A stretch of 53,878 nucleotides of DNA from Acrasis kona (taxonomy: Eukaryota; Heterolobosea; Eutetramitea; Acrasida; Acrasidae). A model generated the notes under the pieces. The model made no database searches and had not been told where the DNA came from. It saw nothing but the letters and a program-made list of their open reading frames with translations. A program made the translations under genes and the position numbers. Of this stretch, positions 1-53,878 are shown in pieces. The DNA lies in NCBI GenBank assembly GCA_026419775.2, contig JAOPGA020000744.1:1-53878 (forward strand), in the 5' to 3' direction. Numbering within the stretch: position 1 is the first letter of the stretch; the number at the start of each line of letters is the position of its first letter.

Positions 1-538
1 TATAGTGTTGGAAGTAAAGATCTCACTTTGCATGAGTTTGTTCTTGGTGCAGTCAAAGATCTGAAACAGTTATATAATGGTATTGTGGTATAGCATGCAC
101 TATTAGAGAAGTTTGTTTTAGTTAGACCACTTTTTCACTTGGTAATTGCAGATCAGCCAGAACATGACGAGGCATGTGGTACACAAGGTCATACTGCAAC
201 CACTGGTTGTTGTCGTTGTTATCAAAATCATGATGAATATTACAATTTTAATCAGGTTGATGAAATGAGAACTGTTCAAAAGACAGCAAACCAAATCAAT
301 ATTCTTAATAGTATTACAAATAGAATGGTATACAAAAAGATGTTGAAGACTGTGTTAGTCCGATGTCAATTTAACAGCTTTTGGTTATTGTCAACTGACC
401 CATACAATTTTGATATTCATCAGTGTTGTCCAGGTGATATTTTTCATATTGAAGTACTTGGAAACTTTTCAAAACATCATATTGAGCTAATGGTCACAAA
501 TAAGATTGTTGATGAAGATGCAATTGAAAATAGTAACG
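1..538 (+). pseudogene. Plavaka-like DNA transposase fragment
   Basis: The readable part begins near 139 and contains ADQPEHDEACGTQGH, then C-x2-C spacing (GCCRCYQNH), and later PYNFDIHQCCPGDIFHIEVLG. This order matches the middle of fungal Plavaka-type transposases, where an ADYPEQ-like block and a Cys/His knuckle precede a 'D.HE...PD.LHQ..KG' block. A separate open frame from base 1 to 93 (ending NGIVV) may be an upstream piece of the same gene. The frame has no convincing ATG and stops at 573 only because it runs into the 213-bp repeat that begins at 539, so the C-terminal half is missing. I read it as a dead, truncated copy. The family call rests on motif order only. Confidence 0.5.
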
Positions 539-751
539 CCTTGTCCAAAAGCGATTGTGAAGTTGGAATTTGAGAATGTGACATAGTGATGTGTAAACGA
601 TTAATTTCGAACAATCTTTCACAAACGCGTACTCAACTCATTTTAACCGGTCAATCTCCCTCCAAATCTGTTACAATGGGTTAATAAATAAAATAAAATA
701 CATTCTTTATCGTAGAGGGTAAATAATATTAGTCCTATGGAAATATAATAA
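539..751 (+). repeat. 213-bp dispersed repeat, copy 1
   Basis: This stretch is identical, base for base as far as I can read, to 13959-14171 and lies in the same orientation. It starts CCTTGTCCAAAAGCG and ends GGAAATATAATAA; sequence on both outer sides differs between copies. It truncates the Plavaka-like frame at its left edge. I see no clear terminal inverted repeat, TG..CA ends or target duplication, so it could be a solo terminal repeat or a short non-autonomous element. Confidence 0.85.
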
Positions 752-1181
752 ATTACTTTAACACTCGTTTATCAGTAAACTGGGCAATGACTGCGGCTGT
801 TTATTGACCATATATGGTCTATGTTTACAATATTACTCGTTGGTGTTGTCAACATGACAATTATATATTGATAGTAGTATATTGACTTCCACCCTGATCC
901 CATCCCTGCCTCATCTGAAAGAAGGTGTTCTATCTCATAGATGCCACAACCTGACGGAAGACGTACGGACTCAGGTATTACTCCTCTCAGAAGTTGGACT
1001 CTAACTTAACCTTTTGTGCCAGAGTGATCTTGACGGAAGACATACGGACTCAAGAGCCTCGAGCACTGGCGATTCCATTCTTTCATTCTAGACATGAATA
1101 ATAAGAAATGGCAAACATTCTGTGTCCCTCGCCCAGAACAACAGAATTACTAATCAAATACAACAACCTATAAAAACTTTA
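752..1181. other. Non-coding 3' flank of the DIRS-like element
   Basis: There is no gene here. The stretch holds a direct repeat at 952-973 and 1031-1052 (TGACGGAAGAC followed by one to two variable bases and TACGGACTCA; the copies differ at one base), and the 13-mer CGAGCACTGGCGA at 1060-1072 that recurs at 43231-43243. Since it follows the stop of the tyrosine recombinase frame (1182), it is probably the 3' terminal region of the retroelement. The full split-direct-repeat structure of Ngaro-type elements was not found. Confidence 0.4.
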
Positions 1182-2138
1182 TTATAATCCCATTTCTGCC
1201 GTTAGGTTTCTACCAAAATCCAAACTTGCGCGTAGATATGCATCTATAGCATTTGAGGTCCAATCTCCCATTAGTTGACACATTTCTTTGGTCATACCTG
1301 CGAGAAGTGCTTCGTTTGCACCTCCAATCCTCAGCAAATGAGATGAAAAATGTCCTTGAAAACTCATTAATGTTGCCACCTTTCTAAGCGAGTTTGTGAT
1401 GTAAAGTTTTGTGATATCTCCAAACAAGCCAGTACCAATGTTCTTGGGTCTTATTTTCAACCAACGTGAAAGCCAATACACTGGGCATGTTACTTTAAGT
1501 GAAGGGTTGATGTACAGTTGTCTACCAAACTCTCTTGTCTTTGTGCGGGTAAAATCAACATGGAAACCTTCTTTCAAATTAGCCAGATCTGTGATTAGCA
1601 GGTTACATATTTCTTGTCCTCTAGCCATGCTCCGCAGTCCCAGCGAAATGATTGCACATATCCGAATGTATTCGACATTGTCATTTAAAAGCTTCCTTCC
1701 TTTATCGATAAATTGTCTAAACAGTATGATTGGAAATGGATCGCGTTTTCTTTTTGAGTTGACAGCTGAAATTGACGTCGTGGCGTTAACCAAAGATTTG
1801 ACCACTTCCGACTTCATAATACTTATCAACTTGTCCATTTGTAACGCCTTAGCCCTGTGCATGACCGCATATCTGGCTGTCTTTACTACCGCTCCTGAAT
1901 TTTTGTTTAAAAACAGATCAGTTAAGAAGGCCAAAATAGCGTCCGTAGATACATCTAACGATCTCTCATCCATAAATTTTGCAAAGTTTCGGATATAAGT
2001 TCCATATGTGACGTTTGTTGAATCTCTAACACTGTTGGATATCAAAGTTCTCGACAATGCTTTCAGTTCATCAGTGGACTTCGAACCTTGACTGTGTAAA
2101 TTGTCCAGTTCTTCTTCAAGGGTTCCACGTGTGAACTC
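1182..2138 (-). CDS. DIRS/Ngaro-type tyrosine recombinase (integrase)
   Basis: This is the integration enzyme of the retroelement. It should cut and rejoin DNA through a tyrosine intermediate, integrating a circular copy without target duplication. The C-terminal half shows the catalytic order: arginine in SLGLRSMARGQEIC, basic residues in DFTRTKTREFGRQ, the H-x-x-R box in HLLRIGGANEA, MGDWTS, and the nucleophile in AIDAYLRAS. An N-terminal SAM-like segment (VTYGTYIRNFAKFMDE) precedes it. The frame stays open upstream to 3893, but that part lies inside the RT gene and looks like an out-of-frame shadow, so I place the start near the RT stop. Translation probably uses frameshifting, reinitiation or splicing. 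No internal stop is seen. Confidence 0.8.
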   Translation of the reverse strand, partial: EFTRGTLEEELDNLHSQGSKSTDELKALSRTLISNSVRDSTNVTYGTYIRNFAKFMDERSLDVSTDAILAFLTDLFLNKNSGAVVKTARYAVMHRAKALQMDKLISIMKSEVVKSLVNATTSISAVNSKRKRDPFPIILFRQFIDKGRKLLNDNVEYIRICAIISLGLRSMARGQEICNLLITDLANLKEGFHVDFTRTKTREFGRQLYINPSLKVTCPVYWLSRWLKIRPKNIGTGLFGDITKLYITNSLRKVATLMSFQGHFSSHLLRIGGANEALLAGMTKEMCQLMGDWTSNAIDAYLRASLDFGRNLTAEMGL

Positions 2139-4009
2139 GGGCCCGCTTTGAAAGCGTTTCCAGTCAATGTCATTGGTTGTCCTACTTGCATTTGAACTAA
2201 TTGCTTCCACCAGTGTTTGGTTGGCCAGTTTGGAACGATCACTACTGCTTCCGCTTTCGACTCTGTTATATGTCGTAGTATTCGTGGTATCATTGCAAAT
2301 GCTGCGCAACAGTAGCTCCGACCTGTCCATATCTGAGTGAAAGCGTCCACTCCTGCTGTCCCTTGACATGGATACCTTGTGTTGAACTTCGGAAGCTTTG
2401 CGTTTGTCGCATCCGCGAACCTGTCCACGTCGCACTTCCCTAATTGATCTTGTATTCTCTTGAAGCACTCTTCCGTTACTGTCCAATCTGAGAAATCCCC
2501 CCAAACCGGTGACACCGACAATGATGTTGGAGTTAAAAATGAAATTTGCCTTTCCAAAATCTGTTCCCAAATCATTTGGATCAAATCCTTTTGTGGTGAT
2601 TCTGTGGAACCATGCTTCATTGTTTGTCTTGCCATTAGAAAGTCTGTTTTCCACATCAGATTGCATTTCTTGTGGTCGAACTTTTTGATGGCGAAAAGCA
2701 GACTTCTTAACTCGATTACCTCTTGTGGCTCTGAGTAATCTATGCCTGTTATTTCTACTACCTCTTCTCCATTTCCTACTGTGCATTGATCCTTGTCTTC
2801 TGCAAATCTTGTTTCCACAGTATGGATAATTGATGGTTGGCCAAAGAATCTTCCATTGAAACGATCTATGTTGTCCCTTATCCAACGTAAGTTTGATTCC
2901 AGAATTGGGTTCATTTTTACTTCCACGTCCCATCCAAAGTCCTTCGGTTTTCCGTTCACCACCACTTTGTACAATTCCCCAAGGAAAGCGGAGGCTTGCA
3001 TGAAGGCTACCGTGAATGAAACAATTGATCCTCCTACTTGAGCGATCTCTCTGGCAGTAACCTTGGTCTTTTTGTTCACCTTGTCCAACACAATGTCCAA
3101 TCTTGACTTGATCTTTAGTACTTTCTCGTCGGGAATGAATGCTTTCATTTCGGCGGAGTCGACCACAATGCCCAGTATTGTTATCCTTATTGATGGTTCC
3201 CAGGTACCTTTTGCTGGATCTCTGACTAATCCTAGTTGATCGAACAATTCTAACAACACTGCCTTGGCTCTCTCTGCATCCTTTAGTAGTTTGTGTACTG
3301 CAAACAAGTCGTCTATGTACATGGATAAATTCACCCCCATCTCCCTTGCCTTTTTCTGCATGACTGTCATGATTTTGGTGAAGATGTATGGTGTTACGCT
3401 GTATCCGAATTGCATGACGCAATATTGCCAAATTTCTCCTAGATACTGAAAGGCGAAATACGGTCTGAAAGCTGGGTCTATTGATACGTGGAAATACCCA
3501 TTTGACAGATCTGCTGAGAACATAAACGAACCCTGACCTTCTGTAACCACCATATCGAGGATGGTTCGTATTCCTTCTAACTTGAACCTGAATGGTTTCA
3601 TGTCTACATGTTCGTTTACAGGTCGCATATCTGACACCAACCTGAACATCTTGGGCCCCGGTTTGTCTACCAAAAAGTACTCGTGCAGACACTTTGGAGA
3701 TTTGCACCTCTCTATCACGTTGGCGTCCCGATAACCAGAGTAAAGATTGTGGATCCAGTCCTTCTTCTTCTTGTCCATGATCGGTATCTGTTTGCCTTTC
3801 CTGAACTGAGCCCCGATGCTGATTGGTAGTTTTATTCCTTTTATGTATTCTAAAACTTGCCCATCCGCTCCGATTGCTTGCCAATTCTTCCAATGACGTC
3901 GCAGTGACCCAGTAGCTTGTCTGAGTAAGTGGATCGAGTCAATCGAGAAGGGTTCCGTTGACGTGACGCTTTGCATGGCACTTAACGGTTGAATGGTTAG
4001 TTCTGCCAC
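2063..4009 (-). CDS. Reverse transcriptase / RNase H polyprotein of the DIRS-like element
   Basis: The product (648 aa) copies element RNA into DNA. It has RT motifs in order: KMFRLVSDMRPVNEH, SADLSNGYFHVSID, FGYSVTPYIFT and the catalytic YIDD box in NLSMYIDDLFAVHK. An RNase H-like region follows (ITGIDYSEPQEVIELRSLLFAI and onward). Near the C terminus lies DVDRFADATNAKLPKFNTRY followed by VDAFTQIW and VVIVPNWPTKHWW, a conserved tail typical of DIRS and Ngaro pol proteins. The frame overlaps the gag frame by about 70 nt upstream and the recombinase downstream. No frame break is visible, so the gene may be intact. Confidence 0.88.
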   Translation of the reverse strand: MAELTIQPLSAMQSVTSTEPFSIDSIHLLRQATGSLRRHWKNWQAIGADGQVLEYIKGIKLPISIGAQFRKGKQIPIMDKKKKDWIHNLYSGYRDANVIERCKSPKCLHEYFLVDKPGPKMFRLVSDMRPVNEHVDMKPFRFKLEGIRTILDMVVTEGQGSFMFSADLSNGYFHVSIDPAFRPYFAFQYLGEIWQYCVMQFGYSVTPYIFTKIMTVMQKKAREMGVNLSMYIDDLFAVHKLLKDAERAKAVLLELFDQLGLVRDPAKGTWEPSIRITILGIVVDSAEMKAFIPDEKVLKIKSRLDIVLDKVNKKTKVTAREIAQVGGSIVSFTVAFMQASAFLGELYKVVVNGKPKDFGWDVEVKMNPILESNLRWIRDNIDRFNGRFFGQPSIIHTVETRFAEDKDQCTVGNGEEVVEITGIDYSEPQEVIELRSLLFAIKKFDHKKCNLMWKTDFLMARQTMKHGSTESPQKDLIQMIWEQILERQISFLTPTSLSVSPVWGDFSDWTVTEECFKRIQDQLGKCDVDRFADATNAKLPKFNTRYPCQGTAGVDAFTQIWTGRSYCCAAFAMIPRILRHITESKAEAVVIVPNWPTKHWWKQLVQMQVGQPMTLTGNAFKAGPSSHVEPLKKNWTIYTVKVRSPLMN

Positions 4010-4540
4010 ATTTTTCGCAGGGTTCTTGTCGCTCAGCTTTATCTTCTTGGCTCCGAAAAAACGTAGGCCCCATTTGTTCAGCCTTCCTCTTCCCCAACTC
4101 GAATGATGCTAGCTCATATTTGTCGTCTTTCCCTTTCTCTCTCTTTGCCTTTCTTTCATAAATCTCAATGTTATCTAGTACTTCTTCTAAATCTTTAGTC
4201 TTTAGCCCCTTGATTACAGATTCGGCCACTCGCTCATTCGTAGTATTTGTAACATATGCCCTCACCAGATCCTTCTTCTTTTCGTACGTTATTGCTTTTA
4301 TTTTGTCATCTAGCACAGATCCTTCCTCTGCTAATTCGTTGAGATCTAACAACTTGTCAAATTCGGTCCTTTTTCTTGCAAATTCTTTCCTCTTCTTCAA
4401 ATCCATGATGTTGGCCGCTGGGAGTAGTTTGTTCCATGATTCGTTTGCTTCCTGATCTTTACAAGTGCATCAAATCTATCTTCGGTTTCCTTCCTTGGTT
4501 GTTGTTGATGTTGTTGTTGTAAATTTGGTCTTTCGTCTGC

Positions 4541-4571
<31 letters not shown>

Positions 4572-4795
4572 CCCTCGACATCAATTTCTTCTTGATGATC
4601 TTGTTCTTCATCCTCTGGTAACTGCTGTCCTGAATTCCTAGGTACTGGTTCCGGTGCTGGCCTGTTAACCAAATTCCAGAGATGAGTCCTTAATACTGTA
4701 AGGTTTCCCTGTGGTACCTCACTACCCAAATTCCTAATGGCGGCCTTGACGGTTGTGGTGTTCATCTTGTTTACTTGTNATTNTGTGAATGCCAT
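3939..4795 (-). CDS. Gag-like protein of the DIRS-like element (two overlapping frames)
   Basis: Two open frames, 4795-4397 and 4406-3939, overlap by 10 nt and together look like one structural protein. The first part contains a glutamine-rich run (EGQQQQQHQQQQADERP). The second part is highly charged and ends with a zinc knuckle (CEKCGRTNHSTVKC, C-x2-C-x4-H-x4-C), as expected for a nucleic-acid-binding gag. The frame change may be a real frameshift, a small intron or a base error; ambiguous bases occur close by near 4780. The start chosen is the ATG at 4795, although the next residues contain unread bases. Confidence 0.6.
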
Positions 4796-5456
4796 TGCTA
4801 ACGATACAATTTAACTGATTGTGTTTGTGTTTGTGTTTGAGTGTGTGTTTATTTGTTTTGAAACATGCTTTNTAACGTGCAAAACAGGTCCTTAAATAGT
4901 CAAATTTCGTATCTAAAGATAGAATGACCTCCTAATTATAACGTGTGAAAATTCTATTTGTATAACCTCGTTACAAAAGCTTGCGTTTTGTAACCAAAAC
5001 TTCAATCTAAATGAAGGATGAGAAACTGGAATAATGATTGTACCATTGAACTGTAATTACTCTATTGTTTAAACATTTTGTCAGACTATATGCCTGGCTT
5101 TCATTTAAAATCAGAAAAGAAAAACCTTAATAATCTTAAAGTATCAATGTTGAAAGGTGGCGATAGCAAAAATCTGTTAATAAAATCAAACTTTCAGAAG
5201 AAGTGTTAGACATAACAAAAAACAGACAAGGTGCAGAAAGGCTTTGTACAATTGAGGGGGCAGTGCAGTGAAAAAGGAATTATGAATCTGTATGCTGGAC
5301 ACTATAAGCAGTAAAATTACCTCTTGCAGGGATGGGTGTTCTTATACCGTCTTTGAGTTATAAAGAGTGAGCTTTTACAATGAATTTACAAAATATTTTC
5401 GAAAGTCATTTATTTGAACAGTTTTCTTTGGTTTTATGACATTGCAGTGAACANTT
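4796..5456. other. Non-coding 5' flank of the DIRS-like element
   Basis: No gene is supported. The segment next to the gag start is rich in GTTTGT units (about 4824-4855) and was probably the element leader or terminal repeat. The rest is AT-rich. Single unread bases occur at about 4872 and 5454. Confidence 0.4.
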
Positions 5457-6254
5457 TTGGTTGTTTGCGCGGCAGCTACACCTGTTGTTCTTACAATCAC
5501 CTTTATTAGCACAATTACAAAACCCATGAAAAACTTGCTTCTGCTTTTTTGCAGGCTGACAAGTCACTTTGTAAATATGCTGTGCAAGACTGACTTAAAC
5601 AATGAGGATGATAGTCAAGTTATGGCTATTATAGCTTTCATGTGCATGGGGACATATTGGGAGATGTCTGTCAATCCAATGCGATTAGCAAACCTAATGT
5701 TTCAATGTCTTCCAGATGTTGGCGATCAAGTTTGTGTCAAGGCCATTGTCACTACGGTGAAAGATAAGAAAATCCTACCAAAGCTACATGTCATTAGTCT
5801 TGAAAGTTGTTCTGATCTGTCACGTGACTTCTTGATGGTGTTTATGAACTACCTTTGGAATCATCGGAAAGTTGGAGTCAAAGGAAGCCTAGCAGAAGCA
5901 ATGCTGACTAGAAACATCATGATCAAACCAGAGTGCTTATCACAGCCATTATTTACTGTGACTGGTAGTGATACAAGGCAAATTCCAGACTATTATTATC
6001 CACTTGTCAAGTATGGTGAGCAATGTAAATGTCCAATTCGAGTATCACCTAAACCGCTATGTTCCCACCTTCCCACACAAGGACCATTATCATGGATACA
6101 CACTCATAACAGGGTACCAGATGAAGGGGTATATATCAACATTATGAGACATGGTTGTTGGAAGACTCAAGTTGCAATAGAACCGTACAAGAAGTATATA
6201 CTTGATCTGGCATTCTCCTTTACAAAGTTACAAACAGTGAATTCTATGGATTGA
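5457..6254 (+). CDS. Unrecognised ORF, probably mobile-element derived
   Basis: An open frame of 265 codons that I cannot place. It has several Cys/His residues (KYGEQCKCPIRV, KPLCSHLPTQ) but no catalytic motif I recognise. There is no good ATG context: the frame opens beside an unread base near 5454, and the coding feel begins around LTSHFVNMLCKTDL. It sits between the DIRS-like element and the small frames at 6285-6835, which may be its broken continuation. The neighbourhood is entirely repeats. It could be a transposon accessory gene or a transposase too diverged to see. Confidence 0.35.
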   Translation: MVVCAAATPVVLTITFISTITKPMKNLLLLFCRLTSHFVNMLCKTDLNNEDDSQVMAIIAFMCMGTYWEMSVNPMRLANLMFQCLPDVGDQVCVKAIVTTVKDKKILPKLHVISLESCSDLSRDFLMVFMNYLWNHRKVGVKGSLAEAMLTRNIMIKPECLSQPLFTVTGSDTRQIPDYYYPLVKYGEQCKCPIRVSPKPLCSHLPTQGPLSWIHTHNRVPDEGVYINIMRHGCWKTQVAIEPYKKYILDLAFSFTKLQTVNSMD

Positions 6255-6284
6255 AAGGAAGTTCTCAAACAAAAACAAAAAGAG

Positions 6285-6835
6285 ATGGAGAAAGATGGTT
6301 TGTTTGTGTTGATGGACTGTGATATAGCATCAATTACATTAACTACAGTCGAGAGCTGGCATGAGCTTCTTTTGAGCAACTCACTAGTTAAAGAATATCA
6401 TGTTTCAAGTCCATACCGCTATGAGAGAGTGACAAGTACCAACATAATGAAATTCATCTTGTATCATAACTAATCATTTCAACAGAGTATCCAGTCTAGA
6501 GATTCTCAACATGCTCATTTACAACTGGTTGTTCAATCATTAAACAAAAGTGAACAGCTCAAGATAATGCATAAATGGCAGCAAAAGATTGGAAAGAAGA
6601 GCTTATAGGGTGTTTAAAAAAAGCAATTATTGAACAGTATATGGAAGAAGATCCTGATGGTAAAATTGAACATTGTAATTTGGAAAATGTAAATCTTATT
6701 CAATTATGTAATAATGTTCATAAGCGATGGTCTGCTTCATATGATGTTTATCTTATGCAGAAAAAGCAAAATAAGATACTTGAAAACAGCTATACAAATC
6801 CAGTTACAAAGAGGCCTAATGTCCCTTGGCATTAA
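6285..6835 (+). pseudogene. Two short frames, possible continuation of the 5457-6254 ORF
   Basis: Frames 6285-6473 (62 aa, starting MEKDGLFVLMDCDIAS) and 6575-6835 (86 aa, starting MAAKDWKEELIGCLKKAI) lie on the same strand as the preceding ORF. The second is lysine-rich, looks helical and ends NPVTKRPNVPWH. Neither has a recognisable domain. Spacing of 30 and about 100 bases suggests one decayed or intron-split gene rather than three separate ones, but I see no convincing splice pair. Confidence 0.25.
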
Positions 6836-7023
6836 TTTTACATCTTTGTATTTTGGGACATCAGCAGGTTGAGGTACTCTTAGTTTAGCTGTTCCAATCA
6901 TAACTTTGGACTTTATATTTTCTTGGATCAACTATGTCGGCAATTGTAGAATCCCATTTTCCTTTATTAAAGGCCTTTAAAACAGTCATGATTTAACTAT
7001 GGTCTGACCATTGTTTTTACTAT
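6836..7023. other. No gene seen
   Basis: AT-rich sequence without a supported feature. It leads into the foldback repeat. Confidence 0.4.
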
Positions 7024-7626
7024 TGATCGAATATTTGAGAAGCCTTCTCTGAGTTGCAAATAACTGTGCAACAGAAATTCTGTCCCAATTTGTTATTTTA
7101 TCCTTTCCCGCTGTTATTAATAAATTGTTCTTTTATTTGAACTTCAATTTTAAAAAATCAAACAAAATGACGAACAACGCACTATTATACCACCCATACA
7201 AACAATACACATCCACATTTACTCTTTATATTATAATGATCAAATATTTGAGAAGCCTTAATTTATACCCTGATGTTGATAGCAGCATACTTACGATGAC
7301 AATTCCAAGGTGAGATGACCTTGAGAACCACGAAGATGGAGATTTTATACTTAATTCAGATTAAATCTACCTTTAATAAAATTTAAGTGTATTTAAATGT
7401 GGATGTGTATTATTTGTATAGGTGGTATAATAGTGCATCGTTCGTCAACACACGTTGTTTGATTATACTGAACTTATGTTTGGAAATTCACTCTTCTAAT
7501 TTATTAATAACAGCGGGAAAGGATAAAATAACAAATTGGGACAGAATTTCTGTTGCACAGTTATTTGCAATTTATTGAGGCTGCTGCGAAGGCTTCTCAA
7601 ATATTTGATCATTATAATATAAAGAG
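7024..7626. repeat. Foldback (snapback) inverted-repeat element
   Basis: Bases 7054-7126 are the exact reverse complement of 7498-7570 (73 bp, starting TTGCAAATAACTGTG). Bases about 7169-7220 pair with about 7394-7446 with roughly three mismatches. The outer motif AATATTTGAGAAGCC at 7030-7044 pairs with 7589-7626, and a direct copy of it sits inside at about 7222-7259. The centre (7260-7393) is unique. Only short frames lie inside, so this looks like a non-autonomous foldback transposon or MITE. Confidence 0.8.
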
Positions 7627-7821
7627 TAAATTATTAATAATTATTTATTTATTTATTTATTATATTGTCTCTTTCAATCAAAATCACTATTTTAAAAAAA
7701 AATCAATTTGTAAAATATAAATTTTATTTTAAACTTTTGGATGATTTTGGTTTCTATTTACCTCTATAAAATGAGAGACATCTCAACAGTTTGTATAAAA
7801 TTATATTTGACCCTTTCTAAT

Positions 7822-8009
7822 AGGACTTATAGGACCCAAAGGATCTAAAGGATCTAAAAAAGAAGATGGAGTTAATGGGGATGCTGGACCACATAGTTTA
7901 CCTGGAAAAGATGAGGAAGATGGGGTAAGCGGTGAGATTCCTCAAAGGATAAAAAGTAGACTGGACAGAGTGGATGAAAGCCTCAAAAATTTACAGGGGG
8001 GTCCAACTT
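7822..8009 (+). pseudogene. Collagen-like G-X-Y coding fragment
   Basis: In one frame the sequence reads GLIGPKGSKGSKKEDGVNGD and continues with GAGP-type units, GKD, GVS and GEI, then a short helical stretch (RIKSRLDRVDESLKNLQGG). This is a triple-helix-like G-X-Y run with a few glycines lost, followed by a possible coiled-coil trimerisation segment. There is no ATG. The frame is preceded by TTTCTAATAG, which could be a splice acceptor. It ends soon after CAGGGGGGTCCAACTT at 7994-8009, a motif nearly identical to the left tip of the element at 45295. It appears to be a stranded exon. Confidence 0.45.
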
Positions 8010-8438
8010 GGGTAGTTGCAGTGATATGAGCTAAAATAAAAAAATTATTTTAAAAATATTATTATCCAATTACTATTATTATATTAGGGTTCATATTAGG
8101 AGGAACATACTGTATTTTCAGTGCTCTCGGAATCCATGAATCCCGCAATATTCTCTAGCTTGTCCTTTCGGGGAAACATGTCAAACTCATGATGGGTGAA
8201 GAAATAAAATTACTTAATAAGATCATGGCAACTCACACCTCCCATAATGTAATTAAAAACTATATATTGTGTATATATAAACATAACTTATAAATGTTTG
8301 TCGGGGTCAAAGTGACCTTTGTTGAGTGTCTGGCTAGTTCATAAATATCACTGTCGTTTTAGATACTTGGATATATTTTCTCTGTTTTTTTACTTGTCTT
8401 TTTGCCGGTTTGAAGAAACAAGTTAATAATAAAAGTCC
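8010..8438. other. No gene seen
   Basis: AT-rich sequence. One possible short exon reads LGFILGGTYCIFSALGI near 8090-8150, but nothing supports it further. Confidence 0.35.
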
Positions 8439-9071
8439 TTAGTTTAATTTATATTTATTTATAAATTGCTTTTGAGGGTTGGGTTTTAACTTTTTTATGG
8501 CAGCTTCGCCATTATGGTCAGAGTGGTAAGGTCGCTTGCTAGGAGAGTTTATTCTTGGTGTGTTTTGTTGTGGAGGTAGTGGACTTTCCTTAATAAATGT
8601 AGGTGTATGAGGTGTTGCAATTTGCGGCGCCTGCGTTTGGAAGTTTGATTTTTGGGGTGTCATGATTTGAATTGTTGGTGTTTGAGGTGCTGTGAAGTTT
8701 GGATACGAGTTTGGTGTGTGAGGTGTTGNTCTTTGCAAAACCAATGAATTAGATGTTCTTTTTTGTGTAGGCGTTTGAGGTGTTAGCAGATGGTAGTTGT
8801 AATTACTTGGTGTTGATAAAAGAATGTTGGAGGTTGGTGTCCTTGCGGCAAAGAAATTTAATTCTGTTGGGTGTAGAGTTGAACTTGGTGTGAATGGTGT
8901 TGATGGTGTGGATGGCATTGCGGTTTCCCTCTTCTGTGGCGTTGAGGTTGATGCATTGTTGTTAATGTTATTTGCTTGTTGTCCACGGTTGCCTTTGGTT
9001 TGATGAATAATTACAAATCGTTGAACTGCATCAATGTTACAAAGTGGTGAAATCTGATAAAAATCTTTCAA
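8439..9071 (-). CDS. Thr-Pro-rich low-complexity protein, unknown
   Basis: A 210-codon frame dominated by T-P, S-P and T-P-x-T units (for example TPSTPFTPSS and APQTPTIQIMTPQKS) and ending in a basic tail. The many S/T-P sites would suit proline-directed kinases, but that is inference. There is no globular domain. The related-looking K/T/P-rich frame at 9220-9804 lies just upstream on the same strand, and the MULE-like transposase C terminus (10153 onward) is also T/P-rich. All three may be parts or accessory genes of a mobile element. One unread base lies at about 8729. Confidence 0.35.
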   Translation of the reverse strand: MKDFYQISPLCNIDAVQRFVIIHQTKGNRGQQANNINNNASTSTPQKRETAMPSTPSTPFTPSSTLHPTELNFFAARTPTSNILLSTPSNYNYHLLTPQTPTQKRTSNSLVLQRXTPHTPNSYPNFTAPQTPTIQIMTPQKSNFQTQAPQIATPHTPTFIKESPLPPQQNTPRINSPSKRPYHSDHNGEAAIKKLKPNPQKQFINKYKLN

Positions 9072-9219
9072 TCTGTTGAGAGAGGGTAGACAAGTACGCT
9101 AACAACATTCTCTGTTATTAACCATTTTGGGAATTGTTCCGGTCGGAAAGTACGCTAAGGATAAATTTGGAAAGTACGCTAACCGTAAAGAATTAAAAAT
9201 AGAGCTTTTTAAAAATAAT

Positions 9220-9804
9220 TTATTTAGAGCGCGCTTCCACTTGAAGACCCTTGACCTGAATAAGAGTAGTCACTATTAGGCCCTGAGGATATATCACTGC
9301 CGCAGCAAAGTAAAAAGAAGCATAATTAGCAACATTATACCTTGTTCTTGTTTGAGGTAATGTTAATGCACCACTATTAATGTTAGCCATCTGCCTACTA
9401 AGAGATGGAGGTTTTCCTTGGTTGGGCCGACTCTTCTGCTTCTTTTTACTTTGCTGCTCTGCTGGTGATTTGTCCTTAGGTGATCTCTCTGTCCTCTTAG
9501 TTTGCTTTTTCGACGGCGTTCTAATAGGAGTCTTCTTTGTGGAGGGTCCTTTCTTTTTCAGAGGAGTTGAATTTAAAAGTTCCATCACATCCACCTCCTC
9601 AAATGTAGGGTTAATTTGTACAAGAGGTTCATCAACCGAATGATATGATGTCGCTTCTTCGTTGTCAATGTACAATTCCACACCTCCAAATGCTACATTG
9701 CTTGATTCCTCTACGTCTAGTGCAGTTACAAAATTTATTTCCCGCCGGGTAATAATGTTGTCTTCGTTGTTATTCGTACTCAACACATATATATTTTTGG
9801 TCAA
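9220..9804 (-). CDS. Lys/Thr/Pro-rich basic protein, unknown
   Basis: A 194-codon frame. The first third is acidic (SSNVAFGGVELYIDNEEATS) and the middle is a basic Thr-Pro-Ser stretch (TPLKKKGPSTKKTPIRTPSK) that could serve as a nuclear localisation or DNA-binding tail. The end (NVANYASFYFAAAVIYPQG) is more hydrophobic. No known domain is recognised. It lies downstream of the MULE-like transposase on the same strand, inside the candidate element, and may be an accessory protein. Confidence 0.35.
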   Translation of the reverse strand: MTKNIYVLSTNNNEDNIITRREINFVTALDVEESSNVAFGGVELYIDNEEATSYHSVDEPLVQINPTFEEVDVMELLNSTPLKKKGPSTKKTPIRTPSKKQTKRTERSPKDKSPAEQQSKKKQKSRPNQGKPPSLSRQMANINSGALTLPQTRTRYNVANYASFYFAAAVIYPQGLIVTTLIQVKGLQVEARSK

Positions 9805-9998
9805 CGAAAGACACCCGGGTGTGTGAAGTTAACCCTGTAAAGTATCACTCAAGCAAAAACTATTTGAACCATCTTGCTCAGCAAATAAATCAATTAGGCT
9901 TCAATTTAATGTGAAAAATATGTCCCCACCTTGCCTTGAAAATTGTAACTTCCGAAATCTATTTATATTATATAGATATTACATGTCGAACGAAAGCA

Positions 9999-10166
9999 AT
10001 GACCAGGAAATTATACATGGAGCTTGCAAATGCTGGTGTGGAAACATTTGTACAACCAGGCGATTTAATTAGTTTTGTAGCTTCCGACATTTTACATAAA
10101 AATATGCCGTTACAATCCGGTCAGCAAAATATTATACGGATGCGACATCCTTTTATGATAACATGA
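9999..10166 (+). pseudogene. 2-oxoglutarate dioxygenase C-terminal remnant (TET/JBP-like)
   Basis: The frame reads ETFVQPGDLISFVASDILHK and then NMPLQSGQQN. This matches the last strands of a 2OG-Fe(II) dioxygenase: a P-G-D turn, a strand, and the distal iron-binding histidine. It aligns with the complete enzyme at 50164-51342 (AQPGDIVHFDAANIWHYNQE). The H-x-D half of the site and the 2OG-binding arginine are missing or altered (QQ where E-R is expected), so it is a broken remnant. It overlaps the tail of the MULE-like transposase (ends 10153) in convergent orientation. Confidence 0.45.
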
Positions 10167-12399
10167 CTGTTAATAAAGCGTAAATAAATGTATAATTGCA
10201 TCGACATCTATAGGGTACAAGCAGTGTTTCATTAATAAATGTTTGTTTTTTATTGTGTACATATGAAATTGTAGCCGATAAAAGTAGCCGGTAATCTATT
10301 TGTAAATCAATCTTGATTGATTTCAATGGTGTTCTTTGCGGTAGACGTGTTGTGTTTGGGGTGTGTGTTCGTTGGATGGGTGTGGTTGACTGCGTCGCTG
10401 ATTGGATAGTTTCCAACTCTGAAATATAAAGGCGTTGAGTAGCCTCAAATCCATTTTGAAAAGGAACCGATCTATTCACAGATGAGGAGGAACTGTGGCT
10501 GCGACTAGATTCATCTAGTATAGGATTATGGGCTTGCTCTACATTGTGAGGACCAGCGTTGTTTACATACTCCATCAAATGATCCAAATAGTTAGCATTA
10601 GGGTCGAGGACTGCAATATTGGTATCGGGAGCTCTGCCATCATTCCCAACATTTATCCTTCTGTTCCGTGCTGCAGCTGTTTCTCTAGCTTGAACAGAGA
10701 GATTGCGGTAAGACCTATCAATGTTCGATTNTTTTGCAAACAGGTAAGAATATATTTTTTTATCATTCTCAAACATGTTACTCAATTCTACACTAAAATT
10801 AGGTGACTCCAGTCTTCTATGAGTATTGTTTGCAGATTCCACCATGTTTGTATTGTTTGGAACAATATCCCAGTTAGGATTATTACTTGCAGCACGGGCT
10901 AGCATCCTTAGATGCAGTCCATCAGCGTCGTCACTCCACCAATCACACCAAGGGGAAAGGCCGGGAAACATTGCCTTAATTGTGGCAAACCAGAGCTTTA
11001 GTCCCTCAAGAGTTTGAATTTTCTCTGGCATTGTGGCACATTGACGCTTGAAGGCATCTAGCTGTTCCTCTGTTTTGCAGACTCTTTTTCCTACCCTCTC
11101 CGCAGACCGTAACCAGTGTACAAAGCAGCCTTTGACCAAAGAATCAAAGTGTTTAAGTCCTTTCTCCGCTCCAAGAAGAGTGATCATCGCACCTTTTAGA
11201 CCGTGAGCGAGGGCGGTAGAAAAATCCATAAGCACACCAGTAAGTCCTTCGATGTATTTTGTAACATCAACACCATCCCTTTGTAGAGTCTTGAAAAAGT
11301 TCAAGAAGAACTCTGTATAGTACACAGTGTCCATTCTTGTGTGCCTGGACTTTGATACAGTAACGGAACAATTTACTTCATCAAGCCATACAGTCAGCTT
11401 TGTACTGTGAAGTCCACTTGGTCCTTTGTGCTTTGTATCAACAACAAAGTATGAATTGAGACAAGCAATGTATGAGAACAAAAATGGCTGGATGTGTATG
11501 TTGGTATCCTCAAACTCTGCAGTACTTATCCTTACATACGGAAGCATTGCCTCTTCAAGTGACAACTTTGACCAAACATCTAGTATAATTAGTAAACGAC
11601 ATGTATTCAACTTACTTTTTGGAGGATTCTTTTTTATTTTTGTTGACAACCCCTCTTCTACTTTGAAAGCAATTTGACACGGATGTCCAGAATTGTCATA
11701 CAGCTCATGCATACATTTTCCCAAATGATATCGCAATCGGTCAATGTTTACCAGTGAGCTATGAATCTCTCCAGCAGGTGCTTCTATTCCCCTTCCAATG
11801 CTTAGGTCAAAAGCTGTAATTGTTGGATTGACCCTTGCTGCTTCTCTAATCTGTTCAATAGCTGACGCTGGAACCTTATTAATTCCTGGAAGTGGATGAT
11901 TGTGGTTTCCGCTTTGCGAGACACATATGAGCCAGTGGTCTACTACTTCTGTGTTTATTTTGCTGGCATCACAGTTATCCCTGAAGTAGTATGTCATGAC
12001 ATCGCATTGTCCACTCAGTGTTTTAGTGGGAACCATGGTCCTTCCTTCATTAGGGTATTGCTTGCAGTCCCTACTTGTGTTCTTTAAGTGACGTACACAC
12101 GTGCAAAGCTTTTCCTTTTGATTACTGCAGATCAAAGCACCCTTGCACCGACTGTTGATCCGAAGTATCTTGTAATCCAAGTTACGAAACCTTGATTGAT
12201 TATGGTTTTGTTTGTCATAGCATATGTTCACTGTCTTGAAAAGGGATATATCAGAGTAGATTGCTCTAGTGTGGTATAAGGTATTGAGCTGAACATTGTC
12301 CATTGGTAGCACAGCTTCCACTATTTGATCATCCTTGATTGAGTTAATTATCTTGGAGATTTNAATTTTGGTGTCAGATTTAGAAGTTCTTTGAGACAT
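10153..12399 (-). CDS. MULE-like transposase with N-terminal zinc-finger region
   Basis: The ATG at 12399 (MSQRTSKSDTK) is the more likely start; an in-frame ATG lies 36 nt upstream. The N terminus has a Cys/His cluster (CSNQKEKLCTCVRHLKNTSR, then GNHNHPLPG) like the FLYWCH/WRKY-type fingers of Mutator-like transposases. The core has GVLMDFSTALAHGLKG, then VKGCFVHWLRSAERVG (the C-x2-H box between the second and third catalytic acids) and NNTNMVESANNTHRR (a candidate final glutamate). The C-terminal 120 residues are Ser/Thr/Pro-rich. Cut-and-paste transposition is the inferred role. Unread bases lie at about 10731 and 12363; the frame is otherwise open. Confidence 0.65.
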   Translation of the reverse strand: MSQRTSKSDTKIXISKIINSIKDDQIVEAVLPMDNVQLNTLYHTRAIYSDISLFKTVNICYDKQNHNQSRFRNLDYKILRINSRCKGALICSNQKEKLCTCVRHLKNTSRDCKQYPNEGRTMVPTKTLSGQCDVMTYYFRDNCDASKINTEVVDHWLICVSQSGNHNHPLPGINKVPASAIEQIREAARVNPTITAFDLSIGRGIEAPAGEIHSSLVNIDRLRYHLGKCMHELYDNSGHPCQIAFKVEEGLSTKIKKNPPKSKLNTCRLLIILDVWSKLSLEEAMLPYVRISTAEFEDTNIHIQPFLFSYIACLNSYFVVDTKHKGPSGLHSTKLTVWLDEVNCSVTVSKSRHTRMDTVYYTEFFLNFFKTLQRDGVDVTKYIEGLTGVLMDFSTALAHGLKGAMITLLGAEKGLKHFDSLVKGCFVHWLRSAERVGKRVCKTEEQLDAFKRQCATMPEKIQTLEGLKLWFATIKAMFPGLSPWCDWWSDDADGLHLRMLARAASNNPNWDIVPNNTNMVESANNTHRRLESPNFSVELSNMFENDKKIYSYLFAKXSNIDRSYRNLSVQARETAAARNRRINVGNDGRAPDTNIAVLDPNANYLDHLMEYVNNAGPHNVEQAHNPILDESSRSHSSSSSVNRSVPFQNGFEATQRLYISELETIQSATQSTTPIQRTHTPNTTRLPQRTPLKSIKIDLQIDYRLLLSATISYVHNKKQTFINETLLVPYRCRCNYTFIYALLTVMLS

Positions 12400-12435
12400 T
12401 ATTGTGTTTATCAGTTTGTTTATTATACAATACAT

Positions 12436-12702
12436 AAATTAACGACAAGTTAAATAGTGTGCCATCCTGTGGGCGCGCCTATGTAACAGTCATTGTAAAT
12501 ACTCCTCAATCTACAGCTCCGGAATAAATCTATTTCAAAAATCTATTTTAATGTTAGAGTACTACAACTCTTTCCTTATTTGGATTCTTAGCGTTAGCGT
12601 CATAGCGTACTCCTCTGTAGACCCATCTGTTGACTGTTGTGAGTGGGGTATTATATCTAAAAACCTTGTAGCAAATTGTACAATATCTGTTTTCTGGTAA
12701 AA
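12436..12702. other. Non-coding, includes the right end of the candidate MULE
   Basis: This holds the inverted TAGCGTACT copy at 12603-12611 with TTAGCGTTAGCG just before it. No frame of interest. Confidence 0.35.
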
Positions 12703-15287
12703 TTAAAACAGTTCATGCTGTGTTTGAGGGATTTGCACGGATGGAAATACTTTAAGCTCAATGAGTATTTCGGCAGTCTTGATCATGTTTGGTACAGTTG
12801 TTATAATTTTTAACCACTCGTTCACTTGAATATCATCTCGGTAAGTATCTGAGATTCTCAACCGCTCAATGCATCGCTCTGCCAAACCTTTCAAAAGCTT
12901 TTTATGTTCTTTACAAGCCTTTGAACCCATCCTTTTAAAACTTGACAAAAACAGCTCCATCAACTCTTGTTGTGAAAGGTCATCTTCACTTGGTGTGTAT
13001 TGTGTAACCCAACTGTAAGTAGTTGTAAAGAATACATGAGGGTAATCAATAATTGTATGCAACAAGTCCTTTGCATCATTATATATCTCCCTCATTTGAT
13101 CTGCAACAAAACCATTAAACTTCCTTGTTCGATGGAATAACCGTGAAAAATATCCACTTTGTATTTCTGCAATTAATCGCACAGCAAGAGCAATCTTAGT
13201 GTTTGTGAAAAATTTCAATACATTATATCATTGTGTATTACTGCTATCATCGTTAGATTGGGCTGCAAATGTTAGACATGTCCTTTTAAAGCAATCCCAT
13301 CGTTTCACTAAGATGATTGCAAGAACACCAAGGGAATTCCATCGAATATCAATTAATAGTTTGACTTTTTGTACTTGATTTTCATTCTTATGTGCAACTT
13401 CTTCAAAATCCAAAAGAAGATCTAAAATCTCTTGACAAAAATTACTACTGCTATATGCTTTAAGCCAATCTATATCTTTGTCATGTACCGCATTAAGTTG
13501 GATGATAGGATAAATGTGCTGCCAATTAAATGACAAAAATATTGAAATTTTTCTTATCTGATTCCAAATGTAACCTTTTTCAAAACCAAGTTCTAACTCC
13601 AAACCATTTACAGCAAGTTGAATCTCTAGTGACCAAGTATGTTGACTACAATTGCCTTTAACCAATTGACGAGTAGGTTTGTTTGTAGAACTTTGCATTA
13701 GTCAAACAGCAGAAAAATTCAATTCAGTATTGTCACTTACCCTTCTACTAACAAGACTGTATTAGACAAAATGCAGCGTTTCAGCGCGTTGCAATTTATT
13801 GCAATCATATACAACTTTCCCGTTACATGGGTGGTTTTAGTAAATTTTACTTTTGAAAACATCAGTTTATATGAGCGGAAATGCTCGTGGACGCTAATGT
13901 GTTAATACAGTCTTGAGAATTATTTTATTAAAAACCAATTGGGTGTGGCGGGCGGGAACCTTGTCCAAAAGCGATTGTGAAGTTGGAATTTGAGAATGTG
14001 ACATAGTGATGTGTAAACGATTAATTTCGAACAATCTTTCACAAACGCGTACTCAACTCATTTTAACCGGTCAATCTCCCTCCAAATCTGTTACAATGGG
14101 TTAATAAATAAAATAAAATACATTCTTTATCGTAGAGGGTAAATAATATTAGTCCTATGGAAATATAATAACATATTGACACCAATCTGCTTTATAGTGT
14201 GCTTTTGCACAAGGCTTTGAAGAGTTTTCTTGATTGTTTCTGAAGTCTTGTCCTCTGTCTTGACAATATCTAGAACTGCAATTTTTGGAGTGCATCCAAG
14301 CTGCAAAGCACGCTTAGATATTTTCAGTTGTTTTTTTTCAAGAAGCAACCTTTTATCTGGTACTATATTTGATATTCTATCAACTTCGCTCTGATGTGTC
14401 TGTATTAATAAATCATCTAAAGGCCTAGTGTATGTAGCAATGCAACCTAACATGTGTCCTTGTGCTATTGTAGTGTAGTCAAACATGAAATGAGAAAATT
14501 GTTTGGAAAGATCACGTCCAATGTTGTGGTCAACTAATGAAAGAATTATTTGTTGGTGGACAGCAATAGTGCTTGCACAAGGAGTAGAATAAAGCTTTGG
14601 TACCTTTCCATTGATTTGAAGAAGTGTCTTTTGTGCCTCTTTCAAGGCATTGGCAGTTCCTATATCTGACGACTTTAACTTTGATTGAAATAGAATAACT
14701 TTTTTCATAAATGCATGATTATACGTTTTACCGTCGATCATTGTTTGAACTGGGACAAGTTCTACATACTTATCAACAACAAGTTTTAAAGCTTTATTTT
14801 GTTCAGTTAATTCTTTGATTCGGTTTGAATGCTTTTCTTCTGTTGGCCTCAAAAACATTCCATTCTCTGTAAACATCACTGTGGAATTTTTAATGTTTAC
14901 AGAAAGGGTACTTGAAGCATTTTCGTTTGGACTCACTTGATTTTGGTACATTTTTTGACAATGTTGTTCTAATATTGATGCTGTGCATAAACTATTATAA
15001 ATGTCTTTTCTGTGCTCCCCAAATATGTGTTGCTCAATTGCTTGTTTTNAATTAAATGTTTGTTCACAGAAAACACAGTGAAAATGTATTTTGTTGTGTA
15101 GTTCTTTAGGTTCTAATCTTCTATTTGGGTAAGATGTACATCTTTGAAAACATTTATCAATGGACTCTGCTGTGAAGTGCTTTATCAGTTTTGGAACTTT
15201 GTGCCGAGTATTAGCAGAACGTGTCGGTAATGGGTTGTGAGAATTTAATTCATCCAAATCTAATTGTTGAAATAGTTGTGGTTGCAT
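12703..15287 (-). pseudogene. hAT-like transposase broken by the 213-bp repeat
   Basis: Three minus-strand frames belong together. 15287 to about 14172 carries a C2H2/BED-like finger (FHCVFCEQTFN..QAIEQHIFGEH) and a region where the first catalytic segment would lie. 13698-13228 carries the hAT signatures CSQHTWSLEIQLAVNGLE (the C-x2-H-x-L box) and DIRWNSLGVLAIILVKRW (matching T-R-W-N-S). 13218-12703 is the C-terminal helical part. The first frame is cut after GVNM, where the 213-bp repeat begins, and about 260 further non-coding bases separate it from the second. The C-terminal W-rich dimerisation motif was not seen. Dead copy. Confidence 0.55.
13959..14171 (+). repeat. 213-bp dispersed repeat, copy 2
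   Basis: Identical to 539-751 at an offset of 13,420 bases and in the same orientation. Its right edge coincides with the break in the hAT-like transposase. Identity with no visible substitution suggests recent movement or recent duplication. Confidence 0.85.
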
Positions 15288-15670
15288 GAATGTGTTAAGT
15301 GTGGAAGTGTTGTGATTTTGAACAAATTTATTGATCTCTACATTTCATTATTCACCTCTCATCCTTCAACCGTCCAACCTGTAACTGCCTCTGTGCTCTC
15401 AACATTGCTTCTGAATATTAATTAACGGACCCGCCGCTAACCCTGAAAGCTAAATTTTGGTGCCGCTTATGGTACCTGCCTTCTATAGTGCTACCCCTTA
15501 TAGTATTTCCAGAGACTTAAATCCTCCGTGCCACCGCTATGGGAAAATTAAACATTGAGAGCACTGCGTATTTTCTCGGATTATGGAAACTCTGTTGAGA
15601 TAGAATGTTTTAAGGACAAATTTTATAAAAATACTTTATTCCCAAAATACAAACCGAACCAAACGTCATC
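15288..15670. other. No gene seen
   Basis: No supported feature. It contains short C-rich runs (ACCCCTTATAG) and nothing that reads as a conserved frame. Confidence 0.35.
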
Positions 15671-16245
15671 TACTTGTCATCAATGTCTACAATCTCAATG
15701 GTGGTCTCTCTTGGCTCTTCAACAGCAAAAGTGTCTCCAAGGATGGCATAAATGCCTGGCAACCTTGAAACTTCAACTTGCTTCTTCAATGACAATAATG
15801 AACGCCAATAGATTGGAAGAGGGTTGGCGGCATCCATACTCAAATTGTTGGAAATGCTATCCCAGGCACTTTTTTTTCAAAACAGGGATAAGCCTGGAAG
15901 TTTATTGGTAGTTTACAAAACCCCCGTCAATGGTTATTGATGAGTTACCATACACTAAAATAATATATACAAATCACATAACAAAGTCCTGCTGTAGCGC
16001 ACACACTGTGGGAGAAAGTCAATGTAGAGGTTGGATGTCATGTAAGCCTTTGCTTGGGATCTCATAAAGAGATCTTCGCTATCTGCAGCTTTAAAGTATG
16101 GTCTCTTTGAAGTTCTTGGGGTGGTACCGCTCAATATAACCATTGCTATGGACATGAAAGTGTGATGGATCTCTTTTTTGAGTGGCAGGATTGCTGCAAG
16201 GACAACAGTACCCCTAGTTTTGTACTTGGCGTTGTTGTATATCAA
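15671..16245 (-). CDS. Possible two-exon small gene or retroelement fragment, unknown
   Basis: Two minus-strand frames may join. The upstream one (16245-15955) contains HHTFMSIAMVILSGTTPRTS. The downstream one (about 15893-15671) reads AYPCFEKKSAWDSISNNLSM and ends IVDIDDK before a stop. Several GT and AG pairs lie between them (for example an intron ending CTTCCAG before GCTTAT), but I cannot fix the junction. No domain is recognised. Being among retrotransposon debris, it may be a gag-like piece rather than a host gene. Confidence 0.3.
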
Positions 16246-16260
16246 GACCTCTTTCTGCCT

Positions 16261-17554
16261 TTTTTTTTTTTATAAATTGCATTCTGTGGCAAGCCTTATT
16301 AGAAATTATTTACATGTGTATAAATGACTCTATACAGCTGAAGGTCCGCCTAGCTTGGCGGATTTGATGGCATTGGTTGCGCAGCGCGCGTGCCAGATGG
16401 AGTAGGAGGTTTCCATCAAGATTGTTGATATCTTCCTCAACACTTGGAGTGGCTTTTTGACTGGTATCTTGTTTGAAAAGCAGTTAACTACATCCATACT
16501 AGTGTAACCAAGTAAACTAGCATAAATAGTAGCTTTGTGTTTGTCAGTCGTAGGATGTTCATCAAAATCAAAACCACTTTGGTACAGTGTAAATGGAAGA
16601 CACTAGAATTTAAATGAGCCCTTTATGAGTGATCCTGGCAGCATGTTGCTTTGAATCAGGTCATTGATTGATCTCATTGCATCATTCATATGTGTATGGC
16701 AAATTTTTGCGACAATTTAAAAGAACATGAGATTGGTCCTCATGTTGCAAACAACACCTCGGGCATTTGGTGTTGCTAATTTGGTTGTTGTTGTCCCAAT
16801 ACTGCATTTTAGAAAGTGTGCAGAGTTGATTGGAACGGAGACGGAGGAGGAAGATCTGTTTGGGTCGTGACATAAGGTTGGTGTCAACGCTGGCTTTAAT
16901 ATTATATTCATCATGGAGAATATTATATTTGTAGTCAAAGGAGTTGGAGATGGTGGACAGAAGGTAGTTGGAGACTGCACTACGGACAGAGGAGTGTGGA
17001 ACTTCACCTCTACAAACAATGTCAAAGAGAAGTGACGATGGAGGACTAATGTCATTGATGTAGAAGTTATTTAGTCCCAGTTTTGCAAATTTATCCGCTG
17101 CTTCATTTCCAGGAATGTTGGCTTGGGCCTGGACCGCAGCTAGCAAAACAATTCTTTTCTGTAACAATAGCAGAGAGAAGCTGATTGTCATATACACGAA
17201 GCTTTTCTTCCATAGAAGTCAGCTTTGAGAAGCTATGAACTGCTTCAATACCGGAGAGGCAGTCAGTCATAACAGTGACATTTTGACCGTCTCTAGAGCG
17301 TCTTGGAGAAATCCATAGAGTTCCGCTCTGTAATTGTTGGCTATGCCAGGTATTCTTCCATACTCTACCTTATCATAGTCCTCACTATTTACTACCGCAT
17401 AAGCAGCAATAGTTTTGTCTTTGTTTGCAGAGCCATCTGTGTACCAAGTGACAACATTTCCATCGCTATTGATATCGTTAGAGGTGGGACTAACAAGGTT
17501 AGAGCGAGCTTCTTCAAGGAATAGTGCGACTTTTCCTTTGTCTGGCGAGGCCAT
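16261..17554 (-). pseudogene. Non-LTR retrotransposon 3' end (RNase H, zinc knuckle, poly-A)
   Basis: On the minus strand, WYTDGSANKDKTIAAYAVV, RAELYGF, then VMTDCLSG and IPGNEAADKFAKLG give the D-E-D-D series of a LINE-type RNase H. Next comes a zinc knuckle (CPRCCLQHEDQSHVLLNC) and a tail ending AIKSAKLGGPSAV at a stop codon (16332-16330). A run of about 12 T at 16261 on the plus strand is the poly-A tail of the minus-strand element. The coding region changes frame at least twice, so it is dead, and it is 5'-truncated: no reverse transcriptase is present. Confidence 0.7.
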
Positions 17555-17996
17555 AGTAATAAACGTAATATTTATTTAAATTGAGATTTACATGGACTAT
17601 GCACTACTCCCGTGAGGGCAAACAATGTGCAAGTCAAGGTGTNGTGTTGTTATAAGATGGCGTTGAGGTTCAACAAGAGGGAGCGGGTGGAATGGTTGGA
17701 GAAGTAAATGTGTCCTCATGTCTGGATTTCTTACTTTTAGGCCTGGGTGAGTTTGTTAAGGGTCGAGGCCATAGTGCGTGACACTGTCCTGGTATAGAAC
17801 TCTTATTTTGATCTACATGCCGCTACTAACAGCAGAAGTATGATCTTGATTCTACAACATCATCTTGTGAAAAACTTTGTTCATGACAGTAATGATGATT
17901 TATTACTTCAGAACTGACTTATATAACTTGCTCCCATTGGAATGCAGCTTTAATCCTGGTGTAAATATTGAGGGATGCGGCTTCAATCGCCTTATT
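17555..17996. other. No gene seen
   Basis: No supported feature. One unread base lies at about 17643. Confidence 0.35.
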
Positions 17997-18436
17997 TTAA
18001 ATGTCATGATCCAAATTGTTACACTTGTCAATTGTATCTCTAGTTTCCAATTTGCACTTTAGCAAATGTATTGTAGCTGATCTCTTAATCTTGACAATCA
18101 GACCAGCACACTTCTCAGAAATTTTTGAAACATCTCTTTTACATTCCAATAGCGTCCTCTGAACATTGAAAGGAGAGAAAAATGCCCTCATTAAATCTTT
18201 TACAAAAGTAAATCTGTCCTCTTCCTTTACATCCACCATTTCTCAATAATTAACACCCTGATGTTTTCTATTTGTTGGTCTTGTATGGATTTGGTAACAG
18301 AGGTTGTTTTGTTTAAATTCCTATCTCCAAGCTCTTCTAAATTCCGCACTCTTCTAAATTGCTTGTTTACCCGACCCTTCAATCTTATTGTCAAGGTCAA
18401 AGCATTTTGTGTACCATTAATCAAGTCTTTTGTCAC
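17997..18436 (-). CDS. Two overlapping short frames, unknown
   Basis: Frames 18436-18227 and 18239-17997 overlap by 13 bases and have similar helical, charged composition (VRNLEELGDRNLNKTTSV; KRDVSKISEKCAGLIVKIKR). They may be one frame-shifted helical protein, perhaps a retroelement ORF1 remnant. I do not recognise them. Confidence 0.2.
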
Positions 18437-18713
18437 GTTGTATACGAATTGAATTTGTTACATACTGCATATTGACGCCTGCCTCTACTGCATATTTGAT
18501 TCCGAATAAGAAAAACGTATGAAGCTGAGCCTATAATTAGTTAGAGTATACTTTATATGTGTGTCTAACTTCTAGAGACGAATGAAGGGTCCAGTGAGGA
18601 TGATAGTAAAATAAGAAATCAATTAGGTTTATGCCAATTAAAAAATGATGCACACAGAGCAGAGTTAAAATGATAAAGAACACAGGACCTAAAGGTAAAC
18701 TTCTGAATCAAAA

Positions 18714-18803
18714 AGAGGAGTGTGGAACTTCACCTTTGCAAACAATGTCGAAAAGAAGTGAGGATGAAGGACTGATGTCGTTGATGTAGTGGTTGTTAAG
18801 TGT
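18714..18803 (-). repeat. Diverged copy of a LINE RNase H segment
   Basis: This segment repeats 16989-17078 at roughly 80-85% identity. Both contain GAGGAGTGTGGAACTTCACC, followed by the AACAATGTC and GATGTAG blocks in the same order and spacing. It is a second, shorter remnant of the same non-LTR family in the same orientation. Confidence 0.6.
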
Positions 18804-18892
18804 GCGATCCTACAACAGGAAATATAAGAGATGATCTGTTTCAACTGATAGTGTAAAAACCAAGTTTGTAAGCCACTCAACATGCTTCGCAC

Positions 18893-19383
18893 TTGTTAAC
18901 AGGTAAGTATAAACGTGTTACAACATTAACACTTCACAGAAACTCCCAAGTTAACCAAGGTCAGGAAGTAAAAGGCAAAGCCCAGTTCAAGATTGTACTC
19001 TTAAGAACTTCAACTTTTATTATGTGCCTTTATTACATCAAAAGATAATGACATGGAGGAGTTACCCACAAATGCTGGTATCGACGCGAAAGCATTGGTC
19101 AAGATCCTTGCAGTCTGCAAGAAGCGTGATGAACCCAACAGTAACTCTGAATAAAAACTCTTAATATCAATTTGATGTAATTTAATGTGTACAATAACAA
19201 CCTTGCTCTTGAACATATCGTCTGTATTTTGAACCTGTTCAATAAACCAGTTTGCAAAACCGGTGTATGCAACCGATTTCACTAGTGGTGTTTTTCACTT
19301 TTTGGATAAAAAATAACCGGTGTTCACCACCAGTTTTGCAATTTTTTGAAAAACCGGTTGAAAAATACCGAAAATTCCTCTGA
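18893..19383. other. Non-coding with a small inverted repeat
   Basis: No supported gene; a 90-codon minus frame at 19282-19010 has no recognisable domain. Around 19250-19375 the motif ACCGGT recurs several times, and TTGCAAAACCGGTG near 19253 is partly mirrored by CACCACCAGTTTTGCAA near 19330. It may be the end of the pogo-like element next to it. Confidence 0.3.
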
Positions 19384-19863
19384 TTAGAAAACCCAACCCT
19401 CGCTTGCTTTGAAGTCCTTTATTTCATGTTCACGGGCAGCTTGGAGAGCAAACACTCTTAATAAACAAGTGTTCACGCTGAAACAACACATTCTCAAGGC
19501 GTTGATTCGTTCGATGATCTCTTGTTCAATCTCACCAGACAGCTTAGTTGGGCCACCATTACCATCAGAGCGCTTAGTTCCTTTCTGTTGAACTTTGACG
19601 ACATAGTAGATGTGGCCTCTGTCGCGATACCACTTGGACATAGTGCTCTTAGTGATTCCATACTCTTTGATCGCATGGTCTCTTCCTTGGTCCTGAGTGA
19701 GTTGCACACACTTCAACCTGTCTGTGTAGGTGTACCTTCTTGGTTTTCTTGCCAGTGATTCTTTAGCAAGGTATATAGCTGGCTGTACTTCATCAATAGG
19801 CACGGACGATGCCTTAGCAAGGTTGTTCAGCTCAGAACCAGGGTAGTTCACAGCTTTGCACAA
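19384..19863 (-). pseudogene. pogo/Tigger-like transposase, DNA-binding half only
   Basis: The 159-codon frame has two helix-turn-helix units. The first is psq/Brinker-like (YTYTDRLKCVQLTQDQGRDH, then AIKEYGITKSTMSKWYRDRG). The second is the CENP-B/Tc5-type unit (KLSGEIEQEIIERINALR, ending EIKDFKASEGWVF), where pogo family members have FKAS-x-GW. The frame stops right after this motif, so the whole DDE catalytic domain is absent. It could be a truncated transposon or a short DNA-binding protein derived from one. Confidence 0.6.
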
Positions 19864-20000
19864 CGCATAATATGTAAAAATATAAAATCAATTCGGGTGA
19901 CAATATACAGATGCATAAGTCTATGAATTCAAATAAAAACCCTATTTTGAAATCTCAAGTTTCTCCTCCGCTTGACTCGTCCTGGACATCCTTAATGTGC

Positions 20001-21250
20001 TTACCTGTAGTAGAGAGCGTCATTTCGAGAACATATAATCATTCTCTGGATCCTTTCGTCCAATCTCTTGATTTGAGAGAAAGAGCTAGGGTGCAGAGAG
20101 CTGCTTTGGACAGTATCAAGATTCCGCATTTGAGTTTTGTTTTCCCATCTGTCAATGAGTACCTTCTGGACGTGGGCTCTTGTGATTCCACGCGTATCTG
20201 GCCAGATATTNTCTTTATTTATTAAGAACCACATGTCACTACAGTATTTCAAAATCAAGCTGTCCACACATGTGAAGTTCTCCGATTGTGCTCCTTCTTT
20301 GGCAGTTTTGTCGGCTAATTCGTTGAGAGCTATACCGCAGTGACTTTCGATATGATTCCATTTGACTTTTATTTTGTGTAACTCCATTACTTTTTGTATT
20401 GAATCTGTCAACTGGTGGTACTGAATCTTTTTCTTGAGGTTGCCACCATTATTCATGTAGTCGACGAGATTTTTGTAATCCGTGTTGATTGTTATGGACG
20501 CATTTTCTTCGGTCATCAAGATAGCGACTAGTGCGGTGTACATCTCTGCCCACGCATTGTCGTGGTGAGGTTGGAGACGAATAGCATGAGTATTGGTTCG
20601 CCTTTGAAATCGATAACGATGCCACCTCCAGTTCTGCCGTTAGATCTGTAATAGGAGCCATCGGTCCAAACAGACGATCCATCAGATATTCGAGCGTCAG
20701 GGAAGGTTGCTTCTGGTACATATTGGTTTTTCAAATCAAACAACTGGAGGTCTAAGGTCTCGAGTGTCTCCTTCAGGGACTTCCTATTACATTCTGTCCA
20801 TGCTTGTCTATTAATACTTTTACAGGTATCATCTGAGTTGTTGATAGGGGACATAGATGTTTCCACAAAAGATATTAGGCTTGTGTACCTTGGATGTTCA
20901 AAACCTAGACCACCCTTGTCCTGGTCGATGAATATGTATTCGTTGGACATATTGTATAGAAGTAGGTTTGTCTTCTTCACGAGTTTGCTGATGGATCCAG
21001 CTAGGTCATCAAGGAGTTCACCATCTATGGGTTCGATTTGACTTGTATGTCTGATCTTACTGTTGATTAAAGACTTTACAAGAACACGTTGCGTTTTCAG
21101 GGTTCTATTGGCAAACCAAATCGAGTTCACTTTCTTCTTCGCGCTGGCTATAACATTCCTGACATGTTTTGAGTTCTTACCACTATTATCAGGCTCGCCG
21201 AGAGGATAGCCGCTTACCTGTATTGTCAATACACATCTGTACTTATGCAC
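20001..21250 (-). pseudogene. Non-LTR retrotransposon 3' part (RT thumb and RNase H), frame-shifted
   Basis: The first frame (21250-20528) covers the post-RT region (KTQRVLVKSLINSKIRHTSQ) and the start of RNase H (SSVWTDGSYYRSNGRTGGGI). The second (20543-20001) continues it: AEMYTALVAIL with the glutamate, TINTDYKNLVDYM with the second aspartate, and ESHCGIALNELADKTAKEG with the His/Asp end. The switch of frame near 20540 splits RNase H, so this copy is inactive. The 5' two thirds are missing. It ends about 90 bases from the lipase gene and marks the edge of the repeat block. One unread base at about 20211. Confidence 0.7.
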
Positions 21251-21342
21251 ACTTACATAGTTCTACTATTAGATTTATAATATGGGCCATCATCAAGGAA
21301 AATGTAAAATGGTCGGTCAAAATAAGTATCCCAAGTAATAAT

Positions 21343-22683
21343 TTAATGATTTCTCAGGTATTCTACAAAGTCTTCATACACATCTCTTCCAGCTTTATAG
21401 CTCCACACAAAATCCTGATGGCCATACCGCGGCAGTAATCTCACTCTTTCAATCACGCTCTCAGGCAATTGTTTTATAAAGAAGCTAACATCTTCTTGAT
21501 CAGCTAGCGCATCTTTTCCACCATGGTAGATTAAAGTTCTGACTCTGATTTTTGACATGTCATAAGACGGTGGCTCCTTGCTGCCGTACTTGATCAAATT
21601 AGTCTTTTCTCCATAGTCATACATTCTAAACAAATCATATTTGATGGCTTGGCTCCACTAAACAATCAATCTTGCTAATGCACAAACAACATACGTGAAT
21701 AATATTCTTCATGGACGTGCCTGCTGGAATGCTGTCCATTTAATAACCCATCCTTTCAAAGTTCACATTGTCCACCATGGTATCGCATCCCATGATGATG
21801 CAAATCAAACTCCAACATATTCTGCTTTGAAGTTCGGGTATTGGACCGGTGCATGCATTTGGTAGTAACCACCTCAACAGAGCGGTTGAGGGTAGGAAGC
21901 TCTTGACTCCCAATTTTTCCAAAATGACTGGTAACTTGGAACTGGCCAAGACTTTGAAAAAGGGAACTGCAACGTTGCCAACAAATGCAGCAGGTGCCAT
22001 GGCGACGTAAGTGTCTACTTTGTCTCCTACGTTGAATGTTTTGGTAGTAGAACAATTTCCGGTCGAGAAGCAAGCGAATCCCATGACGCAACCCTGAGAG
22101 TGTCCAATGTATGCGTGTAGTCTTTCGTTATCCGAAGCTTTGAGAATGTACTCTATCATGGTCGGTAAATCGATGAGGGCCATCTCATCATAAGTGAATT
22201 GCCAATACCTTTTGAATTAACGCATATAATAAAATGTGGCAGCACTTACCCATTACCGAATTTACTAAGGGACACGTGTTCGTCAGAGTATCTATTTCCT
22301 CTTACGTTGCCGAGCCACACATCATAACCCTGGTCAGCAAGTATAAAAGCAAGAGATTCGTTATACATGTTGTTAACCCATGTGTTGGAACAATCCAGTA
22401 GGCCGTGCTGAAGCATGACGGCACGCCTTTTGCCATCGTTCTTGTTGGTGCGGCCATGTGGTATTCTGAAGATTGTGAGAATGTATCCATCAGATGTAGT
22501 AAGTTTATGTGTTTCCGAAGGGAATCCTTGCTCCTTGACTAAAAGTAAGAATTGTTCAATAATGGGTATCTTACTCAATTGAAGAGTGGTTCTTGGAACG
22601 TGAATCTTATTATCCTCAGCGGATACACATACATTGAGGCATACCAGCAGGATAATCACTTCCGCGATAACCCTGTGAACCAT
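21343..22683 (-). pseudogene. Acid lipase (AB-hydrolase-type), broken by one in-frame TAA
   Basis: Three exons: 22683-22250, 22208-21695 and 21657-21343, with introns of 41 and 37 nt (GTAAGT..AAG; GTATGT..TAG). The 420-codon product resembles lysosomal/gastric acid lipases: signal peptide (MVHRVIAEVIILLVCLNVCV), cap-side DGYILTIFRIPHG, oxyanion QHGLLDCSNTW, nucleophile elbow GHSQG (Ser near codon 182), acid in YHGGKDALADQEDV and base in RYGHQDF. Everything is conserved except codon 301, a TAA at 21742-21740, immediately before a MDSIPAGTS stretch that matches the family. It should be secreted or lysosomal and cleave neutral lipid esters. A base error, a polymorphism or a recent null allele are possible. 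Confidence 0.8.
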
Positions 22684-22853
22684 ATTATATATATTTTTTT
22701 TGATTTGATAAAGGATTTGATTGGGATGTAGGAGTTTGTTGATCCGGAGTTCTAAAATTAGGACAATATTTGAACAATACAACTTTTTAGGGCAAGTAAT
22801 TCGTGCATTGTAAGAGGTTGTTTTATACCGTTTTTGCACCATTTTAAAATTTC
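22684..22853. promoter_or_regulatory. Divergent promoter between lipase and esterase
   Basis: Only 170 bases separate the two start codons. An AT-rich block (about 22685-22710) lies next to the lipase start and TTTATACCG lies about 30 bases before the esterase. Both products are secreted hydrolases, so shared control is plausible but not shown. Confidence 0.4.
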
Positions 22854-23801
22854 ATGCATTGTCTAAGACTTGTCACACTTGTGTTTATCGTCGCTTTTGT
22901 TTCGGCGAACACAAGAGGTTGCGGCAAAAGACATAGAGAAGGATTCAACAGTAATAAAGACAACCACAACTTACAGTCAGGAGGAAGAACTCGTACATAT
23001 GCTGTCAATGTGCCAAAAGGATATAACGATGATTTGGATAAAGAATGGCCACTCATAATTGATTTCCACGGCAATGGAGGCTCCCCTGAGAAGCAGTATG
23101 AGAATTCTAGATACTACAAATACACTCAAGGACAGGAATATATTGTTGTTTATCCCGCAGGTGTTGAAAAGCACTGGCAAGGACCCTCATATGCCGTTAA
23201 GGGAGTTAATGACCTCGCATTTGTCACTGACCTTTTGGAACACATCAGAGACAACTACTGCATCGACAACAACCGTTTGTACGCCAGCGGAAAGTCTATT
23301 GGTGGAGGGTTTGTTGATATACTGGCCTGCTCTCCGGAGGGAAATCCGTTCTCTGCATTTGCAATGGCTGCACCTGCCCTATACGCAGAAACCAATCCAA
23401 AATTCAAATGCCCATATAAGAGAGCCATATTACAGGCCCACGGCACAAAAGACCAGACCATTCCATATGAGGGCTCAAGCAGTGGTAAAGGTGGGCCCAT
23501 TCCCTTCATTCTTGAGTGGGTTTCCAAGTGGGGAAAGAGGAATGGATGTGGCTATCAAGACATGAAAACTCTAATCAGGGAAGGAGATGGATACAAATTA
23601 TTTACCTACTCATGCAATGGTTATAACAAAATCGTACAACATTACCAGGTAATTAATAATGGTCATTGTTGGCCGAGCACATCTAGAGCAACAACAGATG
23701 GTAGAAGAGACTATTGCGGACCCTATTTGTTTGACTACACACCCAGAGTTCTAGAATTCTTCTCAAGATGGAATAAACAAAATGCACCATCAAATCAATA
23801 A
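22854..23801 (+). CDS. Secreted CE1-type esterase (feruloyl/acetyl-xylan esterase or PHB-depolymerase-like)
   Basis: A single-exon gene of 315 codons. The N terminus is a signal peptide (MHCLRLVTLVFIVAFVSA). The fold is alpha/beta hydrolase: PLIIDFHGNGGSPEKQ oxyanion region, YIVVYPAGVEKHWQGP, nucleophile elbow SGKSIGGGF (Ser148), acid in HGTKDQTIPYEG (Asp200) and base in NNGHCWPST (His271). An aromatic-rich C terminus (YCGPYLFDYTPRVLEFFSRW) follows. Family members hydrolyse ester links in plant cell walls or polyesters; the exact substrate cannot be told. The elbow has Lys-Ser-Ile where many relatives have small residues. Several Cys suggest disulfides, as expected outside the cell. Confidence 0.85.
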   Translation: MHCLRLVTLVFIVAFVSANTRGCGKRHREGFNSNKDNHNLQSGGRTRTYAVNVPKGYNDDLDKEWPLIIDFHGNGGSPEKQYENSRYYKYTQGQEYIVVYPAGVEKHWQGPSYAVKGVNDLAFVTDLLEHIRDNYCIDNNRLYASGKSIGGGFVDILACSPEGNPFSAFAMAAPALYAETNPKFKCPYKRAILQAHGTKDQTIPYEGSSSGKGGPIPFILEWVSKWGKRNGCGYQDMKTLIREGDGYKLFTYSCNGYNKIVQHYQVINNGHCWPSTSRATTDGRRDYCGPYLFDYTPRVLEFFSRWNKQNAPSNQ

Positions 23802-23954
23802 ATCGAAATGACATTAAAACATCACTCAATGTTCTTGCACAACAAAACCTCTATTTTTCTATGTCTGGCGTGGGTTCAGAACAAATGCAAATTCCAAAAA
23901 TGCCATCGATCGATAAATAATCACGAATTTATAAAACTCTTTCAAATCATATGA

Positions 23955-24566
23955 TCAATGGCTCTTCGATTTATTTGAAGTAAATCTCACACAATTTAAA
24001 TTATGTATTGCGATCACACACAAACTTACCACCACCGTTAATATAAAAAAGTATCCTACACACCATTTGACTTTTTGAATGTGGAACAAAAAATAGCTTG
24101 CATTGTTGCTTAATTTAATTGCATTGGCTGGATTATTGTCGAACGTCCATGCTGCGTATAAAAGTAGTAGCGTCTCAACGTAATCAAGTAAGCTAGCAAT
24201 AGGCAATGAGTACCATAATTTTTTAGGAAGTCCAGATTGCCTGTATAGTGCATTCGCGGTAATTACGTTTGATGTATAGCACGGAATGTATACAAATAAC
24301 TCGAATAGTGCGCAGCAAACGTAGTAAAATCTTCCTTCTTTTGTGTATTCGTTTAGCAACCTCCCTAAATCATCTTTTGAAAGTCCAAAATACATGTCAA
24401 GAGGCAACAATGTATATAACTCATGTGATAGTGTTGTGATGTAACATAGTATTGATAAAGTCGCCACAAATGCGCTCAGGCAGAAAACTATAATTTTTGG
24501 GGACTTGGACTTGTCTTCAATAGTCTCTGCTAAAGGAAACATTTTTTGTAAAATGAGGCCCGACAA
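23955..24566 (-). CDS. Four-pass membrane protein, unknown
   Basis: A 203-codon frame with about four hydrophobic spans: KIIVFCLSAFVATLSILCYI, FYYVCCALFELFVYIPCYTS, YSLPIASLLDYVETLLLLYA and VGYFFILTVVVSLCVIAIH. The N terminus (KMFPLAETIEDKSKSPK) is short and polar and the C terminus is basic. There is no signature I can name. The start is the first in-frame ATG. It is transcribed divergently from STT3, about 400 bases away. Confidence 0.6.
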   Translation of the reverse strand: MSGLILQKMFPLAETIEDKSKSPKIIVFCLSAFVATLSILCYITTLSHELYTLLPLDMYFGLSKDDLGRLLNEYTKEGRFYYVCCALFELFVYIPCYTSNVITANALYRQSGLPKKLWYSLPIASLLDYVETLLLLYAAWTFDNNPANAIKLSNNASYFLFHIQKVKWCVGYFFILTVVVSLCVIAIHNLNCVRFTSNKSKSH

Positions 24567-24970
24567 AGTCTAAGACTGCCTTGGTTACAGTATTAAGGAG
24601 TGTTAGGATAAATGCTTGAAGATTGTTTTTATTTGTCGTTAACATGTTTTCAACCTACAATTACATCTGACCATGATACTAGACATTACAAATGGGTCAA
24701 AATATGTCTCGCTGTACCGTGTTTTCTTGTTTGCATTAGCCTTTTCCCTTTGCAAATGTTTGTTGATTCCTTTTTTCAATCCTGACCCAATGTTGAGAAA
24801 CTTTCAACCCTAGAGCTCCTTAATTCGTGTCCTTATTCTCAATAGCCAAACATTTCAACTTCAAGCAAGGTATGTCCTCGTCTTCATGTCCCAAATTACA
24901 ATTTGTTCTTTTGATTGGCAAACTCCTTATCAACCGGAACAAAAAAATTGCGATCAAAACAAGGTTGTCT
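24567..24970. promoter_or_regulatory. Divergent promoter region upstream of STT3
   Basis: About 400 bases between the 4-TM gene and the STT3 ATG. An open frame enters STT3 from 24827 ([11 protein letters not shown]), and AAGCAAGGTATGTCC near 24862 could be a 5'-UTR splice donor; neither is needed to complete the protein. Confidence 0.35.
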
Positions 24971-27219
24971 ATGAGCTTGTTCTATATACCTCGTCGCAAG
25001 CAGGATATCCTGCTTCGCATCGTTATTTTATCTCTTATTTACGTTTTAGCATTCTGCACTCGCTTATTCTCAGTACTTCGTTTTGAAAGCGTTATTCACG
25101 AGGTATGTACCATTGATTATTCACACACATTTAACTCTCTAGTTTGATCCGTACGTAACCATCACAACCAATCCATCACATATGCTAACACCACCATAGT
25201 TATTTTAATTTTAGATCAGCAAAGTATCTAGTAGACAAGGGATGGTACGAATTTTACAATTGGTTCGACGACTTTAGTTGGTACCCATTAGGAAGAGTGG
25301 TGGGTGGTACCGTATACCCTGGTATTCAAATCACCGCCGCAGTCATGTACTGGGCATTGAGAGCGCTCAACCTCACAGTGGATCTTCGTAACGTTTGCGT
25401 GCTGACTTCTCCATTCTTCGCCTCCAACACAGCATTAACCACATATCACTTCACCAAAGAAATCAAGGGACCCAGCTCAGCGCTAATCGCTGCTGCTTTT
25501 ATTGGAATCGTACCCGGTTACATCTCGCGTAGTGTTGCAGGATCGTTCGATAACGAAGGTGTCGCCATCTTTGCCCTATTGGCAACGTTCTGGTTGTTCG
25601 TCAAGAGCGTCAGGACGGGAAGCTTGTACTGGAGCGTGATGGCATGTCTGGCATACTTTTACATGGTGAACGCATGGGGAGGTTACGTCTTCATCATCAA
25701 CTTGGTGCCAATCTATGTGTTGGTGCTGGTGGTGACCGGTAGATTCAGCTCCCGATTGTACGTCGCCTATTCCACATTTTACATTTTGGGCACATTGTTG
25801 GCCATGCAGGTTCGCTTCGTGAGCTTCTTGGCGGTACAGAGCAGCGAACACATGGCCTCGTTGGCAGTGTTCGTGTTGATCCAAGTGGTATTGTTCGTGA
25901 ACTGGGTGAGATCATTGTTGGACGAGAGATTGTTCAGTCGATTGTTCAGCTTGATCGTGAGCGGAGCAGGTATTGCGGGAGTGGCTGCGTTGGTGATTGG
26001 ATCGGCCACCGGATTGATCGCTCCATGGACAGGTCGCTTCTACACCATGTTGGATCCCACTTATGCCAAGAAACACATTCCCATCATTGCATCCGTATCG
26101 GAGCATCAACCCACCACGTGGGCATCATTCTTTTTCGACCTTCACATTTTGACCATCCTGTTCCCGGTCGGTCTGTACGTTTGCTTCAGGGATTTGACCG
26201 AAGCAAGCATCTTTTTAATCTTGTACGGCATGTTGAGCGTGTACTTTAGTGGAGTCATGGTGCGTTTGATGTTGGTGTTGGCACCAGCTGCATGCATGTT
26301 GAGCGCCATCGGCATCTCGTCCACCTTAAAGCAATACATGAGGGCCATCAAGGTGAGCGAGAGAGAAAGAAGAAGAAACATTTCCACACCATCAAACAAG
26401 AACAAGACCAACAACGTCACCAACGAAAACAACAGGAGCATACCAGCAGAAATTGCCTACTTGATGATTGCAGGCATTACTTTCATGTTCGTGTTCTACA
26501 CCATTCATTGCACGTGGGTCACCAGCGAGGCCTATTCATCGCCAAGTATCGTGTTGGCGGCCAGAGGTCACCAGGGCCAACGCATCATTTTCGACGATTT
26601 CAGGGAGGCCTATTATTGGTTGAGCGAGAACACTCCAGAGAATGCAAAGGTGATGAGCTGGTGGGATTATGGATATCAAATCACTGCCATGGCCAATCGA
26701 ACGGTCATGGTGGACAACAACACGTGGAACAACACGCACATTGCTACCGTGGGAAGGGCCATGGCCAGCAACGAAGCCGACGCGTACAAGATTATGAAAT
26801 TCTTGGACGTTGACTATGTGCTGGTCATCTTTGGAGGAGTGACCGGATACGCATCCGATGACATTAACAAGTTCTTGTGGATGGTGAGAATCGGAGGAAG
26901 CGTGTACCCCAGCATCAGAGAGAGCGATTACCTCAACAATGGCAACTATCGCATCGACGCGGGCGGCAGCGCCACCATGTTGGATTCGCTCATGTATAAG
27001 TGTAGTTATTATCGATTCGGAGAGATGAAGACTGACTTTAACCAGCCAGCGGGCTTTGATCGCGTCAGGCACGTGGAGATTGGAAAGAAGGACTTTAAGC
27101 TAGAGTATGTGGAGGAGGCATTCACCAGCGAGCACTTTATCGTTCGCATCTTCAAGGTCAAGAAGGATTATGGAGTGCACAAGAATAGAGCATCAGTAGA
27201 CTTGGAGTGGCATCATTAA
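24971..27219 (+). CDS. STT3: Oligosaccharyltransferase catalytic subunit STT3
   Basis: STT3 transfers the lipid-linked glycan to Asn in N-x-S/T sequons at the ER membrane. Exons are 24971-25102, 25143-25150 and 25200-27219, giving 719 residues, essentially the length of yeast Stt3. The middle exon is only 8 nt; without it the catalytic FDP motif is lost and the frame closes. Visible motifs: LRFESVIHE then FDP (Asp46), [48 protein letters not shown] (EL5 region) and [17 protein letters not shown] (534 onward). About 11-13 TM helices precede the lumenal domain. Codon use is richer in G+C than in neighbours, as for a highly expressed gene. The stop overlaps the stop of the convergent neighbour. 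Confidence 0.96.
25143..25150 (+). other. STT3: 8-nt microexon of STT3
   Basis: TTTGATCC is flanked by an intron of 40 nt ending CTCTCTAG (25103-25142) and one of 49 nt beginning GTACGTAAC (25151-25199). It supplies Phe-Asp and two bases of Pro. Joining exon 1 directly to the last exon would read into a stop within three codons. Confidence 0.85.
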
Positions 27220-29063
27220 ATTTTATGAAACATTCGTTTTCTCACCAGATTTAGTCTTCTTGTTCTTCCTCCCTTGCCCCAGTGCGTGTGCGGTAGGTAA
27301 TTCATCCTGTTCACGTGCATTCTCTCCTCTTCGTCCATCAATCGCAACTGTCCGCTCTTTTCAATCACAAAGTGTTTTCTTTGCTTTTCTCCTCCTTCGA
27401 ATCCGCTCCTTCTCGCCATTTCCACCACAAAGAATCGAGCCCTGTTCTTGCTGGTGCCGAGGCCCGACTTGTTGGGGATGCGATTCACGGTGATGGGTGA
27501 GTTGACGACTCGGTCCACCTTCATGATCTCTTCTTGTTGTTTTTGACTAGTGTTGTCATTGACCTCCGGTAGACGTTCTAGCCTTGGAATGGAATCCTTC
27601 AAATCTTCAAAGTATTGCGTTCCGTAGATACCCATGGATTTTAGCAATGAGTTGGTGGGTGCGTCGAGTGGCCTCTTGACTTGTTCGCTGCCTCCGCTCA
27701 CGTAATGAGGTATTTTCACCCAATCGGGCAAATCATCGTCCGTCACGCTGGTAGTGGCTGGATAACTGCTCTCCTCTACAAATTGTTTGTAAATATCTCT
27801 CTCGGTGCTGGTCTTTAGGTTATCAACATTTCTCGATCTGGTTGATTCCTTTTGAGATCGGTAATTGGCCAACTTTTCCTTCTCTTGTTTGTCCCTTTGC
27901 ATTTGATCAGGGAACAACACTGCATGTTTGTTCATGTTGAAGGGCAGACCATATTTTAGCGATTCTGCATACTCTGCAGCGACCAAATACGACCAAGCCC
28001 TATCGCGAGAAATATTGAACAAATCGCCCAGACGCTCGCCGGTATAGTACTGTGGGTCTTTTTTGTGCAGGGCGTACATTTCGTCAATCTTGTCGGTGGT
28101 CATGTACACCGCTCTGAAACGTTGTGCTATTCTCTCTGCGTGTTCCTTGTTGGGGCTCATCTCTTCTTCCATTTCATCAAAGAATTCATAAAACGCAATG
28201 GTCGATTGTAACGAAATTTCGTCGAGATGTAAACTCGTGAGTTCTTCCTCCACTATGTGATCTTCGGGGTAACCATCATCGTCGGCTGCCACATCATCTT
28301 CGCCAGTGTAAACATCTTCCCAAATGTCCTCCATAATGTCCTCTTCGAATTCTCCAATGTCCTTTTTTTCTACGAAACCACCCCTCTTGCGTAATGCGCC
28401 AGGTAATACCAGTGGTTCGTCGTCAATGTCTGGTAATAATTCGAAACTCTCTCGATTGGGTTCCAACACTCCCTCCACGATGCCTTCTGCCATCAACGGC
28501 AACATGTGATCGAATGCTCCCTGTGCTACATTCTCTGGCAGTGCCATAATGTAACCGATCAGTTCGGTGTAGCTGCCGAATGCAATTTCTAGATCGGCTG
28601 CGGTCATGTGGTTGATCTCTGCTTCTGACAGAGAGTTGAAAACTTTGTAAACTCTATTTTCTGAAATGTGACGAACTTCGCTGAGCCCGGGAATGTCCAC
28701 GACACCATTATAAGATTGTAAAAATTCGAAAATGCGTGCGGCGGCAACTTTCTTTGCGTAATCGTCCTCGCGTTTCATTCTGAGAACACCGTTTAGGTGC
28801 CTGTTTGGTAATTGTTTATCGTAGGAGCTGCTCGAAGGAGTGCTGCCCTTCTTCATTGCTCTTCTTTTTTTCGCACCTGGGGGAGGACGCTTTGTATATT
28901 CGGTGACATCACATTCTTCGTCGGTAGGTTGATAACTAATACCGTGCATCTTTTTTGGGATGAAAAATTGGCTCATTCCTCCGTGCTTTTTGTCCTTGCT
29001 CTTGAATCTGACCTGTTGCCCGAAAGCCAGATTCGCAACATGGCGTGCTCTAACTCGAAGCAT
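27216..29063 (-). CDS. Probable mitochondrial protein, unknown (weakly ribosomal-protein-like)
   Basis: An intronless frame of 615 codons. The N terminus ([20 protein letters not shown]) is Arg-rich, lacks acids and looks like a mitochondrial targeting peptide with an R-F/K-S processing site. The middle is acidic (ED-rich around residues 235-275) and contains [20 protein letters not shown], a segment that vaguely recalls fungal mitoribosomal mS45-type proteins. The C-terminal part ([35 protein letters not shown]) is strongly basic, as in ribosome-associated proteins. A role in mitochondrial translation is a guess. It is convergent with STT3 with a shared TTAA at the stops. Confidence 0.6.
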
Positions 29064-29212
29064 CTGTGAAAAAAAGTTGACAATAATTACAATAATAAAT
29101 TAATCTTTTTATTGCTATTACAAAACTAGACCAGTTCGCGAACATACAATCGTCTTATATTATAATTGTTGTTGATATTAAAGCCACGTTCATATAAAGG
29201 TACGGATCGTTC

Positions 29213-29998
29213 TTATCTTCTGGCGATCATTTGTAATAAACCTCCAAATAAAAAGATGGAATCTGACACCACCCAGAGCACTCCTGCCTGTGTTCTAAAA
29301 TGCTCTGTTTCTGCATTTCTAAGGAATGACAACCAACTTATAGAACCTATCAAGAGCAACACACTAGCAACGGTATATGCTATGGACACAATTCCATTCA
29401 CATAAATGCCAACAATGTGGTCTGTCGGAGATACTTCTTGACTAATTACGTCTTGTTTATTATCAGGGTCTACGTTTTTACAGTAGGAGTGGTACAAAAA
29501 CAAGGAATCTAACACAGACCCATAATTCCGAACAGCAAAATATAACAAGTTGAGGGAGGATCCGATGACCCATAATATTGTTGCACTGTTGTAGGTGAAG
29601 AATCTCTGAACACCTGCAAACCACAATGATGTACCCACAATCATTACTATGGACCCAGAAAAGAAGATCATGTTTCCGAAAATGTGTATTAGTTGAAGTG
29701 GAGACCTTGAATATTTGTTGGCCAGCCCCAACCCTGTTAATGCTCCAAAAATTGCAGCTAACGCGAATAAAGAGTAACCAATAATCCATAAAACACCACT
29801 TGTAATATAAAAGTCTCCATTTAGTGATATACACGACCCTACTAAAAGTGTAACGCCACCCAAAAAGATTAGGAATCCACTGGTTGCTGACATTGCTTGT
29901 GCTGTTAAATAGGCACCTCTCACCTTTGGACGTATGATGGTGACGCCATTAATGATCTCGGGCGCCTTAGCGCCAGGGACTTTGTTCTTCGATGACAT
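29213..29998 (-). CDS. Six-pass membrane protein with repeated two-helix units (YrhK-like?)
   Basis: The 261-codon product has six hydrophobic spans arranged as three similar pairs: GFLIFLGGVTLLVGS with GVLWIIGYSLFALAAIFGAL; HIFGNMIFFSGSIVMIVGTS with ATILWVIGSSLNLLYF; and VASVLLLIGSISWLSF with GVLWVVSDSIFLFGGLLQM. The recurring F-x2-G-S/G and GVLW patterns suggest internal triplication and recall the YrhK two-helix domain found in bacteria and fungi. A 30-residue polar N terminus precedes it. Function unknown. The start is the ATG at 29998, in a good A-rich context. Confidence 0.6.
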   Translation of the reverse strand: MSSKNKVPGAKAPEIINGVTIIRPKVRGAYLTAQAMSATSGFLIFLGGVTLLVGSCISLNGDFYITSGVLWIIGYSLFALAAIFGALTGLGLANKYSRSPLQLIHIFGNMIFFSGSIVMIVGTSLWFAGVQRFFTYNSATILWVIGSSLNLLYFAVRNYGSVLDSLFLYHSYCKNVDPDNKQDVISQEVSPTDHIVGIYVNGIVSIAYTVASVLLLIGSISWLSFLRNAETEHFRTQAGVLWVVSDSIFLFGGLLQMIARR

Positions 29999-30342
29999 GG
30001 TTTTATCGACAGTGTTATCAATTCGGTCTATTATTATCTCTCATTAAAAATAGAACTATCTATTATTGGAATTGGAACCAAAACACAGGACTGAGATAGT
30101 TTGTCATCTCAAGAAGATGGTGTCACTGTAGTTATAGGCGCACTAACATTTCCGAAACATACAATTGTCACAATGCAAAAGTTTGAAGTTTACCGAAAAA
30201 TAACTTCGAATTAAGAGGAAGTACATTGACGATGCTGATGATGTGCAAAAATCTGTTCGAACATTAGCATCTTGGTCTTGATGTATGATCTTGATCAAAA
30301 TTAGAATGAAATCTACAACAAATATATTTATTTCCTCGTTTG
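29999..30342. other. No gene seen
   Basis: Intergenic DNA between two minus-strand genes. No recognisable feature apart from an AT-rich stretch before the 6-TM gene. Confidence 0.4.
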
Positions 30343-31272
30343 TTATACTTTTGCTCTACACATTGGACAACTTTTCTTTTCACTCACCCACTTTTCAACA
30401 CAATCTATATGAAACATATGCTTGCATTTGAGTGTCCTAACATTTGCATCAAGCTTTTCAAAACAAATTGAGCAATCAGCTTCTTTCTCTGAACTGCTTG
30501 GAGCTCTAGAACTTGTTAAATTCGTTCTTGCATAGTTCATATTTGTGCTGAGTTCATTTTTGTACTTTTCTAATTCGTCCATCAGACGCAAATTGGATTC
30601 TCTTAACTTTTTGTTATGGTCAAGAAGATCATTATATACATTCTGGTTTGTCTTAACTTTTGATCTTTCTTTGTTTAACCATGAAATGACATCATTTCTG
30701 GAAATCGCTGGTGCATCATCATGTGATCGACTTGACCGCTGGTTATTTCTGGAGGAGTTTGGAAGTCGCATAGTGGGATCGACCCTTTGGGGTGAGTGTT
30801 CATATGGATTATTTGTTCTTGGTATGTATTCTTGACGGTCGTAGTTTGATTCAAAACTTCTATTTATTCTGGTAGTTATTGTGGATTTGGGAGAAATAGG
30901 TCGACACATGTTGTCCAAATTGTCCAGGGTACATCTTTCTCTATTTAGAAGTCTGCAAGTTGCATTGTACTCTCTTTGTAAATCCCAAGGATTCTGGTGT
31001 GTGTTATTAGCCCTTGTAGGAGGTGCTTGGGAATTCTGAAAGTTACTGACATTGCTTGACCTTTCTTCCCGACGCCTTTCTATTCTTTCCCTTCTATTGA
31101 TAACAAGGTTCGCATCAACATTGGAATTTGTTCGTATGGTAAGTCGCACTTCGTACTCGTCTGGATCTTGAATTCTTCTTCGCATAGCACTTGTTATATT
31201 TTTTATGGCGCCAATAAAATACTTAGTTATTGTCTTTCTGCGTTGTAGTATTGCTCTGATTGTAATACCCAA
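30343..31272 (-). CDS. RING-H2 finger protein, probable E3 ubiquitin ligase
   Basis: A 309-codon protein with a C-terminal RING: CSICFEKLDANVRTLKCKHM, then FHIDCVEKWV and KKSCPMCRAKV, giving C-x2-C..C-x-H-x2-H-x2-C..C-x2-C (H2 type). It should recruit an E2 enzyme. The rest is low in fold: an Arg/Asn/Ser-rich middle (NRRERIERRREERSSNVSNF) and a short coiled coil before the RING (LDHNKKLRESNLRLMDELEK). There is no transmembrane span, so it is probably soluble. The first ATG is used; no intron is needed. Substrate unknown. Confidence 0.85.
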   Translation of the reverse strand: MGITIRAILQRRKTITKYFIGAIKNITSAMRRRIQDPDEYEVRLTIRTNSNVDANLVINRRERIERRREERSSNVSNFQNSQAPPTRANNTHQNPWDLQREYNATCRLLNRERCTLDNLDNMCRPISPKSTITTRINRSFESNYDRQEYIPRTNNPYEHSPQRVDPTMRLPNSSRNNQRSSRSHDDAPAISRNDVISWLNKERSKVKTNQNVYNDLLDHNKKLRESNLRLMDELEKYKNELSTNMNYARTNLTSSRAPSSSEKEADCSICFEKLDANVRTLKCKHMFHIDCVEKWVSEKKSCPMCRAKV

Positions 31273-32417
31273 CTCTGTGATTTCAAAAGTAGTATTTTTT
31301 TCTTCTATGCTGTATTGATTTTAAAACTATGACGATGGGAAACACGAAGAGGCAATATAACATTATTAGAGTGTAGAAAATGTGCTGCTCTATCTACACA
31401 TATCAAAAAATTATGTAGATGACGAAATTATGACGAGTTGACTAAACGTAACTACACCTTTCGAGATCTGTGAAATGGCATCTTGTTTAATGAGCAGTAA
31501 AATATAGACAAAGCAGTTGTACTAATTGAAAATCTCGACGCAACGTATTAGAATGATGAAAACTTTCAAACATTAATCGGTACTGTCGGATCAAAGGCAC
31601 CTACTGGGATTCTAAATCGAAGACAAAATTCCATCCGTAACAAACTAGTCAATTTAAGAAACTTGACAGATATCCTGTAATGTTGGCCAACCATGGTGTT
31701 GAACTCATCAAGAGTGTACATGAACATTGTGACGAAGCTCTAGAAGAGAAACTTAGTAACCGCGATCGTTAGCGCCGACTAAAACCATTCTAAATAAAAC
31801 GATTTCATTATGATTATTTTTAATACAACTTTGCGAGTTTGGATGGTCTCCTCCATACTCTCTGGTGATACCGCATTGGTAAGTGCAGATGTACGCAACA
31901 ACAGATTTTTGATTGATCTTGTTGTTAAAGTACGCAAGTTGGATCTATTTAAAGTCATCATTAATCATTAATAAAGTCATGATACCAGTAAAGTATTTAA
32001 ATTAATGAACCATGAGTATCGTCATAACGGTCCTCCCATAGTCAGGCAGGCTATCGTTGACAATTGAGAATATAAATCGTATACTTTGGGACGCTGTCCT
32101 GACCCTCATCTTAGGAGTCTTCACTCGTCATATCAGCAATTTTGGCTGTAATCCGACTGCTGTATTCAAGGCTACCCATCGTTTGGAGTTTTGTTGTTTG
32201 AGTCTCATCCTATGTCCATTCCTACTTTTAAGCTTTGTTTGTATAGATATTTTCCAATCCAGTTACAAAAGAAATTATTGAACTGCTCTCACCAAGACTT
32301 GTTATAAAGAGTAGATTGAAACCAAAATAAATTTTGGGCACCAATACCCAGATGGCAGTCTAAGAGATTGAGATGAATTAAATCAGGGAAGTATTTAATA
32401 CTATAAATAAAGATTTA
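31273..32417. other. Long gap with possible decayed coding pieces
   Basis: On the plus strand, two stretches read like old exons: about 31573-31680 (TLIGTVGSKAPTGILNRRQN) and about 31668-31772 (DRYPVMLANHGVELIKSVHE, ending at a stop). Frame 32057-32281 on the plus strand and a 60-codon minus frame (31961-31779, starting MMTLNRSNLRTLTTRS, presequence-like) are also open. None has a recognised domain or a confirmed splice pattern. It may be a pseudogene or a small multi-exon gene I cannot assemble. Confidence 0.3.
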
Positions 32418-34008
32418 TTATTCTTGTATGTAGCTACCTGGAACAAATCCAATCACACCAGAATCTGGTCTCTTCACCTTCCACCACCCGTCACTATTCT
32501 TATCCAATATTACTACAAAATCACCTTCGCTTATGCTAATCTCTTCATCTGTCGTGGCATCATAACTATAAGCCACTGTCGCTCTCTTTTCACTTGCTTC
32601 GCTTATTGTTGCCGCTGCACGTATTGAGAACACTTTGGACTCAGTTGTTTTCTCTGGCTCTACTTTTTCAGGGCTGATTGGACCAGCTTTCGGTGTATCA
32701 TGTGGCTCCACTCCATAGTGCTCTTCAATGTCCGCAACAAAATTAGAAGGAAAGAAACCTGTCACTCCGTCCAACATTCCCAACCACCATCCATCCTCAT
32801 TGATCTCCAACACCTCTATGATATCACCTATCTGCATGCCCAAATCTTCTTCACATTCTGCTTCCCAATCAAACTCAGCCTTGACTCTCTTAATCACGCT
32901 GCTGTGACCAATAATGTCCAAAGAGGCAGAGCTGCTACAATACATGCTCCTCCGAGTATTTTTCGTTGCCGCGGAGAGCGTTAATAGTGCTGGAGGTGGT
33001 TCAGAAATGGTGACCTTCTTTGGTGAATCTGCATTAAAGTTTTCAATTTGATGTGGTTCAAAGGAGTCAGGTGGTGGTGGGAACGTTTTAGTTTGGTTAT
33101 CTCGAATGAAAGCTTGATGCTCTTCAATTTGATTAATGCTTTCATATGCCTTCCTCATGCTAACTGACTGCTGTACCATCAACGTACCAAGTTCACACTG
33201 TATGGCACTATAACGTGTCATGATGTACTGCATTGTTTGAACTCTCTTCAAGTCCAAAGTTTCCAAACTGTCCAGCAGCTGAGCCATTCCACCATAATAT
33301 TCGGTGTGAGCTATGGCAAGAGCTTTTACAGAATTTTGATATTCCATTTCAGCTCTTTTTGCCCTTTCTTCAGCTATCGCTATATCCTTTTGGAGAGCTA
33401 TCAGCTTTTTGCCTTCTACTTTGTTTTCCAACTTTCTTAGATTGTCAAATTTGATTTTTTCATCAAAATCTTTTTTTTTTGCCTGGTGGTGTGATTAATG
33501 ATTCTACTCAATGTGAAGGATAAATACCTTGTCTACTTCAGACTTTGCTTTTTTATAGTCAGTTCTTAAGCGAGTTTCATCCTTGTTAGCTTTTTTAATT
33601 GCTAAAGAGATTTCTTTTCTAATTGATGTTAATCCTTTTCCAAATTCTTTTTCTAAAAGTACAGATATTTCAATTTGCTTTCTTCCATACTCAGTTCCAA
33701 AGTTAACAAATGTCACATTCGGCAAGTTTAACTCACTGTCACAACGTATTAGATGCTAATGCGTAGTGAACACTTACTATAACTCTTTTTCAACATTGAC
33801 TTTCGTTCCTATGAGTCCATAACCAAACTTGTCACAAAGCTCTTTTTGAGTTCTAAATAAAACTTGGAACTGTTTAATGTTTGACTTGCCGACAACTAGT
33901 TTGTTAATAACCTCGGGATATTTGTCCTGATAATGTCAATTGATTGTTGCGAATATAACATACCCATAGGTTCTTAGAGTATGTCAACGCATCTACTGCA
34001 GTCATCAT
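32418..34008 (-). CDS. F-BAR / double-SH3 membrane-curvature adaptor
   Basis: Four exons: 34008-33964, 33926-33778, 33735-33528 and 33482-32418, with introns of 37, 42 and 45 nt, give 488 residues in frame. The N terminus has FCH features (ALTYSKNLWDKYPEVINKL, then FQVLFRTQKELCDKFGYGL), followed by a long helical region (LRTDYKKAKSEVDKAKKKDF and onward). Two C-terminal SH3 domains end the protein: VKAEFDWEAECEEDLGMQIG with DGWWLGML and GFFPSNFV, and ATVAYSYDATTDEEISISEG with DGWWKVKR and GFVPGSYIQE. Such proteins link curved membrane to actin regulators. An alternative upstream first exon (ATG at 34152) also splices in frame. The A10 run at the start of exon 4 is error-prone. Confidence 0.85.
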
Positions 34009-34242
34009 TTACAAATTGTTTTATTTTTACAAATTTAGTAAAACCGATATAATACCTGTTAAAATAGAATCCACTTGCACCTTCCAACTGTCATCGGGGT
34101 CAGAAACACATTCGGCTGTTATATGCAGGTTGGAACGGTTCTTTCGTATCATGTTGGGGTAGTTTAAATGAATAACATCACATTATTGAGATACTTCACA
34201 CGAATGTTGTAAAAGAAAAAACATGATTCTTACAAAATATTT

Positions 34243-34948
34243 TTAATTTTCTCTTAAATCTTGGAAATCACCTTTGGACCAGTAACACTTCAAGTTAACG
34301 TGGAATTCAGACAATTGCTTGCTGAAGTGCTTTAATATCTTTGCTTGCTCAGGTGTGAGAGTGTCGCCCTTCTTGGCAACTACGTGCTCATACCGGAAGT
34401 TAATACCACCATCTTTAACTTCGATTGGTAGATTTAGTGACAACAACCGTTCTTCAAGAGAGTGGGGCATTTCTGGAACAATACCTGCTGGGATGACAAC
34501 TGTTTCGGTGCACTTTTCGCCAGAGCGTGCAAAGTCAGTAATCTTAAAGTCGTTAAGAGCCTTTACAATCTCATCTTTTGGTCTGTTTGTGAATAAAAGT
34601 CCACACAAGTCTACAATGTGGCTGGAAACAATGTGGAGATTTTCACCACATTCGTCTTCGGGAGATTTTCCAAGAGCTCTTATCATAACTTTGTTCTTGC
34701 TCATGAAAATTCTGCAGTCATTAAAATGTGTTCTTAGCTCTCTTATGTGTGTACTTCTGGAATCACTCAAGTCGAATAAAATTAAACTGCTGAACTCTTC
34801 GACAGCTTCTTTTATCTCTTCTATTAGTTCTTTTTTGTGCTCAAGAGTGCCACGCTTCTTTGTCTTTGTTAATGATACTATTGTATGTTACAAAATGGTG
34901 TGGATAACTGGAGCACTTACCAATCTTCTCTCTCTTTGATTTGGGCAT
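34243..34948 (-). CDS. MRT4: mRNA turnover protein 4 homologue (60S ribosome assembly factor)
   Basis: Mrt4 is an uL10-like factor that occupies the P-stalk site on pre-60S particles in the nucleolus and nucleus. Exon 1 is only 28 nt (34948-34921) and encodes MPKSKREKI; a 43-nt intron (34920-34878) follows, then exon 2 (34877-34243). The spliced start VSLTKTKKRG is diagnostic for Mrt4. Later blocks ILFDLSDSRSTHIRELRTHF, FMSKNKVMIRALGKSPEDEC and VIPAGIVPEMPHSLEERLLS match the L10 core; the acidic P-stalk tail is absent, as expected for Mrt4. About 220 residues, close to the usual family length (around 235). Confidence 0.93.
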
Positions 34949-35016
34949 TGTGTTGTTTGAAGCTTTGTGTGAAACTCAATATACTGATTGAGTCAACCAT
35001 GCCATAGAATTGTAAC

Positions 35017-36216
35017 ATGCCAACAGCACAGTCTGCTTTTCGATTCGTATGAATAAACGAAATGACGTATTAACGACATGACATTAGATTTTTCCTCGAA
35101 TAAGTTCAATTGCATATTCTTCTAGTGCGAACGCTAGAAGTGAACAGGACCTTAGTTGGCTTGTTGGAGAAAGAGGTGCGCTAGACGATGTTGATCCAGA
35201 GACTTTAGATATAATACCTTATTCGCCAGAAAACGATAATTCATTTTTTTCGAAAAAGAATGATTCTCTTGATAATCAAAAACAAGTGTCCAACTTGAGG
35301 TTCGTGCCCGAAAATGAATCAAATGTCGAGAGAGAGGTTGATGTGAACCAACAAGATCAGAGCGAAAATACTATCCATGTTTCTGATGATAGCATTGGTG
35401 TAAGAGAAGTGTGTCATCATTATTAATGATTTGAAAGATTCTGGATTCTTTTGCACCAACATCAAGAGGGCCATATACAAGGCGCGCTGCTTCATCTTTA
35501 AACAAGTCTAATGATCCATTAGAATCTTATGCTCCCAAACAACCCAAACCATCATCACTACAGGAGTTATATGAATCAACACTACCCAATGTTAGAAACC
35601 AACTTAGGCAGGAAGGATTAAGACAAACGGGATTTGTCAAGCCAAAGAGTGCGTCTTCATTTGAAAGTAAAAAGTACAAGCGCAACAAAAAGACTGCCAA
35701 GCACGACCCATTCAAGCCATCAGGAGCTTTGAGAGATCCATCACTCCAATCTTTCACACCTGAACAATGGACGGGAGATTACCCTGATGAAGCACAGGAC
35801 GATATTATTAGAGCTGCTATAAATGGGTTACGAACCAACTTTCAAGTCCAGCCGAAAGTGCTATATAGAGGAGATCCAATACTATATGTACTGAAGATTA
35901 CTACATCAGCACAAATTGCACACGCCACAAAGCTTCAAGTAATCATTACAGTTGTGCACCAATCAAAAACACTTTTAAGAACGGAGAGGAGTGTAAGAAT
36001 AATTTTTTATCGGTTAATTAATCCTTACAGGTTGTTATTCAAACTAGTAATCCAAGACACGAGATGAGAGGAGAACTTGGATTAAGCACAAGTCAACTAC
36101 AGTATGGATCGCATCAAGTGTATGCTCAAGTTTTTTTATTATCAGAAATAGAGAAGATACTTTTATCATCACACGGACCTGAGGAGGTTATTGTTTCACC
36201 AAGATCAAAATTATAA
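35017..36216 (+). CDS. Unknown four-exon gene
   Basis: Exons 35017-35046, 35088-35399, 35438-35992 and 36031-36216, with introns of 41, 38 and 38 nt, all GTATG/GTAAG to AG, give one 360-residue frame. The first exon encodes only MPTAQSAFRF. The N-terminal half is polar and acidic with SPENDNSFFSKKNDSL-like low complexity. A basic linker (FESKKYKRNKKTAKHDPFKP) leads to a probable beta-rich domain (VLYRGDPILYVLKITTSAQI; KLQVIITVVHQSKTLL; GELGLSTSQLQYGSHQVYAQ) that may be immunoglobulin- or arrestin-like. I do not recognise the family. Its stop is directly followed by the stop of the opposite-strand methyltransferase. Confidence 0.6.
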
Positions 36217-37103
36217 CTATTTAATAAACCGTCCTTGTACAAATACTCTATTCATGTTCTTATCTTCTTTGTGATTAATTACTTGTTTTTCGTGATGTCC
36301 ACACTCAATACAGGTCAGTGGCCCCATCATATTTATTACTTCCTCCTTTGAAAAGTAGTAAGTCATGGTGAAATCACCTCTCATGTATAGATTGTCCTGA
36401 ATGGTCTTATATCCATCTCTCTCGCTCATTTGTTTCTGGGCTAGGTCACCTCTGGCATAATCTCTAAAAAATATGACACCGCCAGGTTTCAATGCTCTTA
36501 TGACTTTCCTCATTGCGGATTCTATCTTTGAGGGTGGAATGGCACTCAAGACAAAGATAAGTGTTATGACTATAGTTTTTAGTGTAATTGCATTAGATCT
36601 ACTTACAATCCATAGAACCAGGAGAAACACCGGGTACATCGAGATCCTCTGGGTTAGTTATGTCGTATGCGAATGCATTTATTTGGTTTGTCGCATAAAT
36701 GTGATGTGATTTTATGATTTCAACTGCGTGAGGGGAGAGATCAAAGGCTATAACTCTTAGATTTGGGTGCGATGTCTCCAGAAGTGGAAAAACTGCAAAA
36801 GTAAGTTTGAGAGTTGTTTGTATTGAACTCACAAGTATTGCCAACACCACATCCGACTTCCATCAAACGTTTTTCCAACTTTGGGTCAGAGTCTCGTAAT
36901 TCAGGAAACTCTCTTGTTATCCAATGTCTGTTCTTAAAGAATTTGTCGCCATTTTTCTTATAAAATGCATCCCAGTGCTTATCTGAATTATTTATGACAT
37001 TCTCTCGAAGATAATCTGATGCTCTGTATTGCCCTAGTCGATTCAACTGTCCTTTGGTATAGGGAGCATAGTCATCTACAAAGGATGAAATTTGGTGTGA
37101 CAT
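36217..37103 (-). CDS. tRNA N3-methylcytidine methyltransferase (METTL2/6/8, Trm140-type)
   Basis: The enzyme uses SAM to make m3C in the tRNA anticodon loop. Exons 37103-36833, 36792-36607 and 36569-36217, with introns of 40 and 37 nt, give 269 residues. Motifs: WDAFYKKNGDKFFKNRHWIT, SAM-binding MEVGCGVGNT continuing into FFPLLE, VIAFDLSPHAVEIIKSH, ITLIFVLSAIPPSKIESAM, GGVIFFRDYARGDLAQ and ERDGYKTIQDNLYMRGDFTM. These match the METTL6 group best; which tRNAs it modifies cannot be told. It shares a very short divergent promoter (about 50 bases) with the RRM gene and abuts the stop of the preceding gene. Confidence 0.93.
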
Positions 37104-37154
37104 TTATTGTAATTGTCATGTGTTCACATATCATCCAATAGCACAACCAGTAAC

Positions 37155-37619
37155 ATGAACAACGACAAGGACAAGGACAGCAGTAAAACAAAAAAAAGAA
37201 GCGCGTCAGAGATATCATCTGAATCTTCAAGTGAATCCGCCCCAGCAAAGAAACAAAAGCACACCAACGAAACTAAAAAGTGCATTGTATACCTTAAAAA
37301 CATTTCGTACAAAACAGACAAAGAGGCGCTAACAAAGTTTATACGTAAAACAACAAAACAGTTTATTCAAATTAATGGACCTACCTACCCTGCAGATTCC
37401 AAAAACGGTACAGGATCTGTTGAATTTGCGACGGAAGAGGAGGTTGAAAAAGCTATTGAGCATATAAATGGCAAAAAAGTAGATGGTCGAATTCTTTTTG
37501 CATCAAAAACAAAACCATATGAGCCTCGAAAGGATCATTTACCCGTTCCTAAAATACAAGAGAAAAATTCATCTAGAGGTGGTAAGCGTGGAAGAGGTCG
37601 CGGAGGCAGGTCAAGGTAG
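37155..37619 (+). CDS. RRM protein with RGG tail
   Basis: One RNA-recognition motif (about residues 40-115): RNP2-like KCIVYLKNISYKTDKEALTK and RNP1-like GTGSVEFATEEEVEKAIEHI. The N terminus is low-complexity Lys/Ser (SKTKKRSASEISSESSSESA) and the C terminus ends in an RGG-type tail (GGKRGRGRGGRSR). Domain order resembles nucleolar or small ribosome-assembly RNA-binding proteins. I choose the ATG at 37155; an in-frame ATG at 37113 would leave only 9 bases to the divergent methyltransferase start. Single exon. Confidence 0.8.
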   Translation: MNNDKDKDSSKTKKRSASEISSESSSESAPAKKQKHTNETKKCIVYLKNISYKTDKEALTKFIRKTTKQFIQINGPTYPADSKNGTGSVEFATEEEVEKAIEHINGKKVDGRILFASKTKPYEPRKDHLPVPKIQEKNSSRGGKRGRGRGGRSR

Positions 37620-37666
37620 TAACAACATCATCATAAAATTGTAATAAAAAGAAGTTCTCCAAACTT

Positions 37667-37963
37667 GTGAGAATGATTGAAGTTACAGAAGGTGAGAAAT
37701 GGTCAAAAACCGATCATTCTGTCACCAGACTTTATTATAATACTCCTTTGATAATACCTGATTCCTATGAGCAAATAAAGACATTTGTTGAGCAAACTCC
37801 TAAACTCACTCCTTTCTCTCCAAAAAACTCTCCAGATTTCTCAAATGTTTTGTTTCATGATGACATTATCAAAAATTTCAACTTTGCACCAAATGTAAAT
37901 CCGGAACATGATGAGGTTTTGGGCTCGCGCAATAATCAGTTTGTAGGGGGGTCAAAAATTTGA
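37667..37963 (+). CDS. Unknown ORF, probably truncated at its 3' end
   Basis: A 98-codon frame (starting MRMIEVTEGEKWSKTDHSVT) 47 bases after the RRM stop. Its composition is ordinary host-like. The last residues (FVGGSKI) are read from TTTGTAGGGGGGTCAAAAATT, where a G6-tipped motif begins at 37945, so the gene may have lost its 3' part to a mobile-element insertion. No domain recognised. Confidence 0.4.
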   Translation: MRMIEVTEGEKWSKTDHSVTRLYYNTPLIIPDSYEQIKTFVEQTPKLTPFSPKNSPDFSNVLFHDDIIKNFNFAPNVNPEHDEVLGSRNNQFVGGSKI

Positions 37964-38073
37964 TTTTTTTAATCAACAATCGAGGGGGGGGTGTATTTCG
38001 AAAATCACTAGTATTAGGGGGGTCTGACAAGAGCAAGGATTAAAAATAGATCTTGTTTAATGTACTAAATATT

Positions 38074-40526
38074 TTATTGATTCTTCTTTCTCCTTTTTCT
38101 GATTGTGGATTCTTGGTCAATGTCCATGTCGTCAGCTTTACGCTTTCTTGATTCGTTTGTTGGACAGGATTGTGGAGAGGCCATTGTTGATGGTTTCACA
38201 AGCCTCCTCTTTGTTGGGACATTTAACGCAACACTTGCAATCGATCTAAGTAGTCGCGAATTAGACATGTTCTCAACTGTGAACTTTTCAGCAACAGTCT
38301 GCTCATATGTGTCTAATTCAGGAACATCCTCCCAATTATGATCTTCATCATCGCTTTGACTGAGTTCAGATACATACTCTTTTTCTTCTTCTGACGTATA
38401 ATCACAATATTCATTATGCATCAAACGTTGGTGAGCCACCATATCCACATTACTTAATGCTCGTCTACCACAATCTTTGCATTTTACTGGTAAATTTTTC
38501 TGACTTGGTAGATGCTCGTCCATGCACACGTCAGTTGTAGAATTAATGCGATTGATGAATGGCATGAAGTGACCTTGACGTTGAGGATCTGGTATAGGCA
38601 TAGGGAATGCACCTGAGAATGCTGCAAATGTCTGAGACATTTTCTCTTACAGCAAAGAGGGTTATCACAGGCTCTTATAATTGTAATGTTACTTCCAACA
38701 GAGTCAACTGTGTGCCTTTGCATCTCTTTAACAAACTTCTCTACATTGTTTGAATCTATAACAGTCATGCTGTTTTTGTCCTTGGAGAAGTATTGTACAA
38801 TCTGCCCAACAGTTGGAGAGGTCACATCTTGAATTGGGTTTTCTTCTCCTGGATATACAATGTGTGTTTGTATAATTTCACCGTTAACAACCTCTTTATC
38901 AAATAGGGCAGCAGCAGTGTCAAGTACAATAGTATGGTTCTTTTTGCGCATGTCTTCATCAATACATTTATTCTTTGAGTTAATGTGTACCCCATGCTGG
39001 TAAGTATCCAAATCGGATGATAAAGTGCAGAGTGCTCTACTTAAGTGGACCATAACCATTTCCACTGGGTTGCGTTGACTGCATCCTGCAGCATATGATG
39101 TGTGGACTAATACACTTATGCCAAGCTCTCTGAAAATCTTAAAGTCCAAGGCTTGGTTACATCGGTTTCCAGGTCCAACATCGGCTGCATTATCAGTAAT
39201 GTCTATTATGATCTCACGAGGGAGTCCATCTGAGGTGTGTGTCCATAATCTTCCAGAGCGAATGTGGTTAATGCGATCATATGTATTCTCAATCTTTCCA
39301 GGCTTATTTGTGCTGTTTGATTAAAGGTATACAGAAATTTTATCCTGCTTTAATGATACTTCATTATCTTCATACACTGGCTTGAGCACGGCAATAACAT
39401 TTGGTGCAAGCGACTCACCACATATACTCCAGGAGTGATCCTGCTTTTGCCAAGAATTATCTCCATTGACAAGGGCGGCCTTGGTTGTTTTTGATATTGC
39501 ATCCCCTCTTGTTGGTATGTTTGCTTTCTTATCAATTGAACGGAGCACTACATTCTCTGTACCAAGTTTCTCAATAGACAGTTTAAGGTACTTTATAGTT
39601 GCTGAGGTGTAATGTAGATCCTCGTGCTCTTTCATGCCATTGTTACCAACACTCTTTATTTTCACTACAGAGTCTTTCACATGCCAGAGGTTAGCAACAT
39701 TGGTGTTCTTAGGGACAGTGTAGCATCTTACGGTGGATTTAGAAACTCCAAGGCCATGTTTGTCCTTCAACCTTTTGACAATTTCAGGAACTGTTATTAA
39801 AGTAGTCCTAATTCTGTTGTTACGACGCCTTCTTTCACTGTCTATTTCTGACCCTAATTTGACCTCATCAGCGATGATATCTCCAAGAATAGGATTCTTC
39901 TTTGGCCTTCCTGGTTGGCCCTTCTTGACTGCAAGTGACTTTCTCACATATCGTTTCTGGGCCTTGACTCTATTTTTAAGGAATTTTATCCTTTTGTTGT
40001 AAGCGGCCATCTGGCGGCTAACGTTAACCTCTTTCTTTTTTCCTTCCAAATCCTCTTGAAGTTGGGGTGCTCTTTCTAAAAGATACTGTGGTATGGATTG
40101 TAGTCTTAGAACTTCTTTTGATATAGTCTCAGACTCCTTGGAGAGGTTCCGGATAGCCTCTTGTGCCTTGTGTTGCTCACAGCCTCTTGGTTGTATTGGA
40201 AGTGTTGTGACCTCTTCTTTTAGGAAATGTGAAGCACCCTTGATAGTCAATATTATAGATGCTTTCTCTCCAGAACCTTGAATACAAAAGAACTCTTTGT
40301 TCAGGTTGTTCAATTCCAAAGTCAAATCTTGTGTAAGTAGCTTCCTTCTAGACTTGAACAAGATATTCATTACGTTGCCTTCAACCATCACAGGTATGTT
40401 TGACCGGAAATGTACCTCCACTACATTTAATATAAAAGAAACAATAGGCATTAATGAATCTTTGGTAGTCATTTTGAGGGGTTTTGTAGTAATATGCTTC
40501 GCTAAGAGGCCTACTACTTTGATCAA
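38074..40526 (-). pseudogene. DDE transposase of the 'NPVE' type, decayed
   Basis: The frame 40526-38484 is continuous apart from one TAA at 39323-39321. It then shifts by one base near 38640 into 38640-38074. The N-terminal half is a coiled, basic region with an AT-hook-like VKKGQPGRPKKNPIL and a helix-turn-helix-like block (VPEIVKRLKDKHGLGVSKST). The catalytic acids can be assigned to VVLRSIDKKANIP (D), EIIIDITDNAADVGPGNR (D) and AAGCSQRNPVEMVMVHLSRAL (E), a pattern like IS630/Tc1-related and widespread eukaryotic 'NPVE' transposases. A C2H2-like end (CKDCGRRALSNVDMVAHQRL) and an acidic, then basic tail follow. One stop and one frameshift indicate a dead copy. Confidence 0.6.
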
Positions 40527-40878
40527 AATTTAAAGTTGTTTGTTTCATTTAAATAGGTGTTTATTATTTAATATTGCGCTGATTTAAATCCACCGTATAA
40601 AGTTACTGTAACGGCAGTAACAGCTTTATCTTTTTTCGTCCCTCGAATTGGTGCCATCCAATCAGATCAAATAAAAACTGTGCATGAAAAGTGTCATAAA
40701 ATAAGGCAAGATTAATTGTCCCGTTTCCTTATTGTAAGATTTGATCCTTTTAAAGTCTTAAATGATAATAAAAGAAAATATTGATTGATCGAAGTTACAA
40801 TTAAGACAACAATATTTATTGTTAAAACAAACCATTTTATTGGCAAAAAACCTATTTACACTTCTCGATTTACAACAA
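40527..40878. other. No gene seen
   Basis: AT-rich spacer between the DDE transposase start and the end of the recombinase gene. No feature supported. Confidence 0.4.
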
Positions 40879-42034
40879 TCACTTAAACGTAATGTTACAA
40901 TTGTAGAAATTGTTGCCAGTTTTTTGAGATTCTATTGCTTTCTCAAATGTTTGGTTGGTTTCCGCACCAACGATACTGTCATTCAACTTCATTCCCACTG
41001 CACATCTTTTTTCAACATTTTCGTCAATGTATCTCTCAACGGTAGTGCTACTACTCCACCTTCCTGCTCTTTTCAAGTCATTGAAGGAAACTGCTGACGT
41101 GCTTGCTAGTGTTGTAGCTCCTGTTCTTCTTCCACTTCTTCCAGAGTATCGCTTTAATCCCACTTTGTTATTAGCCGTACTGGAGCGATTTGTTGATTTA
41201 TTTCCAGTTCTTATTTCCTCTTGAACGTCTTCTGGCAACAAGTCTTGAATGTAATTTAACATTTCTCTGGTGAACTTTGATAGAGTATTTCTTCCAATAG
41301 GTGTGTGCTGCACCGTGTTTGTCCTAGAGATTGACCTCATAAATTTACCGCCTTTAGTTTTTTTTACATCATCTGACGTCATGTCTATGTATTGCCCAAT
41401 TACACTTGCAGGGCAATATAGCTGCTTGTTACATTTAGGGATCATTATGAACGAACCGTTTCCGTTTGGGTCTGTCTTGGCGGTCGGAAAGTAAATTCTA
41501 ATGTCTCCATTTGGCAGTTTCACCACATTCTCAAACTTAAGACAATCAATTTCCTTTACTCTTAGAAGGCTGTTAAACAAGAACGCCAGGAAGACCTTTA
41601 ATGACAGTTCCCTTCCTGATGGTTGAAGTCGCTCGTACAGACCGCGTACCATTTCTTTAGTGAACATCTCTGCCTGATTGGCGAACATGGTTCCTGATCT
41701 CATAATTCCAGAGAGTGTTCTTTTGGTTATTGAGTATTTTTCATGGTTTTGCAGCTTTGGAAGACCCTTGTTTTCTAAATAAAAGTTAAGGGCTGAATGA
41801 TAACCCCACCGACGAAGGCATGTAATGCTTGCCTAGAAATGTAAAAAAGAGTGCGTAGGTCTTCTCATCATAACGATATGATGGGTCTTTCTTCAAAAAG
41901 TCTAAGAAGACGTTGATTTTTTTTGTGTACATCAAACTTGTGGATTTCGACACACTACTGCTTATATTTTGTTGTTGCTCCGCTTCTAAATCCAAGTTGG
42001 ACGTGCTACGTAATGCTTCGGTAATTCTTTTCAT
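40879..42034 (-). pseudogene. Crypton-like tyrosine recombinase, frame-shifted
   Basis: Two frames join: 42034-41786 (MKRITEALRSTSNLDLEAEQ, then SKSTSLMYTKKINVFLDFL, the SAM-like core-binding part) and about 41800-40879. In the second frame SALNFYLENKGLPKLQNHEK leads on from the first after a one-base frame change near a GGGG run at about 41810. Catalytic series: Arg in FNSLLRVKEIDCLKF, Lys in FPTAKTDPNG, the box GRSGRRTGATTLAS where many relatives have H-x-x-R, then RAGRWSSSTTVERYIDE with the Tyr. There is no RT or gag nearby, as expected for a Crypton, which moves as DNA. The frame change may be an error or a disabling mutation. Confidence 0.6.
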
Positions 42035-42247
42035 TTTTCATTTTTTTGATAGAAAAGTAGTGTCTATTTATGGTCCTCAACGTCCAATAGATCTTTGTGA
42101 CGGTTTATTGGTGCCTGATAACCACTTTCTAGTTCATTTACACATATTATACTAGATTTCATTGTCTGTTGTAATTTCAATCTATTTTACAAAAACCCTT
42201 TTATTCCCTTTAGTTTTTTTTACATCAACTTGTTGTGTGACACATCA

Positions 42248-42874
42248 TTACATTAAATCCAGTCTATCTGGATGGATTTTGAAGTTGGGATATAACTCCT
42301 CATCATAATATACAATTTTTTTTCTTTGTCTATGTTCTTTTTTTTGGTTGATTTCATAGATACATTCACGGATTTCTCTGTTCCATTTTTTTGTTGGAAT
42401 ATTTCTTCTCAAGGCCCACACTCCAAAATTTTCAATCTCAACCATATCCTTGTCATACCTTGGAAGACCGTAGCAATTGAATAGAGAGATCCATGCACTT
42501 GCCACTTCCTTGACATGTCTTGCTCCCTTGAAATTGAATGGCGTGGCCAACTTGTAAGCTAGTTTGGTACATGCCTCCGTTTTCCTCTGCTCCAATTCTT
42601 CTTTAACTGGTTTGAAAACAACTCCAGCTCCAAGGTCTAGTCCGATTTCTTTCTCCATTTCCTCGCAATAAGAGATGTAGTTCTCCATTACTCTCTTTTC
42701 TTCTTCTTCTTGATCCTGTTGAGCTTTCAACTGCTCTTGCAGTGGCACATTGAATAGAATGTCGTCCTCATCGAAGATCTCGTCGTAGTACTGATCAAGA
42801 CCTTCACTTTCATCATAGTCTTCTCTTAAGCTGTTAAGATCAAGCATCTTAGCCGTTTGTTTTTTATATAACAC
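42248..42874 (-). CDS. Acidic protein, unknown, probably element-associated
   Basis: A 208-codon frame whose first half is very acidic (LREDYDESEGLDQYYDEIFD) with a coiled-coil stretch (LQEQLKAQQDQEEEEKRVME); the second half is basic (INQKKEHRQRKKIVYYDEEL). No domain recognised. It is upstream of, and on the same strand as, the Crypton-like recombinase, so it may be an accessory gene. Confidence 0.4.
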   Translation of the reverse strand: MLYKKQTAKMLDLNSLREDYDESEGLDQYYDEIFDEDDILFNVPLQEQLKAQQDQEEEEKRVMENYISYCEEMEKEIGLDLGAGVVFKPVKEELEQRKTEACTKLAYKLATPFNFKGARHVKEVASAWISLFNCYGLPRYDKDMVEIENFGVWALRRNIPTKKWNREIRECIYEINQKKEHRQRKKIVYYDEELYPNFKIHPDRLDLM

Positions 42875-43648
42875 AATAAACGATTAAAAAAACAGTAGTA
42901 ACTATTATTCGGTGAATAATTTATTATTACATCTCATTGACTTTTTAGAATTGATTGATATTCTCTGTAGACAGTCCCGGAACTTGAGACATTTTAAAGG
43001 GTCAACCTCGGGACGAAAACTTTTGTCAGCACTTTATCCTCGGAACATGCCTAAAAGTTACTCGGAATAATTAGCGTAGCTAATTATGACTCGTAATCGT
43101 ATTTATGCCTGTTCCTTTGATAACAGTGTAGAAAAGAACTAGTCTCTTCATTCTTTAGAGTATAACAGACTTCTATTTTCGGTTGAGGTGATTGTTTACA
43201 AGCTTACAATCAATACAATGCCAGTGCTCGCGAGCACTGGCGAAAAATTTTTATTACTTTATCACTTAATTTTAGGGGGGGTGGTCTTACAAGATCAATA
43301 GGGGGTAAAAAATAAGTGATTATTGCGCATGCCCTTTTAAATTGAAACATTGGAATCGCTTTTATTAACATCACAAGGATCATGAGCTACCTGTGCAGAC
43401 TAAAATAGTTAATAGTAGTGAAACAAATATTTACCTCTGCTGGCAAATCTACACTAAAATTGATTAAAAGTGCCTTTAAAATACATGACCTGTTTTTTCA
43501 ATTTGTCAAAACCCCATTCTATTCAATTTATCAATAAAACTATTTAAAACGATATATTTGTTATTTTCGGACCTCGTGTTTGGATCGATTTTTTGGGGTT
43601 GGTTGAAGCTTAATTCAAGTCGGGTTGTTTAATAAAAATATTATTTAT
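42875..43648. other. Non-coding, holds a palindrome and G-rich motifs
   Basis: No gene. Features are the 22-bp perfect palindrome at 43220-43241 and the G7 and G5 runs at about 43274 and 43300. Confidence 0.45.
43220..43241. repeat. Perfect 22-bp palindrome
   Basis: GCCAGTGCTCG is followed directly by its reverse complement. A perfect 22-bp palindrome is not expected by chance in about 54 kb (about 0.01 expected). The half CGAGCACTGGCGA also occurs at 1060-1072 in the flank of the DIRS-like element. It could be a recombinase site. Confidence 0.7.
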
Positions 43649-44404
43649 TTAATACAAGTGTCTTGTACAATGGCACATAGAGTCGCGACAAGGGACATGT
43701 ATATAATAGTGCCCATGATCATACCTTCGGTTAAGTTCACTAGGGTGGTATGGATGATGGCTGATAACACCACATGGACGCTCTTGATGAGCAAAATAGT
43801 GTTNGTGGTATTGAGGACCTTGATAGTATGGCCTATAATGTCCACAATTTTCACGTTCAGTGTAACTATTATGAGGACCTTGACTCTCAACTGGTTTTAA
43901 AGTTAGGGTTTCATTCTGCTTGCACCTCTCCTCCAAGTCTTTGATCTTCTTCTCAAGCTCCTACAGTTTTTGCCTTCAAGGTACTAGACTCATTTTTGTG
44001 ATGCTGTGCCTCACTTGTACTTTTCCTCAGGTCTTCTTCAAGTGATTGGACTTGGCAGCTTAAATTTCCTATATAAGCACCATCAATCTTCTTTTCTTTC
44101 CAAAGAGTCTTTAATTCCGCACTAGCTGCTTCTCGAAATAATCAAACCCAACCTCTAGTACTTNATCTCCATCACCAGATGCCAGATTATCAGAGTTTAC
44201 ACAAACTAATATGGGGCTCTCTTTATCTGTGTACTTTCTTATTCCAAGGACAAGGTTACGGCCACCCCTGTTCTTCAGGTCAATAATGTTCCCTGAGGCT
44301 ACAGACTGTTCAGTGATCTCATTTTGAAGACCAGAATAAAATGTAGAGCCATCCTTTAAATCAAGCTTTTTGTCAAAGTACTTGAAACCGTTTGTTGAAG
44401 TCAT
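43649..44404 (-). pseudogene. Coiled-coil protein gene with frame breaks, unknown
   Basis: Starting at 44404 (MTSTNGFKYFDKKLDLKDGS) the frame gives about 97 residues with a possible globular start (NLVLGIRKYTDKESPILVCV). It then shifts to a helical segment (AELKTLWKEKKIDGAYIGNL; CQVQSLEEDLRKSTSEAQHH) and shifts again to a third frame (LEKKIKDLEERCKQNETLTL) that ends in a His/Tyr/Arg-rich tail (HYRPYYQGPQYH). Frame changes near 44115 and 43960 and unread bases at about 43804 and 44164 suggest base errors or decay. It is divergent from the DUF7869-type transposase and may be its accessory gene. Confidence 0.4.
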
Positions 44405-44553
44405 TTTTTTATTTGTGTTGAAAGTTTTACTTGAGTTCAGGAAGTTTAAATATCCGGAATACGGAATAAATAAAGGAAAACCTTCTTCCTTTTACCTGAT
44501 AAATTCAATCCAATTCCAACTTCTTCAATGTTATTTTTTAAAAACACCGATAC

Positions 44554-45294
44554 ATGAGCGCACCAAGTACATTTTCTTCTTTGATACAGTCTATGAAAGT
44601 CTCTGTTGAGAAGGCAACCAGAAAGTACTCAGTAACAAAGAGGAAAGTCAGAACAGCAGAACAAAAAATTAGGAAGAAGCAGAGAACACTTCTAAACCCT
44701 TCCAATATAAAGAAAAAGCTTGAGAAGGCTTGCTACAGCCAAGTATGTACTGACCACTTTAGCGTCAGCGAGATTGCTGATATTCGGTCAATCATGGCTG
44801 ACATGAATGAGAGAGAACATACTGAATTTATCGTACATTTCATGCATGGGGCATGCTCTAATAAAAAAACTAAAAAAGAATTGGCCATTAATTACCACAT
44901 CAAGGGCAGAAGTGTATGTGCTCAAACATGGAGGGACATATATGGTATTTCAAAACACAAGGTGCGAATTGCAAGAAGACATTTTATTGAAGGCACAGAA
45001 CATGCAAATCTTGGTTCCGTCCGTACATCAAGAAAGTTTGAGTTAGCCCATTCCTGGTTTGTCACATTTGTTGAGGCCTACGGAGACCTGATGACTAACT
45101 GTGATGAAGTCCATCTATCAATGTTTCTTACGTTGTTAAATGTTTGGAAAATGTATAAGGCTGATATGGAGGACCTGGCTGAAAAAGATGTATATGAATA
45201 TCCTGCATTTTGTGCGATGATTGTTAAACATTTTCCAAACGTCTGTCGGCCAAAAGATTCTCGCTTAGGTTTGTGCGACAAATGTTATAAACTG
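44554..45294 (+). pseudogene. DUF7869-type transposase, 5' part (split by insertion)
   Basis: This is the N-terminal 247 codons of a transposase-like gene whose remainder is at 51758-52543. It has a basic coiled start (KRKVRTAEQKIRKKQRTLLN), a KELAINYHIKGRSVCAQTWR helix-turn-helix-like region, then the knuckle LGLCDKCYKL. The family, common in oomycetes, cnidarians and fungi, continues with an acidic RNase H-like core. Here the frame is interrupted exactly after CTG at 45294 by the element at 45295-51748. The last residues in the raw frame (QGGATSLLRRIKPE) come from the insert. Confidence 0.7.
45286..45294 (+). repeat. 9-bp target-site duplication, left copy
   Basis: TATAAACTG immediately precedes the left tip CAGGGGGGTGCAACTT. 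The same 9 bases, with two unread positions (nATAAACTn), follow the right tip at 51749-51757. Both copies lie in the same codon phase of the interrupted gene. Confidence 0.8.
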
Positions 45295-45339
45295 CAGGGG
45301 GGTGCAACTTCCTTGTTACGGAGAATAAAACCTGAGTAG

Positions 45340-45492
45340 AGATAACTGAAGAATTTTCAGAATTTTGAAAATATATATATCAAAACTAATTATATTTTTT
45401 CTAATTTAGAATATGTGAATTCTAANAATAAAACTCATCAACTATTTATTCAAAATTGACACTCTCTAATTCTATGCATTCAAAACAAATAC
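45340..45492. other. 5' non-coding region of the inserted element
   Basis: AT-rich sequence between the left tip region and the first gene, with one unread base at about 45426. The promoter of the transposase-like gene would lie here. Confidence 0.35.
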
Positions 45493-48400
45493 ATGCTTAC
45501 ATCATTAGGATGCACATCATTTAAAATTAATGACACGAATAAATCATTTGTGCTTTGTGCATTTTGTAACCAACCACAGTCCTATACNAATGTTGCGAGG
45601 CATATGAAAACCTGCAAATCCAACCCAGGCAAAATCCCACAGTTAGATGTTTGTGCAGGTCTACCATCTGATGAATACGCTATTCTCACAAATCATGCAG
45701 GACATATCCTGCAAGGCAATATCACTTTGAATGATAATAACTATCAACAATCAATCATGGCCACCAAATCAGATGAGCGGTTGTACTCAGTTTCTTGCAC
45801 AAGTATCAAGCAAGAACGTTCAGATGTGTGTTTATATTGTGCGCGTACAAGAAGAATCTTGAATCAAAAGCTAGCCAGATTACCAGACCTAAACAATCGT
45901 GAACAAGTATTGCAAATGAGAACACCTAATGATACCCCCCCTTTGGCACTAGCTAAGATAAATGCATTGTCGGATGCCCTCACAGACAAGAATAAGAGGT
46001 GTGTACAGTACTCAAACAATGTGAGCAAGGAAACAAATGACGATCGAATGAAGTTGCAAGATCGGATGCCCTCACAGACAAGAATAAGAGGTGTGTACAG
46101 TACTCAAACAATGTGAGCAAGGAAACAAATGACGATCGAATGAAGTTGCAAGAGTCATTTGTAACCTGTGTTCAAGAAGGTCTGTTAGATAAGGGTAATT
46201 TCAAGTTCTATATGCTGCAAGACATGTTCCAAAATATGCGTCAATCAAATTATGGCGTGAGACATAGTCCTGAAATGCTGCGCTTCTGGCTAATGGTTCG
46301 GTACTATGGTGGCTCTAAAGTTTTTGATATCCTTGGAGGACAACGAAACAAGAACAATATCAAAAAGTCAGAACAAACAAATGACAAAACAAACTTTGTA
46401 GTACCATCAATCCGTACACTAAAGAGCATGTCACCCCGAGGCTGGTATGGATTAATCAACGACAAAGAGATAAATATAATACGAGTAAGCATTGAAAAAA
46501 GGAGACAATCCAATGTTTTTATCTCACCATATTTTATCATTGCTTATGATGACATGGATATCCGACCTGGCTACGAAATATGGAGAGACTGCGTTGTTGG
46601 TAGTGAAGAGCTGATTACTTTTGAAGAGTTTGAAACTCTCAGTGCAGTTGATCTTGATAGAAGAATGGGGAGCAAGATGTGTGTTTTCAAAGCAATCAGT
46701 ACTTGTGGCCAAGTAACTATACCTGTTGCATTATGGGTTAATCATGATTCTAAAAGGAACAACAGTGAAGATGACGCCTGGGTTATTCAAAAGCTGAAAC
46801 TTATAGCTACTGCATTAGAGCATGATACGTTTCAAGTCATAGGTAGCAGTTCTGACGGAGATTTAGTTCATAATGAAAATTTTGTTGGACATATGAAAAA
46901 ATGGAACGAATTAAGAATTAATAAAAATGGGTGGTTTCATATCTTTGATGCAGAGCATCTCGCAAAATCAATTAGAAATGCTTTGTTAAAAAGAACTTTT
47001 TTTGATGTTATTACTAATTGTGATAGAGAAGATATCATTGTCAAGTTTGAAATGGCTGACCTTGTGAAAATGTTCAGCTCTAATGAGTTCAATTTATCTG
47101 ATTATTTGACAACCAATGATTTATCTCCTAGTGATATCATGCAATTTCAGCCCTTGAAGAATCTTGTTGATAATAAGGTTACAAGCGCACTTGAGTCTGC
47201 AACTTCTCCACTTCCAAAGGCATTGTCTTTGTTCCTGAAAAACATTAGAAATATATACGAAATTCCAAGAATAAGTAATGACAAGATGTCATTGGACGAC
47301 AAGGTCAAAGAGTTGCAAAACACTATGAATTATTTTCAAAATATTCAAAATGTAGAACCTGGTGGTGTTAGTAAAAGAAGTTACAAGTTTGATAAAAGAA
47401 CTTTATTCAGGATCATCAGCTTCTGTTCGGCTATTAAAGCTTTAATGGAGTTTTTAAAGAAACATCCTGACCCAAGGGTTGCACAGTTTGTTAAGCTATC
47501 AGCTTTATCAACATTAGCTGTTGAGCACACTTTCTGTATATCACAATCCAAAGTGCCCTATCCAACAGTAAGAGAATTCATAAATACATTCGCTTATGCA
47601 TGGTGGATACTGCAAAATATTCACACTGATCCAAAAGAGAAAGAATTAAACTTACCACTACCAGCTCCAACTACATGTTACAACATACTCGATATTCTCT
47701 TTCCACGCCCTGATCTTCCAACTCCTTATAAGGCACCTAAGAGAACAGCAGAGAAGCTTAAGCTCTCTGCAGCTAGTCTTGAAAAACTCAGCGAAAGAAC
47801 AGCTGGAAGACATGATCCCACTCCAAGGAATGTCCATGCTCATAGATCAAGTGTCCTTTATCAGTGTCCTTATGAATCTTGTGGCTATAAAGCATACAAG
47901 TTACTTGGGGCACTTGTATCTCATTTAACAAGTAAACATGAGGCCAAGGTTAAAGAAAGCGGTAAATCTGCAAAAGAACTTGGTAACGAGGTTCAAAGAT
48001 GTTCTATATTGAAGCATATTGAAGCTCAAGTAGCATATCGTTCTCAGTCAGCAGATTTAGTTGGGAAACAAAAACTTGATGTTATATACCTTGCAGCAAA
48101 AAGTATTGTTAAATCTGTTGTACATGAAAAAGATCTTCTTATAAATGAAAAGCCCATTGACGAGGAGGTGTTCTCTGCTAGTTTAAACGAGTCAGTAGTG
48201 GTTAGAGATACAATAGACACGGATTATATCTCATTTGATCAGTCTTGCATTCATAATGGTGTAAAGTATCACATTGTCATAGTTGACATTGAAACAACAG
48301 GATTTGCCAAAAATGCAGGCATAGTGCAAATAGCAGTGAAATCTTTGAATGATCCAAATATTAGAACACTTCTTATAAATCCAGCACCTTATGTTGCTCC

Positions 48401-49976
48401 AGTTATTATAAATGGAACAAACGCTGCAATGTGGAGTTTAAAAGCAATAACCGATGCTCACCAGATTACACCATCTATGGTAGAGGGATGTCAAGATATG
48501 GAGGCTGCTATAGAAAGCTTGTGCTACTACCTGACTGCTGATGAAACAGCTGTACCAATAATTATAGGTCACAATTGCAAATTTGACAAAACAAGGCTGG
48601 ACCATTGGGCAAAAAAACTCGACGTAGAGAATTGGAGCACTGAATGGCTGTGGTTAGACTCCATCAACATGATAGATGCAGTTACCGTCAATGGCAAGAA
48701 ATCGCGAAAGCTGAAAGACTTATTTACATCATGCTTTGGGGAGGATGTATACAACCAAGCATCTCATCACAGAGCTGAATGGGATGTCCAAATGACGTTT
48801 GATCTATTACAGCAACAGCATAATGATGTCAAGAAAATAGTTTACGATCAGTTAAAAGAATTGGGAAACCAACTAGAAGAAGATGATGACAAGTTACTGG
48901 AAGATGAGATTGCTGCTGAAAACAATGATCACAATCCCAGTGCTGATGAAGAGGAGCTTGATTGTATTGCTGATGACAACGGTGATGACATTTATGACGG
49001 TGAGGATGAATGCGAAGTGATTGATACTCCATCCCCAGCACCATCTGCAAAGCGAAGTAGATCTGAAACAAGCACAGACTCCAAAAACAAGAGACCAAAG
49101 CTAGATGATCCTGGACACTGCTTATGCAGCAGCAAATGCAAGACCAGCAGATGCGTCTGCAAAGCAGCCAATAGGTTTTGTTCTACTAACTGCCATAAAA
49201 ACCAAAAGAAAGTCCTGTGCGAGAACAACTGTACTGCACCAGTTGAACGTGTTAGATCTTATCCTAATCACATTGATCTTACAAAACCAGGTTTCAGACT
49301 GAACGCGTCAACAATGCTTTCCGCTCTTAATAAGATATTTGAAAAAGGAAACTTTAAAATGAGGGAGTACCGTTTAGATAATGGTGTCTATGACGAAGAA
49401 GAAATTTATGAAGACATTGTGAACCTGTTGAATGACAATGATTATTGTTACTATGCGTTTTTATATAATGAGCATTATACATCACTTACGTGCATCAAGG
49501 AAAATGACTCTATTTATTGCTTTTATTTTGACTCAATTGCGGTAAACTACCAACTTGAGACAGCACTACTAGAGATTTCAAAGAGACATGCACAGTTTAA
49601 ACTTCAGCGCCTTTTCAACAGAGGATTCCAAGTTGATAACTGGAGCTGCGGATACTGGGTAATTGTAGTAGGAAAAGCTGTCTTTAAATATTTTAATGAC
49701 AAAAGCACATATAAACCGATAAAGCACTTTATACTTGATATGAGTCAAGAGCTAGCAGTTCTGTTTTACGGCGATACGGAAATTTATTTAAATGCAATTT
49801 ACCTTTCAGATATTGAGCCTCATGCCTTTGATACAGTACATTATGAGAATAATTACATTTCATATGAAAATTCAAATCTTCGAACAGGTCCATACAATAA
49901 TGAGGGAAAGAAAAACAGATTTACAAGTGAAACGTGCAAAACAATCCAGTTTAGTGATAATATTGACTGTAGTTAA
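45493..49976 (+). pseudogene. Multidomain transposase-like protein: zinc finger, RNase H-like core, C2H2, DEDDh exonuclease, CXC, Ulp1-like protease
   Basis: Two frames (45493-46116; 46113-49976) form one protein once one copy of the 92-bp duplication is discounted. N-terminal finger: CAFCNQPQSY..VARHMKTC. In second-frame numbering the core has AYDDMDIRPGYE (D146-149), SSSDGDLVHNEN (D248), FDAEHLAKSIRN (D279, H282) and TLAVEHTFCISQ (E471); the D-x2-H-L-x-K-x2-R-N box recalls P-element/THAP9 transposases. A C2H2 finger (YQCPYESCGYKAYKL, about 587) follows. Then comes a DEDDh exonuclease: VDIETTG (D725), GHNCKFD (820-825), HHRAEWD (885-891). After an acidic linker a cysteine cluster (C1003 to C1040) and a C48 protease site follow: H1121, D1140, Q1173, C1179 (DNWSCGYWV). 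Intact but for the duplication. Confidence 0.75.
45970..46153 (+). repeat. 92-bp exact tandem duplication inside the transposase-like gene
   Basis: Copy 1 is 45970-46061 and copy 2 is 46062-46153; both start TCGGATGCCCTCACAGACAA. Since 92 is not a multiple of 3, the reading frame changes at the duplication. Subtracting one copy makes the two flanking frames coincide (VSKETNDDRMKLQ continuing into ESFVTCVQEG). Confidence 0.9.
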
Positions 49977-50163
49977 TAAATTGTAATTAAATATCAAATG
50001 GATCACTGGTAATTATAATAAGTATATCAAGGTAGCTACAACTTTGTTGTTGTTGCATATAGGTCTGCATATCTTAATATACCAGTGTAGAAAGTTATAT
50101 GATGTAGCTTCTTCGATGAATTATCTTTTTTGTGTCACACTCTTGTTAATAAAATTTTTTGTA

Positions 50164-51342
50164 ATGGTCAAGAATCCAGTTTTTGTGTGTACGTGTTGCG
50201 CTGCCGAAGAGTGTACAAAGACTGAACACATAGGAAGAGAGTTTGGAGAGAGGAACAAAAAGGGAAAGCCATCAAACAAAATATCAAAAAGAGTTCTAGA
50301 AGTCTTGTTGTACAAATTCCCAAAAGGAATATTTGTTGATGGATTCGTATGCTCTCACCACAAGAGCAAATACAACACCAAATCAAAATATTGTAGAGAA
50401 TTTATTTCCCTAGATCCAACTCTCAGACAAAATTTTGCAACTACAGCAGAACAATTACTATTTGAATGGAGGTCACCTAAGAATGCGGTATGCACTATTA
50501 ACTCTTTTGTTAACAAGATGTAGACCAAGAAAAAGTACGTTGTAGAAAGAGGATTCGTTGTGAAAGATGGAGCGGCTGATGGGGAAATTGAAACATTCTA
50601 TAATGTTGTTGGCAGAAGGGAATTAGCCATATTCAACGAGGACTATAAAATGGTCAGACCGGATGGGGGCACAATCGCCCAATTATCAAAGGGTGTATTC
50701 ACTGCTGCAATGATGAAGACACTTTATGAGTCAACACTAGACCTTGCCGATGACTTCGCCCCAAAATGCGGCTTGGATGAGGTAAAAGGAGTAAAGGCAG
50801 TCCACCATCTAGGACAGTGGCGGAAGTATCAAAAGCGTGTCTTCGAAACGAGTGACTCAAAAAACGAGCACGCCCAGAAATGGTTAAAAGTGAACACTGA
50901 CTCAGGGCTTTTCAACACATTAACCAAATACATTCATGATACTATGCCAGATTTGTTTAGTACGTATGAAAAAGCCTCCAAAGTGAAAGAATCATTGTTC
51001 CCTCCATTTAATTCTGTAGCCATTAACTATGGCACGAGTAAGAGACACCAGGATGATGATGACTTTAAATACGGCCACGCGTTTATTGTTCCGTTTGGTG
51101 ATTACAGAAGAGGAGAGTTGATAATGGAGAACATCATTACAGGTGCAGATGCTCAACCTGGTGATATCGTCCACTTTGATGCGGCTAACATCTGGCATTA
51201 CAATCAAGAAGTAGAAGGTGAGAGGTTTTCCCTAGTATTTTTTACAGATAGAAATTCTTTCTTCCCCTGTCTAAAACTATTGTCTAATGATAGAGTAAAC
51301 CCTTTGAAAGAGTCGCACAACCAATCTGAAACGAGCAAATAA
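50164..51342 (+). CDS. TET/JBP-type 2OG-Fe(II) dioxygenase with N-terminal zinc cluster
   Basis: Predicted to oxidise a modified base (5-methylcytosine or thymine type) in DNA with Fe(II) and 2-oxoglutarate. Two exons, 50164-50487 and 50524-51342, are joined in frame by a 36-nt intron (GTATGC to GATGTAG), giving 380 residues. Exon 1 is a Cys/His-rich module (VFVCTCCAAEECTKTEHIG; FVCSHHKSKYNTKSKYC), a likely DNA-binding zinc cluster. Exon 2 has the double-stranded beta-helix signature, numbered in its ORF from 50560: NYGTSKRHQDDDDF (His163, Asp165), QPGDIVHFDAANIWH (His213) and GERFSLVFF (Arg222 for 2OG). The catalytic set is complete. The TET/JBP assignment rests on motif spacing and the known link with DNA transposons; an AlkB or prolyl-hydroxylase relative is possible. 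Confidence 0.7.
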
Positions 51343-51575
51343 AATATCCTATTTCAATCCCTGGGTTTTACGTCCAAACTGGTGAGCTTTATCATTTGCA
51401 TCAGACGTTTTATTACAAAATCTATATTTATTAATTACATTTTCGTATTTTTTTATCCGATCGGATGATATTGACATTTCTCCTTAGTTTCACCGCATCA
51501 TCCTATGTTACACCCCCCTGCATGTAATATGTATACATTATATTTATTACATTTAATATTATAATTGTACTTCAA
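51343..51575. other. 3' non-coding part of the inserted element
   Basis: AT-rich. It contains the sequence ACACCCCCCTGCATG at about 51508, which read on the minus strand matches the left tip CAGGGGGGTG[C/T]AAC, and so may be an internal or older terminal repeat. Confidence 0.4.
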
Positions 51576-51770
51576 TTTATATTACACTTCTGTAATTTTT
51601 GTTTTATTTAGCAGTTGAACTCCCCTTATAAACAAATTAAATGAATTAAAAAGAAAGTGGCTTAATTTGTAATTATATTTATTTTGAAATCTATTTATAT
51701 ATTACATATATGTAATTTTTGTTTATATCAACAGTTGAACTCCCCCCTNATAAACTNTTGAATGAAAGAA
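51576..51770. repeat. Tandem copies of the right terminus
   Basis: About 75 bases around 51576-51656 recur at 51696-51770 with a 120-base period: TGTAATTTTTGTTT, then CAGTTGAACTCCCC, then a TATAAAC-like stretch and AAATGAA/TGAATGAA. The copy thus includes the tip and resembles the flanking target sequence as well. Confidence 0.55.
51749..51757 (+). repeat. 9-bp target-site duplication, right copy
   Basis: Reads nATAAACTn. Both unread bases are at the ends of the duplication. With T and G there it equals the left copy TATAAACTG. Confidence 0.75.
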
Positions 51771-52543
51771 ACACTGCAAAAACAAGGTATGATAGGGACC
51801 TTGTCAAGCAGAAAATGGTCAGGCACACTAAGCTTCATAAAGCAGAGAGGGGCTTCTATCATGTTGACAGATTAAAATCTAGACAATGTCCATCTGAATA
51901 CATGTCGTTAATTATAGATGTACCAAAGTGTCTTATTATTCCAACAATCTTTAAGGCACCCAAGTCCGTGAGTAGAGTATTGCCACTACCTGTGTCAATG
52001 GAGGGGATAATAAATTATGGTGAACAAATTCATCAACTACAAACAATGCTCCCAATGTTCAAAAATGATCCCAATATAGTCATGACAGCTTTATTCTACC
52101 ACATATTAGAAATTGGTGAAAGGAAGAAGCTGCCACCATCATTACATGTACAAGGTGACAATGCCACAACAAATAAATGTGTACCTATGTTTGGTTTTCT
52201 TGGTTATTTAGTATACCACAGATGGTTTAAGGAGGCTGAATTTTCTACAATGTGTGCAGGACACACCCATGAAGATATTGATCAGATGTTCAGTACATGG
52301 GAGATCTGGTGCCGAAAAAACTCTGTATACTCTCTTCCTGACTTTATTAATAAAATTGATACAATGTATACTGCACCAGAAACAAGACCATCCGTCACCC
52401 TTATGAACAAGGTGCTGGACTTTAAGAAGTGGTTGGATCCTAAAATCTTTTGGTTGAAGGGTCATTTTAAAATGCATTCATTCAAATTTGCAATAGATGA
52501 AACCAACAGTGTTGGAATGTCACATAAAATGAAGTCAATTTAA
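51758..52543 (+). pseudogene. DUF7869-type transposase, 3' part (split by insertion)
   Basis: It continues the gene at 44554-45294. It begins LNERNTAKTRYDRDLVKQ, then has HKAERGFYHVDRLKS, MSLIIDVPKC (first acid), LPPSLHVQGDNATTNKCVPM (the D-N-x3-N box), FLGYLVYHRWF and FSTMCAGHTHEDIDQMFSTW (the G-H-T-H-x-D-I-D-Q hallmark of the family), ending near SHKMKSI. The core seems intact apart from the insertion, so the host element may have been active until interrupted. The short end suggests the C terminus may be slightly truncated. Confidence 0.7.
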
Positions 52544-52798
52544 TTGTCAACTAAGGATATATTTATTGCTTTTGGCGCTTTACCCAACTAAGATATGACC
52601 CAGTGAACTTGCGCTTTTTCATCCCTAATTAATTAAAGATCCATTTTCGTCCGGTTTTGAGACCCCGGAACCGTACTAAAAGTTCAGTTTTGGGTTATTA
52701 GAAAATAAACGTTTATTGTTCGAAAAGTACAAAAACTGTTTTGTTAAAATGTACTCATGGTACGATAATGGATTCCAATAATTGATCAAAAAGTACAA
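52544..52798. other. No gene seen
   Basis: Short AT-rich spacer between two convergent genes. No feature supported. Confidence 0.4.
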
Positions 52799-53878
52799 TT
52801 ATTGTTCATTACGCAGGTCCATATCCACCCTGTTGGTGCCATAACCGTCCTCTGCATGATACCTCCTATCCACTCTGTTAGTGCCATAATCGTCCTCTCC
52901 ATGGTACCTCCTTTCCTGCCGTCTGCTATCGTCTCTGCTTGATGTACCTGCACTATCCCTATCTACACTCCTGTCTTCCCGATAGTAATGGCGCTCATAC
53001 ACCCTGGATTCAGGTTGCATGCTTCTAGATCTTGATCTTGATCTAGAATTATACCCTCTTGAATGTTCATTTGGTGGGTAGCTACCATTGCGATATTGGC
53101 TTCCATAGGCTACAGGTGGTCTTTGTTGGCGAGAATAGTGGATTGACTCTTGACGGTTGTCTTCTCTAGCGTATCGGTCATTGTTGTAATAACGATCCCT
53201 GTGGTATCGATCATAAGAAGTGGATCTTGATCGCGATCGTCGACGTTGATTTGACAATGCACTTACCAATTGAGGTGGAGGTGTGCTGTGACGATATTGT
53301 TGCCTGCTGTCAACTTGTAGAGGAGTATGTGATGTAGCAGTNTCAGATACTTTTCGCCTATTCTGTTGTGCTCGCTTCTCCTTAATCTTCTTCTCAACAC
53401 TTGTAAGAGCATCTTTAATGGCTTTATCAGCTTTTTTCAATGCATCATTTGATTTGACACTGTTCTTAGCCATCTGCGTCCATATCCTTTGGAACACTCC
53501 TAGAAACAATGAGTTTTCTGCTAGATCCTCGACTTTTTCTGTGCCAAACGCATGAAGACAATATGGTCTGTGGTAAGATGCAAACCACTTCAAGAATGTT
53601 GAGAAGAATAGATGGTGACGATCAATGTTGCAAGAAGTAGATATCCGCTGAGCTTTAAAGTAGTTGTAGCATGACATAGCAATACTAGGGTTATCAATAC
53701 CTGGTTTTGATCCTTTTGGCTCCTTGAGTCCATCAACCTCTGACAAAACCACCTCTCCGTCTTTAAGGGTTACTCGACCATAAATACAATAGTGAATGAT
53801 ATTGTGCTTGTCCATAACACCAAATAGTTTGTTATATACAAATGGCCACTCATCATCAGACACAAACTCTGGAGCCTT
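52799..53878 (-). CDS. Arg/Ser-rich protein, C-terminal part, runs off the window
   Basis: The frame is open to the window edge, so the N terminus is missing; at least 359 codons are visible. A folded N-terminal part (IIHYCIYGRVTLKDGEVVLS; DRHHLFFSTFLKWFASYHRP) is followed by a lysine-rich coil (DALKKADKAIKDALTSVEKK) and a long R/S/Y/D-rich tail (RRRSRSRSTSYDRYHRDRYY). The last part repeats a unit twice: RRYH-G/A-ED-D/G-YGTNRVD. SR-like tails bind RNA or splicing factors in other proteins, but the domain here is not recognised. It is convergent with the DUF7869-type transposase and may be its partner gene. One unread base at about 53342. Confidence 0.5.
   Translation of the reverse strand, partial: KAPEFVSDDEWPFVYNKLFGVMDKHNIIHYCIYGRVTLKDGEVVLSEVDGLKEPKGSKPGIDNPSIAMSCYNYFKAQRISTSCNIDRHHLFFSTFLKWFASYHRPYCLHAFGTEKVEDLAENSLFLGVFQRIWTQMAKNSVKSNDALKKADKAIKDALTSVEKKIKEKRAQQNRRKVSXTATSHTPLQVDSRQQYRHSTPPPQLVSALSNQRRRSRSRSTSYDRYHRDRYYNNDRYAREDNRQESIHYSRQQRPPVAYGSQYRNGSYPPNEHSRGYNSRSRSRSRSMQPESRVYERHYYREDRSVDRDSAGTSSRDDSRRQERRYHGEDDYGTNRVDRRYHAEDGYGTNRVDMDLRNEQ

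Follow-up and report, generated by a model that had tools for sequence, protein, structure and literature searches.

What kind of element carries a transposase core together with an exonuclease, an Ulp1-type protease and a TET/JBP-type dioxygenase, and does it belong to a known superfamily of transposons? The question is raised by a stretch of 53,878 nt (hereafter, the window) from Acrasis kona, a heterolobosean social amoeba (GCA_026419775.2, contig JAOPGA020000744.1); the initial annotation had taken the host for an early-diverging fungus, which is wrong, and a fungal host is rejected. In our interpretation, to which we assign a probability of about 0.85, the locus is a cut-and-paste DNA transposon of A. 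kona with a P-element-like core and accessory enzymes that would work as proposed below. The features of the window copy are listed in Table 1; other copies are designated by C and a number.

Table 1. Features of the element copy in the window
Feature	Position	Strand	Basis
Left copy of target duplication, ATAAACTG	45287..45294	.	Empty sites read ATAAACTC; 8-bp length taken from the C558 branch
Whole inserted element including outer right extension, 6455 bp	45295..51749	+	Empty site in three DUF7869 paralogues; ends compared with other copies
Inner element, 6226 bp	45295-51520	+	Right end homologous to other branches is 51520
Left terminal inverted repeat tip, CAGGGGGGTG	45295..45304	+	CAGGG tips in C149, C314, C539, C231, C715, C578
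N-terminal part of transposase gene, separate frame; C-x2-C..H..C finger, C-x2-C	45460..46113	+	Frames and alignment
92-bp tandem duplication breaking the transposase frame	45970-46061 / 46062-46153	+	Comparison with other copies
Main transposase frame, 1311 aa: core, finger, exonuclease, cysteine cluster, C48 protease	46041..49976	+	Frames; alignment; predicted fold of C558 homologue
DEDDh (DnaQ-like) exonuclease domain, D749 E751 D849 H910 D915	48276..48806	+	Pfam RNase_T and PolC profile match
CXC-like cysteine cluster	49119..49220	+	Conserved Cys in alignments
C48 (Ulp1-type) protease domain, H1145 D1164 Q1197 C1203	49338..49745	+	Profile match, invariant residues
Small cysteine-rich frame preceding TET gene	50164..50523	+	Similar frame at same place in C539
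TET/JBP-type 2-oxoglutarate Fe(II) dioxygenase gene, H175-x-D177 ... H225 ... R234	50524..51342	+	Profile matches of A2
Right (inner) terminal inverted repeat tip, CACCCCCCTG	51511..51520	+	Homologous to right tips of other branches
Outer right extension, 229 bp, tandem subterminal repeats	51521..51749	+	Comparison with other copies
Right copy of target duplication, ATAAACTN	51750..51757	.	N at 51757, and N at 51749 just before

From our comparison of the flanks, the element was found to interrupt a DUF7869 gene, three paralogues of which are uninterrupted (97-99% identity in aligned stretches; one of the three lacks about 210 bp further right). This uninterrupted target gene elsewhere, the CAGGG-tipped inverted repeats and the 8-bp duplications in the family confirm the assignment to DNA transposons, and the proposed left end at 45295 holds, as CAGGG tips lie at the corresponding place in other copies (in a changed version in C69). 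The G6 tips and the 9-bp target duplication of the initial annotation were dropped as family features. Comparison of the ends gives CAGGGGGG as the terminal tip, and a pattern of two G6 runs returned 0 matches; the duplication is 8 bp, perfect in five of the seven complete copies of the C558 branch, for one of which the exact empty site was found. No clear duplication was seen at the other two (C532 and C136) or at C149, C539 and C231; C532 may be a recombinant because its left flank is common to C532 and C151. C557 and C256 were excluded from the end pairs because their right-end matches stop before the tip, and for the C976 copy, a search for an empty site or a footprint gave 0 matches. Copy C919 stops at about the inner right tip and continues into unrelated DNA, and the outer extension recurs at the left (inverted) and right ends of other copies of the window’s branch.

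In the window copy, only ATAAACT is legible on both flanks, and because of the two Ns its duplication could be 7, 8 or 9 bp, which is compatible with the 8 bp of the family. Conceivably, this direct repeat is a product of microhomology, in which the right-hand ATAAACT would be element DNA joined to the target, because the outer extension reads CCCCTTATAAAC in other copies; CTCCCCTTATAAAC belongs to the subterminal repeat in several of them, and the left base is G in the window and C in the empty sites. As the target gene around the repeat continues as in the empty sites, and other copies have clean 8-bp duplications, we regard such an origin as rather unlikely; its consequences would be confined to the window’s duplication and leave the element itself unchanged in nature.

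The A. kona genome contains at least 44 matched stretches on at least 23 contigs, the window’s included (a lower bound, as 35 of 55 candidates were scored). The initial annotation depended on further copies with tips of the same kind, and these do exist, some with intact frames and some internally shortened. The window copy is defective: its transposase needs the joining of two frames because the tandem duplication shifts the frame, and its dN/dS against the close copy C677 is 0.44 overall, as for decaying copies. In C149, C539 and C558, the transposase is a single unbroken frame of 1433-1506 aa, and its identity to the window protein is 71, 51 and 36%, respectively. One polypeptide in these three copies carries the P-like core, a finger, the DEDDh exonuclease, the cysteine cluster and the Ulp1-type C48 protease, in agreement with the proposal that these domains share a reading frame with the core, and the active-site residues are kept despite the divergence.

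The exonuclease domain has the D, E, D, H, D motifs of the DEDDh family; Pfam RNase_T matches 6 of 10 rows of alignment A4 (best 1.4e-9; 0.0029, below the cut-off, on the window protein itself), and profile A4 matches the PolC exonuclease 2p1j in the PDB (E 5.3e-7). For the protease, the catalytic H, D, Q and C are invariant in all five rows of A1, and profile A4 matches ULP_PROTEASE 7fiu weakly (E 0.0085) and XopD at 0.39 and 0.56, which places it in C48; Pfam scans of this region gave no match in the window protein or the alignment rows. The cysteine cluster is called CXC-like from its conserved residues, the CXC (Tesmin/TSO1) model PF03638, Pfam TCR, having stayed below its cut-off (E 1.2 and 8.3).

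In the second gene, profile A2 matches Naegleria Tet 5cg8/4lt5 (E 1.6e-4, 2.6e-4) and CcTet (E 0.05), and Pfam Tet_JBP is found in 3 of 5 rows of A2, the window protein alone failing Pfam; the second gene of C558 is above the Tet_JBP cut-off. Together with the HxD..H..R residues, these matches uphold the proposed TET/JBP type. The counterpart in C149 is weakly TET-like (hhalign E 0.0034, probability 9.6; no Pfam match). Of the earlier description of two plus-strand genes only, the two genes and their strand stand, but there is one extra small frame, which is cysteine-rich and possibly a 5' exon or a separate small protein. A. kona has cytosine-5 methyltransferase genes, and CpG transitions are in excess in its repeats; this excess is not specific to the element because the DUF7869 gene shows it too.

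Concerning the core, the predicted fold points to the P element transposase superfamily, as the C558 homologue matches the P element transposase over 368 residues. The prediction was made from 9 alignment rows (mean pLDDT 56, pTM 0.52); the catalytic D positions are within its confident part, and the pLDDT falls under 50 in residues 678-705 of P0003, which include the presumed catalytic E. In common with P element and THAP9 transposases (Drosophila P, zebrafish Pdre2), the modelled core would have an RNase H fold in which D, D, D(2)H and E are similarly spaced (in the window D170, D272, D303-x2-H306 and E495, motif places transferred from intact copies) and a helical insertion domain before the last helix, and the 8-bp duplications are also those of the superfamily. 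The D..D..D-x2-H..E core of the initial annotation is thus supported by the predicted fold. P-likeness depends on this single fold because no above-chance Pfam or PDB sequence match was obtained for the core: P-type Pfam models did not match the 9 core rows at E up to 10 (HMMER filters applied), PF21787 was found in 0 of 1 genome in a search where no positive control matched, and both the one PDB profile match (E 6.3) and the scattered single-row Pfam matches (best DAAF9_2, 0.0012 in 1 of 9 rows) were taken as chance. Unlike the P element, the Acrasis protein lacks a detectable THAP domain (no match at E up to 10), with a C-x2-C..H..C finger there instead, and it is much longer owing to the added finger, exonuclease, cysteine cluster and protease; the element further differs in its TET-type second gene and CAGGG tips. 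Of the GTP-binding residues of the insertion domain, the one at the place of the GTP-contacting D528 of P transposase, three residues before the presumed catalytic E, is apparently not kept: it is leucine in P0001-P0003, and GTP use may therefore be lost if the presumed E is correct.

Several other explanations were weighed against this reading. Host genes that were fused to the transposase, or mis-assembled beside it, might account for the exonuclease, cysteine cluster and protease; this would fit the Ns at one contig junction and the rearranged state of the window copy, but the same domain order in an unbroken frame in the three intact copies contradicts it, as do invariant active-site residues and a dN/dS that is low in the core and exonuclease when the window is compared with C149; we reject mis-assembly, and such a fusion is extremely improbable. 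The TET-type gene could be a chance neighbour, since the genome has 86 TET-like matches, most of them on contigs without a listed transposase match. However, the terminal repeats enclose the gene in the window, C539 and C558, where its strand is that of the transposase; in C677 and C919 it adjoins the transposase, again on the same strand. Together with the divergent dioxygenase types that divergent branches hold at the same place (weak in C149), this makes chance placement very improbable. The core might also come from a different superfamily in which 8-bp duplications occur together with a C/D-x2-H motif (hAT or KDZ, Zisupton-type), its resemblance to P being convergent. Such duplications are also made by hAT and Zisupton (Kojima, 2025; PMC12730594), and TET genes are carried on KDZ and hAT elements in fungi, according to parts of the same source. 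We consider this origin unlikely. KDZ membership was rejected, as the profile PF18758 had no match in the 9 core rows (nor in the genome, in a search where no positive control matched); the 50 fold matches listed include no KDZ or Mutator chain, which excludes neither. Kolobok (KolobokD) membership was rejected too, as the 8-bp duplications are not the 4-bp TTAA of Kolobok.

For every part of the element, some transposon offers a precedent; for the combination, the search gave none. The sections of Kojima (2025; PMC12730594) drawn on here describe fungal KDZ and other DNA transposons with a captured TET/JBP gene, in genomes with many TET-like genes, as in A. kona; the Acrasis transposase differs by fold, and its host belongs to Discoba, not to fungi. 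KolobokD likewise encodes a DEDDh (DnaQ) exonuclease, which is proposed to act on DNA intermediates by degrading their 3' ends; Ulp1 was not found when the main text was searched for the word, and the excerpts used do not mention a TET gene (PMC9587614). An Ulp1-type protease is shared with Mutator elements and with Ginger1, some of whose transposases have it at the C-terminus; their cores are Mutator or Gypsy-integrase-like, unlike that of Acrasis, and an exonuclease or TET gene goes unmentioned in the passages at hand (PMC2836005). In the literature searched, there was no report of a P-like core with an exonuclease, a C48 protease and a TET/JBP gene, and no named superfamily with the same domain order was found. 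The earlier statement that the element matches no known superfamily therefore stands for the domain combination and not for the core, which resembles P by predicted fold. No relatives outside A. kona were found in the collections searched: transposase P0002 gave none at E 0.001 among 3671 candidates, profile A3 none at E 1 among 8000 scored, and of 13 viral stretches fitting a pattern, none was confirmed; the sole match of the C539 TET-type protein (1852 candidates) was the Acrasis protein itself. This absence is weak evidence because these collections may hold few eukaryotes and did not yield even the transposase of Acrasis.

As we propose, the RNase H core, which is P-element-like and contains a helical insertion domain, would excise the element and join it to a target staggered by 8 bp, and the fused DnaQ-type 3'-5' exonuclease would trim 3' single-stranded DNA arising in this process. 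Since the staggered ends left by P transposase are unusually long (17 nt), a trimming activity built into the transposase would clean up the donor break or stray ends. SUMO- or ubiquitin-like tags may be stripped by the C48 protease, either from the transposase itself or from proteins of repair or silencing located at the break, and the TET/JBP-type enzyme may oxidise 5-methylcytosine, or some other modified base, in copies of the element, against host methylation. End trimming, tag cutting and chromatin editing are inferred activities.

The element adds a heterolobosean to the hosts of P-like transposases and, as far as searched, is the first to link such a transposase to a TET/JBP-type gene, a pairing of TET gene and transposon described from fungi in the parts of Kojima (2025; PMC12730594) considered; the exonuclease and SUMO-type protease lie within the transposase itself. 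It offers one system for two questions, namely how transposons handle broken ends and tags, and whether a TET enzyme carried by a transposon shields the transposon’s own copies from methylation. More tentatively, it may represent a separate P-like lineage in Discoba with its own end-trimming, tag-removing and DNA-demodifying enzymes, in which a single protein would make a P-type long-stagger cut and take off the 3' tails by its 3'-5' exonuclease, and GTP control may be lost. Such elements would have moved divergent TET/JBP-type genes around the genome and could be vehicles for the spread of these genes in the clade of NgTET and the kinetoplastid JBPs.

Acrasis kona is a heterolobosean within Discoba. 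In its 37.4-Mb assembly (1021 contigs, the window being contig C361), transposase matches were found in at least 44 stretches on 23 contigs, with 35 of the 55 candidates scored. Compared with the window frame, the single open frames of contigs C149 (1506 aa), C539 (1501 aa), and C558 (1433 aa; a divergent branch) showed identities of 71%, 51%, and 36%, respectively. In our five-row alignment, the exonuclease residues D749, E751, D849, H910, and D915, the C48 protease residues H1145, D1164, Q1197, and C1203 (window numbering), and cysteines of the cluster were invariant. A profile of the C-terminal half matched PolC exonuclease 2p1j (5.3e-7), ULP_PROTEASE (0.0085), and XopD (0.39); six of its ten rows matched Pfam RNase_T (best 1.4e-9), and the match of the cysteine cluster to the CXC model was marginal. 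Between the window and C149 copies, the core had a dN/dS of 0.14 and the exonuclease one of 0.11; dN was 0.21 for the C48 protease and 0.19 for the cysteine cluster, with dS saturated for both; against C539, dS was saturated throughout. This long-term constraint argues that the transposase parts function in live copies. The overall dN/dS of 0.44 between the window and its close copy C677 is as expected of decaying copies.

Identical bases counted from the tip at both ends number 10 in the window, 9 in C558, 9 in C231, 11 in C149 (CAGGGACGTGC), and 18 in C539 (CAGGGGGGTCCACCTTGG). At the right end, ∼25 bp inward of the tip, the window copy also has GCGGTGAAA in common with C149 and C539. The C149 and C314 copies are 99.4% identical starting at the left tip CAGGGACG, and the DNA left of it is unrelated. 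Past the inner tips, an outer extension is found in other window-branch copies (15 DNA matches, a count that includes fragments as well as the window); in the window copy only the right side carries it, and the C919 copy stops at about the inner tip, with unrelated DNA beyond. These extensions (window 51521-51749; C578, C451, C534, C626, C886, and C677) consist of subterminal repeats in tandem, and more than one place in them could serve as a tip. Elsewhere in the window, a stretch with a CAGGGGGGTCCAACTTGGG tip resembles the C539 right end in inverse orientation (79% identity, 127 bp), which marks it as a short member or remnant of this transposon lineage. Outside the element there are also clusters of G5-G8 runs, mostly with a T after the run, and a 903-aa frame weakly matches Phage_int_SAM_4 (tyrosine-recombinase N-terminal domain) at 4.2e-4, under the cut-off, possibly representing another mobile element.

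The window element splits a DUF7869 gene, whose right part gives a Pfam match of 2e-42. At three paralogous loci, taken from four listed matches that are close to full length, the gene is uninterrupted and reads TGTTATAAACTCTTGAATG where the window has TTATAAACTG, the element, and CCCCCCTNATAAACTNTTGAATG; the insertion is therefore real and is flanked by the repeat ATAAACT. The right-hand repeat could possibly have been derived by microhomology, since CCCCTTATAAAC occurs in the outer extension of other copies. As both ends carry CAGGGGGG tips, the flanks are most naturally read as a target duplication of 8 bp with one altered base, its length being compatible with 7 to 9 bp owing to Ns. The target gene is multi-copy (four further nearly full-length matches, 96-97% DNA identity), shows a 749-aa open frame that continues past the edge of stretch L061, and may itself be mobile.

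Probing with the C558 ends gave 15 matches for the 200-bp right end and 12 for the 123-bp left end, including seven complete copies, i.e., end pairs on one contig with both tips reached. Perfect 8-bp duplications flank five of these seven; the C532 and C136 pairs had no duplication at their flanks. The six complete pairs apart from C558 are internally shortened (1218-2642 bp). A pattern search for joined flanks found an exact empty site for C151 at a sole place, with a single GATTCTTT; the same search for C976 found none.

Features of the window, its element and related copies
Feature	Contig or stretch	Position	Detail
Interrupted DUF7869 target gene	window	44542-45336 and 51716-52540	
Small cysteine-rich frame	window	50164-50520	
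Stretch with related tip	window	7994-8109	
903-aa frame	window	1185-3893 (-)	
G-run clusters	window	37946-38022 and 43275-43305	
C149 second gene	L004	5605-6951	449 aa
C558-branch copy	C558		8-bp duplication TGATGTAC
C558-branch copy	C976		8-bp duplication AATTATTT
C558-branch copy	C352		8-bp duplication TTTAATCC
C558-branch copy	C97		8-bp duplication GAAAAACG
C558-branch copy	C151		8-bp duplication GATTCTTT
Empty site for C151	C850	535-570	

The window, C539, C677, and C919 copies each have a TET-type gene 3' of the transposase and in the same orientation, the match being partial in C677 and containing one stop in C919. The C539 protein corresponds to the NCBI protein AKO1_003657 of Acrasis kona (100% identity over 98% of length). 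Pfam Tet_JBP did not match the window protein alone and was matched by three of the five rows of its family (best 5.6e-9), whose profile matched Naegleria Tet (1.6e-4) and CcTet (0.05). The second gene of C558 encodes a different dioxygenase (296-residue frame, 280 residues searched) matching Tet_JBP above the cut-off (6.8e-11), CcTet (2e-7), and the window-type family (E 1.2e-7). That of C149 is a third type, without a Pfam match, in which a dioxygenase-like middle with an HxD..H..R pattern, seen by eye, weakly suggests a dioxygenase; its C-terminal part looks BRCT-like by eye. As the second genes of the window type, C558, and C149 differ, divergent dioxygenases occupy the same place in divergent branches. 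A small cysteine-rich frame directly before the TET gene, in the same place in C539 and ended by a stop in both, could be a 5' exon, a readthrough product, or a separate protein. Genome-wide, there were 86 TET-like matches, which make up a large gene family; many of its members lie away from this transposon, beside other frames (stretches L054-L057), with near-identical copies in L054 and L056.

Cytosine-5 methyltransferase models gave 10 matches above the cut-off on six contigs. C149 and C314 differ by 27 transitions and one transversion, and CpG, with 10% of C/G sites, holds 10 of the 27 transitions (p 1.7e-4); the corresponding counts were 19/60 for the window and C677 (p 1.1e-6) and 22/58 for the window and C919 (p 5.4e-7). 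The DUF7869 gene has the same excess (4/10, 4/8, 6/11, and 6/14; p 0.011 to 1e-4), so this indirect indication, a pattern expected of methylated repeats, is not element-specific. Together with the methyltransferase genes, the CpG excess between copies suggests CpG methylation of Acrasis kona repeats. Repeats constitute 16.8% of this genome (PMC11589745); in the main text of that paper, no word starts with 'methyl', 'tet', or 'dioxygenase', and 'transpos' occurs once, in a remark about RNA degradation.

Each accessory domain has a precedent in some transposon: the DEDDh exonuclease in KolobokD (PMC9587614), Ulp1 in Ginger1 and Mutator (PMC2836005), and TET in eleven fungal lineages (PMC12730594). 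Among the open-licence papers listed by our searches, none was found to report the combination, a TET gene carried by a P-like element, or transposons of Acrasis or Naegleria that bear TET. KDZ was reportedly named in a 2014 paper. The ends, duplications, empty sites, domain order, and conservation are direct observations. We infer that the P-like core would cut and paste the element and that the exonuclease would trim 3' single strands, an appealing role given the 17-nt stagger produced by P transposase (PMC7776569). The C48 protease may strip SUMO/ubiquitin-like tags, and a role in transposition was suggested earlier for the Ulp1 domains of Ginger and Mutator (PMC2836005). The TET-type enzyme would oxidise modified bases, as proposed for the TET enzymes of fungal transposons (PMC12730594).
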